A DNA stretch of 64,000 nucleotides from Tepidicaulis marinus (GTDB lineage Bacteria; Pseudomonadota; Alphaproteobacteria; Parvibaculales; Parvibaculaceae): contig NZ_BBIO01000004.1 in the NCBI RefSeq assembly GCF_000739695.1, positions 62,001 through 126,000 on the forward strand, read 5' to 3'. The notes below the pieces were generated by a model. It did no database searches. It worked only from the letters and a program-made list of their open reading frames with translations, and was not told the DNA's origin. The position numbers were made by a program, and so were the translations under genes. Position 1 is the first letter of the stretch, and each line of letters begins with the position of its first letter. This document shows, one piece after another, positions 1 through 64,000 of this stretch.

Positions 1-155
1 ACATTGGCATGGGCACTCAGCGCCACAATCTCATAGGCGGCACGGTCCCGTTCGATCAGATCGAGCGTGCTGCAGCCGACCGAGCCCGTCGCGCCCAGCA
101 CCGAAATGCGGCGCGGCACGGCGTGAGTTTGGGGCACGGGGTCCTCTAAGGCCAT
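1..155 (-). CDS. dxr: 1-deoxy-D-xylulose 5-phosphate reductoisomerase, N-terminal fragment
   Basis: Only the first 51 or so codons lie in the window; the gene runs off the left edge. DXP reductoisomerase makes 2-C-methyl-D-erythritol 4-phosphate, the first committed step of the MEP isoprenoid pathway, with NADPH. After a short leader the protein shows the dinucleotide-binding start RRISVLGATGSVGCSTLDL, the usual DXR N-terminus. The ATG at 155 lies inside the last codons of cdsA (10-base overlap), which argues for translational coupling in the uppS-cdsA-dxr run that supplies isoprenoid carriers and phospholipid precursors. Confidence 0.93.
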   Translation of the reverse strand, partial: MALEDPVPQTHAVPRRISVLGATGSVGCSTLDLIERDRAAYEIVALSAHAN

Positions 156-985
156 AAAATCGTCCTCGATACGGGCATGCCTTGAAGCTGGAACAGGAAG
201 GCAAGGAGAGCAAGCGCGGCGCAGGCGAAAATCAGCCCGTCCACCCGGTCGAGCAGGCCGCCATGGCCGGGGATCAGCGTACCGGAATCCTTCACCCCGG
301 CCCGTCTTTTCAGCGCGGATTCGGTGATGTCGCCGGCCTGGGCAATGGCGGCAAGAGCCGCGCTCAAGAGCATCAGCGGCAGATGCCCCTGACCGAGATA
401 AGCGCCCATGCCAAGCCCCACCAAGCTGGCGCCCGCCATTCCGCCCAGGAGCCCCGCCCAGGTTTTATTCGGCGAAAAACGGGGGGCCAGCTTCGGCCCG
501 CCGATCCCGCGCCCGGCGGCATAAGCGCCGGTATCCGTCGCCCAAACGGCCAGCACCAGCCAGAGCACCAAAAGAAGCCCGTAATCAGGCGCGGCCCTCA
601 GCCAGCCAAGCGCCAGAAGCGGTAGGAGAAGATAGCCATAGGCAGCAAGCACGGGGAGAAGCGGTTTTGCGCGGGCGGCCTGAATGGCGGCTGCTAGAAA
701 GGCAAGCGCACTCAGCGTGAAAAGTCCGGCAAGCCCGCCGAAAGCGCCCAAAACCGCAAGCCCGCCAATGCCGGCAGCGCAAAGCCCGGCAATCAAAACC
801 ATATCGTCTCCGCTGCCCGTGAGACCAGCCCATTCGCGGACAAGGATGACAGCGGCAAGCGCCAGCAGTGCCAGAAACGGCCAGCCGCCCAGCCAAAGCA
901 GCAGCAGGACGGCGGGAATGAGCACCGCGGCGGACAGCACACGGCGGGTCAACTCGCTGGATTGGCCTGGTTTATCGTCCGCCAA
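146..985 (-). CDS. cdsA: phosphatidate cytidylyltransferase (CDP-diglyceride synthase)
   Basis: Integral membrane enzyme converting phosphatidic acid and CTP to CDP-diacylglycerol, the branch point of phospholipid synthesis. The 279-residue product is a string of hydrophobic helices and ends with the family signature, seen here as [13 protein letters not shown] followed by [12 protein letters not shown]. No ATG fits: an upstream in-frame ATG would extend the gene deep into uppS. A TTG at 985 has GGGAG seven bases upstream, overlaps the end of uppS by 14 bases and puts the first membrane helix near residue 20, so I chose it. Function is certain; the start is inferred. Confidence 0.93.
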
Positions 986-1706
986 ATCGGCGCTCCCGGC
1001 TTTGATATTCCCGGAATGCGGCCTCCAGATCCTTCCGGCTGAAATCCGGCCAGAACACGTCGGTAAAGACCAGTTCGGCATAGGCGCTTTGCCAGATCAG
1101 GAAGTTGGAAAGTCGCTTCTCGCCGCTTGTGCGGATAACGAGATCGGGGCTCGGCACGCCCGCCGTATCGAGATGAGCTTCCACCGTCTCCGGCGTGATG
1201 GCCGCCGGGTCGAGTTCACCTCGCTGCGCCTTCGCAGCGATGCGGCGTACGGCATTCGTGATCTCGCTCTGGCCGCCATAATTAAAGGCAATAATCAGTT
1301 TCAGGCGGGAATTACCGGCGGTCAGTTCCTGCGCCTCATCGATCATTTTCAGGATATCGGGCTCGAGCCCTTCGCGGTCGCCGATGATGCGGATATTGAC
1401 GCCGTTCTGATGCAGCTCGGCGAGGTCCTTGCGGATGAAGTAGCGCAAGAGTTCCATCAAATCGCCGACTTCCTCGGGCGGCCGCTTCCAGTTCTCCGAG
1501 GAAAAGCCGTAAAGGGTCAGATATTCCACCCCAAGCTCGCCGGCATCGCGCACAATCTTGCGCACGGCCTCGACACCTGCCTTGTGGCCGAGCTTGCGCG
1601 GCAAATGCCGCTTTGCCGCCCACCGGCCATTGCCATCCATAATGATGGCGACATGGCGCGGCGCGGGCGCATGCGCGCTGTCTTGGCTATGGTCGGCGTC
1701 CAGCAT
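972..1706 (-). CDS. uppS: undecaprenyl (di-trans,poly-cis) diphosphate synthase
   Basis: Cis-prenyltransferase that adds isopentenyl units to farnesyl diphosphate to make the C55 lipid carrier for peptidoglycan and surface polysaccharides; cytosolic and membrane-associated. The 244-residue product has the conserved start [13 protein letters not shown] (catalytic Asp and phosphate-binding residues), the [11 protein letters not shown] block and the C-terminal [20 protein letters not shown]. The ATG at 1706 is preferred over the TTG immediately before it. It sits between frr and cdsA in the classic alphaproteobacterial order. Confidence 0.96.
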
Positions 1707-1766
1707 CAAGCTCGTTCATCCCGCTTCGGCTTTGCGGCGCGCGGGGGCCTGCCCCGCCCGCACCGG

Positions 1767-2330
1767 TCAAACCTGCATAATTTCCGCTTCCTTGGTGGCA
1801 AGGGCGGCGTCGACTTCGCCGATATATTTATCGGTCATTTTCTGCACCCGGTCGGAGGCGGATTTGTGCTCATCCTTGCTGATTGAACCGTCCTTCTCCA
1901 GCCGCTTCAACTCATCCATGCCGTCGCGGCGCACATTGCGCACGGCGACGCGGGCCTGCTCGGCATATTTGGCGGCGACCTTGGTCAGTTCCGCCCGGCG
2001 TTCCTCGTTGAGTTCGGGAATGGGAATGCGGATAAGCTGGCCATCCGTTGCCGGATTGAGGCCGAGGCCGGAGGAGCGGATCGCCTTTTCCACCGGGCCT
2101 ACCATGCTCTTGTCCCAGATCTGAATGGTGATCATGCGCGGCTCGGGCACCGTCACGGTGCCGACCTGATTGACGGGCGTTGCCTGCCCGTAAGCTTCAA
2201 CGGTAATGGGGTCGAGCAGGCCGGCAGAGGCACGCCCCGTGCGCAAGCCTCCGAATTCCGTTTTGAGCGATGCAACGGCCCCTTTCATGCGGCGTTCGAT
2301 ATCCGCAAAGTCCAGTTCCTGGTCGGCCAT
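1767..2330 (-). CDS. frr: ribosome recycling factor
   Basis: Splits the post-termination ribosome together with EF-G. The 187-residue product has the family's length and shows the typical [17 protein letters not shown] region in the N-terminal helix and the C-terminal helical arm around [20 protein letters not shown] longer frame opens upstream, but ATG 2330 has GGAG at a good distance (GGAGAAAGAAAC-ATG) and matches the usual start MADQELD. It lies 65 bases downstream of pyrH and belongs to the rpsB-tsf-pyrH-frr translation group. Confidence 0.97.
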
Positions 2331-2395
2331 GTTTCTTTCTCCGGTATTTTCAAAGGGAAGGCGGTGTGCCCCGCTCCCCGCCTTAAACACGCGCC

Positions 2396-3148
2396 CTAAG
2401 CGGCGCTGCTTTTGACAATGGTGGACCGTCCGGTACCGTTCAGCACACTGACGAAACCGCCCGGTTCGTGAATGGAAAAGACCACGATGGGGATATTGTT
2501 GTCCCGCGCCAGCGCCACGGCGGAGGCGTCCATCACTTTCAAATCCTGCGACAGCACATCCATGAAGGTCAGCTCTTCATAGCGCTCGGCATCGGGATTG
2601 GTTTTGGGATCAGCAGTATAGATGCCATCGACCTGCGTGCCCTTCATCAGCGCGTCGCAGCCCATTTCGCTGGCCCGCAAGGCGGCCGCCGTATCGGTGG
2701 TGAAGAAGGGATTGCCGGTGCCCGCGGCAAAGATCACGACGCGGCCCTTTTCCATATGCCGCACGGCCTTGCGGCGAATGTAAGGCTCGCAGACCGACAT
2801 CATGGGAATGGCCGATTGCACGCGGGTGGAAACGCCGAGCCCTTCAAGCGCGTTCTGCATGGCCAGCGCATTCATGATGGTGGCGAGCATGCCCATATAA
2901 TCGGCGCTCGCCCGTTCCATGCCCTGCGCTGCGCCGGAGAGCCCGCGGAAGATGTTCCCCCCGCCGATGACGAGACAAACCTCGGCGCCGATTTCAACCG
3001 CCTGTTTGATTTCCCGGGCGATGCGCCCCACGGTTTCCACATCGATACCGTATTGCGCGGAGCCCATCAGCGCCTCACCGGACACTTTCAAAAGAACGCG
3101 CTTGAAGCGTAAGTCGCCTTTCTTTCCGCCGGTACTCACCTCGCCCAC
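2396..3148 (-). CDS. pyrH: uridylate kinase (UMP kinase)
   Basis: Bacterial hexameric UMP kinase of the amino-acid kinase family; phosphorylates UMP to UDP in pyrimidine synthesis. Visible blocks: [15 protein letters not shown] (nucleotide-binding Lys near residue 16), [13 protein letters not shown], and [17 protein letters not shown]. The product is 250 residues, slightly longer than the usual 240 because of a short polar N-terminus. The start is a GTG at 3148 preceded by a purine-rich AGAAGAG; GTG at 3139 is a possible alternative. It lies between tsf and frr, as in most alphaproteobacteria. Confidence 0.96.
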
Positions 3149-3363
3149 CTCTTCTCTGCCAATTCTCGCCTGAATAGCGGCATTTTAGCCGCGCCGCCCG
3201 ATTCGCCGCCCCTTGCGAGCAAAGCCGCAAATGGCGGATATGGCAAGGGCGCCCTGGAGCCTTTCCCCTCGCGGGTCAGATCCAACGCGCCCCGGACACC
3301 AGCGCCGGCCCTCACCATAGCGGCGCGGGCGGCGGCTGGCGACACTCACCTGATCAGCCCCGC

Positions 3364-4290
3364 TCAGCCTTTGGCTGCGGCGGCGACTTCAGCGGCGAAA
3401 TCCGCCTCTTCTTTTTCGATGCCTTCACCCAGCGTGTAGCGGACGAAGCCAACCACCGAAACCGGGGCGCCGATATCGCCTTCAGCTTTCTTGACCGCCT
3501 GCTCGACCGTGTTTTCACCGTCGATCACGAAGGTCTGCGCCAAAAGCACGACTTCCTGATAGAATTTGCGGATACGCCCTTCGATCATCTTTTCGATGAT
3601 GTTGTCCGGCTTGCCGGATTCCTTGGCTTCCGCGATCAGCACGGCGCGCTCGCGCTCGACGATGTCGGCATCGAGATCTTCCGGGCTCAGCGCCAGCGGC
3701 GAGGTCGCGGCCACATGCATGGCGATCTGCTTGCCAAGTTCGGCGAGCTTGTCCTTGTCGCCCGCCGATTCCAGCGCAACGAGCACGCCGATCTTGCCGA
3801 GGCCGGGAACGACCTGGTTGTGGACGTAAGGCACCACGACGCCATTATCGACGGAGATGGCAGCCGTGCGGCGCACGGTCATGTTCTCGCCGATCGTGCC
3901 GATGGCTTCGGTCACGTAATCCTGCACCGATTTGGAAGAACCGGGATAGGTTGCCGCAAGCAGCTTGTCGAGGTCGCCGCCCGCTTCCTTTGCAGTTTCG
4001 GCGATGGCCGTCACCATTTTCTGGAAGTTTTCGTTCCGCGCCACGAAGTCCGTTTCCGAGTTCACTTCCACAAGCGCGCCCGAATTGCCCTCGGCCACAA
4101 CGCCGACCAGGCCTTCGGCGGCCACACGGCCTGCCTTTTTGGCGGCTTTCGCCAGACCCTTGGTGCGCAGCCAATCAACGGCGGCATCCATGTCGCCGCC
4201 CGTTTCGGTCAGCGCCGTTTTGCAATCCATCATGCCCGCGCCAGACTTTTCGCGGAGCTCTTTCACCATGCCGGCGGTGATGTCAGCCAT
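3364..4290 (-). CDS. tsf: translation elongation factor Ts
   Basis: Guanine nucleotide exchange factor for EF-Tu. The 308-residue product starts [20 protein letters not shown], continues with the conserved DCKTAL and the TDFVARN motif that contacts EF-Tu, and ends with the usual C-terminal dimerisation part. ATG 4290 was chosen over ATG 4302 because the AGGAAG between them is a good ribosome-binding site for the inner ATG. The 98-base spacer from rpsB holds a GC-rich hairpin. A 215-base spacer with no supported gene follows, before pyrH. Confidence 0.97.
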
Positions 4291-4339
4291 AATCTTCCTC
4301 ATTCATTTGGGGGGCGCCGCGCGCCCTTACGATTGAAGA

Positions 4340-4359
4340 GGCGCCCGTCTCCGGGCGCC
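4340..4359 (-). other. GC-rich hairpin between rpsB and tsf
   Basis: A perfect 8-bp stem (GGCGCCCG, 4-base loop, CGGGCGCC) lies in the rpsB-tsf spacer. There is no U-run after it on the minus strand, so it is not a standard terminator; it could set the rpsB:tsf transcript ratio or protect a processed end. A second GC-rich palindrome follows at about 4309-4326. Confidence 0.45.
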
Positions 4360-4388
4360 CATCTCTATCGTCCGTGACCAGCCGGAAA

Positions 4389-5171
4389 TTACTGACCGGC
4401 CGGTGCCTGGGCTTCTTCGCTTGCCGGAAGTTCTTCGGCAAGCGGCTCGACGGCTGCCCCGATATCGACGCCCGACGATCCCTGGCTCTGGGAAATGCCT
4501 TCGATCACGGCCTTGGAAATCAGGTCGCAATAAAGCGAGATCGCGCGGGCCGCATCGTCATTGCCCGGGATCGGGTATGTGACATTGTCCGGGTTGCAAT
4601 TGGAATCGACGATCGCGATGACCGGAATGCCGAGATTCTTGGCTTCCTTCAGCGCGTTCTCTTCCTTGTTCGTGTCGATCACGAACATGATGTCGGGAAT
4701 ACCGCCCATGTCCTTGATCCCGCCAATAGCGCGCTCGAGCTTTTCGCGCTCACGGGTGAGCTGCAGCAGTTCCTTTTTCGTGAAACCGCGCGTCTCGCCG
4801 GCGAAGAGCTCTTCCAGCTCGCGCAGGCGGCGGATCGAATGGGAAACCGTTTTCCAGTTGGTCAGCGTGCCGCCGAGCCAACGGTGGTTCATATAGTACT
4901 GCGCGCAGCGCTTGGCGGCATCGGCGATCGGCTGGGACGCCTGACGCTTGGTGCCGACGAAGAGCACGCGGCCGCCCGAGGCAACCACGTCGCGCACGGC
5001 GACGAGGGCTTGATGCAGCAGCGGAACGGTCTGCGCCAGATCGATGATATGAATGCCGTTGCGCGCGCCGAAGAGGAACGGCTCCATCTTCGGGTTCCAA
5101 CGGTGGGTTTGGTGACCAAAATGCACGCCTGCTTCAAGCAGTTGACGCATGCTGTAATCGGGGAGTGCCAT
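4389..5171 (-). CDS. rpsB: 30S ribosomal protein S2
   Basis: Small-subunit protein S2, needed for S1 docking. The 260-residue product has the family's start ([20 protein letters not shown]), the [15 protein letters not shown] block and the [19 protein letters not shown] block. An acidic, Ala/Pro/Glu-rich tail after residue 235 is a common alphaproteobacterial extension. Ribosome-binding site AAGGAGAT lies about 10 bases before the ATG. First gene of the rpsB-tsf unit, with a good predicted promoter at 5353-5381 and a leader of about 175 bases. Confidence 0.98.
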
Positions 5172-5497
5172 GACGCCCTATCTCCTTTTCCGGTTAAGCC
5201 TCCGCAGGCTGTGGCCATCTCCCGAACCGTTTCAGGAGGCAGCACCGGATCGACCGCTTTCTATGTTGGAGATGTGACCGGATGACGACGAAACGCCTAT
5301 CCGTCCCACATATCCGGTGAAAGGGCCGGAGCCTGCGTGTGGAATGAGGCGGGGTATAGGCGCGTTCCCGGCAAAAAGCAAGCCCGGCCAGCGGTTTATC
5401 CGCTCAAAACCGCAGTTTCCCGGCAAGGCGCGGGCAGCGGGGCCGGTTTTGCTGGTTTTTGCTCCCAAAGCCCCTTCAAAAGTCCCGGAAAAGCGGC
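5172..5497 (-). other. rpsB leader and promoter region (no gene)
   Basis: 326 bases between dnaE and rpsB. I see no credible ORF. It holds the promoter at 5353-5381 and, near the rpsB start, a small hairpin (AGCCT, CCGC loop, AGGCT at 5197-5210) plus CCTCC/GGAGG-like segments that could pair alternatively. An S2-responsive leader is known in other bacteria; whether this one works that way is inference. Confidence 0.45.
5353..5381 (-). promoter_or_regulatory. predicted sigma-70 promoter of rpsB-tsf
   Basis: On the minus strand TTGCTT (5376-5381) and TATACC (5353-5358) are separated by exactly 17 bases; TTGC-type -35 boxes are usual in alphaproteobacterial housekeeping promoters. Expected transcription start near 5346, about 175 bases before the rpsB ATG. 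Confidence 0.6.
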
Positions 5498-8400
5498 CTA
5501 AACGTCCTGCACCTCGACCACGCCGGGAATGGAGCGGATGGCGCCGCGAATGGCCGGGGTAATATGGAAGCGTTCTTTCAGCTCCATTTCCACTTCCCGG
5601 CCTTCCGTCATCAGCACCAGCGAGACGGCGCCCCGCCCCTTCTCCGACAAGCGGGAGCGGACGGCGGAAAGCGGCTCCGGCTGATCCAGGAATATTTTCA
5701 GGCCCGCGGCCGTGTTCGCCGCCACTTCCTCGATGGGGCGCACGGACTGGGCGCGCAGCCGCAGATCATCGTCCTGCCGGTCGATCTCGACGCTCATCAC
5801 CACGGCCTGGCCCGGCTCCAGAAGATCGCCTGCCTGATTGAGCGCTTCGGAGAAGACCAAAATATCGAACTGGCCCGTCGCATCGGAAAGCGTCACGAAG
5901 GAATAGGCATTGCCGCGCTGGGAGCGCCGGTCGCGCCGGGCCGAGACGATGCCCGCCACCCGCTCGGCCTTGTTGCCACGCGCGGCAAGCTGCTGATAGG
6001 TCACGACCCCTGCCCGCTTCATCGCCACCTGATAATCGTCAAGCGGATGGCCGGACAGGAAGAAGCCGAGGGCGCCGAATTCCTCGTTCAGTTTTTCGAT
6101 GGGTGTCCAGGGCTCGGCGTGATTGAGAGACGGATTGTCCAGCGCCTCCCCGCCATCACCGAAGAGCGAGTTCTGCTGGCTGCTGCGCTCTTCGGCAGCT
6201 TGCGCGGCAAGCCCCATCAGCTTGTCCACAGAAGCGAGAAGCTGGGCGCGGTGCGGGTTGAGGCAGTCGAGCGCGCCGGCCCGGATCAGGTTTTCCAGCG
6301 TGCGCTTGTTGACCCCGCGCGGGTTGATGCGCCGGGCAAAGTCGTAAATGTCCTTGAAGGAGCCGCCTTCCTTGCGCAAGGCCACCAGCTCTTCCATCGC
6401 CTGGGCGCCGACATTCTTGATCGCGCCCAGCGCATAGACGATCTCGCCGTTCTTCACCGAGAAACTGGCTTCGCTTTCATTGACGCTGGGCGAGCGGACA
6501 TTGATGCCCATGCGGGCGGCATCCTGCTTGAAGATGTTGAGCTTGTCGGTGTTGTTGATATCGAGGTTCATGGAGGCAGCCAGAAACTCGACAGGATAAT
6601 TCGCTTTCAGATAGGCCGTTTGATAAGCGATGAAGGCGTAAGCGGCGGCGTGGGATTTGTTGAAGCCGTAGCCGGCGAACTTGTTCACCAGCTCGAAAAT
6701 GTAATCGGCCTGCTTGCGCTCCACGCCTTTTTCGACGGCCCCTTCCACGAAACGGACTTTCTGCTTGTCCATTTCCGCCTGGATCTTTTTGCCCATGGCG
6801 CGGCGCAGGAGGTCGGCTTCGCCCAGCGAATAGCCGGACAAGATCTGCGCGATCTGCATCACCTGTTCCTGATAGATGATGACGCCGTTCGTCTCGGTAA
6901 GAATGGGTTTGAGCCAGTCGTGCAGATAGTCCGGCTTTTCATGGCCGAGCTTACAGGCAATATATTTGGGGATATTGTCCATCGGGCCCGGGCGGTAGAG
7001 CGCCACAAGCGCGATAATGTCTTCCAGACAGTCGGCCTTCATCTTGCGCAGCGTGTCGCGCATGCCGGTGCTTTCCAGCTGGAAGACGCCGACCGTGTCG
7101 CCCTTTTCAAGCAGCTTGTACGTAGTCTCGTCATCGAGCGGCAGGTTGGAGAGATCGATATCGATGCCGCGCTGCTTGATGAAATTGACGGCGGTCGTCA
7201 GCACGGTCAGGGTCTTGAGCCCCAGAAAGTCGAACTTGACGAGACCGGCCGGTTCCACCCATTTCATGTTGAATTGCGTGACAGGCATGTCCGAGCGCGG
7301 GTCGCGGTAAAGCGGCACCAGCTCATCGAGCTTGCGGTCGCCGATCACCACGCCCGCCGCATGGGTGGAGGCATGGCGGTAGAGCCCTTCGAGCTTCTGG
7401 CCCGTCTCCAGGAGTTTGGCGACGATTTCTTCGCGGTCCCGTTCCTCGCGCAGCTTCGGCTCGCCCTCGATCGCCTCGTTCAGCGTGACGGGATTGGCCG
7501 GGTTGTTCGGCACGAGCTTGCAGAGCCGGTCCACCTGGCCGTAAGGCATTTGCAGGACGCGGCCGACATCGCGCAGCACCGCGCGGGCCTGCAGCTTCCC
7601 GAAGGTGATGATCTGTGCCACACGGTCATAGCCGTATTTATCCTGCACATAGCGGATCACCTCATCGCGCCGGTCCTGGCAGAAGTCGACGTCGAAATCC
7701 GGCATCGACACACGTTCCGGGTTGAGGAAACGTTCGAAGAGCAACCCGAAGCGCAAGGGATCGAGGTCGGTGATGAGCAGCGCATAGGCAACCAGCGAGC
7801 CGGCGCCTGAGCCACGGCCCGGCCCCACCGGAATATCGTGTTCCTTCGCCCATTTGATGAAGTCCGACACGATCAGGAAGTAGCCCGGAAAATCCATCCG
7901 GATGATGACGTCGAGCTCGAAATTGAGCCGTTCCCAATAGTCTTCTTCGGGCGCCGCCATCTCGATTTCCGCGAGGCGCTTTTTCAACCCCTCTTCGGCC
8001 TGGCGGCGCAATTCATCGGCTTCCGAGAGGCCCTCGCCCGTGTCGAAGCGCGGCAGAATGGGGCTGCGGGTAAGCGGGCGGTAGGCGCAGCGCCGGGCGA
8101 TCTCCAGCGTGTTTTCCAGCGCCTCGGGCAGGTCGGCAAAAAGCTCGGCCATCTCCGCCTGGCTCTTGAAATAATGTTCCGGCGTCAGGCGGCGGCGCTC
8201 GTCCTCGGACACATAAGAGCCCTCGGCGATACAGATCAGCGCGTCATGAGCCTCGAATTCCTCGCGCTTCTTGAAGTAAGGCTCGTTGGTGGCGACCAGC
8301 GGCAGATCGAACTTATAGGCCGCCTCGACCAGCGGGCCTTCGGCGGCGATTTCCTCTTCCAGCCCGTGGCGCTGCAATTCCACATAAAGCCGGTCGCCGT

Positions 8401-8974
8401 AAATCCCGGCGAGCCGCTGCAACATCGCCTCGCCCGCCGCGACCTGGCCGCCCGCCATCAGCTTGTTGACGGGCCCGGCCGGTCCGCCTGTCAGGCAGAT
8501 CAGCCCTTCGGACAATTCTTCGAGATCGGCCAGGGTGACATGGGGCTCGAGCGTCTGATCCGTCTCCAGAAATGCCCTTGAGGAGAGCTTCATCAGGTTC
8601 AGATAGCCCTGCTCGTCCTTCACCAGCAGCGCGAGGCGCCCGGAGGGCTCCCATTTCGCGGTACGTCCGGCAAGCGGATCGGCGGGGCTTTCATCCATAT
8701 CCACCGCGAACGTGGTGCCGATAATCGGCTGCAGGCCCGCGCCCGCCATGGTCTCGGAAAATTCCAGCGCGCCGAAAAGGTTGCCCGTATCGGTCACTGC
8801 GACGGCGGGCATGGCCTGGGTCTCGCAGAGCCCGACCAGTTCCTTGATGCGGATCGCCCCTTCCAGGAGCGAGTAGGCCGAGTGAAGACGCAGATGGATA
8901 AACCGGCAGGGATTGGCGTCGATGCGTTTTAGGGCATCTTCCGCTGAAAGGGTGTCGGTTTGAGCATCGGACAT
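5498..8974 (-). CDS. dnaE: DNA polymerase III alpha subunit
   Basis: Replicative polymerase of the chromosome. The 1158-residue product has, in order: an N-terminal PHP domain (FIHLRLHSAYSLLEGA near residue 25); the polymerase active site PDFDVDFCQDRRDEV near residue 425, whose aspartates hold the catalytic metals; the FNKSHAAAYAFIAYQTAYLK finger region; a helix-hairpin-helix part; and an OB fold near RVAGIVSARRDRRSQRG. Length and order fit the DnaE1 type. It follows lolD and the small gene at 9168-9308 on the same strand; a 193-base spacer before it shows no clear gene. Confidence 0.98.
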   Translation of the reverse strand: MSDAQTDTLSAEDALKRIDANPCRFIHLRLHSAYSLLEGAIRIKELVGLCETQAMPAVAVTDTGNLFGALEFSETMAGAGLQPIIGTTFAVDMDESPADPLAGRTAKWEPSGRLALLVKDEQGYLNLMKLSSRAFLETDQTLEPHVTLADLEELSEGLICLTGGPAGPVNKLMAGGQVAAGEAMLQRLAGIYGDRLYVELQRHGLEEEIAAEGPLVEAAYKFDLPLVATNEPYFKKREEFEAHDALICIAEGSYVSEDERRRLTPEHYFKSQAEMAELFADLPEALENTLEIARRCAYRPLTRSPILPRFDTGEGLSEADELRRQAEEGLKKRLAEIEMAAPEEDYWERLNFELDVIIRMDFPGYFLIVSDFIKWAKEHDIPVGPGRGSGAGSLVAYALLITDLDPLRFGLLFERFLNPERVSMPDFDVDFCQDRRDEVIRYVQDKYGYDRVAQIITFGKLQARAVLRDVGRVLQMPYGQVDRLCKLVPNNPANPVTLNEAIEGEPKLREERDREEIVAKLLETGQKLEGLYRHASTHAAGVVIGDRKLDELVPLYRDPRSDMPVTQFNMKWVEPAGLVKFDFLGLKTLTVLTTAVNFIKQRGIDIDLSNLPLDDETTYKLLEKGDTVGVFQLESTGMRDTLRKMKADCLEDIIALVALYRPGPMDNIPKYIACKLGHEKPDYLHDWLKPILTETNGVIIYQEQVMQIAQILSGYSLGEADLLRRAMGKKIQAEMDKQKVRFVEGAVEKGVERKQADYIFELVNKFAGYGFNKSHAAAYAFIAYQTAYLKANYPVEFLAASMNLDINNTDKLNIFKQDAARMGINVRSPSVNESEASFSVKNGEIVYALGAIKNVGAQAMEELVALRKEGGSFKDIYDFARRINPRGVNKRTLENLIRAGALDCLNPHRAQLLASVDKLMGLAAQAAEERSSQQNSLFGDGGEALDNPSLNHAEPWTPIEKLNEEFGALGFFLSGHPLDDYQVAMKRAGVVTYQQLAARGNKAERVAGIVSARRDRRSQRGNAYSFVTLSDATGQFDILVFSEALNQAGDLLEPGQAVVMSVEIDRQDDDLRLRAQSVRPIEEVAANTAAGLKIFLDQPEPLSAVRSRLSEKGRGAVSLVLMTEGREVEMELKERFHITPAIRGAIRSIPGVVEVQDV

Positions 8975-9167
8975 GAGGGCTTCCTGCGTGCCTTATAAAT
9001 TTCGGCCTTAGTCCCCTCGCAAACCGGTCCGGCCATCCCCTCTCCGGCCGGTCGCGCGGGGCCGTCTTGCGGCGCGTCTTTGCGCCCGCCAGTCAGCCTA
9101 TTGTCGGCCCCGCATCGCCTCTTGTCATGCCCGGTCTGCCCTTAAGCGCCGGGTTTTCTGTGGATAG

Positions 9168-9308
9168 TTAGCTCAAAAGCGTGGCCGCGACCGAGGACCA
9201 GGTGAGCAGCATCCAGCCGAGCCCGGCAATCGAAATCAGGGCGGCGGTGTCCTGTGCCCAGGCTTTCCAGTTCTGGCGGCGTTCGTCGCGGTTCAGATCC
9301 GTGTACAT
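9168..9308 (-). CDS. 46-residue single-pass membrane protein, unknown
   Basis: A short ORF with ATG at 9308 and stop at 9168-9170, preceded by a good ribosome-binding site (GGGGAG, five bases before the ATG). The product begins MYTDLNRDERRQNWKAW, a charged cytosolic-looking segment, then has about 22 hydrophobic residues (AALISIAGLGWMLLTW) and ends soon after: a one-helix protein with N-in orientation by the positive-inside rule. It is alone between lolD and dnaE. I do not recognise the family; it lacks the motif of the small aa3-oxidase subunit IV proteins. Confidence 0.6.
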   Translation of the reverse strand: MYTDLNRDERRQNWKAWAQDTAALISIAGLGWMLLTWSSVAATLLS

Positions 9309-9463
9309 GGCAGCTCCCCTTGAAGTGCTCCGGCGCTATTGCCGGTCCGTGGCCCGTGTTGGAAAGCAAATGTTCATGATTTGTTCTTTTCTGTCAACAA
9401 AAAGTTTCCGCCCGGCAAAGGGTTAAGAAAACGGCAGAAAAGCTAAGGTTTTAGAAGGCGGCG

Positions 9464-10186
9464 TCAGAGGCTGTGATAGTGCTTGGCGATTTCCGCGCCC
9501 TCGCGGATCGCCCCGTCATGGATCAGCACCAGCCGGTCCATCTGCCCCGCAAGATCGAGGTTATGGGTGGCGATAAGCGCCGCCGCGCCCTCCGTCCGCG
9601 TCACGTCCAGAAGCTCGGCGAAAACGGCGCGGGAGGTGCCGGGATCGAGATTGCCCGTCGGCTCGTCCGCCAAAACGACCTTGGGATGATTGGCAAGCGC
9701 CCGGGCAATGGCAACGCGCTGCTGCTCGCCGCCCGAAAGCTCCGGCGGGCGGTGGGTAAGCCGCGCACCGAGGCCGAATTTAGAGAGCAGCCGCTCGGCT
9801 TCCTGCATCGAGCTTGCCTTGGAATAACCGGCGATCATATGCGGCAGCGCCACGTTTTCCTGCGCGGTGAATTCAGGCAGCAGATTGTGGAACTGATAGA
9901 CGAAACCGATATCGGCGCGGCGCACCGCCGTGCGCCCGGCATCATCGAGCGCGGTACAGTCCCGCCCGCCGATTTCAACGCTGCCCCCGGTCGGCCGCTC
10001 AAGCAGCCCGGCAATATGCAAAAGCGAGGATTTGCCTGCGCCTGAATGGCCGACAAGGGCCACCATTTCGCCTTCGCGCACTTCGAGATCGAGATCCTCG
10101 AAAACCCGTAGCGTTGCCCCGCCCTGTTCGTAAATCCGGGCAACCTTTTCCAGCCTCAGCGCCACACGCGCAATCGCTTCACTCAT
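9464..10186 (-). CDS. lolD: lipoprotein-releasing ABC transporter ATPase
   Basis: ATPase that powers release of lipoproteins from the inner membrane to LolA. The 240-residue product has Walker [10 protein letters not shown] near residue 46, a Q-loop ([18 protein letters not shown], typical of MacB/LolD ATPases), signature LSGGEQQR and Walker [13 protein letters not shown]. It overlaps the permease gene by 8 bases, so the two are translationally coupled and form one transporter. Confidence 0.95.
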
Positions 10187-11480
10187 AGCGCAGCGCCTCC
10201 ACCGGATCGAGGGAAGCGGCCCGCCAGGAGGGATAAAGCGTCGCCACCACCGAAAGGAAGAGCGACATGCCCACCACGGCCATCACCTCGCCCGGCTCCA
10301 CCACCGCAGGCAGGCGCGAGAGGAAATAGATTTCCGGCGAGAAAAGCTCCGTGCCCAGGAGATTGGAGAGGCCCTGGCGCAGATTTTCGATATTCAGGCA
10401 GAAGACGAGGCCGAGCACGAAACCGGCCAGCGTGCCGCTTACCCCGATGCTCGCCCCGGTGATGAAGAAGACCCGCATCACCGAACCGCGCGAGGCGCCC
10501 ATGGTCCGCAGCACCGCAATGTCGCGCCCCTTGTCCTTCACCAGCATGATGAGGCCCGAGACGATGTTGAGCGAGGCAACGAGCAGAATGAGCGTCAGGA
10601 TCAGGAACATGACATTCCGCTCCACCTGCAGCGCGCTGAAAAAGCTCTGGTTGAGCTGCTGCCAGGTATAGACCTGCAAGGAGGGCCCGGCGGCCTGGGA
10701 AACGGGCAGGATGAAGTCGCGCACCTCGTCCGGGTTCTCGATCTTCACCTCGATAGCGGTCACGGCGCCCTCGCCGGTCTTAAAATAGCTCTGGGCATCG
10801 GCCAGCGGCATGAAAATGAAGCTCGCATCATATTCCGACATGCCGACTTCGAACACGGCCTTGATCGGATAGGAACGCACGCGCGGGGCGGTGCCGAACG
10901 GCGTTGCCGCGCCGCGCGGGGAAAGCAGCGTCACATTGTCCCCAAGCCTCAGCCCCAGCGAGCGGGCAAGGCGCGAGCCGATGGCAACGCCGCCGCCCTC
11001 ATCGAAACCGTCGAGCGAGCCGGCCAGAATGCCGCCTGAAACGGGGCCGAGCGCCTTCAGGTCCTCCTCGCGGATACCGCGCACCAGCGCGCCGCTGCCG
11101 CCATTCGCGCTTGAGGCCATAACCTGGCCTTCAACGAGCGGGCTGACATAAGTGACCCCGTCCACTTGACGGATCGATGCAACGCGTTCATCGAAGTCAC
11201 TGATATCACTTACATAACCGCGCACCATCATATGGCCGTTCAGGCCCAGGATCTTGCCCAGAAGCTCGATGCGGAAGCCGTTCATCACGGACATGACGAT
11301 AATCAGCGTCGCCACGCCCAGCATGATGCCGACAAAGGAAAACCCGGCAATGACGGAGATGAAGCCTTCCCGGCGCCGGGCGCGCAGATAGCGCAGCGAG
11401 AGCAGCCACTCGAAGGGAGAAAACGGCGCGGTCGCCTGTTTTTTCAGCGCCTCACCCATGCCGTTTTCCGCCTCCTGCAT
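10179..11480 (-). CDS. lolC: lipoprotein-releasing ABC transporter permease (LolC/E family)
   Basis: Membrane subunit that works with LolD. The 433-residue product has one N-terminal membrane helix (SVIAGFSFVGIMLGVATLII), a long periplasmic MacB-type domain, and three C-terminal helices including the conserved KDKGRDIAVLRTMGAS coupling region and the ending [18 protein letters not shown]. Only one permease gene is present, as in many alphaproteobacteria, where a single LolC/E-like protein is thought to form a homodimer. ATG 11480 has GAGGAG upstream. Confidence 0.94.
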   Translation of the reverse strand: MQEAENGMGEALKKQATAPFSPFEWLLSLRYLRARRREGFISVIAGFSFVGIMLGVATLIIVMSVMNGFRIELLGKILGLNGHMMVRGYVSDISDFDERVASIRQVDGVTYVSPLVEGQVMASSANGGSGALVRGIREEDLKALGPVSGGILAGSLDGFDEGGGVAIGSRLARSLGLRLGDNVTLLSPRGAATPFGTAPRVRSYPIKAVFEVGMSEYDASFIFMPLADAQSYFKTGEGAVTAIEVKIENPDEVRDFILPVSQAAGPSLQVYTWQQLNQSFFSALQVERNVMFLILTLILLVASLNIVSGLIMLVKDKGRDIAVLRTMGASRGSVMRVFFITGASIGVSGTLAGFVLGLVFCLNIENLRQGLSNLLGTELFSPEIYFLSRLPAVVEPGEVMAVVGMSLFLSVVATLYPSWRAASLDPVEALRYE

Positions 11481-11520
11481 TCCCGCTCCTCACGTAATAC
11501 TTTAAGACCCGGCTGCTTAC

Positions 11521-12840
11521 TCAGCCGATCAGCTTTTTGACAGCCGCATCCGCGCTCAGCTCCTCGCGGTTGCCGGTGGCGCGTTCTTTCAGCTCGACCA
11601 CACCGTTCTTGAGACCGCGCGGCCCCACCACAAGCTGCCAGGGCAGGCCGATCAGGTCCATGCCGGAGAACTTGGCGCCCGCCCGCTCGTCCCGGTCATC
11701 GTAGAGCACCTCGACACCGGCCTTCGTCAGCGTCGCATAGAGCTTGGCGCAAGCGGCATCCGTGTCCGCATCGCCCGATTTCAGATTGATGAGCCCCACT
11801 TTGAAAGGCGCCACGCTTTCCGGCCAGATGATTCCATCCTCATCATGGGAAGCTTCAATGATGGCGCCAAGAAGGCGGGACACACCAATGCCGTAGGAGC
11901 CCATCTGCACCGGCACATCCTTGCCGTCGGGCCCGGCAACAAGCGCGCCGAGGGGCTCGGAATATTTCGTGCCGAAGAAGAAGATATGTCCCACCTCGAT
12001 GCCGCGGGCGGACAGGCGGTTGCCCTCCGGCACATCCGCCTCGAATTTCGCCGCATCGTGCTTTTCATCGGTCGCGGCATAAAGCGAGGTGCGCTGCTCG
12101 ATGACCGGCGTGAGATCGGCCTCGTAGTCCACCTCATCACCGGGCGCGGGCATATCCACCAATGTGCGGTCGCAGAAAACCTCGGATTCGCCCGTTTCCG
12201 CCAGAATGATGAATTCGTGGCTCATATCCCCGCCGATGGGGCCCGTATCGGCGGCCATGGGAATGGCCTTCAGGCCCATGCGCGAGAAGGCGCGCAGATA
12301 AGAGATAAACATCTTCTGGTAGGACCGGCGCGCCGCCGCTTCATCCAAATCGAAGGAATAAGCGTCCTTCATCAGGAACTCTCGCCCCCGCATGACGCCG
12401 AAGCGCGGGCGGATCTCATCCCGGAACTTCCACTGGATATGATAGAGATTGCGCGGCAGATCGCGGTAGCTCTTCACCTCCCGGCGGAAGATATCCGTGA
12501 TCATTTCCTCGTTCGTCGGCCCGTAGAGCATCTCGCGCTCATGGCGGTCCTGAATGCGCAGCATCTCCTTGCCGTAGCTGTCATAGCGGCCCGACTGGCG
12601 CCAGAGATCGGCCGATTGCAGTGTCGGCATCAAAAGCTCGATCGCCCCTGCCCGGTCCATTTCCTCGCGCACGATCTGCTCGATCTTTTTCAGCACCCGG
12701 TGGCCGAGCGGCAGCCAAGCATAGATGCCGGCGCTCGTCTGGCGGATCATGCCGGCGCGCAGCATCAGCCGGTGCGAGACGATCTGCGCTTCGGCGGGAT
12801 TTTCTTTCAAGGTGGGCAGGAAATAATTGGAAAGGCGCAT
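11521..12840 (-). CDS. proS: prolyl-tRNA synthetase, short bacterial type
   Basis: Class II aminoacyl-tRNA synthetase charging tRNA-Pro. The 439-residue product starts [19 protein letters not shown] and carries the [20 protein letters not shown] region, motif 2 around [19 protein letters not shown], and motif 3 near [14 protein letters not shown], followed by the anticodon-binding domain. It lacks the roughly 180-residue editing insertion of the E. coli enzyme, as is usual in alphaproteobacteria. ATG 12840 matches homologues; the longer frame upstream is not used. Usual neighbours DUF1467 and mce lie more than 5 kb upstream here. Confidence 0.96.
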
Positions 12841-12980
12841 GAGTTCTGACTGACCGGTTGGAGGGAGGCGGGCCCGCGCGGCAGCCGCGCGGCAAGTGGG
12901 CAAGTATTAGGGGCTAGACCGGCTTGAGGCAATGGGGCAAAGGCCGCCCTAAGCGGGTTGCTGACAGCCGGTATCCGCCG

Positions 12981-14780
12981 TCAATCAACCACGATCTCTG
13001 GCCCTTCTTGCGCCAGCGTGCCGCCGGAGGCGAGCTGCTCGGCTTTCAGCCGCGTGAGATAAGCCCGCATATCGACATCCGGCGGGGATTTGACGCCCCG
13101 GCCCGTATAGACCTCATGCGGCCCCGCCTCGAGTTCGGCGGGCGTATAATCCATGGAAACGTCATAGGTCCGGTCGATCTGGTTGCGCAAAAAGCGCTGG
13201 GCTTCGTACCAGCGCTGCTTGGCCGGCCCATCCGGGCAGGAGGAAAGCTCCTCGGCGCTTTGCGCGCCCCAGCGCCGCTCGACACATTGATAAGGATCGA
13301 AGGAAAGATCGAAGAGCCGGTTCATTACGTCTTCGGTGCTCAAGGTCACTGGCTTGCCGTTGGTGCGGATATAGGTGGTCTTGCAGCTTTCGCTCTGCGC
13401 CTCGAAAGCGGCGATGAGATCGCCTGCCAGGTCATTCCCCTCATAAGACACCGTGCTCACGCCCTGGCGGTGCATTTTCACCATGGCCTCGATCTGGTCG
13501 CGCATCTCCTTGAAGGAGGTTTTGAGGCGGGCATCGCGGGAAGGCGTCGAATAAAGCTCCCAATAGCCGTAGGTGCCGTAAATATTTTCCGGCAGGCGCG
13601 CGGGCGCCTCCATGCGGTGGATATTGTTCATCAGCGCCTGCTCGACCGCGTCTTTGCGCGCGCGGATGTCGTAGCAAAGCGAGCGCATCATGGCCTGCAT
13701 CTCGCTGACCGGGTTCAGCGTCAGATCGCCCTTGGCCATGACCGAGCGGATATAATGGTAATAATCGAGCTCCTCGCCCTTATGGACGAACGTGGCATTG
13801 CGCCAATTGCCGCTCGGATTGGTCTCAGTACCCAGATATTGCTCAAGGGAAAAGTCTTCGAGCTCGCTATTCAGCGGCGCTTCGATATGCCCGCCCACAT
13901 AAGTCCCGTCAGCCCGGCGCGTCGCCCCCACAAGGCGCTGGGGACGCCAGTTCTTGAAATTCGTGCCGAGCTCCGGCTTCGTGCGCAGGAAGTTGCGCCC
14001 GTAAAAAGAGCGGGAGACGGAATTGTCCGGGTGGGCGGAGATATTGAGAATGCGCCCGTCATCTTCCACCCGCCAGACCATGGCGACATGGCCGTTCACA
14101 TCGTAAAGCACCGTGCCGGGGCGGATGCTCTCTCGGGTGATTTCGGGCGAATAAAAGTCGGTGAAATTCTGCGCGTCATCCGCGTCCGCATGATGGCGGT
14201 ACATGGCGGTGGAAACCGCATTGCGCATCTCCACGATGAGCGGCAGCGCGGGCACGCCCTGCGCCGTTGCCGGCACGGTCTTTCTTGCCGTGACGCGGTT
14301 GCCGTTCGAGGTGTAGCGGATATCGGAGAAATAGCCGGTCGTGGAGTTCACACCGATCGCATAGGAAAACGGCAGCCCGTTCTTCCAGGCATAATAGGCG
14401 CGCAGTACATAAGGAAAGTCCGCGCAGTCTGAGCGGAAGCGCAGGCCCCGTGGGTCGGTGCTACGGTAAGGGTTCGCCGGGCTTCGCAGGCACTCATCCA
14501 CCGTCCAGCAATCGGCAGCGCCAAGCGCCTCGACGAATTCGCTGAAGCCTCTCTCGTCCGCCGGGGACCATTCGGTCTTCGTGATCTTCCAATTATAGGA
14601 GCGGGCCGCCGCCTCGCCGGGGCCGCCCAAGGCGCCGCCCAGAAGAAGCGCGCCGCTCAACGCGGCTAATCCCGCCATGCGCGCCAATCTTTGGCTAAGA
14701 CTTCTGGCCCCTTGCCCGCCTGATTTTTCCGGTCCTGCCTGCCCGGCCCTTCTGGCCGCGGCGATGCCTGTCGCGCGCAT
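12981..14780 (-). CDS. secreted NlpC/P60-like cysteine hydrolase candidate
   Basis: A 599-residue protein with an N-terminal signal segment (AGLAALSGALLLGGALG, cleavage likely after the Ala-rich stretch). I do not recognise the family by name. Near residue 118 it has RSDCADFPYVLRAYYAW and near residue 231 NGHVAMVWRVEDDG: a Cys at a helix start and a His in a strand, the layout of NlpC/P60 and related papain-like amidases that cut cell-wall peptides. The remaining 350 residues are rich in aromatic and charged residues and lack a known motif. ATG 14780 is preferred because it is followed directly by the Arg-rich signal region. It is part of the accessory insert between proS and DUF1467. Confidence 0.6.
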   Translation of the reverse strand: MRATGIAAARRAGQAGPEKSGGQGARSLSQRLARMAGLAALSGALLLGGALGGPGEAAARSYNWKITKTEWSPADERGFSEFVEALGAADCWTVDECLRSPANPYRSTDPRGLRFRSDCADFPYVLRAYYAWKNGLPFSYAIGVNSTTGYFSDIRYTSNGNRVTARKTVPATAQGVPALPLIVEMRNAVSTAMYRHHADADDAQNFTDFYSPEITRESIRPGTVLYDVNGHVAMVWRVEDDGRILNISAHPDNSVSRSFYGRNFLRTKPELGTNFKNWRPQRLVGATRRADGTYVGGHIEAPLNSELEDFSLEQYLGTETNPSGNWRNATFVHKGEELDYYHYIRSVMAKGDLTLNPVSEMQAMMRSLCYDIRARKDAVEQALMNNIHRMEAPARLPENIYGTYGYWELYSTPSRDARLKTSFKEMRDQIEAMVKMHRQGVSTVSYEGNDLAGDLIAAFEAQSESCKTTYIRTNGKPVTLSTEDVMNRLFDLSFDPYQCVERRWGAQSAEELSSCPDGPAKQRWYEAQRFLRNQIDRTYDVSMDYTPAELEAGPHEVYTGRGVKSPPDVDMRAYLTRLKAEQLASGGTLAQEGPEIVVD

Positions 14781-14872
14781 GATGCCCCCGCATGTGATGT
14801 GCAGGCAGGGTGCGAGGCTCACTGTCCCAAGTCAAGACAGTGGCTGCCGGTCAGGGCGGGCGGTGAAAACGA

Positions 14873-15334
14873 TTATTTCTTGGCGTTGCGGGCCGCACAC
14901 GCCGCATAAAGAGCCTTTTCGTGCAGCCAGACCATTTCCTCGCCATCGAGCAGGACTTTGCCCGTCTCCGGCTCATAGGTAATGGTGGCGACAGGCAGAC
15001 CGGTCTGGCCTTTATATTTATCGGACAGGCTTTCCGGCGTGATTTCCACGTCGAACTGATAGATCGGCCGCAGGCTGTAAGATGACGGGTTCAGATCGGC
15101 GCTCGCCACCTGCTTGCCCGTGGTGCTGACGCCCGGCTGATAGGCCACATTGGCCGCCGGCACATGCTCCGTGACCAGAGCGCAGGCCGGATCGCTGATT
15201 TCAACGATTTCAGGGCGTGTACGTGAAGCTTCCAATTTACTGGCGCTAACGCCAGGTTCCGTGGAAGTGCCATCTCCTTGGGAGACCATGCCAGCGAATA
15301 GGATCGCGGCGAGCTGTGCTTGTCCGTTCATCAT
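14873..15334 (-). CDS. small secreted protein of unknown function
   Basis: 153 residues. The N-terminus (MMNGQAQLAAILFAGMVSQG) is hydrophobic enough for a weak signal peptide. The mature part has two or three Cys (DPACALVTEHVPAA; YAACAARN near the end) and a VEITPESLSDKYKG segment; no catalytic motif is visible. It reads towards the NlpC/P60-like gene with a 92-base spacer, so the two may be co-transcribed and both act outside the cytoplasm. No known function; real-gene status rests on codon use, length and signal-like start. Confidence 0.6.
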   Translation of the reverse strand: MMNGQAQLAAILFAGMVSQGDGTSTEPGVSASKLEASRTRPEIVEISDPACALVTEHVPAANVAYQPGVSTTGKQVASADLNPSSYSLRPIYQFDVEITPESLSDKYKGQTGLPVATITYEPETGKVLLDGEEMVWLHEKALYAACAARNAKK

Positions 15335-15428
15335 CCCCAGATTAATGCCGGTTCTTTAAAAAAGGCTTTGCCCCAGACGGCGCCTTTTCAAAAAGTATAT
15401 GAAACACTTTCCGATAAAGCTAATCGAT

Positions 15429-15445
15429 TCTGCCTGAACGGCAGA
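15429..15445. promoter_or_regulatory. inverted repeat in the permease promoter region
   Basis: TCTGCC and GGCAGA form a perfect 6-bp inverted repeat around TGAAC, about 65 bases before the permease ATG and about 20 bases upstream of a TATAAA (15464-15469) that could serve as a -10 box. Its position suggests an operator over the -35 region of the permease gene. The regulator is unknown. Confidence 0.35.
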
Positions 15446-15510
15446 TGAAAAGCCTCAGCGGCATATAAAAAAAGCCTAACGCGGGCGGGGACCGGGGGAT
15501 ATAAGTCAAA

Positions 15511-16830
15511 ATGGCGCATGCTGATGATTTCCGCACATACTTTCAGATTTCTGCGCGCGGATCGGGCCTGCGGCAAGAGATAACAGCCGGTCTCACTACC
15601 TTTCTGACCATGGCCTATATCGTCGCCGTCAATCCGCTGATCCTGGCGGAGGCCGGTATGGACAAGAATGCGGTCTTCGTCGCCACTTGTCTTGCAGCTG
15701 CCTTCGGCTCCCTTTTAATGGGACTATATGCAAACTTGCCCATCGCCCAGGCGCCCGGCATGGGGCTCAACGCCTATTTCGCTTTCACCGTTGTACCCGC
15801 GCTGGGCGGCGACTGGCGCATCGCGCTCGGCTGTGTCTTTTTCTCCGGCCTCATCTTTCTGGCGCTTTCCGCCTCGCCTTTCCGCGAAAAGATGATCAAC
15901 GCCATTCCCGCTTCCCAGAAACAGGCCATCGCAGCGGGGATCGGACTCTTTCTTGCTTTTATCGGGCTGCAGAATGCCGGGATCGTCACCGCCTCTCCGG
16001 CCACGCTCGTCAAGCTAGGCGATATGTCCCGGCCCGAAGTCTGGCTCGCAGCAGGCGGTTTTCTTGCCATGGGCGCACTTTATGCGCGCAAGCTGCCGGG
16101 CGCGGTGCTTGGCGTCATTCTGCTCCTCACGCTGATTGCCGGAACTACCGGGCTGAGCACGCCGGATGCGGGAGCGGATGGCGGCTTCATCTCCCTGCCG
16201 CCCTCGCTCCTGCCCACCTTCCTGGAGCTCGATTTGGCCGGCGCGCTTGGCGTGGGGCTCGTCACGGTCATCTTCGTCTTTCTGCTGGTCGATCTTCTGG
16301 ACACAGCGGGCACGCTTGTCGCCGTCGCCGCCCGGGCCGGGTTCATCGACGGGCAAGGCCGCCTCATCGGCATGAAAAAGGCCATGATCGCGGATTCGGC
16401 GGCGACGTCCGTCGGCGCGCTGCTCGGCACCTCCACTACCACCTCCTATATCGAAAGCACCTCGGGCATCGAGGCGGGCGGGCGCACCGGCCTCACCGCC
16501 ATCGTCACGGGCCTTGCCTTTCTGGCCTGCCTCTTCTTCGCGCCCCTGATCGGGGCAGTGCCGGGCTTTGCAACAGCCCCCGCCCTCATTCTCGTCGCCT
16601 GCCTGATGATGCAGGGCCTCGGGAAAGTCGATTGGGGCGAGACGAGCGAAGCTATTCCCGCCACCGTCACGCTGATTGCTATTCCCCTCACCTTTTCCAT
16701 CGCGACGGGGATCGGGCTCGGGATCATCACCTATGCCGCGCTCAAGGCGCTGACGGGGCAGGCCCGGCAGGTCCATCCCGTCCTTTGGGGGCTGGCCGCG
16801 GCCTTCGCCATCAAGCTCGCCGTGGCATAA
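15511..16830 (+). CDS. NCS2 family guanine/hypoxanthine-type permease
   Basis: Inner-membrane purine:proton symporter of the AzgA/PbuG branch. The 439-residue product has about 12-14 membrane helices and the family's marks: QEITAGLTTFLTMAYIVAVN at the start, NLPIAQAPGMGLNAYFAF in helix 3, LLVDLLDTAGTLVAVA in helix 8, and LLGTSTTTSYIESTSGIEAG in the helix-10 substrate region. Those motifs separate it from the xanthine/uracil branch. It is the only plus-strand gene in a long minus-strand block and has its own upstream region. Substrate (guanine, hypoxanthine or adenine) cannot be told from sequence alone. Confidence 0.92.
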   Translation: MAHADDFRTYFQISARGSGLRQEITAGLTTFLTMAYIVAVNPLILAEAGMDKNAVFVATCLAAAFGSLLMGLYANLPIAQAPGMGLNAYFAFTVVPALGGDWRIALGCVFFSGLIFLALSASPFREKMINAIPASQKQAIAAGIGLFLAFIGLQNAGIVTASPATLVKLGDMSRPEVWLAAGGFLAMGALYARKLPGAVLGVILLLTLIAGTTGLSTPDAGADGGFISLPPSLLPTFLELDLAGALGVGLVTVIFVFLLVDLLDTAGTLVAVAARAGFIDGQGRLIGMKKAMIADSAATSVGALLGTSTTTSYIESTSGIEAGGRTGLTAIVTGLAFLACLFFAPLIGAVPGFATAPALILVACLMMQGLGKVDWGETSEAIPATVTLIAIPLTFSIATGIGLGIITYAALKALTGQARQVHPVLWGLAAAFAIKLAVA

Positions 16831-16900
16831 ACTTACGCTGACACCCCTGTAAGTATGCCGCTTATTACCCGGAAAGTGTCATAGTTCTTTAAAAATTGCG

Positions 16901-16929
16901 TAGACACACTCTGCACCCCTCCATATACT
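16901..16929 (+). promoter_or_regulatory. predicted strong sigma-70 promoter of a small RNA
   Basis: TAGACA (16901-16906) and TATACT (16924-16929) are 17 bases apart, matching the consensus at 5 of 6 positions in each box. No ORF follows; instead a structured stretch and an intrinsic terminator follow within 150 bases. Confidence 0.65.
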
Positions 16930-16935
16930 CCCGGC

Positions 16936-17081
16936 ATACAAAAAGGGGCCTGCCAAAGAGCAGTCCAAGTTTAGGGAGGAGAACACCCGGCACGAAACAA
17001 AAGTTTCGTCCCTCTTCTGAGGCCCGGGTGGGCGAGTGACTGGAGCAAGGCGCGGTATCCGCAGCCTTGCTTTCTTTTTTT
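16936..17081 (+). ncRNA. candidate intergenic small RNA, about 145 nt
   Basis: Transcript bounded by the promoter at 16901-16929 and the terminator at 17045-17081. Foldable elements in order: a short stem around 16948-16967 (CTGC/GCAG core), a single-stranded purine tract GGGAGGAG (16974-16981), an outer stem CACCCGG (16984-16990) with CCGGGTG (17024-17030) enclosing a perfect hairpin ACGAAAC-AAAA-GTTTCGT and a small CCTC-TTCT-GAGG hairpin, then the terminator. No ORF of note. It does not resemble 4.5S, 6S or tmRNA by the motifs I know. It lies between the permease gene and chrA, convergent with chrA. Confidence 0.6.
17045..17081 (+). terminator. intrinsic terminator of the candidate small RNA
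   Basis: GCAAGGC-GCGG, a TAT loop, then CCGC-A-GCCTTGC: an 11-bp stem with one bulge, followed by TTTCTTTTTTT. The U-run is only on the plus strand, so it serves the plus-strand transcript rather than chrA. Confidence 0.85.
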
Positions 17082-17112
17082 GGGCGACACGTGTCTGCCA
17101 ATTTCCGAAAAT

Positions 17113-18324
17113 CTAGAGCAGCACCGCCCCGGCCAGCGCCGCCGCCGCCACGACCAGCCATTGCGGCACTTTGGCGAAATAAAGCGCGCCGAGACCGCCA
17201 ATGGCGATGAGCGCTGCAGGCAGGCTCTTTACCCCTTCCAGAAGCACCGGGTCGTAAAAGGCCGCTGCCAGCAGGCCGACAACCGCCGCATTCACCCCGG
17301 CAAGCCCCCGGCGCAGCGCCGCATTCTCCCGCAGCCCCGCCCAGAACGGCAGAACGCCGAGCAACAACAAGGCGGAAGGCAGGAATATCGCGATAAGCGC
17401 CAGCGCCGCCCCGAGCGGGCCGGTAACCGCCCCTTCCGAGGCATATCCCAGAAACGCGGCGAAGGTGAAAAGCGGGCCCGGCACCGCCTGAGCCGCGCCA
17501 TAACCCGCCAGAAAATCCGCCTCGCTCACAAAGCCGGTCGAGACCATCTCGCTTTGGAGAAGCGGCAGCACCACATGGCCGCCGCCAAAGACGAGAGAGC
17601 CTGCCCGGTAGAACTTGTCGATCAGCGCCGCCGCAGGGCCGCCCTCGATGGCCGCGAGCGGCAGAAGCGCCAGCAGCGCGGCAAAGGCGGCAAGGGCGGC
17701 GAGCGCCCCTTTGCGCGGCAGGGTATTGAGCACGCCCGGCGCCTCCCCCGCGCCATTCGAGTCTTCCTTAAGGAAAAGCCAGCCCAGCGCTCCGCCCCCA
17801 AGAAGTACCAGGACGGGGGTCATGGGATGGGGCGCGAGGACCAGCGGAAAGAAGCCAAGGATGGCAAGCGCGCCGCGCGGCAGATCCGGCGTCAGGCTTT
17901 TTGCCATGCCGATCAGCGCCTGGGCGACGACGGCGGCAGCGGCCGCTTTCAGCCCGAGGAGCCAGCCCGTCTCGGCCGAAGGCTGCAGCACGGCAAGCCC
18001 GGCAGCGAACCCGGCAAGCAGAAGCGCGGAGGGAAGTGTGAAGGCGGTCCAGGCCGCCGCCATGCCGGGAAGGCCGGCCCGGTGCAGGCCGATTCCCATG
18101 CCCACCTGGCTGGAGGCCGGGCCCGGCAGCACCTGGCAGAGCGCCACGAGATCGGCGTAAGCCGCCTCGCTCAGCCAGGCGCGCCGCGAAACGAATGCCT
18201 CACGGAAATAGCCCAGATGCGCCACAGGCCCGCCAAAGCTGGTGAGCCCCAAAACCAGAAATGCTTTGAAAACGTCCCAGGCGCTGCCTTGCGCTTGGGG
18301 TCCTGCCGCCCCTTCTGCCGCCAT
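17113..18324 (-). CDS. chrA: chromate transporter (ChrA family, two-domain)
   Basis: Membrane protein of the chromate ion transporter family; characterised members expel chromate. The 403-residue product is the long type with two homologous halves: the first has LTSFGGPVAHLGYFREAFV and CQVLPGPASSQVGMGIG, the second FGGGHVVLPLLQSEMV and AQAVPGPLFTFAAFLG. Ribosome-binding site GAGGGAAG precedes ATG 18324. It lies between DUF1467 and the candidate small RNA, an unusual place for chrA, and is part of the accessory insert. The substrate in this organism is inferred from family only. Confidence 0.92.
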   Translation of the reverse strand: MAAEGAAGPQAQGSAWDVFKAFLVLGLTSFGGPVAHLGYFREAFVSRRAWLSEAAYADLVALCQVLPGPASSQVGMGIGLHRAGLPGMAAAWTAFTLPSALLLAGFAAGLAVLQPSAETGWLLGLKAAAAAVVAQALIGMAKSLTPDLPRGALAILGFFPLVLAPHPMTPVLVLLGGGALGWLFLKEDSNGAGEAPGVLNTLPRKGALAALAAFAALLALLPLAAIEGGPAAALIDKFYRAGSLVFGGGHVVLPLLQSEMVSTGFVSEADFLAGYGAAQAVPGPLFTFAAFLGYASEGAVTGPLGAALALIAIFLPSALLLLGVLPFWAGLRENAALRRGLAGVNAAVVGLLAAAFYDPVLLEGVKSLPAALIAIGGLGALYFAKVPQWLVVAAAALAGAVLL

Positions 18325-18398
18325 CTTCCCTCGCCGCTTTTATCCCTCTTGATAAGGCCCCAAGTATGACAGGCACATCACAGAGCGGGGATAAGTCT

Positions 18399-18683
18399 CT
18401 AGCGCACCGGTTCGAATTTCGGGAAGAAGGGAATGTCGTCCAGCGTCATGCCGGAATAATAAAGCAGCCAATGAACGGCAAGATAGATCACGGCAGCGGC
18501 AATGGTCGTCGCGATCACCTTGCGCAGCAGAAGCGGCCTGACCGGCGCGCCGTCTTCGGTGCCGGGCACCGTCTGCCCCATTTCCCCTTGCGAGCGCACG
18601 CCCCAGGGAAGCACGGCAAACAGCACCAGCCACCAGATCACCGCGTAAATGGCGGCAGCTTGAATGAAATCGGTCAGGCTCAT
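18399..18683 (-). CDS. DUF1467 family membrane protein
   Basis: A 94-residue protein with two membrane helices (AAIYAVIWWLVLFAVLPWGV and IATTIAAAVIYLAVHWLLYY). The loop has GVRSQGEMGQTVPGTEDGAP, the family's conserved part. DUF1467 proteins are nearly always beside mce in alphaproteobacteria; here the start is 10 bases after the mce stop. Function unknown. Confidence 0.9.
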   Translation of the reverse strand: MSLTDFIQAAAIYAVIWWLVLFAVLPWGVRSQGEMGQTVPGTEDGAPVRPLLLRKVIATTIAAAVIYLAVHWLLYYSGMTLDDIPFFPKFEPVR

Positions 18684-18693
18684 TCCTACGTCC

Positions 18694-19098
18694 TTAAACC
18701 TGCTCCAGCTCGATCAAGGTGCCGTTGAAATCCTTCGGGTGAAGGAAGATCACGGGCTTGCCATGGGCGCCGATTTTCGGCTCGCCCGTGCCGGTGATGG
18801 TCGCGCCTTTTTCGCGCATCTGATCGCGGGCGGCCATGATGTCTTCCACTTCGTAGCAGACGTGATGGATGCCGCCTTTCGGGTTTTTCTTCAGATAGCT
18901 GAGGATCGGAGAATCGTCTCCCAGCGGCTCCAGCAATTCGATCTTGGTGTTTTCCAGTTCGACGAAAACGGTCGTCACGCCGTGGTCCGGCTGCGGCACG
19001 GCCTCGGACACTTTCGCGCCCAACGTGTCGCGGTAAACGGCGGCGGCTTCTTCCATATTGGGAACGGCGATCGCTACATGGTTCAAACGGCCCAGCAT
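18694..19098 (-). CDS. mce: methylmalonyl-CoA epimerase
   Basis: Glyoxalase-fold enzyme that interconverts (R)- and (S)-methylmalonyl-CoA in propionate and branched-chain catabolism. The 134-residue product has LNHVAIAVPNMEEA (metal-binding His), ELLEPLGDDSPI, GGIHHVCYEVEDI (His), and FLHPKDFNGTLIELEQ (metal-binding Glu). AAGGAG precedes ATG 19098. The rnj terminator just upstream suggests a separate transcript from the nuo-birA-rnj operon. Confidence 0.95.
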   Translation of the reverse strand: MLGRLNHVAIAVPNMEEAAAVYRDTLGAKVSEAVPQPDHGVTTVFVELENTKIELLEPLGDDSPILSYLKKNPKGGIHHVCYEVEDIMAARDQMREKGATITGTGEPKIGAHGKPVIFLHPKDFNGTLIELEQV

Positions 19099-19134
19099 CG
19101 AAACTCTCCTTCAGAACAGCAAATATGTGTTGCC

Positions 19135-19177
19135 GCAAAACTAGAGCGCTTGGCCTAAAGGGGCAAGCACAGGCTCT
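19135..19177 (-). terminator. terminator after rnj
   Basis: On the minus strand AGAGC ... GCTTG, loop, CAAGC GCTCT, then AGTTTTG: a two-part stem (5 + 5 bp with a 4-base bulge) right after the rnj stop codon, followed by a short U-run. Confidence 0.55.
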
Positions 19178-20862
19178 CAGACCCGCGTCACGATCACTTC
19201 GACGGCGGCCTTCTTTCCCCACTCCCGGCGGATCGCCCCGCGCACCGCCCGGCGCAAAAGCTCGGCGACCGCTGCGTCATCCTTGCGTTTGCGCAAGGGA
19301 AGCCTGTCCAGCACATCGTCGATGGCATCGAGCGCGCGTTCCTCGAAGGAAATGCCGCTGCCATCTTCCTCTGGCAGACCGAGAAGACGCACCTGCGGCT
19401 CGCCCAGCACCTTGCCCTGCCCGTCAAGGACCAGCGTGACGAAGACGGAACCGGCAAAAGCAAGTTTCCGGCGCTCCTGCACCGCCGGGTCCCAGGAAGG
19501 CATTAGAATGTCGCCATCGAGATAAAGCCGCCCATTCGGCGCTTCATCGATGATCTCCGCCGGGCCGGGCGCAAGGCGCAGCATCAGACCGTTTTTCAAA
19601 ACCATGGCCTGCGGCACCTGCAGCTCGCGGGCAAGTTCGGCATGTTCAAGCAGATGCCGCGCCTCGCCATGCACCGGAACGGCGATTTCCGGTTTGATCC
19701 ATTGATACATGCGCGCCAGTTCATCCCGGCACGGATGACCGGAGACGTGGACAAAATGATCCTTCTCCGTGATCACGCGGATGCCGCGTTCGGCCAGCAG
19801 GTTTTGAAGCTCATAAATTTCCACGTCATTGCCGGGGATCATCCGCGAGGAAAAGATCACCGTGTCGCCTTCCGACAAGGTGACATGGGGGTGGTTGTCC
19901 ATCGCAATGCGCGCAAGGGCGGCGCGCGGCTCGCCCTGGCTGCCGGTGCAAAGATAAAGCACGTTTTCCGGCGGCAGATAGCCCGCCTCATCTTCCGGCA
20001 CGATGGGCGGCAGGTTTTGCAAATATCCCGTCTTGCGCGCCGCTGTCGTCACGCGGTGCATGGCGCGCCCTGCGAGCACCACATGGCGCCCGCAGGCTTC
20101 CGCCGCGCGGATAACGCTTTCAAGGCGGGCAACATTCGAGGCGAAGGTCGTCACCGCCACACGGCCCTTCATATCCTTGATGAGTTCCGTCAGCCCCTTG
20201 GCGACATCGGCCTCCGAGCCGGATTCGCCCGGCGAGAAGACATTGGTGGAATCGCAGACCATCGCCCGCACGCCTTCCTGCCCAAGCTCCGTCAGCCGCT
20301 TGATATCGATATCGCCGCCGACCACGGGATCCGGATCGATCTTCCAGTCACCCGTATGCATGACAAGGCCGAGCGGCGTGCGGATGGCAAGCGCGTTGGG
20401 CTCAGGGATCGAATGGGTAAGCGTCACCAGCTCGATGTCGAAGGGGCCGAGCGTGAACCGGCTGCCGAGCTCCACGATCTTGAGCGGCACTTCCTGCTCG
20501 ATGCCCGCCTCGATGAGCTTGGCTTTGACGAGTTCAGCGGTAAAAGGCGTCGCATAGACATCGCAGCGCAGCGATGGCCACAAATGGGCAACCGCGCCGA
20601 TATGGTCTTCATGGCCGTGGGTAAGGACAATGCCGAGCAGGTCCTCCCGGCGCTCTTCGATGAAGGCCGGGTCCGCCATGATGACATCGATCCCCGGCGT
20701 GCGCAGATCCGAGAACGTGACGCCGAGATCGACCATCATCCATTTGCGTGCGTCCGGCGGACCGAACCCATAAAGATTGAGGTTCATACCGATCTCGCCG
20801 GTGCCGCCCAGCGGCAGGAAGACCAGTTCGTTCGCCTCGCTCATACCCGTACCATCTGCCAT
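19177..20862 (-). CDS. rnj: ribonuclease J
   Basis: Beta-CASP metallo-beta-lactamase nuclease with 5'-exo- and endonuclease activity on RNA. The 561-residue product has FLPLGGTGEIGMNLNLYGFG, the zinc motif VLTHGHEDHIGAVAHL near residue 80, the MHTGDWKIDP block, the beta-CASP segment with STNVFSPGESGSE, and HVSGHPCRDELARMYQW. An alternative start is ATG 20844. It starts 9 bases after birA ends and is probably the last gene of the nuo-birA-rnj operon, a common alphaproteobacterial layout. Confidence 0.96.
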   Translation of the reverse strand: MADGTGMSEANELVFLPLGGTGEIGMNLNLYGFGPPDARKWMMVDLGVTFSDLRTPGIDVIMADPAFIEERREDLLGIVLTHGHEDHIGAVAHLWPSLRCDVYATPFTAELVKAKLIEAGIEQEVPLKIVELGSRFTLGPFDIELVTLTHSIPEPNALAIRTPLGLVMHTGDWKIDPDPVVGGDIDIKRLTELGQEGVRAMVCDSTNVFSPGESGSEADVAKGLTELIKDMKGRVAVTTFASNVARLESVIRAAEACGRHVVLAGRAMHRVTTAARKTGYLQNLPPIVPEDEAGYLPPENVLYLCTGSQGEPRAALARIAMDNHPHVTLSEGDTVIFSSRMIPGNDVEIYELQNLLAERGIRVITEKDHFVHVSGHPCRDELARMYQWIKPEIAVPVHGEARHLLEHAELARELQVPQAMVLKNGLMLRLAPGPAEIIDEAPNGRLYLDGDILMPSWDPAVQERRKLAFAGSVFVTLVLDGQGKVLGEPQVRLLGLPEEDGSGISFEERALDAIDDVLDRLPLRKRKDDAAVAELLRRAVRGAIRREWGKKAAVEVIVTRV

Positions 20863-20871
20863 GAACCGATC

Positions 20872-21639
20872 TTACCTTGTCCCGAAAAAGACGTCGCCCG
20901 CAGAAATAGCCCTTTCAGCGCCCGTGTCGAGCCTGAGGCGCAGCGCCCCGTCCTCATCAAGGCCGATGAAAGTGCCCGTCACCGTTTCTTCCGGCAGGCG
21001 CGCGGTGATGGTGCCGCCAAGCCCTGCGGCCCGCGCGGCCCAGGCATCGCGCAAAGGCTTGAACCCCTCCGGGCCTTGCCAGATTTTCAGCCATTTATCG
21101 AAGGCGTGGGCAAGAACCGCAACCGCCTCGCGCGGGCTGACCTGCTGCCCCGTTTCCGCCGCAAGCGAAGTGGCTGGAAATTCCGTGCCCTCAGGGAACT
21201 CAGCGAGGTTGAGGCCGATGCCGACGGCAAGCCAGCTTACCTCACCGCTCCCCTGCGTCGCGCTTTCCAGAAGGATGCCGCTTGCCTTCTTGCCGCCCAG
21301 CAAAAGGTCGTTCGGCCATTTGAGGCGGATGATATCGCTGAAGGCAGGCCCCGCGATAGCGGAGGCGGTATCATGCAGCGCCAGCCCCGCGACGAAAGAA
21401 AGCTCGCCCGCCTTGGCCGGGCTGCAGCGCGGCTGCAGATAAAGCGTGCACATCAGATTGCCCGAAGGCGAAGCCCAGGCCCGCCCGCGCCGCCCGCGCC
21501 CGGCAGTTTGCCGTTCGGCGACGATCCAGACAGGCCCCTGCTCGCCCTGCTCTCCCATCCGCCGCGCCTGCGAATTCGTGCTGTCCAGTTCCTCGAACCA
21601 GGCCAGCCTATATCCTTGCGGCAGAGCGGGTCCGTCCAT
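20872..21639 (-). CDS. birA: biotin--[acetyl-CoA carboxylase] ligase
   Basis: Activates biotin with ATP and joins it to the biotin carboxyl carrier protein. The 255-residue product shows the biotin-binding loop GRGRRGRAWASPSGN and KWPNDLLLGGKKASGILLE, plus a C-terminal SH3-like part. There is no N-terminal DNA-binding domain, so this is the non-regulatory type. ATG 21639 touches the nuoN stop codon; it is read with the nuo operon. Confidence 0.95.
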   Translation of the reverse strand: MDGPALPQGYRLAWFEELDSTNSQARRMGEQGEQGPVWIVAERQTAGRGRRGRAWASPSGNLMCTLYLQPRCSPAKAGELSFVAGLALHDTASAIAGPAFSDIIRLKWPNDLLLGGKKASGILLESATQGSGEVSWLAVGIGLNLAEFPEGTEFPATSLAAETGQQVSPREAVAVLAHAFDKWLKIWQGPEGFKPLRDAWAARAAGLGGTITARLPEETVTGTFIGLDEDGALRLRLDTGAERAISAGDVFFGTR

Positions 21640-23094
21640 CTATGGCAGCAATGCCCCGGCAGCGGCCTGCGCAAGCGCGATGAGCGGCGCCGGATAAACG
21701 AAGAAGAAGAGCGTGACAATGCTGGACGCCCCGAGCACCACGCGCAGCTCACTTGCAAGCGGCGCCTCGAATGGTTGCGCCGGTTCGTCGAAATAGATCA
21801 CCTTCACCACACGCAGGTAATAGAAGGCGCCGACGACGCTCGAGAGCACGCCGATCACGGCCAGCGTATAAAGCCCGGCCTCGATGGCGGAGAGGAAGAC
21901 GAAATATTTCGCAAAGAACCCGGCAAGCGGCGGCACGCCGGCGAGCGAGAACATCAGCATGGAAAAGAGGAAGGCCAGCACCGGCTGATGGCGCGAGAGG
22001 CCCGCCAGGTCCGCGATATCCTCCACCATGCCTTCTTCCTTGCGGCGCATCGCCAGGATGCAGCAGAAAACACCGAGATTCATGACGAGATAGATCGTCA
22101 GATAAATGATGATCCCGCGTACGCCCTCTTCCGTGCCCGCAGCAAGGCCCACCAGCGCATAGCCCATATGGCCGATGGAGGAATAGGCCATAAGCCGCTT
22201 GATATTGGTCTGACCGATGGCGGCGAAAGCGCCGAGCAGCATGGAGGCGATGGAAATGAAGACCACGATCTGGCGCCACTCAGCGCTCGCATCGGGGAAA
22301 GCCCCCATCATCACGCGGATGAAAAGCGCCATGGCCGCGATCTTGGGCGCGGAGGCAAAGAAGGCCGTAACCGGCGTCGGCGCGCCTTCATAAACGTCCG
22401 GCGTCCACATATGGAAGGGCACGGCGGAAACCTTGAAGGCCAGCGCCGCCAGAATGAAGACAAGGCCGAAGATGAGGCCGAGCGACATGCCCTCAGTGCG
22501 GATGATGCCTGCAATGAGATCGAAATTCGTCGTGCCGGTGAAGCCGTAAACGAGCGAGGCGCCATAAAGCATCATGCCGGAGGCGAGCGCGCCGAGAACG
22601 AAATATTTCAGGCCCGCTTCCGTCGAGCGCGCGGAATCGCGGTTGAAGGCGGCGATGATGTAAAGCGAGAGCGACTGCAGCTCGAGGCCGACATAGAGCG
22701 AGATGAGATCGTTCGCCGACACCATCATCAACATGCCCAGTGTCGCCAGCACGATCAGCACCGGAAACTCGAACCGGTCCATATTTTCCCGGCGGATGAA
22801 ATTATAGGACATGACGATGGCGCCCGCCGAACCGATCAGCACCAGCACTTTCATGAACTTGCCGAAGCCATCCGTCACGAAACTGCCGCCGAAAGTCAGG
22901 ACGCGGCTGTCGGGCTGGCCGATCACCACGATGGCAGCGACGGCGAAAAGCAGCACCGCGCCGATGCTGGCAAGGCGCGTGGTGCTGGCCTTGGTGTAAG
23001 CGCCAAGCATGAGCAGGCCCAAAGCGCCGACGGCCAGAATGATTTCAGCCAGCGCGGGGTTCAGATCGGGAACGGGCACGAGTGCGGTTTCCAT
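21640..23094 (-). CDS. nuoN: NADH-quinone oxidoreductase subunit N
   Basis: Antiporter-like membrane subunit of complex I that pumps protons. The 484-residue product has 14 or so helices, with conserved charged residues in membrane segments: [17 protein letters not shown] (Glu in helix 5) and [20 protein letters not shown] (Lys in helix 7). Last of the 14 nuo genes; birA follows at once. Confidence 0.97.
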
Positions 23095-23114
23095 ATTTCT
23101 CTCTCAAACTCGGG

Positions 23115-24664
23115 CTATTGACCGCCCAGCAGGCCGGCAAGGTTGGTGAACCCTGTGGTGCCGCCCGCGGCCGTAAATGTTTCCAGCGCTTCTTCGTAAC
23201 CGGCGATCAGGTTTTCCACCGACACGGCGGTGACGTCCATAATCGGGGCCGGATAAACACCGAAGAAGATGGTCGTGACGACAAGCGGCGCGAGGGTCAG
23301 AACCTCCCTGCGGTTCAGATCCATGATGTTTTTCAGCGTCTCTTTTTCCAGCTCGCCGAAAATCACCCGGCGGTAGAGAAAGAGCGCATAGCAGGCCGCC
23401 AGAATGACGCCGAGCGCGGCAACGGAGGCAACGCGCGTGTCCACCTGGAACGTGCCGACAATGGTCAGGAATTCACCGACGAAACCGCTGGTGCCCGGCA
23501 GGCCCACATTCGCCATGGTGAAGAGCATGAAGGCAAAGGCATAGAGCGGCATGCGCTGCACGAGGCCGCCATAAGCGGCGATCTCACGCGTATGCATCCG
23601 GTCGTAAATCACGCCGACGCAAAGGAAGAGCGCGCCCGACACCCAGCCATGGCTCAGCATCTGGAAGATACCGCCCTGCACGCCCTGCTCATTCATCGCG
23701 AAAATGCCCATCGTCACGAAGCCCATATGAGCGACGGAGGAATAAGCGATGAGCTTCTTGATATCCTCCTGCACCAGCGCGACAAGCGAGGTGTAAACGA
23801 TGGCGATGATCGAGAGCGTGAAGACCAGCGGCGCAAAGAGGTCCGAGGCGATGGGGAACATCGGCAGCGAGAAACGCAGGAAGCCGTAGCCGCCCATCTT
23901 CAAAAGAATGCCCGCCAGAATGACCGAGCCCGCGGTCGGCGCTTCCACGTGCGCGTCGGGCAGCCAGGTATGGACCGGCCACATCGGCATCTTCACCGCG
24001 AAAGACGCGAAGAACGCAAGCCAGAGCCAATATTGCATCCCGTAAGGGAAGTCATAGGCCAGCAGCGTCGGAATATCGGTCGTGCCCGCCTGCCAGTACA
24101 TCGCCATGATGGCGAGCAGCATCAGCACGGAGCCGGCAAACGTATAAAGGAAGAACTTGAAGCTCGCATAGACGCGGCGCGCCCCGCCCCAAACACCGAT
24201 GATCAGGAACATCGGGATGAGACCGGCTTCGAAGAAGAGATAGAAGAGCACCAGGTCCAGCGCGCAGAAGACGCCGATCATCAGCGTTTCGAGCACCAGG
24301 AAGGCGATCATATATTCCTTCACCCGGTGCTGGATGGATTCCCAGCTGGCGAGGATGCAGAGCGGCATCAGGAACGTCGTCAGAATGACGAAGAGCATGG
24401 AGATGCCGTCGACACCCATATGATAGGTAACCGCGCCGCCCAGCCATTCGGCCTGTTCCACCATCTGGAAGTCGGCGGTGCTGGGATCGAAGCGCACCCA
24501 GATGATCAGGGAGACAAGAAACGTTCCGCACGTCACCCAGAGCGCGGCCCAGCGCACGTTCTGGTCGGACACTTCCGCCCGGCTCGGCACGAGCAGGATC
24601 AAGAGCGCGCCCAGCAGCGGCAGAAACGTTACGAGCGAAAGGATCGGAAACTGCCCGTCCAACA

Positions 24665-24668
<4 letters not shown>
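23115..24668 (-). CDS. nuoM: NADH-quinone oxidoreductase subunit M
   Basis: Antiporter-like proton-pumping subunit of complex I. 517 residues, about 14 helices, with [18 protein letters not shown] (helix-5 Glu), [20 protein letters not shown] (helix-7 Lys) and [16 protein letters not shown]. The ATG overlaps the end of nuoL by 4 bases. Confidence 0.97.
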
Positions 24669-26596
<1,928 letters not shown>

Positions 26597-26600
26597 CGGG

Positions 26601-26909
26601 TCAGCCTTTCAGAACGTTGATGTCTTCAACGGCAATGGAGCCGCGATTGCGGAAGTAGATAACGAGGATCGCCAGGCCGATCGCCGCCTCGCCTGCCGCG
26701 ACGGTCAGCACCAGAAGCGCGAAAACCTGCCCCACCAGATCGCCCAGATGGGTGGAGAACGCCACCAGGTTGATGTTCACCGCCAGCAGCATCAGTTCGA
26801 TCGACATCAAAATGATGATGACGTTCTTCCTGTTCAGGAAGATCCCGAAAATGCCGAGCGTGAACAGAATGGCTGCCACGATCAGATAATGTGCGAGGCC
26901 GATTTCCAT
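26601..26909 (-). CDS. nuoK: NADH-quinone oxidoreductase subunit K
   Basis: Small three-helix membrane subunit of complex I. The 102-residue product carries the two buried glutamates of the proton path, in [20 protein letters not shown] and [18 protein letters not shown]. Length and helix pattern are standard. Confidence 0.97.
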
Positions 26910-26941
26910 CAGCGCTTCCCCTCAAACGTTCCCGGACGGGC

Positions 26942-27559
26942 TTAAATGCCCTGGCCCGGTTCAACTTTCTTCACTTCGACGCCCGTCTGCGGCGTACGGG
27001 CCACCTGGTCGGCAATGACCTGGCGCTTCACGCCTTCCCGCTTGCGCAGAGTCAGCACGATGGCGCCAACCATGGCGACCAGCAGGATCATGCCGGCCGC
27101 CTGGAAGTAATAAACATATTGGGTGTAGATGACCCGCCCCAGCGCTTCGGCATTGGTCACGCCGCTATCGGCGGCAGGCGCGGGTGCCGCGGCAAGGCTT
27201 GCGGCATCCGGCGCGAAAACCCAGGTGCTCGCCACGAGCCCAAGTTCCAGCAACAAAATGATGCCGATCATCCCGCCGAGCGGCAGATAGTTCAGCATTT
27301 CCGAGCGCAGGCTCTTGAAGTCAATATCGAGCATCATGACCACGAACAGGAAGAGCACGGCCACGGCGCCCACATAAACGATGACCAGGATCATCGCCAC
27401 GAACTCGGCGCCCATCAAAACGAAGAGCCATGCCGAGCTGAAAAACGCCAGGATCAGGAAGAGCACCGAATGCACGGGATTGCGGGCGGAAATCACCATA
27501 AAGGCCGCCGCAATGGTCACCGCCGCAAACAGGTAAAACGCGATGGTCGCCACGATCAT
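26942..27559 (-). CDS. nuoJ: NADH-quinone oxidoreductase subunit J
   Basis: Five-helix membrane subunit of complex I. The 205-residue product has [20 protein letters not shown] and the flexible helix-3 segment [21 protein letters not shown] soluble Arg/Lys-rich tail follows the last helix. 39 bases separate it from nuoI. Confidence 0.96.
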
Positions 27560-27598
27560 GTCCTATCCCCGATCCCTTCTTTCTCTCTCACGCGCTGC

Positions 27599-28090
27599 TT
27601 AACGGTAAGGCGCGTCGAGCGCGAGGTTTTTCGCAATCTGCCGTTCCCAGCGGTCGCCGTTCTCGAGCAGTTTTTCTTTCGTGTAGAACAGCTCTTCGCG
27701 CGTTTCCGCCGCAAACTCGAAATTCGGCCCTTCCACGATCGCATCCACCGGGCAGGCTTCCTGGCAGAAGCCGCAATAGATGCATTTGGTCATGTCGATA
27801 TCGTAGCGGATGGTACGGCGCGTGCCGTCATTGTTGCGCGGTCCCGCTTCGATGGTAATGGCCTGTGCCGGGCAAATCGCTTCACACAATTTACAGGCGA
27901 TACAGCGCTCTTCGCCGTTCGGATAACGGCGCAGCACATGTTCCCCGCGGAAGCGCGGCGAGAGCGCGCCCTTCTCAAAGGGATAGTTCAGCGTCGCCTT
28001 GGGCTTGAAGAAATAGCGCAAGGCCAGCCAGAAGCTCGAAACGAACTCTGTCAAAAACAGCGACCGGACCGATTGATCAAGCCAAGCCAT
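27599..28090 (-). CDS. nuoI: NADH-quinone oxidoreductase subunit I
   Basis: Ferredoxin-like subunit carrying clusters N6a and N6b between the peripheral arm and N2. The 163-residue product has an amphipathic N-terminal part and two CxxCxxCxxxCP motifs: [16 protein letters not shown] and [16 protein letters not shown]. It follows nuoH after 26 bases. Confidence 0.97.
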
Positions 28091-28116
28091 AATCGTTTCC
28101 TTTCCCGATCCCTGCC

Positions 28117-29142
28117 TTACGCCGGCAGCAGATCGAAACCAACAAGAACACCCGCCGTCAAAACGACCCAGAAGAGCGAGATGGGCAGGAAAACTTTCCA
28201 GCCCAGCCGCATCAGCTGGTCATAGCGGTAGCGGGGAACGAACGCCTTCACCATCGCAATCAGGAAGAAGATGAAAAGCGTTTTGATCCAGAACCAGAAG
28301 AAGGGCGGTATCCAATTAAAGGGCGCCACATCGACCGGCGGCAGCCAGCCGCCGAGGAAAAGGATCGTCATGAGCGCGCACATGGTCAAAATCGCCACAT
28401 ACTCGGCCATGAACATCATCATGTAAGGCGTGGAGGAATATTCCACGGCATAGCCCGCCACCAGCTCCGATTCCGCTTCCGGCAGATCGAAGGGCGGGCG
28501 GTTGGTTTCCGCCAGCGCCGAGATAAAGAAGATCACGAACATCGGCAGATGCCAGAGCCAGTACCAGTTGAAAAGGCCCCAATTGCCATCCTGCGCGCGC
28601 ACGATCTCGGAAAGGTTGAGCGTGCCCGCCGTCATGAGCACGCAGACGATGACGAAGCCGATGGAGACTTCATAAGACACCATCTGCGCAGCCGAGCGCA
28701 GCGCGCCGAGGAAGGGATATTTCGAGTTCGACGCCCAGCCGGCCATGATGATGCCGTAAACGCTGAGCGAGGAAAGCGCGAAGAGATAGAGAATGCCGAC
28801 ATTGATATCGGCGATCACCACGCCGTCCGACATCGGGATCACCGCCCAGGACGAGAGCGCCAGCACCACGGAGACGAACGGCGCGAGCAGGAAGACGCCC
28901 TTGTTGGCGCCTGCGGGCACGACCACTTCCTTGAAGATGAATTTTGCCAGGTCCGCGAAGGATTGCAGCAGGCCGAAGGGGCCCACCACGTTCGGCCCGC
29001 GGCGCAGCTGCACCGCCGCCCAGACTTTACGGTCGGCATAAAGAATGAACGCAATCAGCACGAGCAGCGGCACCATGAGCAGCAAGCTCTGCCCCGCCAT
29101 GATCAGACCCGGAAGGCCGTATTCCCAAAAAATCTCAGCCAT
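28117..29142 (-). CDS. nuoH: NADH-quinone oxidoreductase subunit H
   Basis: Membrane subunit that forms the quinone chamber with NuoB and NuoD. The 341-residue product starts [12 protein letters not shown] and shows [36 protein letters not shown]-like conserved glutamates, and [23 protein letters not shown] 29142 overlaps the end of nuoG by 8 bases; the longer frame upstream lies in nuoG and is not used. Confidence 0.97.
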
Positions 29143-31198
29143 TGGTTCCGGTCGCCCCCTCGCCTTGCACGCTTTGCAGCGCGGCACATTCGGCCATTAC
29201 CTTGCTTGCCCGCGCAATCGGGTTGGTGAAGTAGAAATCGCGCACCGCCGCATGGAACGGCGCATCGGCCATTTCCCGCGTGCCGCCTTGCGGCAGATCG
29301 CCCGCCTGCGGCTGCACATCGCGCATCTCGAAGCTCGGCGCATCACCGCAAAGCGCGGCGCGCAGCTGCGAGAGATTGTCGTAAGGCAGTTTCTGGTCCA
29401 GCACTTCGGAGAGCGCCCGCAGGATCGCCCAGTCCTCGCGCGCATCGCCGGGCGGGAATGCGGCCCGCTCGCCGAGCTGTACGCGCCCTTCGGTATTCAC
29501 CCAATGCGCGCTCTTTTCGGTATAGGCCGCGCCCGGCAGGATGACATCGGCGCGGTGCGCGCCGCGATCGCCGTGCGTGCCCTGATAGACGACGAAGGCA
29601 TTGCCGAGACGGGCCGTGTCGATTTCATCGGCGCCGAGCAGATAAACGAAGTCGATCTCACCGGCGCTTGCCCCTTCCAGAATGGCATTCGTGTCCTTAC
29701 CGCCTTCGCCTGGCAGGAAGCCGAGGTCGAGGCCGCCGACACGGGCCGCTGCCGTGTGAAGCACGTTGAAGCCGTTCCAGTCGGCGCTGACGCCGCCTGC
29801 CGCCCGGATGATGCCGATGCAGGTTTCCAGCACCGCCTCGCCGTCGGGCCGGGCAAGCGCGCCCTGGCCGAGGATCAGCATGGGCTTTTCGGCAACCTGC
29901 AAAATGCGGGCGAAAGGATGCGTGCCGTCGGCGATTTCTTTCAGCGTCTGCGCGCCCGCGCCCAGATATTCCTTGTCGTAGGTCAGGTCCGCGTCTTCAC
30001 CGATCAGCCCGACGGGGAAACCGCCTTCGAGCCAGCGCTTGCGGATACGCGCGTTCAGCACCGGCGCTTCAAGACGCGGGTTGGAGCCGACGATGAGCAG
30101 CGCATCCGCTTCTTCGATCCCGGCGATGCCGGAATTGAAGAGATAGGCCGCGCGGCCCTTGCCGCCGATCTTCGCCCCGTCCTGACGGCAATCCATATTG
30201 GCCGAGCCGAGCGCGCCCATCAGATCCTTGAGCGCCTTCATGCTTTCCGCGCAGGCAAGATCTCCTGCGATGGCCGCCATTTTTTCCGGCGCGCTGGCCT
30301 TCACTTTTTCCGCGATCTTGGCAAAGGCTTCCTGCCAGCTTGCGGGGCGCAGCTTGCCGTTCTCGCGCACATAAGGTTTGTCGAGGCGCTGCGTGCGCAG
30401 CCCGTCCCAGATGAAGCGCGTCTTGTCGGAAATCCATTCCTCGTTCACGTCGTCATTGTTGCGCGGCATCACACGCATGACTTCGCTGCCGCGCGCATCG
30501 ACGCGGATATTCGAGCCGACCGCATCCATGACATCGATGGTTTCGGTCTTGCGCAGCTCCCAGGGGCGCGCGGTAAAGGCATAAGGCTTGGAGGTCAGCG
30601 CGCCGACGGGGCACAGATCGATCACATTGCCTTGCAGTTCGGAGGTCAGCGCCTTTTCCAGATAGGTCGTGATTTCCATATCTTCGCCGCGGCCGATGGC
30701 GCCGATTTCCGGCACCCCGGCAACTTCCGTGACGAAGCGCACACAGCGCGTGCAGTGAATGCAGCGCGTCATGATGGTTTTCACGAGCGGGCCCATTTCC
30801 TTGTCTTCGACCGCGCGCTTGTTCTCATCGAAGCGCGAGGTATCGACGCCATAGGCCATCGCCTGGTCCTGCAGATCGCATTCCCCGCCCTGGTCGCAGA
30901 TCGGGCAATCGAGCGGGTGGTTGATCAGCAGAAATTCCATCACGCCTTCGCGGGCGCGTTTGACATATTCGGTATTGGTGCGGATCACCATGCCGTCGGC
31001 GGCAGGCATCGCGCAGCTTGCCACGGGTTTGGGCGAGCGTTCCATTTCCACCAGGCACATGCGGCAATTGCCGGCAATCGACAGGCGCTCGTGGTAGCAG
31101 AAGCGCGGAATTTCCGCGCCCGCATCCTCGCAGGCCTGCAGAACGGTGGCGCCCTGCTCTACTTCGACTTCAATGCCATCGACGGTCAGCTTCGGCAT
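29135..31198 (-). CDS. nuoG: NADH-quinone oxidoreductase subunit G
   Basis: Largest peripheral subunit, carrying clusters N1b, N4 and N5. The 687-residue product has the ferredoxin-like N-terminus ([20 protein letters not shown]), the His-ligand motif [30 protein letters not shown], and a long molybdopterin-oxidoreductase-like domain without catalytic site. The extra N7 cluster motif of E. coli is not evident. 3 bases after nuoF. Confidence 0.97.
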
Positions 31199-31201
31199 GT
31201 T

Positions 31202-32491
31202 CTACTCCGCAGCCACGGTTGCCGCGCCCTGGCGCGAGTCAATCCGTTCTTCGATTACATGGCGGAAATGCCGGATCAGCCCCTGCACGGGCCAGGCCGC
31301 CGCATCTCCGAGTGCGCAAATGGTGTGCCCTTCCACCCGCTTGGTCACGTCGAGCAGAAGATCGATTTCGCTTTTGTCCGCCTCGCCGCGCGCCATGCGC
31401 TCCACGACGCGCCACATCCAGCCCGTACCTTCGCGGCAGGGCGTGCACTGACCGCAGCTTTCGTGCTTGTAGAAAGCGGAAATACGGGCGATCGCCTTGA
31501 TCACGTCGGTGGACTTGTCCATCACGATCACGGCGGCGGTGCCGAGCCCGGACTGCACTTCCTTCAGCGAGTCGAAATCCATCAGCACATCGTCGCAAAT
31601 GCTTTTTGGGATCATGGGCACGGACGAGCCGCCCGGAATGACGGCAAGCAGATTGTCCCAGCCGCCGCGCACGCCGCCCGCATGTTTGTCGATCAGCTCG
31701 CGCAGGGAAATGCCCATTTCCTCTTCCACGTTGCACGGCTGGTTGACGTGGCCGGAAATGCAGAAAAGCTTCGTACCCGTATTATTGGGCCGGCCGAGAC
31801 CGGCGAACCAGGTCGCGCCACGCCGCAGAATGGTCGGCGCAACGGCAATGCTTTCCACGTTGTTCACGGTGGTGGGCGCGCCGTAAAGACCGGCATTGGC
31901 CGGGAATGGCGGCTTGAGGCGCGGCATCCCCTTCTTGCCTTCCAGGCTTTCGATCAGCGCCGTTTCCTCGCCGCAAATATAAGCGCCGGCGCCGTGATGC
32001 ACATAAAGATCGAAATCCCAGCCGGAAGCCGCGGCGTTCTTGCCCAGAAGCCCTGCCTCATACGCCTGATCGACAGCGGCCTGCAGACGCTCGCGCTCGC
32101 GGATGAATTCGCCGCGCACATAGATGTAACCCGCATTGGCGTTCATCGCGAAACCGGCAAGCAGGCAGCCTTCGATCAGCTTGTGCGGATCGTGGCGCAT
32201 GATCTCGCGGTCCTTGCAGGTACCCGGCTCCGACTCGTCCGCATTGACGACAAGGTAATGCGGGCGGCCATCGGATTCCTTCGGCATGAAGGACCATTTC
32301 AGGCCGGTCGGGAAGCCCGCCCCGCCGCGCCCGCGCAGGCCCGACTGTTTCATCTCCTCGATGATCCAATCCTTGCCCTTGGCGATAATGTCCTTCGTGC
32401 CATCCCAATCGCCCCGGCGGCGGGCGCCATCGAGGCCCCAGTCGTCATAGCCATAGAGATTGGTGAAGATGCGGTCCTGATCTTTAAGCAT
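31202..32491 (-). CDS. nuoF: NADH-quinone oxidoreductase subunit F
   Basis: NADH-binding, FMN-containing subunit with cluster N3. The 429-residue product has [14 protein letters not shown] (NADH site), [19 protein letters not shown] (FMN site) and the cluster motif [15 protein letters not shown] with the last Cys in [12 protein letters not shown]. Its ATG shares a base with the nuoE stop codon. Confidence 0.97.
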
Positions 32492-33105
32492 TACTTGCCC
32501 CCCGCACCCGGCACTTCCGTCAGCGTGGTCAGCCCGCCGATCGGTTCGGATGTTTTGCGGCTCGATTGCGGCCCCGGTGTCACGTCCTTGCCTTCGCGCA
32601 GCGCCTTGATGATTTCTTCCATCTTCGCGCCGTCGAGGTCTTCATAATAATCGTCGTTGATCTGCACCATCGGCGCGTTCACGCAGGCGCCGAGGCACTC
32701 CACTTCCATCCACGACATTTTGCCATCGGCGGAAAGCGTTTTTTCCGGGCCGATATGTTTCTTGCAGGCGTCTTTGATCTCATCCGCCCCGCGCAGCCAG
32801 CACGGCGTCGTGCCGCAAACCTGCACGAAATGCTCGCCCACCGGCGTCAGGTTGAACATCGTATAGAAGGTCGCCACTTCCAGCGCGCGGATATAGGCCA
32901 TGCCCAGCATGTCCGCGACATAGCGGATCGCCGGTTCCGGCAGCCAGCCGCCATGCTGTTTTTGCGCCTGCCAGAGCAGCGGAATGATCGCGGAGGCCTG
33001 GCGGCCATCGGGATATTTCGCAATCTGCCCTTTCGCCCACTCCAGATTTTCCGGCGTGAACTCGAAACTCTCAGGCTGGTTCGGGTCAAGCCTGCGCACA
33101 CTCAT
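32491..33105 (-). CDS. nuoE: NADH-quinone oxidoreductase subunit E
   Basis: Thioredoxin-like subunit with the [2Fe-2S] cluster N1a. The 204-residue product has the cluster ligands in [12 protein letters not shown] and [12 protein letters not shown]. The C-terminal tail ([18 protein letters not shown]) is the extension typical of alphaproteobacterial and mitochondrial forms. It overlaps nuoD by 4 bases. Confidence 0.97.
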
Positions 33106-34280
33106 CGGTCAACCTCCCCGAACACAATGTCGAGCGAGCCAAGCACGGCGGCAACATCCGCGAGCATGTGGCCTTTGCAAAGATAATCCATCGCCTGCAA
33201 ATGCGCGAAACCGGGCGCGCGGATTTTGCAGCGATAGGGTTTGTTGGACCCGTCGGACACGAGGAACACGCCGAACTCGCCTTTCGGCGCTTCGACGGCG
33301 GCATAAACCTCGCCCTCGGGCACATGAAAACCTTCCGTATAAAGCTTGAAGTGATGGATGAGCGCTTCCATGGAGCGTTTCATCTCACCGCGTTTCGGCG
33401 GCACCACTTTGTTGTTCACGGCGCTGACGGGGCCGCCCGGCATCTTCTCGATGCACTGCTTCATGATCTTCAGCGACTGGCGGCATTCTTCCACGCGCAC
33501 CAGATAGCGGTCATAGCAGTCGCCGTTCTTGCCGACGGGAATGTCGAAATCGAGCTCGTTATAGCACTCGTAAGGCTGCGACTTGCGCAGGTCCCAGGCC
33601 ATGCCCGAGCCGCGCACCATGACGCCGGAAAAGCCCCAGGCCTGCGCTTCTTCCGCCGTCACCACACCGATGTCCACATTACGCTGCTTGAAGATGCGGT
33701 TGCCGGTCAAAAGCGCTTCCAGATCGTCCAGAACTTGTTCGCACGGATCGCAAAAATCATAGATGTCCTGCAGCAGCTTTTCCGGCAGGTCCTGATGGAC
33801 GCCGCCGGGGCGCACATAGGCCGCGTGCATGCGCGAGCCCGACGCGCGCTCATAGAACACCATCAGCTTTTCGCGCTCTTCAAAGCCCCAGAGCGGCGGC
33901 GTCAGCGCGCCCACATCCATGGCCTGCGTGGTGATGTTGAGAAGATGCGAGAGCAGCCGCCCGATTTCCGAATAAAGCACCCGGATATATTGCCCGCGTT
34001 TCGGTACTTCGAGGCCGAGAAGCCGCTCGGTCGCGAGCGCGAAGGCGTGCTCCTGGTTCATCGGCGCCACATAGTCGAGGCGGTCGAAATAGGGCACGGC
34101 CTGCAAATAGGTTTTGTGCTCGATCAGTTTTTCGGTGCCCCGGTGCAGGAGACCGATATGCGGATCGACACGCTCGACCACTTCCCCGTCCAGCTCCAGC
34201 ACAAGGCGCAGCACGCCGTGGGCCGCCGGGTGCTGCGGGCCGAAATTGAGGTTCATGTTCCGGATTTGCTGCTCGGCCAT
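33102..34280 (-). CDS. nuoD: NADH-quinone oxidoreductase subunit D
   Basis: The 49-kDa-type subunit next to the quinone site, related to [NiFe] hydrogenase large subunits. The 392-residue product has [20 protein letters not shown] with the quinone-site His, [17 protein letters not shown] and [18 protein letters not shown]. NuoC and NuoD are separate genes here, as in other alphaproteobacteria. 2 bases after nuoC. Confidence 0.97.
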
Positions 34281-34282
34281 GC

Positions 34283-34900
34283 TCAGCGCTCCTCGCCCGT
34301 GGCCTTTTCATCGCCGGGCAGCACATAGTCGGGCCCTTCCCATGGCGACATGAAATCGAAGGTACGGAATTCCTGCTTCAGTTTCACAGGTTCATAGACC
34401 ACGCGCTTGAGCTCTTCGTCATAGCGCACTTCCATAAAGCCGGTGAGCGGAAAGTCCTTGCGCAGCGGATGGCCGGAAAACCCGTAATCGGTGAGAATAC
34501 GGCGCAGGTCCGGATGTTCGGAGAAAAGAATGCCGTAAAGATCGAACGCCTCACGCTCGAACCAGTCGGCGGCGGGAAAGACGCTGACGGTGCTCGGCAC
34601 CTGGCCTTCTTCGTCCGTTTCCACCTTCACGCGGATGCGCTGGTTCTGCGTCATGGAAAGCAGGTGATAGACGACATCGAAGCGCTTCAGCCGGTCCGGA
34701 TAATCGACGCCGCAAATGTCGATCAGCACCGTGAACCGGCAGGCCGGATCGTCCCGCAGGAATTTCACCACCCGGGCGATGCGCTCGCGCACCGCATGAA
34801 TGGTCAGCTCACCATATTCGACCGAGAAACCGACGACGGAATCGTCCAGGCTGGCCGAAATATGTTCGCCGAGGTCTTGCAGACTTTCGTCCATCAACAT
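34283..34900 (-). CDS. nuoC: NADH-quinone oxidoreductase subunit C
   Basis: The 30-kDa-type peripheral subunit. The 205-residue product carries the family signature [18 protein letters not shown] and [20 protein letters not shown] with [18 protein letters not shown] 34894 is a possible alternative start two codons downstream. 44 bases after nuoB. Confidence 0.96.
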
Positions 34901-34944
34901 GATCTCAAACTGTTTTGCGGCGCCGGATGGCCCCGCCGTGAGGA

Positions 34945-35526
34945 TTAGCGTTCAATCGTACCCGTGCGGCGGATCTTCCGCTGCAGCGCCAGAATGCCGT
35001 AAAGCAGCGCTTCTGCCGTGGGCGGGCACCCCGGCACATAAATATCCACCGGCACAACCCGGTCGCAGCCGCGCACGACCGAATAGGAATAGTGATAATA
35101 GCCGCCGCCATTGGCGCAGGAGCCCATGGAGATGACGTAACGCGGCTCGGGCATCTGGTCATAGACCTTGCGCAGCGCGGGGGCCATCTTGTTGGTCAGC
35201 GTCCCGGCGACGATCATCACGTCGGACTGGCGCGGGCTGGCGCGCGGGGCAAAACCGAAACGCTCGCTGTCATAGCGCGGCATCGAGGTCTGCATCATTT
35301 CCACCGCGCAGCAGGCAAGCCCGAAGGTCATCCACATCAAGGAGCCGGTCCGTGCCCAGTTGATCAGATTGTCCGCCTGCGTCACCAGAAAGCCCTTGTC
35401 GGCAAGCTGGTCCGACACCTGCTTGAAATAAGGATCATCGGCGCCGATGGGCTGGCCGGTGCGGGGGTCCACCAAGCCCTTGGGGGCGTCTGCGATGACC
35501 GTCTGATTGTTCATGGCACCACTCAT
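34945..35526 (-). CDS. nuoB: NADH-quinone oxidoreductase subunit B
   Basis: Subunit carrying cluster N2, which reduces the quinone. The 193-residue product has the adjacent Cys pair in [19 protein letters not shown], the third ligand in [20 protein letters not shown] and the fourth in [15 protein letters not shown]. The spacer before it (35527-35580) holds a hairpin with a short U-run. Confidence 0.97.
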
Positions 35527-35541
35527 TGCCGCAAGTTCATC

Positions 35542-35569
35542 AAAAGACCCGGACCTTTTAGCCCGGGCC
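35542..35569 (-). other. terminator-like hairpin between nuoA and nuoB
   Basis: On the minus strand GGCCCGG, a 10-base loop and CCGGGTC (one G-U pair) are followed by TTTTG. It has the form of a weak intrinsic terminator, placed inside the operon between genes 1 and 2. Confidence 0.45.
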
Positions 35570-35580
35570 TGCCGTCACAA

Positions 35581-35955
35581 CTATTCCCACTCAAGGGCGC
35601 CCTTCTTCCACTCATAGGCAAAGCCGATGGTGAGAATGGCGAGGAAGATCATCATCGACCAGAAACCGAACATGCCGATATCGCCGAGCGCCACCGCCCA
35701 GGGAAAGAGGAAGGCGACTTCCAAGTCGAAAATAATGAAAAGGATGGCGACGAGATAAAAGCGCACGTCGAACTTCATGCGCGCATCGTCGAAAGCATCG
35801 AAGCCGCATTCATAGGCGGAAAGCTTTTCCGTGTCGGGCTTCGACGGCGCCACGAGATAAGGCAGCACAAGAAGCGCAATGCCGATAACAGCCGCAATCC
35901 CCATGAAGATGAGGATCGGCAGATATTCGCTTAACAGCTCTTCCATTCCCAGCAT
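35581..35955 (-). CDS. nuoA: NADH-quinone oxidoreductase subunit A
   Basis: Three-helix membrane subunit of complex I, first gene of the operon. The 124-residue product has PYECGF-type motif [20 protein letters not shown] and [15 protein letters not shown]. The start at 35946 ([11 protein letters not shown]) is a good alternative: AAGGATG lies before it and it matches other NuoA starts. Leader of about 100 bases from the promoter at 36064-36092. Confidence 0.96.
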
Positions 35956-36280
35956 CCTTGCCGCAGCGGCGAGGCCCCAATGATTCGGATGTCATAGAAC
36001 GAAATAAGCCGATTGAAGGCTTATGTCGACTCTACTGCGTGCCACCCCTTGAAATTTGGCCGGAGTATATCCATGCCCCCCGCGCGACGCAAAGGGCGAT
36101 TACCCTAAATCCTTTGTTCCCGTTCAAGTTTTTTAACTTCGCCGCATTCTTAGCGAAGCGTGAACAGAGCATCGGCATGAAGGATCGAAACGCGGATCGC
36201 GATCCCCTGTTCCGGGCAGGGAGAAACCCTCCGGATGCAATTTTTGAGAAGCATTTTCAGAGGTAAATTTCAGGGGGCAA
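35956..36280 (-). other. nuo operon leader and promoter region (no gene)
   Basis: 325 bases between nuoA and tRNA-Asp without a credible ORF. Contents: the promoter at 36064-36092 and, in the transcribed leader, a perfect 7-bp hairpin ATAAGCC-N7-GGCTTAT (36004-36024) about 50 bases before nuoA. The part from 36093 to 36280 shows nothing I can name. Confidence 0.5.
36064..36092 (-). promoter_or_regulatory. predicted sigma-70 promoter of the nuo operon
   Basis: TTGCGT (36087-36092) and TATACT (36064-36069) on the minus strand, 17 bases apart. Expected start of transcription near 36057. No other convincing promoter is visible before rnj. Confidence 0.65.
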
Positions 36281-36357
36281 TGGCGGGAGTGACGGGGCTC
36301 GAACCCGCGACCTCTGGCGTGACAGGCCAGCGCTCTAACCAACTGAGCTACACCCCC
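36281..36357 (-). tRNA. tRNA-Asp (anticodon GTC)
   Basis: 77 nt with encoded CCA. Acceptor GGGGGTG/CACTCCC, D arm GCTC...GAGC, anticodon stem CTGGC/GCCAG around loop CTGTCAC (anticodon GTC), T arm GCGGG-TTCGAGC-CCCGT. All arms pair. Confidence 0.96.
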
Positions 36358-36422
36358 CTGATTGGGGTCGCCGCCCTGAAGATGACGCGTCATGTACGTG
36401 AGCGCCGGACAGCTGTCAAGCA

Positions 36423-36449
36423 GCTAAAGCGCGTTTCGCGCGCCTTAGC
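36423..36449. other. long hairpin between two tRNA genes
   Basis: GCTAAAGCGCG and CGCGCCTTAGC form an 11-bp stem with one mismatch around TTTCG. Neither strand has a U-run next to it, so it is not a standard terminator. The rest of 36358-36643 shows no gene. Confidence 0.45.
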
Positions 36450-36643
36450 CGTGGAAAACCCCTTAACGGCTCATTGAAGGATCAGTATCGCCGATCGGGA
36501 GGCATTTTCCAATGCTTGCAGGCGGTTTGAGGAGATTTCAAGCGCACCCGCTCGCCGCCCCGATTTGCGATTCGCAGCGTGTCTGCGCTTCAGGCGCCTT
36601 TCAACGATCCGGCGCTGCCAGGCCGGTGATGTCAGGGAGAAAA

Positions 36644-36719
36644 TGGTGGGCGGTGACAGGTTCGAACTGCCGACCCTCTCGGTGTAAACGAGATGCTCTA
36701 CCAGCTGAGCTAACCGCCC
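36644..36719 (-). tRNA. tRNA-Val (anticodon TAC)
   Basis: 76 nt with encoded CCA. Acceptor GGGCGGT/ACCGCCC, D arm GCTC...GAGC, anticodon stem TCTCG/CGAGA around loop TTTACAC (anticodon TAC), T arm GGCAG-TTCGAAC-CTGTC. Confidence 0.96.
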
Positions 36720-36856
36720 CCATGAGCGGGGCGAACATAACTTGCCCCGCGCCTGCGTCAACTGGAAAACGATAGGAACCCGCCGGCCCGGACATGCAAG
36801 CCAGGTCAACCCGCCCCGCATGCCCGCTCCGCCCCTCCTGCTACCTGCCGGGCCCT

Positions 36857-37987
36857 CTACCTGCCGGGAATACCCGCAATATCCGCTTTGAAGCGGTAAA
36901 GGTAATAAGGCGCGTGGCTTTCGATATGCGCCTTGCTTTGCAGCATCTGGTCCGGGATCGCGCTATCGGTGAAGTAGAAATAACCATCCCCCGAATAGGA
37001 GATGCCATCCGCCCAGCGTACCTTGTCGCTGGCGATCAGTGTTTCGAGGCGGCCCTGCGGCGACAGGCGCGCAATGCCGCCATGCTCCACATCGGTGATA
37101 TAGACATTGCCCTGACGGTCGATGGAAAGCCCGTCACTGAGCGGTTTGCTGCCCACCCGCTCCACGGCGCGGGCGAGCGCCTCCGCGTCCGTCTCCGGCG
37201 CATTCAAAAGCGCCGCCGGCACACGGTAAAGCCCGTCATGGGTCATGGCAGCGTAATAGACATACTCACCGGCCTCATCGATCACGATGCCATCGACGCC
37301 TGGTTTCAGTGCAACCAGCCCACCGAAAAAGGTCATGCGCTTGACCGGGTTCTCGATAATCCAGTCCTGCGCGGTAACGGAAGGATGCCCTTCCAGCACG
37401 CGCCAGGCCTTGCCGCTCGCCACCTCGTAAACGACCAGCGCCGGGTTCTGCCGGAAGAAGCTGACATCGGCGATATAGACATAGCGCCCGTCCGGCGAGA
37501 CGGTGAGATCGTTGAGGAAAGAGCCCGCCTCTCCCGTGTCGCCTAAGCGCTTGTCATGGACGATCTGGCCGCTTGCCAGATCGAAGGCCACGAGCCGCGC
37601 CCCGGCGAGCCCGTGATTGCCATGATCGATCACCCAGAGCCGCCCCTGCTGATCGACGCTGAGGCCGAGCGGGGTGACGAAGCCTTCCGCCGAGATGTTC
37701 TCATTGGGATAGGCAACCGCCTCTCCGTCCTTCCATTCGTAAAGGCGCGGGCCTGCCGGGCGCGATTCCGGATGGACGGTGAAAAAGAGGCGCCCGTCTG
37801 CCGAGGCCGCGACATTGCCGAAGGGTTCGGGAAAGACCGCCGCCACTTGCAGCGCTTCTTCGGGCAGGACCGGCGGCGTGCTCAAATCGGGATAAGGCTC
37901 CCCGCCCCCATAGCGCAGATAAAGCGCCGCGCACACCGCACCCAGAAATGCTGCCACCGCCGCGCCGCTCTTGATCCATACCCGCAT
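36857..37987 (-). CDS. MRJP / L-dopachrome tautomerase-related beta-propeller protein
   Basis: 376 residues. A membrane anchor or signal helix (WIKSGAAVAAFLGAVCAALY) is followed by a propeller domain that resembles the major royal jelly/yellow family (PF03022): LGLSVDQQGRLWVIDHGNHG, FLNDLTVSPDGRYVYIADVS, SDGLSIDRQGNVYITDVEHG and VRWADGISYSGDGYFYFTDS are the blades. The periplasmic or membrane-bound role and ligand are unknown; bacterial members are poorly studied. ATG 37987 has AAGGAG seven bases upstream and was preferred over 38014. Divergent from the HxlR-type regulator, which probably controls it. Confidence 0.8.
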   Translation of the reverse strand: MRVWIKSGAAVAAFLGAVCAALYLRYGGGEPYPDLSTPPVLPEEALQVAAVFPEPFGNVAASADGRLFFTVHPESRPAGPRLYEWKDGEAVAYPNENISAEGFVTPLGLSVDQQGRLWVIDHGNHGLAGARLVAFDLASGQIVHDKRLGDTGEAGSFLNDLTVSPDGRYVYIADVSFFRQNPALVVYEVASGKAWRVLEGHPSVTAQDWIIENPVKRMTFFGGLVALKPGVDGIVIDEAGEYVYYAAMTHDGLYRVPAALLNAPETDAEALARAVERVGSKPLSDGLSIDRQGNVYITDVEHGGIARLSPQGRLETLIASDKVRWADGISYSGDGYFYFTDSAIPDQMLQSKAHIESHAPYYLYRFKADIAGIPGR

Positions 37988-38052
37988 AATCGGCTCCTTG
38001 CTCTTGATGATCACGGCGCTTAATGTCGGCGGTACGGTATGAAAATAAAAGT

Positions 38053-38074
38053 AGGTACCTTAAAGTGACTACCT
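38053..38074. promoter_or_regulatory. candidate operator between divergent genes
   Basis: AGGTA and TACCT form an inverted repeat with a 12-base spacer (AGGTA-N12-TACCT) over the probable GTG start of the regulator. HxlR proteins bind such repeats near their own genes and divergent targets; the assignment is inference. Confidence 0.35.
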
Positions 38075-38460
38075 CTTGGACCTCGGAAGACACTTTCTGG
38101 CAGAAGCTGGAGGAAGCGGGCGCCAATCCGGAATGTGATGTGCGCCGCCTGCTGCGTGTGGTGCTCAACCGCTGGGCACCGCTCATCCTGCTCAATCTCT
38201 CAAGAGAGCCGCTGCGTTTCGGGGAGCTGCGCCGGCGCATTCCCACTCTCTCGCAGAAAGTCATGACGGAAAATCTGCGGGCGCTCGAGGAAGCCGGCAT
38301 TCTGCGCCGCGAAGTGACGGACAGCTCGCCCCCGCAAGTCACCTATAGCTTGCTGCCGGATGCGGCGCCTCTGATCGAGCGGCTGATGGGCATTGCCGAC
38401 TGGGCCCATGCGCATAGCCTCTCCCATCCGCTGCCCCAGCCTGAACGGCCTCGAACCTGA
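38065..38460 (+). CDS. HxlR-type winged-helix transcriptional regulator
   Basis: DNA-binding regulator of the HxlR (DUF24) family. Core: NPECDVRRLLRVVLNRWAPL (family Cys near residue 25), LRFGELRRRIPTLSQKVMT and RALEEAGILRREVTD, the recognition helix and wing. 131 residues from GTG 38065; the frame is open back to an ATG at 38023 (145 residues), but that start has no ribosome-binding site and would leave only 35 bases to the divergent gene. Cys-containing HxlR members often sense reactive electrophiles or oxidants. It probably regulates the divergent MRJP-like gene and perhaps the MFS gene downstream. Confidence 0.85.
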   Translation: MTTSWTSEDTFWQKLEEAGANPECDVRRLLRVVLNRWAPLILLNLSREPLRFGELRRRIPTLSQKVMTENLRALEEAGILRREVTDSSPPQVTYSLLPDAAPLIERLMGIADWAHAHSLSHPLPQPERPRT

Positions 38461-38626
38461 GCGGGCGAGGGGCGCGAATTTGCCGCTTCCATGAAACCGT
38501 CATAGCCTGATCACCGTTCATCGGTTGAATAGCGGGGCCATCCGGTCCAGTTTGTCGGCCAGTTCGGCCACCCCGCCACCGGGGGTATCCCCGTTTCGTC
38601 CGCAGCTCTGCTCAGAGGTTTCCTTA

Positions 38627-39931
38627 ATGGCGCGCAGCCTTGCTCCCCTTTTCTCCCTGCTTCTGGCGACCTCCATTCTGCTGATCGGCAACGGCCTGCA
38701 AGGCACGCTCATTCCGGTGCGCGGGGATATCGACCAATTCTCTGAAATGGCCCTGGGGCTGATCGGCGCGGCCTATTTCGCCGGTTTCGTTTTCGGCTGC
38801 TGGCATTGTCCGCGGGTGGTGCAATCGGTCGGCCATATCCGCTCTTTCGCGGTGTTCGCCTCGATTGCCTCGGCCACCCCGCTCATCCACCCGATCCTGC
38901 CGGACGAGACGGTCTGGTTCATCCTGCGCGCCCTTTCCGGCTATTGCTTTGCCGGGCTTTACATGGTCATCGAAAGCTGGATCAACGAAACCTCGACGAA
39001 CGAGACGAGGGGCCGGCTGCTCGGCATCTATCTCGTCGTCAATCTGCTGTCGGTGACGGCAGGCCAGCTCCTGCTCAATCTTTCCGCGCCGGAAGGCTTC
39101 ATTCTCTTCGCCGTCGCCTCGGTCTTGACGTCTGTGGCCCTTGTCCCCGTCGCCCTCACCAGCACGGTCCAGCCCGCGCCCATTGAATCGACGAAAATAG
39201 ATTTCAAAGGCCTGTGGGCCGTCACCCCGGTCAGTACGCTGGGCTGTTTCATCGTCGGCATGACAAGCGGCCCCTTCTGGACGCTCGCCCCCGTCTATGC
39301 GCGCCAGGCCGGGCTCGACATTGCCGGTATTTCCTATTTCATGACGGCGGCGATTATCGGCGGCGCGGCCGCCCAGCTTCCCCTGGGGCGGCTTTCAGAC
39401 CGGATGGACCGGCGCATCGTCATTGCCGGCATTGCCGTGGGCGGCGCGATCGGGGCGGTGCTCCTGGCTTTCTTCCAGATAGCCTCGAACCTTTTTTTCC
39501 TGCTCGGCCTCTCGACCTTTTTCGGCTTCTTCGCGCTGACACTCTATTCAATCTGCATGGCCCATGCGAACGACCACGCCAAGCCCAGCCAGTTCGTCAC
39601 GGTCTCAAGCGGGCTGTTGCTGCTCTATGCGCTCGGCGCGGTGGTCGGTCCGCTCATGATCTCCTTTGCCTTGCCTTATACGGGCACCTGGTTCGTCTTC
39701 GGCTTTGCGGCGATCTTCTATGTCCTCTTCACCGCCTTCGTGGTGCTGCGCATCATGGTGAAAGCGCCGGTGCCCGAGGAGCAGCGAGAAGACTTCGTGG
39801 CCGTGCCCATCTCACGCACTGGCCCCGCCCCTGTCGAACTCGACCCGCGCGGGGAAGAAGGAGAAGAGCGGGAGAGCGAACTTGGCGAAGGCGATCTCGA
39901 CGAGGCGGCGGAGCTCGGCCGGCAGGCTTGA
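38627..39931 (+). CDS. MFS transporter (YcaD-like)
   Basis: 434 residues with 12 predicted membrane helices. Marks: LIGNGLQGTLIPVRGDID in helix 1, FAGLYMVIESWINETSTNET in helix 4-5, and QLPLGRLSDRMDRRIVIAG, the MFS loop motif. It matches the YcaD group, whose substrates are not known. An acidic, Glu-rich tail (about 35 residues, GEEGEERESELGEGDLDEA) follows the last helix. ATG 38627 has AGAGG eight bases upstream; the frame is open further upstream without a better start. It follows the HxlR gene by 166 bases and ends at a bidirectional terminator. Confidence 0.88.
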   Translation: MARSLAPLFSLLLATSILLIGNGLQGTLIPVRGDIDQFSEMALGLIGAAYFAGFVFGCWHCPRVVQSVGHIRSFAVFASIASATPLIHPILPDETVWFILRALSGYCFAGLYMVIESWINETSTNETRGRLLGIYLVVNLLSVTAGQLLLNLSAPEGFILFAVASVLTSVALVPVALTSTVQPAPIESTKIDFKGLWAVTPVSTLGCFIVGMTSGPFWTLAPVYARQAGLDIAGISYFMTAAIIGGAAAQLPLGRLSDRMDRRIVIAGIAVGGAIGAVLLAFFQIASNLFFLLGLSTFFGFFALTLYSICMAHANDHAKPSQFVTVSSGLLLLYALGAVVGPLMISFALPYTGTWFVFGFAAIFYVLFTAFVVLRIMVKAPVPEEQREDFVAVPISRTGPAPVELDPRGEEGEERESELGEGDLDEAAELGRQA

Positions 39932-39972
39932 TCCCCAGTCTTTTCCCCGGCCTTTAGGGCAAATCCAGACAC

Positions 39973-40003
39973 AAAAAAGGCCGGCATCGCTGCCGGCCTT
40001 TTT
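39973..40003. terminator. bidirectional terminator between MFS gene and hupB
   Basis: AAAAGGCCGGCA, TCGC loop, TGCCGGCCTTTTT: a 12-bp perfect stem with A-run and U-run on either side, between convergent genes. Confidence 0.9.
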
Positions 40004-40022
40004 CATGGATAAGTCCGCGCCC

Positions 40023-40298
40023 TTAAGCGTTGACGGAGTCCTTCAGGCCTTTACCGGCTTTGAACTTCGGCTGCTTGGAGGCGGGAATCTGGATCTTTTC
40101 GCCGGTCCGCGGGTTACGGCCTTCGGACGCTGCCCGCTTGGACACGCTGAAGGTGCCGAAGCCGACGAGCCGCACTTCGTCGCCCTTGGTCAGAACGTCG
40201 GTGATGGAGTCAAAGACGCAATCAACGGCTTTCGTCGCGTCAGCCTTCGACAGGCCGGTATTGTCCGCAACTACAGCAATCAGGTCATTTTTATTCAC
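40023..40298 (-). CDS. hupB: DNA-binding protein HU
   Basis: Nucleoid protein that bends DNA as a dimer. The 91-residue product begins MNKNDLIAVVADNTGLSK and carries the signature GFGTFSVSKRAASEGRNPRTGEKIQI split over the arm (GFGTFSVSKRAA, RNPRTGEKIQIPAS) with the Pro that wedges into DNA. Beside lon, as in most alphaproteobacteria. Confidence 0.97.
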   Translation of the reverse strand: MNKNDLIAVVADNTGLSKADATKAVDCVFDSITDVLTKGDEVRLVGFGTFSVSKRAASEGRNPRTGEKIQIPASKQPKFKAGKGLKDSVNA

Positions 40299-40449
40299 GT
40301 TGGGCCCCTCTCTGGTCGAGAAAATCTCTGCGCAATTGGTAGGGAGACTCTAGCCCTCCGAAGGAAGAGCGGCAAAGCAAATCAGGCGGTTTTCCACGGG
40401 TTTCTGCCATTTTCCGGCGAAGTTCGACCGCTTTGGGGTGCGAAAAGGC

Positions 40450-40490
40450 AAAAAAGAGCCCCCGACACCGGTAAAAGCGTCAAGGGCTCT
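40450..40490 (-). terminator. terminator of lon
   Basis: On the minus strand AGAGCCC ... GGGCTCT then TTTTTT: a perfect 7-bp stem with a 22-base loop and a strong U-run, about 40 bases after the lon stop codon. Confidence 0.8.
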
Positions 40491-40532
40491 GTCCTACTTA
40501 TAGGATGAACCGGCCTATCTGCCGGTCCCGGC

Positions 40533-42986
40533 TCAGTGCGCCGTCACCGATTCGACATTGTTGTCGCCCTTGGACGAGTGCTGCGCGAGATACGCTTCCT
40601 CATCCCATTCGATGGGTTCGGGCTGGCTTGTCAGCGCATGTTCGAGCACTTCATCCACGGTCGAAACCGGCACGATTTCCAGCGCGTTTTTCACGTTGTC
40701 CGGAATATCCGCCAGATCCTTAGCATTGTCCTGCGGGATCAGCACCTTCTTGATGCCGCCGCGCAGCGCCGCCAGGAGCTTCTCTTTCAGACCGCCGATC
40801 GGCAGCACACGCCCGCGCAGCGTCACCTCACCGGTCATCGCCACATCCTTGCGCACCGGAATGCCGGTCAGCGTGGAGACGATGGCCGTTGCCATGGCGA
40901 CACCCGCCGAGGGACCGTCCTTGGGCGTTGCCCCTTCGGGCACGTGGACGTGAATGTCCTTGCGGTCGAAGAGCGGCGGTTCGACGCCGATCTTGGTGGC
41001 GCGCGATTTCACATAAGAATTCGCGGCCGAGATCGACTCTTTCATCACATCGCGCAGGTTACCCGTCACCGTCATGCGGCCCTTGCCGGGCACCATGACG
41101 CTTTCGATGGTCAAAAGCTCGCCGCCCACTTCCGTCCAGGCAAGGCCGGTCACGGCCCCCACCTGGTCTTCGCGTTCGGCCTCGCCGTAACGGTATTTCT
41201 GCACACCGGCGAAATCGGCCAGATTTTCCGCGTTAACGGAAATCGACTTTTTGTCCGTCGTCAGAATTTCCTTCACCGCCTTACGCGCCAGGTTGTTGAG
41301 CTCGCGTTCAAGGTTACGCACCCCTGCCTCGCGCGTGTACGTGCGGATCAGGAGGCGCAGCGCCTCGTCGTCGATCTCCCATTCGCCCTTGCGCAGGCCA
41401 TGGTTCTTGACCGACTTGGGCAGCAAGTGCCGGCGGGCGATTTCCACCTTCTCGTCTTCGGTGTAACCAGCGATACGGATGATTTCCATACGGTCCATCA
41501 AGGGGCCGGGAATGTTCAGCGTATTCGCCGTCGTCACGAACATCACATCGGAAAGGTCGTATTCGACTTCCAGATAATGGTCCATGAAAGTGGAGTTCTG
41601 CTCCGGGTCGAGCACTTCGAGCAATGCCGCGGAAGGGTCGCCCCTGAAATCCGCGCCCATCTTGTCGATCTCGTCGAGCAGGAAGAGCGGGTTCGTGTGC
41701 TTCACTTTCTTCATGGACTGCACGATCTTGCCCGGCATGGAACCGATATAGGTGCGCCGGTGGCCGCGGATTTCCGCTTCATCGCGCACACCGCCGAGGC
41801 TGAGGCGCGCAAACTCGCGGCCCGTCGCCTTGGCAACAGACTTACCGAGCGAGGTCTTGCCGACGCCGGGCGGGCCGACGAGGCAGAGGATCGGCCCCTT
41901 CAGCTTGTTCGTGCGCTGCTGCACGGCAAGATACTCGACGATCCGTTCCTTGACCTTCTCAAGCCCGTAATGATCCGTGTCGAGAATTTTCTCGGCATTC
42001 TTCAGGTCTTTCTTCACGCGGCCCTTGGTCTTCCATGGAATGGAGAGCAGCCAGTCGAGATAGTTGCGCACGACGGTGGCTTCGGCGGACATCGGGCTCA
42101 TCTGCTTGAGCTTCTTCAACTCGCCCAGCGCCTTCTCGCGCGCTTCCTTCGAGAGTTTGGTTTTCTCGATGCGCTCTTCGAGTTCGGCCACTTCGTCGCG
42201 GCCTTCCTCGTCGCCGCCGCCCAGTTCCTTCTGAATGGCTTTAAGCTGCTCGTTCAGATAGTACTCGCGCTGCGTCTTCTCCATCTGGCGCTTCACGCGG
42301 CCACGGATTTTCTTTTCCACTTGCAGGACGCTGATCTCGCCTTCCATCAGCGAATAGACGCGCTCCAGCCGCTCGGCGACGGAGGGCATTTCCAGCAATT
42401 CCTGCTTTTCCTGGATCTTGATGTTCAGGTGGCTGGCGATCGTGTCGGCAAGTTTCGAATATTCATCGATCTGCGTGACCGAGCTCAAAACTTCCGGCGG
42501 CACTTTCTTGTTGAGCTTCACATAGCTCTCGAATTGCGCAACGACGGTGCGCGCCAGCGCTTCCATCTGTTCGCCTTCCGCTTCGATTTCCGGAAGCTCG
42601 GTCACTTCGGCTTCATAGAAATTCGAATTGTCGGTGAATTCTTCGATGCGCGCGCGGCTCGTACCTTCCACCAGCACCTTCACGGTGCCGTCGGGCAATT
42701 TGAGCAGCTGCAATACCTGGCCGATCGCGCCGATATTGTAAATGTCGTCGATGGCGGGATTGTCGTCGCTCGCGTCCTTCTGCGTGACAAGCAGGATCTG
42801 TTTATCATCCTGCATGACCTCTTCCAGCGCGCGCACGGATTTTTCCCGGCCGACGAAAAGCGGCACGATCATATGCGGGAAAACCACGATATCCCGGAGA
42901 GGCAGAACCGGCAGCGGGCCGTTTTTCCGCGCGGTGCTTTCTCCCTCGTCCGTATTTTCCGGGAAGATGTCGTTGCTGTCGCTCAT
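40533..42986 (-). CDS. lon: ATP-dependent protease Lon
   Basis: Cytosolic AAA+ serine protease that removes misfolded and regulatory proteins (in alphaproteobacteria also DnaA and CcrM). The 817-residue product has the N-terminal substrate domain ([20 protein letters not shown]), Walker [14 protein letters not shown] near residue 370, [10 protein letters not shown] (Walker B), and the protease dyad: Ser in [13 protein letters not shown] near residue 692 and Lys in [14 protein letters not shown] some 40 residues later. The 284-base spacer upstream (42987-43270) holds the clpX terminator and presumably the lon promoter, which I could not define. Confidence 0.98.
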
Positions 42987-43204
42987 ACTTTCATCCTGTT
43001 CTCGGACGCCCCGGGAGGCGGGGCGTTGCCGGTGTTTGTCGGCTCCCAGTCCATCCGTTCCATTATGACAATTATTGCTGAACGAATGCTGATCAAACTC
43101 TAGTCAGATTCGACGCCATCACGCCATGGATAGGCCGGAATTTACCGGAAAAACAGGGCTTTAGGAGTGGTTTCCGCCCCGTTTCCAATGGAAACCGTTA
43201 AATG

Positions 43205-43239
43205 AAAAATGGCCCTGAAAGCTAAAGTTTCAAGGCCAT
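43205..43239 (-). terminator. terminator of clpX
   Basis: On the minus strand ATGGCCTTGAAA, 7-base loop, TTTCAGGGCCAT then TTTTTC: a 12-bp stem with one G-U pair and a U-run, about 35 bases after the clpX stop codon. Confidence 0.85.
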
Positions 43240-43270
43240 CTTCCAGATTATGGAAAATTTCAACCGCGGC

Positions 43271-44545
43271 CTATGAGGCGCTCGATTCCATGTCGCCCTT
43301 GCGTTCGGCATAGATGAAAAGCGGACGGGCTTTTCCTTCCACGACCTCGGCGGAGATAACGACCTCCTCCACCCCTTCCAGAGCGGGAAGCTCGAACATC
43401 GTATCGAGCAGAATGCCCTCCAAAATGGAGCGCAGCCCGCGCGCGCCGGTTTTGCGTTCGATCGCCTTTTTGGCAATCGCCACCAGCGCCTCGTCGGAGA
43501 AGGTCAGGCTGACATTCTCCATCTCGAAAAGCCGCTGATACTGGCGCACGAGCGCGTTTTTCGGCTCGGTGAGAATCTTCACCAGCGCATCCTCATCGAG
43601 ATCGCGCAGCGTGGCGATCACGGGCATACGGCCGACGAATTCGGGAATGAGACCGAATTTGAGCAGATCTTCCGGCTCCAGTTCCTGCAGCAGATCGCCG
43701 GCGCGCCGCTCGTCCGATGCCTGCACCTTGGCGCCGAAGCCGATGGCCGAGCCTTTGCCGCGCTGGGCGATGATGCGTTCAAGACCGGCGAAAGCGCCGC
43801 CGCAGATGAAGAGGATATTGGTCGTGTCCACCTGCAGGAATTCCTGCTGCGGATGCTTGCGCCCTCCTTGCGGGGGAACGGAAGCGACCGTGCCTTCCAT
43901 GATCTTCAGCAGCGCCTGCTGCACGCCCTCGCCCGAGACGTCCCGCGTGATGGAGGGATTGTCGGACTTGCGCGAAATCTTGTCCACTTCGTCGATATAG
44001 ACGATGCCGCGCTGGGCGCGGTCGACATTGTAATCGGCTGCCTGCAGGAGCTTGAGAATGATGTTCTCCACATCCTCGCCCACATAACCGGCTTCCGTCA
44101 GCGTCGTCGCATCGGCCATGGTGAAGGGCACATCGATGATGCGCGCCAGGGTTTGGGCCAGCAGCGTCTTGCCGCAGCCGGTCGGGCCGATCAGCATGAT
44201 GTTGGACTTGGCCAGTTCCACGTCCGAATTCTTGGCGGCGTGGTTGAGGCGCTTGTAGTGATTGTGAACTGCCACGGCGAGCACGCGCTTGGCGTCCTCC
44301 TGGCCGATCACATAATCGTCCAGCACATCCTTGATTTCCTGGGGCGTCGGCACGCCGTCGCGCGACTTCACGAGAGAGCTTTTGTTCTCCTCGCGGATAA
44401 TATCCATGCAAAGCTCAACGCATTCATCGCAGATGAACACCGTCGGCCCTGCGATAAGCTTGCGCACTTCGTGCTGGCTCTTCCCACAGAAAGAACAGTA
44501 AAGGGTGTTCTTGGAATCGCCGCTACCGCCGCTGACTTTGCTCAT
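43271..44545 (-). CDS. clpX: ATP-dependent Clp protease ATP-binding subunit ClpX
   Basis: AAA+ unfoldase that feeds ClpP; in alphaproteobacteria it clears CtrA and other cell-cycle proteins. The 424-residue product has the zinc domain [15 protein letters not shown] ... [10 protein letters not shown] (four Cys), Walker [13 protein letters not shown] near residue 120, Walker [14 protein letters not shown], and the ClpP-docking loop IGF (SAIGFGAKV). Start [17 protein letters not shown] with AAGGAG upstream. Confidence 0.98.
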
Positions 44546-44591
44546 GAAAACTCCTTGGCCCCTTTCTTTCGGGTCTAAAGTCTGAGATTGA

Positions 44592-44627
44592 GGCCGGTTT
44601 GCCGCCTATTAAAGCCTGAAACCGGCC
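44592..44627 (-). other. hairpin in the clpP-clpX spacer
   Basis: GGCCGGTTT and AAACCGGCC form a perfect 9-bp stem with an 18-base loop, about 50 bases before the clpX start. There is no U-run after it. Farther upstream a short palindrome CCCAT-GAT-ATGGG (about 44649-44661) also lies in this 256-base spacer, which has no gene. Confidence 0.5.
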
Positions 44628-44801
44628 GCCAATCCAAAGATGACTACCCATGATATGGGCCGACTCATGGCCTCTGTCACCTTTAAGACATACGACCATG
44701 TTACGGGCGGAGGGATCAAGAATTCATTAATGGCTTATTCATCAAGTACTTAGCCACAATGGCGGTTTTCGTATTCCCGTCTTGATCGCGCTCCGTTCCC
44801 C

Positions 44802-45440
44802 TTATTTCTCTTCTTCGGCCAGACCGAAGGCTTCGCGCGTTTCGCCAACCTGGTCGATGATGCCGAATTCCTTGGCCCGTTCCGGCGACATGAAGTTGTC
44901 CCGCTCCAGCGCTTCCTTGACCGTGTCGAAGCTCTGGCCCGTGTGTTTCACGTAGATATTATAAAGACGATCCCGAAGGGAAATCGTTTCACGGGCGTGA
45001 ATCTCGATATCCGTGGCCTGGCCCTGATAGCCGCCAAGCGGCTGGTGCACCATGATGCGGGCATTGGGCAGGGCAAAGCGCATGTCCTTTTCGCCGGCAG
45101 CCAGCAAGAGCGAGCCCATGGAAGCGGCCTGGCCGATGCAGACGGTCGACACTTTCGGGCGTACATATTGCATCGTGTCGTAGATCGCCAAACCGCTCGT
45201 CACCACGCCGCCGGGCGAGTTGATATACATGGCGATTTCTTTTTTCGGATTGTCCGCTTCCAGAAACAGCAACTGCGCCGTGATCAGCGTGGCCATGTAG
45301 TCTTCCACCTGGCCGGTCACGAAGATGATGCGCTCTTTCAGCAGGCGCGAATAAATATCATAGGCGCGTTCGCCGCGGCTCGTCTGCTCGACGACCATGG
45401 GAACCAGCGTACTCATATAGGTATCGATCGGGTCTTTCAT
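44802..45440 (-). CDS. clpP: ATP-dependent Clp protease proteolytic subunit
   Basis: Serine protease that forms the double heptamer degraded-protein chamber for ClpX/ClpA. The 212-residue product has the catalytic Ser in [16 protein letters not shown] near residue 107 and His in [17 protein letters not shown] about 25 residues later, and the N-terminal propeptide-like start [20 protein letters not shown]. 256 bases separate it from clpX. tig, its usual upstream neighbour, lies 2.6 kb away, behind three unrelated genes. Confidence 0.98.
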
Positions 45441-45549
45441 CTATTTGTCCTGCCAGTCGATTGAGGGCGCACCGCTTGAGGGGAAGGGTTGAAGGACGCC
45501 ATCCCCGCCCTTCATTGAATAGTTCGATTCGGTAAATGGATCGTAGATC

Positions 45550-45577
45550 ACTATACCTCAAGGGGCGATCACGCAAA
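45550..45577 (-). promoter_or_regulatory. predicted promoter of clpP
   Basis: On the minus strand TATAGT (45550-45555) as -10 with TTTGCG 16 bases before it (45572-45577). A start near 45543 would give a leader of about 100 bases. I saw no clear heat-shock type promoter. Confidence 0.45.
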
Positions 45578-45656
45578 CTCGTGCACGATCCGGGCGGAAT
45601 CATGCAAAATAGCCCCTTAACAAGAAACCTAGCGCAAGTCATGTGAGGGAGACGCA

Positions 45657-46181
45657 ATGAAACCGGCATCCTCGACCTTTTCCATTCTGACCATGGGGTT
45701 ACTTGCCGGTGGCTTGCTGACCGGCTGCGGTTCGGACCGCCCGGACGGGCGTCTGCCGGGCGAGCCCATTGCCAATCCGAAGGAAACGGCGGTCTTGCGC
45801 GCCGATGCCAATGGCGACCGGCACGTCACCACCGCCGAATATGATGCCTATGTGCGCCAGTTCTTCATCGATACGGATACGAACGGCAGCGGTTATATCG
45901 ACGAAGATGAATGGAGCAAAGCCCAGGACGCCGCCGGCGGCTATGGCATCGCCCGGGCCGGATTTCTGGCCGTCGATCTGAACGGCGACGGGCGGATCAG
46001 CGTTTCCGAGCTGACCTCCCTGCCGCGGTTTGCGTTTTACGAAATCGATACGGACGGCGATGGCACGATCACACCGAAGGAACTTGCCGCCCTGCCCGCC
46101 ATTCGCGGCAAGGAACGCGGCGGTCTTGCCCGGCCGGACGGTTCGGAAGGACGCACGGGAGATCCCGGCCTGCCTTATTAG
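45657..46181 (+). CDS. EF-hand lipoprotein
   Basis: 174 residues. The start has a lipoprotein signal (LLAGGLLTGCGSDR, lipobox LTGC near residue 24). Four EF-hand-type loops follow: DANGDRHVTTAEY, DTDTNGSGYIDEDEW, DLNGDGRISVSEL and DTDGDGTITPKEL, each with Asp/Asn at the calcium positions and Glu at position 12. A periplasmic calcium-binding or sensing role is likely; partner unknown. GAGGGAGA precedes the ATG. It is convergent with ornithine decarboxylase and divergent from clpP, part of the insert between clpP and tig. Confidence 0.85.
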   Translation: MKPASSTFSILTMGLLAGGLLTGCGSDRPDGRLPGEPIANPKETAVLRADANGDRHVTTAEYDAYVRQFFIDTDTNGSGYIDEDEWSKAQDAAGGYGIARAGFLAVDLNGDGRISVSELTSLPRFAFYEIDTDGDGTITPKELAALPAIRGKERGGLARPDGSEGRTGDPGLPY

Positions 46182-46208
46182 AGGCAGACCGGACCCGTCA
46201 TCAGCCCT

Positions 46209-47474
46209 TTAGAGGCAAATCGTCCGCAGCGGCGGAAAGCCGTTGAAGTTCACGGCCGAGTAGCTCGAGGTATAAGCGCCGGTGCTCAGAATATGCACCT
46301 TGTCGCCGATATTGAGCGCGAGCGGCAGGTGATAATCGGCCTTGTCGTAGAGCACATCCGCGCTGTCGCAAGTCGGGCCGGCAATCACGACGGGGCCGGT
46401 GGCTGTGCCGTCATGCGCCGTACGCAGACGGTATTTGATCGCCTCGTCCATCGTCTCCGCGAGGCCGGAGAATTTTCCGATATCGAGGAAGACCCATCGC
46501 CGGCTGTCGGCGCTGCCCTTCGTGGAGATCAGCACGACTTCGGACTGGATGACACCGGCATCGCCGACCAGGCCGCGGCCCGGTTCGATGATGAGGCGCG
46601 GCCAGTCGTCGCCAAACTCTTTTTCCACCGCCGCGCGGATGATGCGGCCATATTCCATGAGCGCCGGCACATCGCGCTGATAGCGGGCGGGGAAACCGCC
46701 GCCAAGGTTCATCAGCGTCAGGCGGATGCCGGAACGCTCCAGCGCTTCGAAGACGCGGGCCGCGCGGGCGATCGCGTTCTCCCACTGCGCCAGATAGACC
46801 TGCTGCGAGCCGACATGAAAGGAAACACCGATCGGGTCCATGCCGAGATCGGCGGCGCGGCGAAGCAGCCGCACGGCTTCTTCATCCGGACAGCCGAATT
46901 TATGCGAGAGCGGCCAGTCGGCGCCCGCGCTGTCGGTCATCAGCAGGCGGCAGAAGACCTGCGCGCCCGGTGCGGCCTGCGCAAGTTTCAAGAGCTCGGC
47001 TTCACTGTCGAAAGCATAAAGCCGAACGCCTTTTTCGTAGGCATAGGCGATGTCGCGCAACTTCTTGATCGGGTTGCCGTAGGATATGCGCGAGGGATCG
47101 GCCCCGGCATTGAGGCAGAGATCGATCTCGGCAGGGCTTGCCACATCGAAATTCGAGCCATGGGCTTCGAGCCGCCCGATGACTTCCTCGGCCGGGTTCG
47201 CTTTCACCGCATAGAAGACTTCCGTCTCCGGCAGTGCCTGGCGCAAGCCCTCATAGGTGGAGGAGATGATATCGAGGTCGACGACCAGCACCGCCTCGTC
47301 ATGGACGTGGCTGGCCAGATAATGATCGACCTTGGCCGACAGGATCGGCTCCTTGCCGCCAGCGGCGGCATAGGCACCGAAGAGGTTCACCACCTCGGCG
47401 TCCAAATCGTGTTCGATATCGATATAAGTGGAATCAGGGCGCAGGACTGCCTCGCCCTCAGCGGTTGGTGACAT
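46209..47474 (-). CDS. ornithine/diaminopimelate-type decarboxylase, probable ornithine decarboxylase
   Basis: PLP enzyme of the fold-III (alanine racemase-like) decarboxylases; makes putrescine from ornithine. The 421-residue product has the PLP Lys in VFYAVKANPAEEVI near residue 90, GGGFPARY, EPGRGLVGDAG (phosphate site) and the specificity segment GPTCDSADVLYDKADY that marks the eukaryotic-like ornithine decarboxylases common in alphaproteobacteria. Lysine may also be a substrate. AAAGGG precedes ATG 47474; the 175-base upstream region could hold the speF leader known for this gene in the class. Confidence 0.88.
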   Translation of the reverse strand: MSPTAEGEAVLRPDSTYIDIEHDLDAEVVNLFGAYAAAGGKEPILSAKVDHYLASHVHDEAVLVVDLDIISSTYEGLRQALPETEVFYAVKANPAEEVIGRLEAHGSNFDVASPAEIDLCLNAGADPSRISYGNPIKKLRDIAYAYEKGVRLYAFDSEAELLKLAQAAPGAQVFCRLLMTDSAGADWPLSHKFGCPDEEAVRLLRRAADLGMDPIGVSFHVGSQQVYLAQWENAIARAARVFEALERSGIRLTLMNLGGGFPARYQRDVPALMEYGRIIRAAVEKEFGDDWPRLIIEPGRGLVGDAGVIQSEVVLISTKGSADSRRWVFLDIGKFSGLAETMDEAIKYRLRTAHDGTATGPVVIAGPTCDSADVLYDKADYHLPLALNIGDKVHILSTGAYTSSYSAVNFNGFPPLRTICL

Positions 47475-47649
47475 TCGTCAATCCCTTTCAAGCATGGCTG
47501 CCTTACAGCCAATCGTTCGAGAGGGACGCCTTCCGTCGTTGCTTAAACCATCCAGGGGCCAGAGGCACGTGCGTGTGCGTCGCGAAGGCGGGATGTAAAG
47601 CCGCCGCCCTCCAATTGCAAGCGGCATTTTCGTCAAAGCGCAAAAAACT

Positions 47650-47940
47650 TTATGACGGCTCGCCCGCCGGTTCCTCACCGGGGGCAAGATCACCGGGTAG
47701 CGGCAACCGGGCAAGATGAAACTCGCGCAGAACCCGGACGGTCGGCTTGGCGGCAAAGGCGAGACTGCCGGCCAGAAGCATCCAGGTGCCGGGTGTCATG
47801 AGCTGGGGGAAGAAGAAACAAATACTGCCCGCGACGAAGAACAGCGCGGCGGAAAAATCCACCAGCGTGAATATCCGCTCATAGCGGCCATAGACTTCCC
47901 GGTGGCGCGGCGTTGCCGTGTAGAGCCTGTTGTTGAACAT
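47650..47940 (-). CDS. YrhK domain membrane protein
   Basis: 96 residues with two membrane helices (FSAALFFVAGSICFFF and TPGTWMLLAGSLAFAA). The core YGRYERIFTLVDFSAAL, GSICFFFP and a short Arg-rich segment match the YrhK domain (PF14145). Ribosome-binding site AAGGAG lies seven bases before ATG 47940. It lies between trigger factor and ornithine decarboxylase on the same strand; function unknown. Confidence 0.8.
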   Translation of the reverse strand: MFNNRLYTATPRHREVYGRYERIFTLVDFSAALFFVAGSICFFFPQLMTPGTWMLLAGSLAFAAKPTVRVLREFHLARLPLPGDLAPGEEPAGEPS

Positions 47941-47988
47941 ATCCGATCTCCTTGGCGCTTTCGTCCCCTCACGGAGCTTCAAGAAGTC

Positions 47989-48017
47989 AAAAGCCCGGCG
48001 CGAAGGCCGGGCTTTTT
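47989..48017. terminator. bidirectional-type terminator of tig
   Basis: AAAAGCCCGG, 8-base loop, CCGGGCTTTT: a perfect 10-bp stem with U-runs on both strands, about 25 bases after the tig stop codon. Confidence 0.9.
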
Positions 48018-48042
48018 CATCGTAAGATCAAGGGATTGAGTC

Positions 48043-49608
48043 TCAATCCTCGTCTTTTTTCTTGGCCGCGGTCTTCTTTGCAGCCGTCTTCTTGGTTGCG
48101 GTTTTCTTGGCCGCCGTTTTCTTCTTGGCGGCGGGCTTCTTCTCGCCCTCGTCGCCTTCGTCTTTCTTCGCGGCGGTCTTCTTGGCAGCCGTTTTCTTTT
48201 TAGCGGCCGGCTTTTTCTTCTCGCCGTGATCGTGGTCGTGGTCATGATCATGGTCGTGATCATGGTCGTGATCATGCTCGTCCTGCATGCTGGCCAGCAG
48301 CTCGTCCTTGGAGACGGGCTTTTCGGTCACATCGGCCAGTTCCAGGATGAAGTCGACGACCTTCTCCTCGAAAAGCGGCGCGCGGATCTGGGCAATCGCC
48401 TGCGGGGTCTTGGTGAAATACTCATAGACCTGGCGTTCCTGGCCCGGGAACTGGCGCGCGCGCTCGGCGATCGCCTGGTTCACCTCGGCATCCTGCACCT
48501 GGATCTTGTTCTTCTCGCCCACTTCGGCAAGCACCAGGCCAAGGCGCACGCGGCGCTCGGCAATGCCTTTATATTCCTCGCGCAGCTTGTCTTCCGGCTC
48601 GTCCGCATCGGCAACGGTCTTGCCCTGATGCTCCAGCTCATGCTCGAACTGCTGCCAGATCTGCTCGAACTCCTGCTCGACCAGCGTCGGCGGCAGTTCG
48701 AAAGAATGCAGCGCATCAAGCTCGTCGAGCAGCACCCGCTTCACGTTTTCACGGGAAACGCGGTCGTAGTCTTTCTTGATCTGCTCTTCGATGGCCTCGC
48801 GCAGCTTCTCGAAATTCTCCATGCCGAAGCGCTGGGCGAATTCATCATCGAGCTTGGCGGCGGCCGGGGCCTGCACTTCCTTCACCTTCACCTCGAAGAC
48901 CGCATCTTTGCCCGCCAGGTGTTCGGCGCCGTATTCTTCCGGGAAGGTGACTTTCACTTCCACGTCCTGGCCGGCTTCCGTGCCCAGAAGCTGATCTTCG
49001 AAGCCGGGAATGAATTGGCCGGAGCCGAGGACGAGACGGGCGTCTTCCGCAGCGCCCCCTTCGAAGGGCTCACCATCCAGCTTGCCGACGAAATCGATCA
49101 CGACCTGGTCTTTTTCCTCGGCCTTGCCGTCTTTCTTCTCGTAGGAAACCTGCTGCTCGGCCAGACGGTCGATCGCTTCTTTAACGTCGTCTTCGGGCAC
49201 TTCGGCCACCGGACGCTCCAGCTTCACTTTAGAGAAATCGGCCAGCTCGATTTCCGGCACGATCTCGAAGCTCATCTTGAAGACGAGGTCGGCCTTGCCT
49301 TCGACCATCGGCTCGACTTCACCCTCGATATCGATCGAAGGTTGAAGAGCCGGGCGCAAGCCCTTGTCTTCCAAAGCTTTTTGACTGCTCTCAGAAACCG
49401 TCTGCTGGATAACTTCCGTCATCACCTGCTTGCCGAAGGTCCGGCGCAGATGGCTCATCGGCACCTTGCCGGGGCGGAAGCCTTTCAGCCGCACTTGCCC
49501 TTTGAGCTCTTCGAGCTTGGCGGACAATTTGTCTTCGAGGTCCTGCGCCCCAACCGTAATTGTCAGCTCGCGCTTCAGACCGTCTGCACTGGATTCGGTG
49601 ACCTGCAT
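48043..49608 (-). CDS. tig: trigger factor with a His/Asp and Lys/Ala tail
   Basis: Ribosome-bound chaperone and peptidyl-prolyl isomerase. The ribosome-binding motif appears as LKGFRPGKVPMSHLRRTFGK near residue 45; the FKBP domain follows around QVVIDFVGKLDGEPFEGG, then the helical chaperone arms. At 521 residues it is some 75 longer than usual: after residue 445 there are nine His alternating with Asp, then repeats of KKTAAKKTAA type to the end. The tail is low-complexity, basic and metal-binding in appearance. 68 bases downstream of tRNA-Leu. Confidence 0.96.
   Translation of the reverse strand: MQVTESSADGLKRELTITVGAQDLEDKLSAKLEELKGQVRLKGFRPGKVPMSHLRRTFGKQVMTEVIQQTVSESSQKALEDKGLRPALQPSIDIEGEVEPMVEGKADLVFKMSFEIVPEIELADFSKVKLERPVAEVPEDDVKEAIDRLAEQQVSYEKKDGKAEEKDQVVIDFVGKLDGEPFEGGAAEDARLVLGSGQFIPGFEDQLLGTEAGQDVEVKVTFPEEYGAEHLAGKDAVFEVKVKEVQAPAAAKLDDEFAQRFGMENFEKLREAIEEQIKKDYDRVSRENVKRVLLDELDALHSFELPPTLVEQEFEQIWQQFEHELEHQGKTVADADEPEDKLREEYKGIAERRVRLGLVLAEVGEKNKIQVQDAEVNQAIAERARQFPGQERQVYEYFTKTPQAIAQIRAPLFEEKVVDFILELADVTEKPVSKDELLASMQDEHDHDHDHDHDHDHDHDHGEKKKPAAKKKTAAKKTAAKKDEGDEGEKKPAAKKKTAAKKTATKKTAAKKTAAKKKDED
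48047..48290 (-). repeat. low-complexity tail of tig: His-Asp and Lys-Ala repeats
   Basis: Tandem GAT/GAC-CAT/CAC codon pairs (about 48233-48285) encode the His-Asp run, and AAG-AAG-ACG-GCC type codons (48050-48225) encode the Lys/Ala repeats. It is coding sequence, in frame to the stop, and could vary in length by slippage or recombination. Confidence 0.8.
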
Positions 49609-49676
49609 CTCTTCTCTTATCCATTTTGGCTGCCGGGGAGACTGTCTCGGCTTTTCGCCGCCTTACCGCTTTCGTG

Positions 49677-49761
49677 TGGTGCGGGTGGAGGGACTTGAAC
49701 CCCCACGCCTTGCGGCACGAGAACCTAAATCTCGCGTGTCTACCAATTCCACCACACCCGC
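49677..49761 (-). tRNA. tRNA-Leu (anticodon TAG)
   Basis: 85 nt with encoded CCA and long variable arm. Acceptor GCGGGTG/CACCCGC, anticodon stem CGAGA/TCTCG around loop TTTAGGT (anticodon TAG), variable-arm stem GCCGCAAGGC, T arm GGGGG-TTCAAGT-CCCTC. It lies just upstream of tig on the same strand with no terminator between. The 170 bases upstream (49762-49931) show no gene. Confidence 0.96.
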
Positions 49762-49931
49762 AATGGCACGAAAAGACGGCGCAATCCCGCCCGGGGAGCC
49801 CCCCGCGATCCGGGCGGCTCCTTGGAAATTGGCGCCCTCTATAGCAAGGGCGCCGGGCTATGGCCAGAGAAATACTAAGAGAATTGGCGCCTCCCGGGCT
49901 CCGGGAAGCGCCTTTTGCGCCTATGGCACAG

Positions 49932-50906
49932 CTATGGGCGCGCGTTGCGGGAAAAATCGTAGGTCTTGAGCCGCCCGGTGCGCTTGGCCCAGCGATAGAC
50001 GGAGGCTCCGGCCGGGTTCTGATGCAGCCAAAGCGCCTTCGGAAAGCCTTCCAGATTGGGAATCCAAAACCGGTCCGGCGGGGCTTTTTTGGGCGAGGTG
50101 GCGCCGAGCTCGATCTCACCGCCGACAATGCCCGCCCCTTCGGTGTAATGACGCCGGGCGACCACCGCCCCTTCCCCATCAATAATCTGCGTCTCGCCCA
50201 TAAGCTGGGTGCGGGTGGGCACGGAAATGCGCGTGCCCGGCAGCACCAGGAAACCGCCTTCGAGCATGCCCGTATGGCCTGCATGGAGCAGCGGCGCGCC
50301 AACGAGGGAAGCAAAGCGCGGCGGGGTAATCTCCATGGCCTTGCCATTGGCCTTGTGAAAGCGCCGCTCGAAGGATTTCCAGAAATTCCAGCCGGGCGCG
50401 CTCCACCAATGCGAGCCCGTCATCATCAACCCCACCTTGCCCGCCAAGCGGCGCACGGTCGCGGTGCGGATCAGCTCCCAGCAAACGGCCGTGCCGACCG
50501 GGCCCATCGCGGTTTCGAAATACCCGTCATCGCTGCCGCCCGTATAGAAGGCGTTTTCGACCATGGTGGGCCGGTCTTTGTCATGGCGGTGCACGGTGCC
50601 GTCCGGCTCGACCAGCGTATAGGTGTTGTAGACATCGCCGTCGCGCATCTCCAGATAGGAGCCGCCGATCATCGCGCCATATTTTGCGGCCTTGGCTTTG
50701 AGCATATCGAGGGCGGGGTTTTCCGGCGGCAGCGAGCATTCGAACAGCCGCTCGTCATAGACGATGCGGGTGGTGAAGAACTCCGGCAGCGCGATGATTT
50801 CCGCCCCCTTCGATCCAGCTTCATCGATGAGGCGGCTGGCCTGGTCGATGTTGAAATTCAGATCGGCGACTTTCGCTTCCATCTGGATTGCGGCAACGCG
50901 TGTCAT
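49932..50906 (-). CDS. carbon-nitrogen hydrolase (nitrilase superfamily)
   Basis: Cytosolic amidase/nitrilase-fold enzyme; the substrate is not predictable. The 324-residue product has the Glu-Lys-Cys triad: IIALPEFFTTRIV (Glu near 42), TVHRHDKDRPTMVENAFY (Lys near 110) and GPVGTAVCWELIRTATVRRL (Cys near 146). The C-terminus is Trp/Pro-rich. Of two adjacent ATGs, the second (50906) has the better distance to GGAGGG; 50909 is also possible. It stands alone between tRNA-Leu and the acetyltransferase. Confidence 0.88.
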   Translation of the reverse strand: MTRVAAIQMEAKVADLNFNIDQASRLIDEAGSKGAEIIALPEFFTTRIVYDERLFECSLPPENPALDMLKAKAAKYGAMIGGSYLEMRDGDVYNTYTLVEPDGTVHRHDKDRPTMVENAFYTGGSDDGYFETAMGPVGTAVCWELIRTATVRRLAGKVGLMMTGSHWWSAPGWNFWKSFERRFHKANGKAMEITPPRFASLVGAPLLHAGHTGMLEGGFLVLPGTRISVPTRTQLMGETQIIDGEGAVVARRHYTEGAGIVGGEIELGATSPKKAPPDRFWIPNLEGFPKALWLHQNPAGASVYRWAKRTGRLKTYDFSRNARP

Positions 50907-51066
50907 CATATCCCTCCCAATACCGGCCCTTCCGCGCAGCCAATGCCGGCGCGGCAGACCTGTTTTCTCCTCAAAGACAGCTTGTCACTTAAGGAAGAGA
51001 GGGTGCGGTCACATTTTCTCTATCTGCGCAGGGCGCAGAAAACGGGAGATTGCGGAAGATGCGCTC

Positions 51067-51564
51067 TTAAAGAGCCCGCTCCATCCAAAGCACGTCCCAG
51101 TACCGCCCAAACTTGCGGCCTACCTCACGGAACAGGCCCGCCTCTTCAAACCCCATGGCCCGGTGGAGGGCGCAGGAGGCTTCATTCGGGAGCGTGATTC
51201 CGGCAAGGGCGCGGTGCGTGTCCGCCTGCCCGATCTCGCCGAGCAGCCTTTCATAAAGCGCCCGGCCGAGCCCCGCCCCTTGCGCCGCCGGGTCGAGATA
51301 GATGCTCACTTCGACGGAGGTATCATAGGCCTGTTTAGGGCGGAAGGGCATGGAACAGGCCCAGCCCAGCGTTTGGCCCTCCCGCTCGGCGACGAAACAC
51401 TGATAACGGCCCTTATCGGTGAAAAGCGAAAACCAGTCCGCCTTGCGCGCGGCCAGTGTCTTTTCCTCGATATCGAAGGTGATGGGCGTCTCGCGGATAT
51501 AATGATTGTAGATGCGAAGAAGCGCGGGAAGGTCCGCCTCTTTTACATGGCGTATGACGGTCAT
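51067..51564 (-). CDS. GNAT acetyltransferase, phosphinothricin acetyltransferase-like
   Basis: 165-residue N-acetyltransferase. RIYNHYIRETPITFDIEE near the start and VEVSIYLDPAAQGAGLGRAL (acetyl-CoA P-loop, Q-G-x-G-x-G type) followed by NEASCALHRAMGFEEAGLFR match the Pat/Bar group, which acetylates phosphinothricin, methionine sulfoximine or similar amines. Not linked to a resistance island here, so a housekeeping or detoxification role is more likely. Confidence 0.88.
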   Translation of the reverse strand: MTVIRHVKEADLPALLRIYNHYIRETPITFDIEEKTLAARKADWFSLFTDKGRYQCFVAEREGQTLGWACSMPFRPKQAYDTSVEVSIYLDPAAQGAGLGRALYERLLGEIGQADTHRALAGITLPNEASCALHRAMGFEEAGLFREVGRKFGRYWDVLWMERAL

Positions 51565-51586
51565 GGGGGCCGCGCTCTTTCAGCTT

Positions 51587-51636
51587 GTCTGTCTTTCTTG
51601 GGCACCCGCCGCAAGACGGGTCCCCACAGGACAGAC
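51587..51636. repeat. long imperfect palindrome upstream of the acetyltransferase
   Basis: GTCTGTC ... GACAGAC (perfect 7-bp arms) enclose a second stem, TGGG-c-ACCCG / CGGGT-c-CCCA, around an 8-base loop: about 16 paired bases in 50. No U-run. It resembles the intergenic palindromes common in alphaproteobacterial genomes but is not the same sequence as the element at 58431-58576. Confidence 0.5.
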
Positions 51637-51684
51637 TATCCGATCGAGCCATGGGAGGGTAAAGGGGAAAGACGGAATAGGGCC

Positions 51685-51918
51685 TTATTTCAGCGCGGCG
51701 GCCAGCTCATTCGGGTCGATCCTGAAGGCCTGCACCTTGCCCCGGCTTCGGCGGTAAAGCACGGTGGAGATCCGGCGGTAGGCGAGATAGGACGCGCCTT
51801 CGATCAACTCTTCTTCGGTTTCGATGTCGTAGCGGCCCGCGGGCAGCTCACCGCTGATCCCCGATAAGAACACCGGCTTCTTGAAAGTGACGGTGGTTTT
51901 TTGAATGCGCGTTTCCAT
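51685..51918 (-). CDS. small conserved-looking protein, unknown
   Basis: 77 residues starting METRIQKTTVTFKKPVFL, with LPAGRYDIETEEELIEGASY and RRISTVLYRRSRGKVQAF: an all-beta-looking, soluble protein without membrane helix or signal. GGAG lies eight bases before ATG 51918. I recall similar short hypothetical proteins in alphaproteobacteria but cannot name a function. Confidence 0.65.
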   Translation of the reverse strand: METRIQKTTVTFKKPVFLSGISGELPAGRYDIETEEELIEGASYLAYRRISTVLYRRSRGKVQAFRIDPNELAAALK

Positions 51919-51987
51919 GGAAAAACTCCGAGGAAAGGCTCGCAGGGCAGATTGCGGAGGAGACACTCTCCCCTCCGCATTGCCAAA

Positions 51988-52125
51988 TTAGGACTTTGCG
52001 CCCTGCTGAGCGGGTTCAGCCGGCTGCGCTTCTTTCGGCGCGGCCTCTTTGGGTTCTTCTTTCTTTCCCTCGGGCTTGCTGCCTTCGGATTTCGTCTGAT
52101 TGGAAGAGAATTTATTAAAGGACAT
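51988..52125 (-). CDS. 45-residue Lys/Glu/Pro/Ala-rich protein, unknown
   Basis: Short ORF with ATG 52125 and stop at 51988-51990. It begins MSFNKFSSNQTKSEGSKP and then is a low-complexity mix of Lys, Glu, Pro, Ala and Gln to the end, so probably disordered. AAAGG lies seven bases before the ATG. It is followed on the same strand by the gene at 51685-51918 after 69 bases. Function unknown; the ribosome-binding site and the abundance of charged codons argue for a real gene. Confidence 0.5.
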   Translation of the reverse strand: MSFNKFSSNQTKSEGSKPEGKKEEPKEAAPKEAQPAEPAQQGAKS

Positions 52126-52144
52126 AAAAATGCCTTTCAGTAAA

Positions 52145-52262
52145 GCGGCAATAATTTACCGCTCTCATTAATATGGCCCTCGTTTATTTATTAACAATAC
52201 GCGGACCAATATTTATTTTTTCTTTGAAAACTAGGGTTATTGGAAGATTTTCTAAAATAAAT
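52145..52262. other. AT-rich spacer
   Basis: About 100 bases that are far richer in A+T than the surroundings, with TTTATTTATTAAC, TATTTATTTTTTC and TTCTAAAATAAA runs. A hairpin AGCGG-N10-CCGCT lies at its left end (about 52141-52166). It separates the Nnr gene from the small gene and probably holds the latter's promoter. Confidence 0.5.
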
Positions 52263-53718
52263 CGCGCAAAACCACCGGCAGCATCTCCGGCAAATCCTCC
52301 GCGATCAATCCCGGCCCGAACGCCCGGCCCGCTTCACCGTGCAGCCAGACCGCGGCGCAGGCTGCCTCGAAGGGCGCCATGCTCTGGGCGAGAAGCCCGG
52401 TGATGATCCCGGCCAGAACATCGCCCGAGCCTGCCGTTGCAAGCTCAGGGCTCGCATTGGTGTTGATGGCGGCGCGCCCGTCCGGCGCGGCGATCACGGT
52501 ATCGGGGCCTTTGAGCACGACAATCGCACCGGCTCTGCGGGCGGCAGCGCGGGCCCGCTCCAGCTTCGAGCCTTCGATATCCTTGAAGAGCCGCTTGAAC
52601 TCGCCTTCATGGGGCGTGAGCACGGCGGGACCTGCAAAATATCCCTCGATGGCAACGAAGAGATCGCGCGGCACTTCCTCGAACGAAGTCAGCGCATCGG
52701 CATCGAGCACGACGGCGGCGCCTGAGAGAAGAATGGCGAGCACTTTTTCGCGCGTCGGCCCGCCAATGCCCGCGCCCGGGCCGATCAGCACCGCATTGCG
52801 GCGCTTGTCTTCCAGAAAAGCCGTCAGCTCATCCGGCGTGTTCACCGCGCGCACCATGACGGCGGTAAGCTGGCTTGCATTCACCATCAGTGCCGATGAG
52901 GGCGAGGCGAGCGTGACGAGGCCCGCGCCCGCCCGCAAGGCAGCCCGCGCGCCGAGCCGGGCCGCCCCCGTGGTGGACATGCCCCCGCTCACCACGACGC
53001 CGTGTCCGCGCGTATATTTGTGATCGCCGAACTCGGGGCGCGGAAAACCGCCGAGCCAGAGCGAGGGGCAGTTTTCATAGGTGTGCGGCAAAAGCTCGCC
53101 CAGCGCCTCTTCGCCGATGCCGATATCGCGCAGCAAAAGCTCGCCGCAATGACGCCGCCCGCCGAGCAGATAATGGCCGGGCTTCGCCCTGAAAAACGTC
53201 ACAGTCAAAACCGCCTTGAAGGCCGCGCCCAGCACCTCGCCGGTATCACCGTGAAGGCCGCTCGGCATGTCCACCGCGACGACGGGAGTGCCAGCGCGGG
53301 CCGCCGCTTGAATAAGCTCGGCGGGGACGCCTTCAACAGGGCGCGAGAGACCCGCGCCGAAAATCGCATCGATGATGAGCCCGGCGCCGCGCACCGCATC
53401 GCCCGTCATGGGATGGATGGCGCCGTTCCAGCGGCGCGCCATTTCGGCGGCGTCCCCTGTCAGCTTTTCCCGCTCGCCCAGCAGGTAGAGAGTGACGGAC
53501 CAGCCCGCCTCGCTCAAATGCCGGGCGGCGACAAACCCGTCCCCGCCATTATTGCCCGGCCCGCAAAGCACGGCGACGCTCGCGCGCTTGAAGCGCGCGG
53601 TAACCGCTTCGGCGACGGCGCGGCCGGCATTCTCCATCAGCGTGAGGCCCGGCGTTCCCTGCGCGATCGCCCAGCGGTCCGCCCGGCTCATTTCATCGAC
53701 TGTCAAAAGCTCATGCAT
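52252..53718 (-). CDS. nnr: bifunctional NAD(P)HX epimerase and ADP-dependent dehydratase
   Basis: Repairs hydrated NADH/NADPH. The 488-residue product has the N-terminal epimerase (YjeF) domain with GPGNNGGDGFVAARHLSEAG and DAIFGAGLSRPVEG, and a C-terminal ribokinase-like dehydratase with HKYTRGHGVVVSGG, LIGPGAGIGGPT, LTPHEGEFKRLF and ATAGSGDVLAGIITGLL. ATG 53718 gives the normal start MHELLTVDEMSRAD; a longer frame upstream is not used. In many alphaproteobacteria this gene is directly before glnB; here some 6 kb intervene. Confidence 0.95.
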   Translation of the reverse strand: MHELLTVDEMSRADRWAIAQGTPGLTLMENAGRAVAEAVTARFKRASVAVLCGPGNNGGDGFVAARHLSEAGWSVTLYLLGEREKLTGDAAEMARRWNGAIHPMTGDAVRGAGLIIDAIFGAGLSRPVEGVPAELIQAAARAGTPVVAVDMPSGLHGDTGEVLGAAFKAVLTVTFFRAKPGHYLLGGRRHCGELLLRDIGIGEEALGELLPHTYENCPSLWLGGFPRPEFGDHKYTRGHGVVVSGGMSTTGAARLGARAALRAGAGLVTLASPSSALMVNASQLTAVMVRAVNTPDELTAFLEDKRRNAVLIGPGAGIGGPTREKVLAILLSGAAVVLDADALTSFEEVPRDLFVAIEGYFAGPAVLTPHEGEFKRLFKDIEGSKLERARAAARRAGAIVVLKGPDTVIAAPDGRAAINTNASPELATAGSGDVLAGIITGLLAQSMAPFEAACAAVWLHGEAGRAFGPGLIAEDLPEMLPVVLRDLF

Positions 53719-53771
53719 GGCTTCGTCTTTGCCTAGAAAAACGGCGGAAGGAAGGCGGCCCAGAAGGCTGC

Positions 53772-54359
53772 TTAGTTCACCTTCGTGTCCGCCTCCCGGC
53801 CCTGTTCGACAAGCGAGAGCGTGCCGCCCGCCGTCTCGAATACGGTAACGGAGCAATTGTCCGGTTTGAAGCAAATCACTCGCGGGTCTTCCACCGCATG
53901 GCCGAGCGCCACGTTGATGGCGATGAAATGGCTGAAGATGACGGTATCGCTTTCAAGCTCGAGCAGCGCATCGACCACGCTTTGCCGCCAGGCGAGCAAT
54001 TTCGAATCATAAGCCGTGTGCTTGCCGTCACCGGCTGCCACCGCATCCGCCCAGGTGCCGGCCATGATCGAGCGCAGCCACTCGCCCCGCGCGCGCAGAT
54101 CCTCCACCGGCGAGGGCACTTCGGCGACGCGCGGTTCGATTTGCGGCTGAAGACCCCAGCGCCCGGACAGCGGCTCGGCAGTTTCCCGGCAGCGGCGCAG
54201 CGGGCTGGAAAGCACGGGAAGCGGCGCATCGATGCGCTTTTCGATCTCATCGGCGGCAGCTTCCGCCTGCGTGCGGCCCAGATCGTCGAGCCCCGGATCG
54301 GCATCCGCGTCCCAGCCTGCTGCCGCTTTGCCGTGCCGGATCATGTAAATTCGTGGCAT
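53772..54359 (-). CDS. histidine phosphatase family protein
   Basis: 195-residue phosphoglycerate-mutase-fold enzyme. The catalytic His-Arg-His motif is MIRHGKAAAGWD at residue 7-10, the second Arg is in VLSSPLRRCRETAEP, and the second His in VIFSHFIAINVALGH near residue 147. Cytosolic; substrate unknown. GGGAGAGG precedes ATG 54359. It lies 53 bases before the Nnr start on the same strand. Confidence 0.9.
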   Translation of the reverse strand: MPRIYMIRHGKAAAGWDADADPGLDDLGRTQAEAAADEIEKRIDAPLPVLSSPLRRCRETAEPLSGRWGLQPQIEPRVAEVPSPVEDLRARGEWLRSIMAGTWADAVAAGDGKHTAYDSKLLAWRQSVVDALLELESDTVIFSHFIAINVALGHAVEDPRVICFKPDNCSVTVFETAGGTLSLVEQGREADTKVN

Positions 54360-54502
54360 CCGCCTCTCCCTTGTCTTCCGCCGCCGCGCAGGCAGCCCTT
54401 TGCTTTTCTGTACCTATTTGTGCCAGCCCGATTTGTGCTAGTCGACACAATGACGTGAACTGGCTAGCCTTTTACCGGGTTTCACCATCAAGAGGCACGG
54501 CC

Positions 54503-54883
54503 ATGTCCGATACTTCTCAAACGCCCGATCCTTCTTCCGGCCCCGCGGCGGGACCGGTGGAAGATGCTGACGGCGTCAAGCTGGTATATATCCTCAATTT
54601 CCTTGCTTTTGTGATCGGTATTTCGGCAATTGCCGGCGTCATCGTCGCTTACTTGAAACGCGGTGAGGCAGGCGCGGTTTCGGCGACTCACTACACGTTC
54701 CAGATTCGCACCTTCTGGATCGGCCTTCTCATTGCACTTGTCGGCGGGCTGACCTCCGTCATTCTGATCGGCTGGCTGGTGCTGCTCTTCCTCATTGTCT
54801 GGCTGCTGGTGCGCAACATCAAAGGCTTTATGGCCATAAGCGACAACCGGCCCATCGCCGAGCCGGAAACCTGGCTCTGGTAA
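54503..54883 (+). CDS. DUF4870-like small membrane protein
   Basis: 126 residues: a polar, Pro/Ser-rich N-terminus, then three membrane helices (LNFLAFVIGISAIAGVIVAY, FWIGLLIALVGGLTSVILIG, WLVLLFLIVWLLVRNIKGF). The arrangement and the VRNIKGFMAISDNRPI end resemble DUF4870/TIC-type small membrane proteins. AGAGG is near ATG 54503. Divergent from the histidine phosphatase. Function unknown. Confidence 0.75.
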   Translation: MSDTSQTPDPSSGPAAGPVEDADGVKLVYILNFLAFVIGISAIAGVIVAYLKRGEAGAVSATHYTFQIRTFWIGLLIALVGGLTSVILIGWLVLLFLIVWLLVRNIKGFMAISDNRPIAEPETWLW

Positions 54884-54905
54884 AAGGGCCCGGCACCCAC
54901 AAAGC

Positions 54906-54934
54906 AAAACGCCCCGCTTGAGCGGGGCGTTTTC
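54906..54934. terminator. bidirectional terminator
   Basis: AAAACGCCCCGCT ... AGCGGGGCGTTTT, a 13-bp stem with a tiny loop, between the convergent small membrane protein and thiolase-like genes. Confidence 0.92.
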
Positions 54935-54951
54935 GTTTCACGGCGGCTTGC

Positions 54952-56487
54952 TTACGCCAGCTTGAAATAATGAATGCCGTCATCGCCGGTGGAAACCGTG
55001 CCGGGGCGTCCGAGGCTTTCCTCGTTCATCAGGCTGAGCATCTCCGCCGGGTCCGTTACATGGGCAACGAAGCGGGCATCGTCCGCATCGAGACGGCCCA
55101 TGATGATGGCGAATTGCGGGCCTTCATGACCGTGCATGACCGAGAAGGTTTCGATCTTGGCCGGGCCGGAGGGATTTTCCTCCATGCGCGGATGCGGGCC
55201 GTTATCGATATCCTTCTGATAATCGGCCGGGTTCTCACGCTGCCATTTGCCTTCCTTCGGCGCCGTCGAATAAAGGCCGATGGAATGTTTCGTCACGTAC
55301 CAGCCATTCGCCGTGCACAGGCCCTTGGAGCCGGGTTTGGCGCGCAGCTTGTCCATCATCGTGGCGATGGAGTGGAGCACGTAATCGTTCCCCGCCCCGC
55401 CGAAATAAGGCAGGCCGCCCGTCACGGTGAGATCGCGTGGATCGTCCTCGGCAATGCCAAGCTCATCGCGGCCGATCTGCACGGCGGAGGGAAAGCAGGA
55501 ATAAAGGTCCATGTAATCGATCTCATCGATCGACCAGCCGGACATGGCGAACGCCTTCCGGCCCATGGTGCGGATGGCGGGCGAGGAATAGAAATTCTCG
55601 CGCTCGGTCAGATACCAGATGTCATTGGCATCGCCGCAGCCATGCAAGTAGACCCATTTATCTTCCGGCACGCCGAGCTCGCGGGCTTTTTCCACCGACA
55701 TCATGACGACGGCGGCAGCCTGATCGACCTGCATGATGGCATTCATATACTTCGTATAAGGATAGCCGACATAGCGGTTCTGCTCGCTGGGGGTTGCGAT
55801 CTCTTCAGGCGTGCGCTCGATGGGGAACCAGGCCTGCGGGTGGCTGGCTGCAACCTTGGTGAAAGGCGCCATGAGCTTGCCGATTTCAAGCTGATGTTCT
55901 TTCACGCTCCGGCCCTTCTGGCCGCGAATGGCGTTTTCAAAGAGCGGATAGCAGTTCACCGGAAAATGCAGCTTGTGCTTCTTTTCCACTTCCGTGACGC
56001 CGATGCGCTCATTGCCGATATCGATGCGCTTGCCTTCCGGGTCATCGCCCCAGTCGAGCATCTTGCCCTGGCCGATGGCGCGCATCATGGTGCCGAAACA
56101 TTCCGAGCCCGCGATCATGACGACGGACTGATCGCCCTCGGCGATCCGCTCGGCGGTGTAATTGACGAGATATTGCGGCGTGTTACCCCCGGTCGGCCCG
56201 TAGCAGGTATTGGCCGGCTGGACGCCGAGCCTGTTGGCCAGCGACTGGGCGACATTGCCATAGCGCCCGAAAGGCAGGCGCGCGGCATCGGGCGAATCCG
56301 TGATGAAGCGCACGCAGGTGATGGTGTCGAGCTTGCCGAAGAGCTGATCGCCGAGCCCCGTGTCCTGCGCGGCGCGCCTCACGGCATCTTCCATCAGACC
56401 GAGCGGCGATTTCGCCTTCTCGACATCTTTTTCCTTTTGCGTGATCTGGCCGCAGCCGACGAGAACGGGGGTACGCGGGTCCACCAT
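54952..56487 (-). CDS. thiolase-like acetyl-CoA acetyltransferase
   Basis: 511 residues, in the SCP2-thiolase-like group. The start is VDPRTPVLVGCGQITQKEKD; the nucleophile region reads NTCYGPTGGNTPQYLVNYTA, not the usual SGxxA Cys box of biosynthetic thiolases; DLYSCFPSAVQIGRDELGI and GGLPYFGGAGNDYVLHSIAT follow; the last 100 residues look like an OB-fold extension. Probably a CoA-ester enzyme of lipid or sterol side-chain breakdown, exact reaction unknown. GGGAGAG precedes ATG 56487. 260 bases separate it from the divergent redox gene. Confidence 0.8.
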   Translation of the reverse strand: MVDPRTPVLVGCGQITQKEKDVEKAKSPLGLMEDAVRRAAQDTGLGDQLFGKLDTITCVRFITDSPDAARLPFGRYGNVAQSLANRLGVQPANTCYGPTGGNTPQYLVNYTAERIAEGDQSVVMIAGSECFGTMMRAIGQGKMLDWGDDPEGKRIDIGNERIGVTEVEKKHKLHFPVNCYPLFENAIRGQKGRSVKEHQLEIGKLMAPFTKVAASHPQAWFPIERTPEEIATPSEQNRYVGYPYTKYMNAIMQVDQAAAVVMMSVEKARELGVPEDKWVYLHGCGDANDIWYLTERENFYSSPAIRTMGRKAFAMSGWSIDEIDYMDLYSCFPSAVQIGRDELGIAEDDPRDLTVTGGLPYFGGAGNDYVLHSIATMMDKLRAKPGSKGLCTANGWYVTKHSIGLYSTAPKEGKWQRENPADYQKDIDNGPHPRMEENPSGPAKIETFSVMHGHEGPQFAIIMGRLDADDARFVAHVTDPAEMLSLMNEESLGRPGTVSTGDDGIHYFKLA

Positions 56488-56696
56488 GCTTGTGCTCTCC
56501 CTGGAGATTCTAAGGGTCCGCAATACGGACTCATCTGTTTTGCGCGACACCTTAACGGCTGGCGCGGGCCTGTCCAGATGGGGGCGAAGGACGCCGCGTC
56601 CGCCTTACTTTGCGAAAGACGGCGCCCGGCTCGCGCGCCATCAACCCGGCTCACATGCGCGTCAGCCCCCCTTTCCAAAGGTTGCGGCTGGTGTAC

Positions 56697-56719
56697 ATGG
56701 TTAACGCGTCATTAACCAT
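56697..56719. promoter_or_regulatory. CtrA-type binding box
   Basis: TTAA-N7-TTAAC at 56701-56716, inside a perfect 8-bp inverted repeat ATGGTTAA-N7-TTAACCAT. It fits the CtrA consensus (TTAA-N7-TTAAC; TTAACCAT) exactly and lies 33 bases before the ATG of the redox gene, in the divergent spacer with the thiolase-like gene. Confidence 0.65.
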
Positions 56720-56748
56720 ATTTGCGAAAGCGACAGGAGCCCCCCTCG

Positions 56749-57417
56749 ATGTCCTCTCCTACCCCCTCCGGGCCCGCTACCTCCCCCGAGCCCATCCGCA
56801 TCACCGTTTACCGCTGGGCCGGCAAATGGGGTCCCTTCAAGATTAAGATCCCCTGCGGCGAATGCGCCGTCACCGTCGATATCGCCAAAGACACGATCGG
56901 GAAGGAACTGGCGGGCGTACCCGTCGAGCTCGATGTGCGCGAATGGCTGAGCGAATGGTGGAAGCCGCTGCGTCTCGGCGCCTGGCATGCGCCTATCACC
57001 GTGGTCGAAAAGGAAGTGGTGGCCGAAGGCGAAGCGCTGAACCGCGGCGTGCTCGCCGAGAAAGTCATGGCCGAGGCGACGAAACGCTTTGCCGTCACCG
57101 GCACGCGGCTTTTCGGCAAGGACAATTGCCCCCATTGCGAGCGGGCGAAAACCTATCTGAAGGATGCCGGCATCGCCTTCACCTATCACGATGTCGTCGC
57201 CAATCCCGGCGCCATGTATGAAATGTTCGCGCGGGTAAAGCCCATTGTCGGGCCGAAGACGCCGATCACCACGCCGCAGGTCTGGATCGACGGAGCCTAT
57301 ATTGGCGGCGCCGACCAAGTAGCCCGGCATCTGGGCATTGCGGAGGAGAAGAAACCCCGCAAGCGGCGCGGCTTTCTCGGCCTTCCCTTCTGGGCCGGAC
57401 GGCGGGCGGCGGCTTAG
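56749..57417 (+). CDS. tandem redox protein: thioredoxin-like CGEC domain plus glutaredoxin CPHC domain
   Basis: 222 residues. The C-terminal half is a glutaredoxin: FGKDNCPHCERAKTYLKDAG with the CPHC active site near residue 127, TPQVWIDGAYIGGADQVARH with the cis-Pro and glutathione region. The N-terminal half (residues 15-100) has ITVYRWAGKWGPFKIKIP then CGEC near residue 35, and APITVVEKEVVAEGEALNRG, which looks like a second thioredoxin fold with a CxxC pair. A basic tail (KKPRKRRG) ends the protein. AGGAG lies nine bases before ATG 56749. Partner and function unknown; a CtrA box lies just upstream. Confidence 0.75.
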   Translation: MSSPTPSGPATSPEPIRITVYRWAGKWGPFKIKIPCGECAVTVDIAKDTIGKELAGVPVELDVREWLSEWWKPLRLGAWHAPITVVEKEVVAEGEALNRGVLAEKVMAEATKRFAVTGTRLFGKDNCPHCERAKTYLKDAGIAFTYHDVVANPGAMYEMFARVKPIVGPKTPITTPQVWIDGAYIGGADQVARHLGIAEEKKPRKRRGFLGLPFWAGRRAAA

Positions 57418-57541
57418 GCCCCGCTCGGCCTCACAATCCTCATCCGGGGCCTCATCCTGGGCCCCATCCGGGGCAAGACCTGCGTCTTATTGTACAGTTT
57501 TCATTTTGCTCACGCCTGCGTTATCCTGCCCGCCAAGCCAG

Positions 57542-58417
57542 ATGGCTCAGGAACCTCAAGCAAAGCGGGCCAAACCGATGAGCAAAGCGCTGCATGGTCT
57601 TGTCGATATACCGGTACGCAATGTCCGCCACGACCTGGCGGACAGCCTGAAGAGCTATTGGTATGGCGGCGATCCCGGCATCACCGCCTTTTACAATACG
57701 CTTTCCATCATCTTCCCCCATGCCGAGAAGATGGTGATCGACAGTGTCAAATATTACGAAAACGACATTGCCGATCCCGACATCAAGGCGGAAGTGAAAG
57801 GCCTTGTCGGCCAGGAAGCGGTGCATATGCGCGAGCACCATTCCTACAACAAGGAAATGGAAGCGCTGGGCGTCGATGTGGATGCCTGTGAAAAGCCTTT
57901 CGTGGCTTACATGGACAAGCTGCGCGAGAAGCGCTCGCCGCTGATGCGTCTCGCCATGACCTGCGCCATCGAGCATTACACCGCGATGATGGCCGGGCGG
58001 CTTCTGGAAGAGCCGGAATATCTCAAAGCCAACGCCCCGGACGAACAGTTCGACATGTGGATGTGGCACGCCGCCGAAGAGACCGAGCACAAGGGCGTCG
58101 CCTTCGACGTTTATCTTGCCGTCGCTTCCGGCCCCAGCGCCTATTTCCGCCGCATCCACGCGATGAACCTCGCCACCGTGCTCTTTTCCTGGTTCATGGT
58201 CCGCTGCATTTACATGCTCTTGAAAAAAGACGGCAAGCAGCGCTCGCTGAAAGCCTGGTGGAACGTCTTCGATCTCATGTGGATCAAGCCCGGCGTCTTG
58301 CGCAAATGCGCCGGCCGCTTCGCCGCCTTCTATCTGCCCGGCTTCCATCCCTGGAAGCACGACAACCGGGCGGACCTTGAACGCTGGCGCCAGAGCCAGA
58401 CGCTGACGGCGGCTTAA
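57542..58417 (+). CDS. predicted metal-dependent hydrolase (PF10118 family)
   Basis: 291 residues, helix-rich. Conserved His/Glu pairs are visible: GQEAVHMREHHSYNKEMEAL near residue 95-105, CAIEHYTAMMAGRLLEEPEY near 145, and WMWHAAEETEHKGVAFDVY near 185. They resemble the di-metal helical bundle of this family of unproven function, which often occurs near lipid and steroid breakdown genes. The frame is open far upstream but MAQEPQAKRAK at 57542 is the natural start. 124 bases after the redox gene, in a spacer containing the 10-mer CATCCGGGGC twice. Confidence 0.8.
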   Translation: MAQEPQAKRAKPMSKALHGLVDIPVRNVRHDLADSLKSYWYGGDPGITAFYNTLSIIFPHAEKMVIDSVKYYENDIADPDIKAEVKGLVGQEAVHMREHHSYNKEMEALGVDVDACEKPFVAYMDKLREKRSPLMRLAMTCAIEHYTAMMAGRLLEEPEYLKANAPDEQFDMWMWHAAEETEHKGVAFDVYLAVASGPSAYFRRIHAMNLATVLFSWFMVRCIYMLLKKDGKQRSLKAWWNVFDLMWIKPGVLRKCAGRFAAFYLPGFHPWKHDNRADLERWRQSQTLTAA

Positions 58418-58430
58418 AACTTCTATTCTT

Positions 58431-58576
58431 CGTCATCCCGCGACTTGATCGCGGGATCCATTGGCGTTTCAGCACATCATGAAAAGCGATACACGCTGCA
58501 GCAGCGCCTCTTGCTCTTTCATTGGCCTTTGCAAGCTGTCCGGCGAGTGGACCCCGCGGTCAAGCCGCGGGGCGAC
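58431..58576. repeat. composite palindromic intergenic repeat, 146 bases
   Basis: Left end: ATCCCGCG-ACTTGAT-CGCGGGAT (8-bp hairpin, 58435-58457). Right end: CCCCGCGG-TCAAG-CCGCGGGG (58552-58572). Reverse-complemented, the right end reads GTCGCCCCGCGGCTTGACC and aligns with the left end GTCATCCCGCGACTTGATC, so the two ends are inverted copies of one motif around an unrelated centre. This form (a palindrome unit in inverted pairs) is that of bacterial REP/BIME-type elements. Confidence 0.75.
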
Positions 58577-58594
58577 AAAGGGGCGGCATCGTTA

Positions 58595-59770
58595 TTAAGC
58601 CACCTTCCGCTTCACCTCTTTCAGCCGGGCAATAGCCTCTTCCAGCGCGGCGGGCTGCTTGCAGAAGCAGAAGCGGATCAGCGTCTGCGGGACATTGGGC
58701 GAGCCCGGCGCATAAAAGGCGCTGATGGGGATGGCGGCGACTTTTGTCCGGGTCGTCAGTTCACGGCAGAAATCGAGATCCGAGCCGTCATAGCCGAGCG
58801 AACGGATATCCGTGGTCACGAAATAGGTGCCCTCCGCCGGTGTGACCGCAAAACCCGCCTCGGCAAGCCCCTTGCTCAGAAGATCGCGCTTGCGTTCCAA
58901 ATCTTCAGCCAAATGCCGGTAATAGGCATCGTCCTGCCCAAGCCCCCAGGCCACCGCATACTGGAAAGCCGGCGGCACGGTGAAGGTGATGAACTGATGC
59001 GCCTTGGCGATGACGCCCATCAGGTTTTCCGGCGCGGTGATGTAGCCGATCTTCCAGCCGGTCAGCGAGAATGTCTTGCCCGCCGAGCCGATCTTCACGC
59101 AGCGCTCGCGCATGCCCGGCAGGCTCATCAGCGGAATATGCTCATGGCCGCTATAGATGAGATGCTCATAGACCTCATCACAGATGACATAGATGTCATG
59201 CTTGCGCGCCAGCGCGGCAATCGCCTCAAGCTCGGACTTCGAGAAGACATGGCCGGTCGGGTTCATCGGCGAGTTGAAGACGAGGAGCTTGGTCTTTGAC
59301 GAGAACGCCCGCGCCAGCGCTTCTTCATCGAGTTTCCAGTCCGGCGCACGCAACTGCACATTGACGGGGGTTGCCCCTGCCGCCTCGATGATGGGCCGGT
59401 AGCTGTCATAGGCCGGTTCGATCAGTATCGCTTCATCACCCGGATTGAGAAGGCCCATCAGCGCGGCTGCCAGCGCCTCCGTCGCGCCCGCCGTCACCAG
59501 CACTTCGCGCTGCCAATCCACATTCAGATCGTAAAAGCGGTTGTCATGGGCGCCGACAGCCTCACGCAGTTCCGGCACACCCATCATTGGGGGATATTGG
59601 TTCGGGCCCTTCTCGATGGCCTCCATCGCCCGGCGGCGCAGATCCTCCGGCCCCTCATCGTCGGGCGCCCCCTGGCCCAGATTGATCGCCCCATGCTCCC
59701 CGGCCAATTGGGACATAACGGCAAAAATCGTTGTGCCTTGCGCCTCGAAAAGCCTGTTTACTGCGCGCAT
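58595..59770 (-). CDS. class I/II PLP aminotransferase
   Basis: 391 residues of the aspartate-aminotransferase fold. INLGQGAPDDEGP at the start, NQYPPMMGVPELREAVGAHD, NSPMNPTGHVFSKSEL, the Asp that pairs with PLP in YVICDEVYEHLIYSG and the Schiff-base Lys in SAGKTFSLTGWKIGYITA near residue 236. The closest groups are methionine/kynurenine-type (YbdL/KAT) aminotransferases; substrate not certain. GGGAG lies about 10 bases before ATG 59770. Confidence 0.88.
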   Translation of the reverse strand: MRAVNRLFEAQGTTIFAVMSQLAGEHGAINLGQGAPDDEGPEDLRRRAMEAIEKGPNQYPPMMGVPELREAVGAHDNRFYDLNVDWQREVLVTAGATEALAAALMGLLNPGDEAILIEPAYDSYRPIIEAAGATPVNVQLRAPDWKLDEEALARAFSSKTKLLVFNSPMNPTGHVFSKSELEAIAALARKHDIYVICDEVYEHLIYSGHEHIPLMSLPGMRERCVKIGSAGKTFSLTGWKIGYITAPENLMGVIAKAHQFITFTVPPAFQYAVAWGLGQDDAYYRHLAEDLERKRDLLSKGLAEAGFAVTPAEGTYFVTTDIRSLGYDGSDLDFCRELTTRTKVAAIPISAFYAPGSPNVPQTLIRFCFCKQPAALEEAIARLKEVKRKVA

Positions 59771-59995
59771 CGACGCTTGCTCCCTTTCATCGCTGCCGGT
59801 TTTGACGCCCCGGCCCGGGCGGGCGGAAAGTGGCTGAGAGAGTGGCAAAGCCTGCGGGCGCCAACAAGTCTGGCGATATGCCTATATATTGATCATTTTG
59901 CCCATTATTTGATCTTACCGCCTGGCGTAATTTTGGGCAGCACGCCGCATCCAAAAGCTATCCTTTTGATTTTGTTAATATTTTCGCTCGATTAA

Positions 59996-60403
<408 letters not shown>

Positions 60404-60410
60404 GGCGCTT

Positions 60411-60425
60411 CGGGCAAAATGCCCG
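60411..60425 (+). other. hairpin between glnB and glnA
   Basis: CGGGCA-AAA-TGCCCG, a perfect 6-bp stem just after the glnB stop codon and without a proper U-run. It may stop or process part of the transcripts, so that glnB and glnA differ in level. Confidence 0.4.
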
Positions 60426-60521
60426 TTTACCGGCTCCCCCCCAATAGGCAGGGTGGTACCCAACGGACATCCCCCACCCAAGTTTGAAGTCAATTAACCG
60501 AAGACAGCAGGGAAAGAGAAC

Positions 60522-61931
60522 ATGGCCGACGGCAAAGCTGTTCAGCAACTGATTAAAGAAAAAGACGTGAAGTATGTGGACCTGCGGTTCACGGACCCGC
60601 GCGGGAAAATGCAGCACGTGACCTTCGACATATCGCTGTGCGATGACGAGTTTTTTGCCGAAGGCACGATGTTCGACGGCTCCTCGATCGCCGGCTGGAA
60701 GGCGATCAACGAGTCGGACATGCTCCTGCTGCCGGACTGTTCGACGGCGACGATCGATCCGTTCTATGCGCAGACCACGCTGGCGATCTTCTGCGACATT
60801 CTCGACCCCTCGACGGGCACGCCTTATGACCGCGATCCGCGCGGCACGGCCCGGCGCGCCGAGGCTTATCTGAAAGAGACCGGTATCGGCGACACGATCG
60901 TGTTCGGCCCGGAAGCCGAATTCTTCATCTTCGACGATGTGCGCTTCTCGACCGATCCTTACAATACCGGCTTCATTCTCGACAGCGTCGAACTGCCGAC
61001 CAACACGGGCACCGATTACGAGATCGGCAACCTGGGTCACCGTCCGCGCACGAAGGGCGGCTACTTCCCGGTCAACCCGATCGACAGCGGCCAGGACCTG
61101 CGGTCGGAAATGCTGTCCGTGATGGCCGAAATGGGCGTCGTCGTTGAAAAGCACCACCACGAAGTGGCCGCCGCTCAGCACGAGCTTGGCATGAAGTTCT
61201 CTACGCTGACGACCATTGCCGACCACCTGCAGATCTACAAATACGTGATCCACAACGTCGCGCACGCTTTCGGCAAGTCCGCCACGTTCATGCCCAAGCC
61301 CGTTTACGGCGACAACGGCACGGGCATGCACTGCCACCAGTCGATCTGGAAAGACGGCAAGCCGCTTTTCGCCGGCAACAAATATGCCGACCTGTCGGAT
61401 ACCTGCCTGCACTATATCGGCGGCATCCTGAAGCACGCCCGCGCGCTGAACGCTTTCACCAACCCCTCGACCAACTCCTACAAGCGTCTGGTCCCAGGTT
61501 ATGAAGCGCCCGTGCTGCTGGCTTACTCGGCCCGCAACCGCTCGGCCTCCTGCCGTATTCCGTACGGCAATTCGCCGAAAGCCAAGCGTATCGAAATCCG
61601 CTTCCCCGATCCCACGGCCAACCCCTATCTCGCTTTCTCGGCGATGCTGATGGCCGGTCTCGACGGCATCGAGAACAAGATCGATCCGGGCGCACCGATG
61701 GACAAAGACCTTTATGCGCTTCCCCCGGAAGAGCTGAAGGACATTCCGACCGTTGCGCGCAGCCTGCGTGAGGCCATCGAGTCGCTGAATGCCGACCGCG
61801 CCTTCCTGACGAAGGGCGATGTGTTCACCGACGATCAGATCGATGCTTATGTCGATCTGAAGATGGAAGAGGTGGAACGTTACGAAATGACGCCGCACCC
61901 GGTTGAGTTCGACATGTACTATTCCTGCTAA
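60522..61931 (+). CDS. glnA: glutamine synthetase type I
   Basis: Dodecameric enzyme that makes glutamine from glutamate, ammonia and ATP. The 469-residue product has [20 protein letters not shown] near residue 50, the metal ligands in [52 protein letters not shown], and the adenylylation site [16 protein letters not shown] (Tyr near 400), the form regulated by GlnE. AGGGAAAG precedes the ATG. 118 bases after glnB; ends in a strong terminator. Confidence 0.98.
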
Positions 61932-61956
61932 TACGTTTTCCGCAGGACGAAGATCG

Positions 61957-61987
61957 AGGCCGGAGCTTTGCTCCGGCCTTTTTCTTT
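61957..61987 (+). terminator. terminator of glnA
   Basis: AGGCCGGAG-CTTTG-CTCCGGCCT then TTTTCTTTT: a perfect 9-bp stem with a U-run, 26 bases after the glnA stop codon. Confidence 0.93.
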
Positions 61988-62078
61988 TCCATATCATCCG
62001 TATAGAAACAATATGGCGAGAAGACTATATTCCGCGATAGGTCAGCATTGCTAACTCATTGATTTTGCACGATAATTA

Positions 62079-62107
62079 TTGACAGAAGGCAGCGCCCTTC
62101 CTACATT
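62079..62107 (+). promoter_or_regulatory. strong sigma-70 promoter in the glnA downstream region
   Basis: TTGACA (62079-62084, full consensus) and TACATT (62102-62107), 17 bases apart. It points away from glnA into a stretch without a conventional gene. Expected start near 62114. Confidence 0.7.
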
Positions 62108-62116
62108 CGAAGGGCG
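62093..62116. promoter_or_regulatory. operator-like palindrome around the -10 box
   Basis: CGCCCTTC and GAAGGGCG are perfect 8-bp inverted arms with an 8-base centre that contains the -10 hexamer at 62102-62107. A repressor bound here would block RNA polymerase. The protein is not in this window as far as I can tell. Confidence 0.6.
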
Positions 62117-62443
62117 TCAACGAACCTAAGGAGGTTTATAAAGTTGGCTCCACCGACGTTCATTGGCGGTGACAATTGAATAGAGAAGTGGCTTTTGTAG
62201 ACAGCTGGACCGGTGACGTTCCGCGGCAGCGAAGCAAAGGAGTTTAGGCCAGATAGCGCGAGAGAGACCTTAAGCTTCCCCCTGCCGGGAAATAGTTGGT
62301 TACAGCCTATCCTGCAAAGAAATAGCCCGGCTTATAAGTCAGGGCGGGTGCCAGATGGCACAACCAGACAGCAACCCCGTGCAGGGATGAAATCCTGCTT
62401 GACGGGGTTGCTTGATATGTCCCCTTCCCCTTTGGCCGACGCC
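62114..62443 (+). ncRNA. candidate structured RNA with a short ORF, about 300 nt
   Basis: Region downstream of the 62079-62107 promoter. From about 62284 it is dense in stems: GCCGGG/CCCGGC (62284-62289 with 62326-62331), GTGCCA-GA-TGGCAC (62348-62361) and a 43-base hairpin with 11-bp AGCAACCCCGT/ACGGGGTTGCT outer stem and GCAGG/CCTGC inner stem (62370-62412). The weak U-content after the last hairpin means its end is uncertain. The only gene downstream on the same strand is absent: the next gene is on the other strand, so this is not the leader of one. Confidence 0.55.
62144..62179 (+). CDS. possible 11-codon peptide with a perfect Shine-Dalgarno
   Basis: TAAGGAGGTT (62127-62136) lies nine bases before a TTG, which opens the frame TTG GCT CCA CCG ACG TTC and closes at TGA 62177-62179, giving MAPPTFIGGDN. 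The ribosome-binding site is the best in the region, but the ORF is very short and the start codon is TTG, so translation is not proven. Confidence 0.35.
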   Translation: MAPPTFIGGDN

Positions 62444-62484
62444 CTCGGCAAAACGTTTCTTGCCCGCCTATCCGCGCGGCCCGG

Positions 62485-63039
62485 TTATTCAACCCGTCTG
62501 AAAAGCCCTGGATAGAGCGTCACAAGCCCTTGCTCATCCACCTCAATGTCCCGCGTGAAATCGCTGTCGAGAGAGGCATAGCGGTAAAGGGCATTTTTCT
62601 TCAGGCATGTATAACGCTGCGGGTCCGGCAGGACTTCCATCCCGGGAAAGGAGATATAGGCCGTCACGATATCTGCCGTCTCGCCCTCCTCCAGCCGCAG
62701 CCGGCGAATGGGCAGGGTATTGGTGAAAGGGGAAACGGCGAGATCTATGTCCACCGCATCGGAAAGGCCGTTCAACGTCTCGCCGGTTTCGTCCCGCCAA
62801 TGGCCATGGCCGTCGCTTTCCAGCGTATGCTTGCAGCCCGTATCGACCACGGTGAGGTCCAGCCTTTGAAACCGCCAGGCTGCATCGCACCGGAGGGTAT
62901 AATGCAGCCCGAATGCATCGCCGCCTGCGACGCCGATCACAACCGAGCGGGCAAGATAGCCATCCGCCAGTTCTTCCAGAACCAAGTGCTCGTGTCCTTG
63001 GCCCGACCAGCTTTCCCATCTGATACTGTCACGCCACAT
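62485..63039 (-). CDS. putative glycolipid-binding protein (PF06475 family)
   Basis: 184 residues. Family marks are visible in order: RWESWSGQGHEHLVLEEL, FGLHYTLRCDAAWRFQRLDL, SDGHGHWRDETGETL, DIDLAVSPFTNTLPIRRLRL and LVTLYPGLFRRVE. The glycolipid-binding role is only predicted for the family. GGGAG lies about six bases before ATG 63039. 14 bases after the Old Yellow Enzyme gene, so probably co-transcribed. Confidence 0.88.
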   Translation of the reverse strand: MWRDSIRWESWSGQGHEHLVLEELADGYLARSVVIGVAGGDAFGLHYTLRCDAAWRFQRLDLTVVDTGCKHTLESDGHGHWRDETGETLNGLSDAVDIDLAVSPFTNTLPIRRLRLEEGETADIVTAYISFPGMEVLPDPQRYTCLKKNALYRYASLDSDFTRDIEVDEQGLVTLYPGLFRRVE

Positions 63040-63053
63040 GACCGCGCTCCCAT

Positions 63054-64000
63054 CTATCCGGCCTTGCGCAGTTTCGTTGCCGTCATTTCCTCGTTGCGCT
63101 GGTAATTGCGGAAGGCGGAGAAGACCCCCATGGCCGTGTCAGGATCAAGCCCGCGGCCCATGCGGATAAGCTGCAGGCAGAACCAGCCTTGCTGGCCCCA
63201 GCCATTCAGCGCCTTGATGAGGTTGATCGGGCTGTGCGGCCCCAAGAGCCAGGGGCCGATCTTCAAGGTTTTCTCGAAAGCCGGTGTTTCACTGATTTCC
63301 CCCGAAAGCAGTTTTGCCGGCACGTTGGGATCGACGCAGAGCGGGCGGCCGAGCCCCACCACATCCACCTCGCCGCTTTCCAGGGCCGCGTTCATGCCCG
63401 CCGCGCTGCGGAAGCCGCCCGTCACCATGAGCGGCATGGACGTGGCCTTACGAATGTCTTTTGCGTATTCCAGGAAATAGGCCTCGCGGGCGAGCGTGCT
63501 TTCGCGGCGTTTTTCCGCCTTCTCGGGCGAAAGCGTCATGTCGTCGGCGCCGACCATGCGCGGCTGCTCGTAAGTGCCGCCGGAAATCTCCAATAGGTCC
63601 ACCGTCTCCTCGTTCAGCCAGCGGGCGACTTTAAGAGATTCTTCATGCGAAAAGCCGCCGCGCTGGAAATCGGCGGAATTGAGTTTGACGGAAATGGGGA
63701 AATATTCGCCCACCGCATTACGCACGGCACGCACGACTTCAAGAAGAAGCCGCGCCCGGTTCTCCAAACTGCCGCCCCATTCGTCGGTGCGGGTGTTCAC
63801 GTCGGGCGACAGGAACTCGCTGAGCAAATAACCATGGGCGGCGTGAATTTGCACGCCGGTAAAGCCGGTATCCCTGGCAATGCGGGCCGCATGCGCGAAG
63901 CGGGACACCACATCCCAGATTTCCTCGCTGCTCAAAGCGCGCGGCTTGCCGAACTGGCCGCCCGGCATATTGAGCCCCTTGTCGGAGGGACCAGCCGGCG
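63054..64000 (-). CDS. NADH:flavin oxidoreductase, Old Yellow Enzyme family (N-terminus missing)
   Basis: FMN-dependent ene-reductase-type TIM barrel; the gene continues beyond the right edge, so the first 50-100 residues are missing. The 315 visible residues include [60 protein letters not shown] and [16 protein letters not shown], the substrate- and FMN-binding regions. Close members reduce double bonds of enones or fatty-acid intermediates; exact substrate unknown. Confidence 0.9.

Follow-up and report, generated by a model that had tools for sequence, protein, structure and literature searches.

The promoter at positions 62079-62107 of the 64,000-nucleotide stretch of Tepidicaulis marinus DNA analysed here (the window) is, as far as comparison with related genomes can tell, the promoter of a stand-alone structured RNA of about 300 nt with a micro-ORF at its 5′ end. 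The comparison reveals the gene itself, the conservation of its promoter, a micro-ORF encoding Pro-Pro, three hairpins towards the 3′ end, no downstream gene that is served, and the distribution of the RNA among genomes. The predicted RNA extends from 62114, a start placed by the -10 box, to 62411, an end placed by a terminator-like stem, and its elements follow in the order of promoter, strong Shine-Dalgarno (SD) sequence, very short ORF, hairpins and terminator-like stem. The promoter, the dyad upstream of it and all parts of the RNA gene are on the forward strand. The initial annotation had seen here a promoter with no gene to serve, which is not the case: a conserved micro-ORF begins at 62144, about 30 nt past the predicted start site, and is followed by a conserved structured RNA. 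Its suggestion of a promoter for an RNA and/or peptide gene is supported: the micro-ORF and the structured RNA are conserved across the whole family and also in further families of the class.

The -35 and -10 boxes are where they had been placed, TTGACA at 62079-62084 and TACATT at 62102-62107. Together, TTGACA-N17-TACATT matches the sigma-70-type consensus at 10 of 12 positions. Since the window contains two such 10/12 sites in total and one to three are expected in Markov sequence, the promoter sequence alone is not significant, while its conservation is. Nearly all relatives have a counterpart at the equivalent position, and nearly all of the aligned family sequences have the form TTGAC-N17/18-TAGC[AC]T or a close variant. 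Judged by this conservation, the promoter is real.

The 24-base palindrome CGCCCTTC-CTACATTC-GAAGGGCG (62093-62116) is present as described, with arms that are perfect in T. marinus and with the -10 box at its centre. These two properties favour the view, taken in the initial annotation, that the palindrome is the operator of a tightly repressible promoter. However, the window contains 52 inverted repeats whose 8-bp arms are perfect and whose spacer is 0-12, seven of them with a spacer of 8, so the palindrome is unremarkable. Conservation in related genomes had been proposed as one half of the test of this view, and the palindrome does not pass this half: the exact pattern occurs in T. marinus alone among the 40 family genomes and is missing from the other 39. 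In an alignment of the promoters anchored at the -10 box, 8 of 8 arm positions match here, 4 of 8 in the sister species G001 and 0-5 of 8 elsewhere, where most values are near the chance level of 2. The arms are thus broken in the sister species even though the promoter is retained there. The palindrome is probably accidental, and it is hardly credible that it acts as an operator.

Regulation through another site is plausible on the pattern of conservation. An operator-like dyad, GGTCAGCATTGCTAACTCA, which is conserved in the family, is located at 62040-62058, some 40 nt before the -35 box and at about -70 from the predicted transcription start. Of 36 family promoters, 29 match its consensus, GGTCARCANNNCTRACTCA, with no more than three mismatches, while the best match in shuffled controls had six mismatches and never fewer. 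Three genomes of family f121 have the consensus with one mismatch. The distance from the dyad to the SD sequence is nearly fixed in the family promoters, mostly 90-100 nt, and the exact dyad pattern, where found in the family, occurs once per genome and always at the RNA promoter. The position of the dyad suits activator and repressor alike, and activation would be as likely as repression.

The RNA was reached by a search with the intergenic DNA, which found, in other genera, conserved segments past the end of glnA; the regions after glnA were collected from relatives and compared. The collected regions share the arrangement GGAGGTTT-N5/6-[A/T]TG-[A/G]CN-CCA-CCN, a short ORF that ends after 9-11 codons, and a structured region with GCAACCCCG...CGGGGTTGC at its end. 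In the window, the strong SD sequence is AAGGAGG (62128-62134), and its GGAGG is found in 37/37 family sequences examined. A hairpin that would sequester the SD sequence is predicted, but was rejected since relatives disrupt a number of its pairs with no compensating change. The structured middle domain (62180-62324), based on a consensus fold of 28 sequences, is specific to Parvibaculaceae and is shorter or different in other families. Its conserved piece, 62234-62275, is matched in several genera (query 305-346). An ORF of 100 aa at 62213-62515 was rejected, because relatives differ by a great many insertions and deletions in the homologous region.

The micro-ORF (62144-62179) has a TTG start and encodes the 11-aa peptide M-A-P-P-T-F-I-G-G-D-N, followed by a stop. 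All 37 family sequences have start-[A/T]-P-P, and in 36 of them the peptide is 9-11 aa long. In the family, codon 2 is GCT, GCC, ACT, ACC or ACG and codon 4 is CCG, CCT or CCA, so that both vary at the third position with the amino acids retained; codon 3 is CCA in 37/37, with no silent change. Across the class, codons 3 and 4 are CCA, CCG, CCT or CCC and invariably encode Pro-Pro, the start codon is ATG, TTG or CTG, and the stop always falls within 19 codons. The peptides outside the family are MTPPDSLHS, MDPPDSWRSLSVEGER, MEPPDSWLSLSVERGR, (TTG)TPPNHIVR, MTPPTYWAPL, MTPPTQGTTA, MTPPEEVVRS, MTPPKKHLT, MRPPAKGR, MIPPDNQDSSSKNETTS, (CTG)TPPTNSSA and (TTG)TPPAQT; the CTG frame was identified in the sequence by eye, and its presence was confirmed by pattern. 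In the sister genomes G320 and G228, the micro-ORFs differ by silent and conservative codon changes. Some of the exact matches to the SD-ORF pattern (L062, L064, L076, L136, L140, L141, L142 and L146) resemble ordinary coding sequence or chance hits and were set aside.

The three 3′ hairpins are hairpin A, GCCCGGCTTATAAGTCAGGGC (62325-62345), hairpin B, GTGCCAGATGGCAC (62348-62361), and hairpin C, GCAACCCCG...CGGGGTTGC (62371-62411). Hairpins A and B both carry compensatory changes. Hairpin C is a terminator-like stem followed by a U tract, and since this tract is weak in Parvibaculaceae, the 3′ end of the RNA is uncertain. For 21 sequences, drawn from several families, the three hairpins have 95.1% of their cells paired, a percentage that is inflated because alignment A5 was fitted to the structure model. 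In the same sequences, 21 of 30 pairs have changes on both sides; for the outer pairs of hairpin C, the count across the class is 8 of 10. The covariation score is 0.381; shuffled alignments give 0.147, and sliding the partners gives no more than 0.079. The slid controls, together with the independent evidence of the ORF, argue that the fitting is not the cause of the covariation, and the number of double changes, set against the slid controls, would be difficult to arrive at in another way. In the window copy, the three hairpins have a predicted folding energy of -48.1 kcal/mol (z -5.3).

With R1, a covariance model built on the three 3′ hairpins, exactly one copy is recovered from each of 38 of the 40 Parvibaculaceae genomes, and the 27 good-quality genomes are all among these 38. 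Two wider models, R2 and R3, were built after weak R1 matches were seen outside the family. Of 385 genomes sampled, R3 gives credible matches in at least 13, which belong to seven other families; this is a lower bound, since only a few candidates (about ten) were scored per genome in the class-wide scans. By these counts, the RNA is sparser in several other alphaproteobacterial lineages than in Parvibaculaceae. All good structural matches carry start-x-Pro-Pro-...-stop upstream, and the chance rate of the micro-ORF pattern is 1.8% per random 450-nt stretch. R3, which models hairpins only, newly found four ORF-bearing genomes that could not match the earlier ORF pattern: G114 (MIPP), G151 (MRPP), G236 (CTG-TPP) and G327 (TTG-TPP). 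The micro-ORF is also present in G218, which was outside the training set of R3. Two weaker R3 matches, in G300 and G310, are devoid of a micro-ORF and were judged to be chance.

No Rfam 15 family matches the window or six homologous loci at or above its gathering score. The genomes with this RNA also carry 6S RNA (RF00013) and alpha_tmRNA (RF01849), structured RNAs that are likewise single-copy and roughly as large, but at other locations: neither covariance model matches the locus, and in this genome 6S RNA sits at G000:C26 and tmRNA at G000:C42. By eye, hairpin A resembles the 3′ end of RNase P RNA, but no Rfam match at the locus supports this likeness. The literature, covered in part, yielded nothing relevant on such an RNA or its peptide strings, and an earlier description is possible. 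In the Parvibaculum-like relative L087, positions 239-315, upstream of the RNA, have a sub-threshold match to the Bradyrhizobiaceae sRNA BjrC68 (27.3 bits, with a gathering score of 39).

Spot 42/SpfP, SgrS/SgrT and Pos19 (the last named in PMC5036791) are dual-function sRNAs, in which a small ORF and a structured RNA with a terminator are on one transcript. To our knowledge, none of their ORFs is built on start-x-Pro-Pro. The RNA described here, which differs from them in matching no Rfam family, has an ORF and a structured part that comparison shows to be conserved together and that would share a transcript. The trp attenuator RNA rnTrpL of Sinorhizobium meliloti, a small RNA with a terminator and a very short 5′ ORF for the leader peptide peTrpL, acts in trans both as RNA and as peptide (PMC7298713). 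A very short 5′ ORF and a terminator or terminator-like stem are common to both; rnTrpL, however, is leaderless, has Trp codons and precedes trpE(G), while the RNA here has a strong SD sequence, Pro-Pro and a locus of its own without a regulated downstream gene. In enterobacteria, mgtL and other proline-codon leader peptides respond in their translation to EF-P/EfpL and Mg2+ (PMC11611912). The micro-ORF resembles mgtL in being very short and containing prolines, but mgtL controls mgtA in cis, whereas the RNA here has no linked transporter gene and its peptide is otherwise unlike MgtL.

The reading that we favour, and consider fairly probable, is a stand-alone dual-function regulatory RNA, attenuator-like in its build but freed from a downstream gene, in which a Pro-Pro pause would set the state of a 3′ part that acts in trans. 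The sigma-70-type promoter, with the upstream dyad as a site for a DNA-binding protein, would give a transcript of about 300 nt ending at hairpin C. Its near-perfect 5′ SD sequence would load ribosomes, which would make a start-x-Pro-Pro peptide of fewer than 20 codons. Translation of motifs of the Pro-Pro type depends on EF-P (PMC11611912), and initiation together with an early pause at Pro-Pro may park a ribosome on the 5′ end. The parked ribosome could determine how long the structured 3′ part persists or how available it is, and this part, with its hairpins, may work in trans as a small RNA or as a protein ligand. What counts against this reading is that about 145 nt separate the ORF stop from hairpin A in the window, a distance at which a terminating ribosome could not touch the hairpin directly.

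The attenuator-like build also brings to mind a cis-acting leader, an attenuator or riboswitch of a neighbouring gene. The locus does have the architecture of a leader-peptide attenuator at the sequence level, with a short ORF and ribosome-binding site before hairpins and a terminator-like stem, and the RNA gene often adjoins glnA. In the family and several other lineages, however, the gene follows the 3′ end of glnA and is directed away from it, and a strong intrinsic terminator (61956-61980; 11-bp stem and T run) is located just past glnA in the window, which argues against the RNA being a mere read-through product of glnA. The next gene in the window, for a putative glycolipid-binding protein, is convergent. 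The context also varies by family: in G320 and G228 the RNA gene follows a cobA-like gene (uroporphyrinogen methyltransferase, named by eye from sequence). Among the contexts inspected, in both glnA and cobA settings, neighbours are convergent or unrelated, with no constant co-directional downstream gene, and no regulated one was found at the inspected loci. The RNA is therefore not a leader in the ordinary sense, and a role in cis is very unlikely.

Two further alternatives place the function in the peptide alone or in the RNA alone, and each is improbable to a similar degree. The transcript may be a tiny mRNA whose product is a trans-acting peptide of fewer than 20 residues, the hairpins being merely a stable 3′ UTR and terminator. 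The strong SD sequence and the retention of x-Pro-Pro at the amino-acid level fit such a peptide, and peptides of similar size can work in trans, as does the 14-aa peTrpL of Sinorhizobium (PMC7298713). Retention is limited, however, to residues 3 and 4 and partly 2 and 5, with the remainder free in sequence and length, and hairpins A and B are kept with compensatory changes though a 3′ UTR does not need them. Conversely, the RNA may be a purely non-coding sRNA, in which the peptide plays no part and the region of the SD sequence and start codon is an RNA element, such as a target-pairing seed or a ribosome-binding stabiliser. The unvarying CCA of codon 3 in the family indicates that the RNA sequence itself is also constrained. 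Such an RNA would not be expected to vary its Pro codons silently across the class while Pro-Pro stays constant, to change between G320 and G228 by silent and conservative codons, or to keep a stop invariably within 19 codons.

This single-copy RNA is kept in essentially all Parvibaculaceae and occurs in several other families. With a frame of fewer than 20 codons it is easily missed by gene callers, and it has no Rfam match. A more far-reaching proposal, offered tentatively and somewhat unlikely as it stands, is that it belongs to a class of free-standing ribosome-state RNA sensors, in which an early Pro-Pro micro-ORF, carried on a structured RNA that acts in trans, would report EF-P activity, charged tRNA-Pro or Mg2+. 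Translation efficiency itself would then set the level or activity of the RNA. If the invariant Pro-Pro is a ribosome pause, a free-standing RNA readout of EF-P/tRNA-Pro status becomes a directly testable question.

A TTGAC-type promoter, an SD sequence and an M-T-P-P micro-ORF are also found in four contigs, one of which is labelled Filomicrobium: L061 (4449-4473), L068 (1217-1241), L083 (122-146) and L075 (5088-5112). Their micro-ORFs read MTPPGRL, MTPPGRI, MTPPGRF and MTPPTALCPSS. No match of their different-looking 3′ parts to the model was found, and these loci may represent a branch of the RNA that has diverged.
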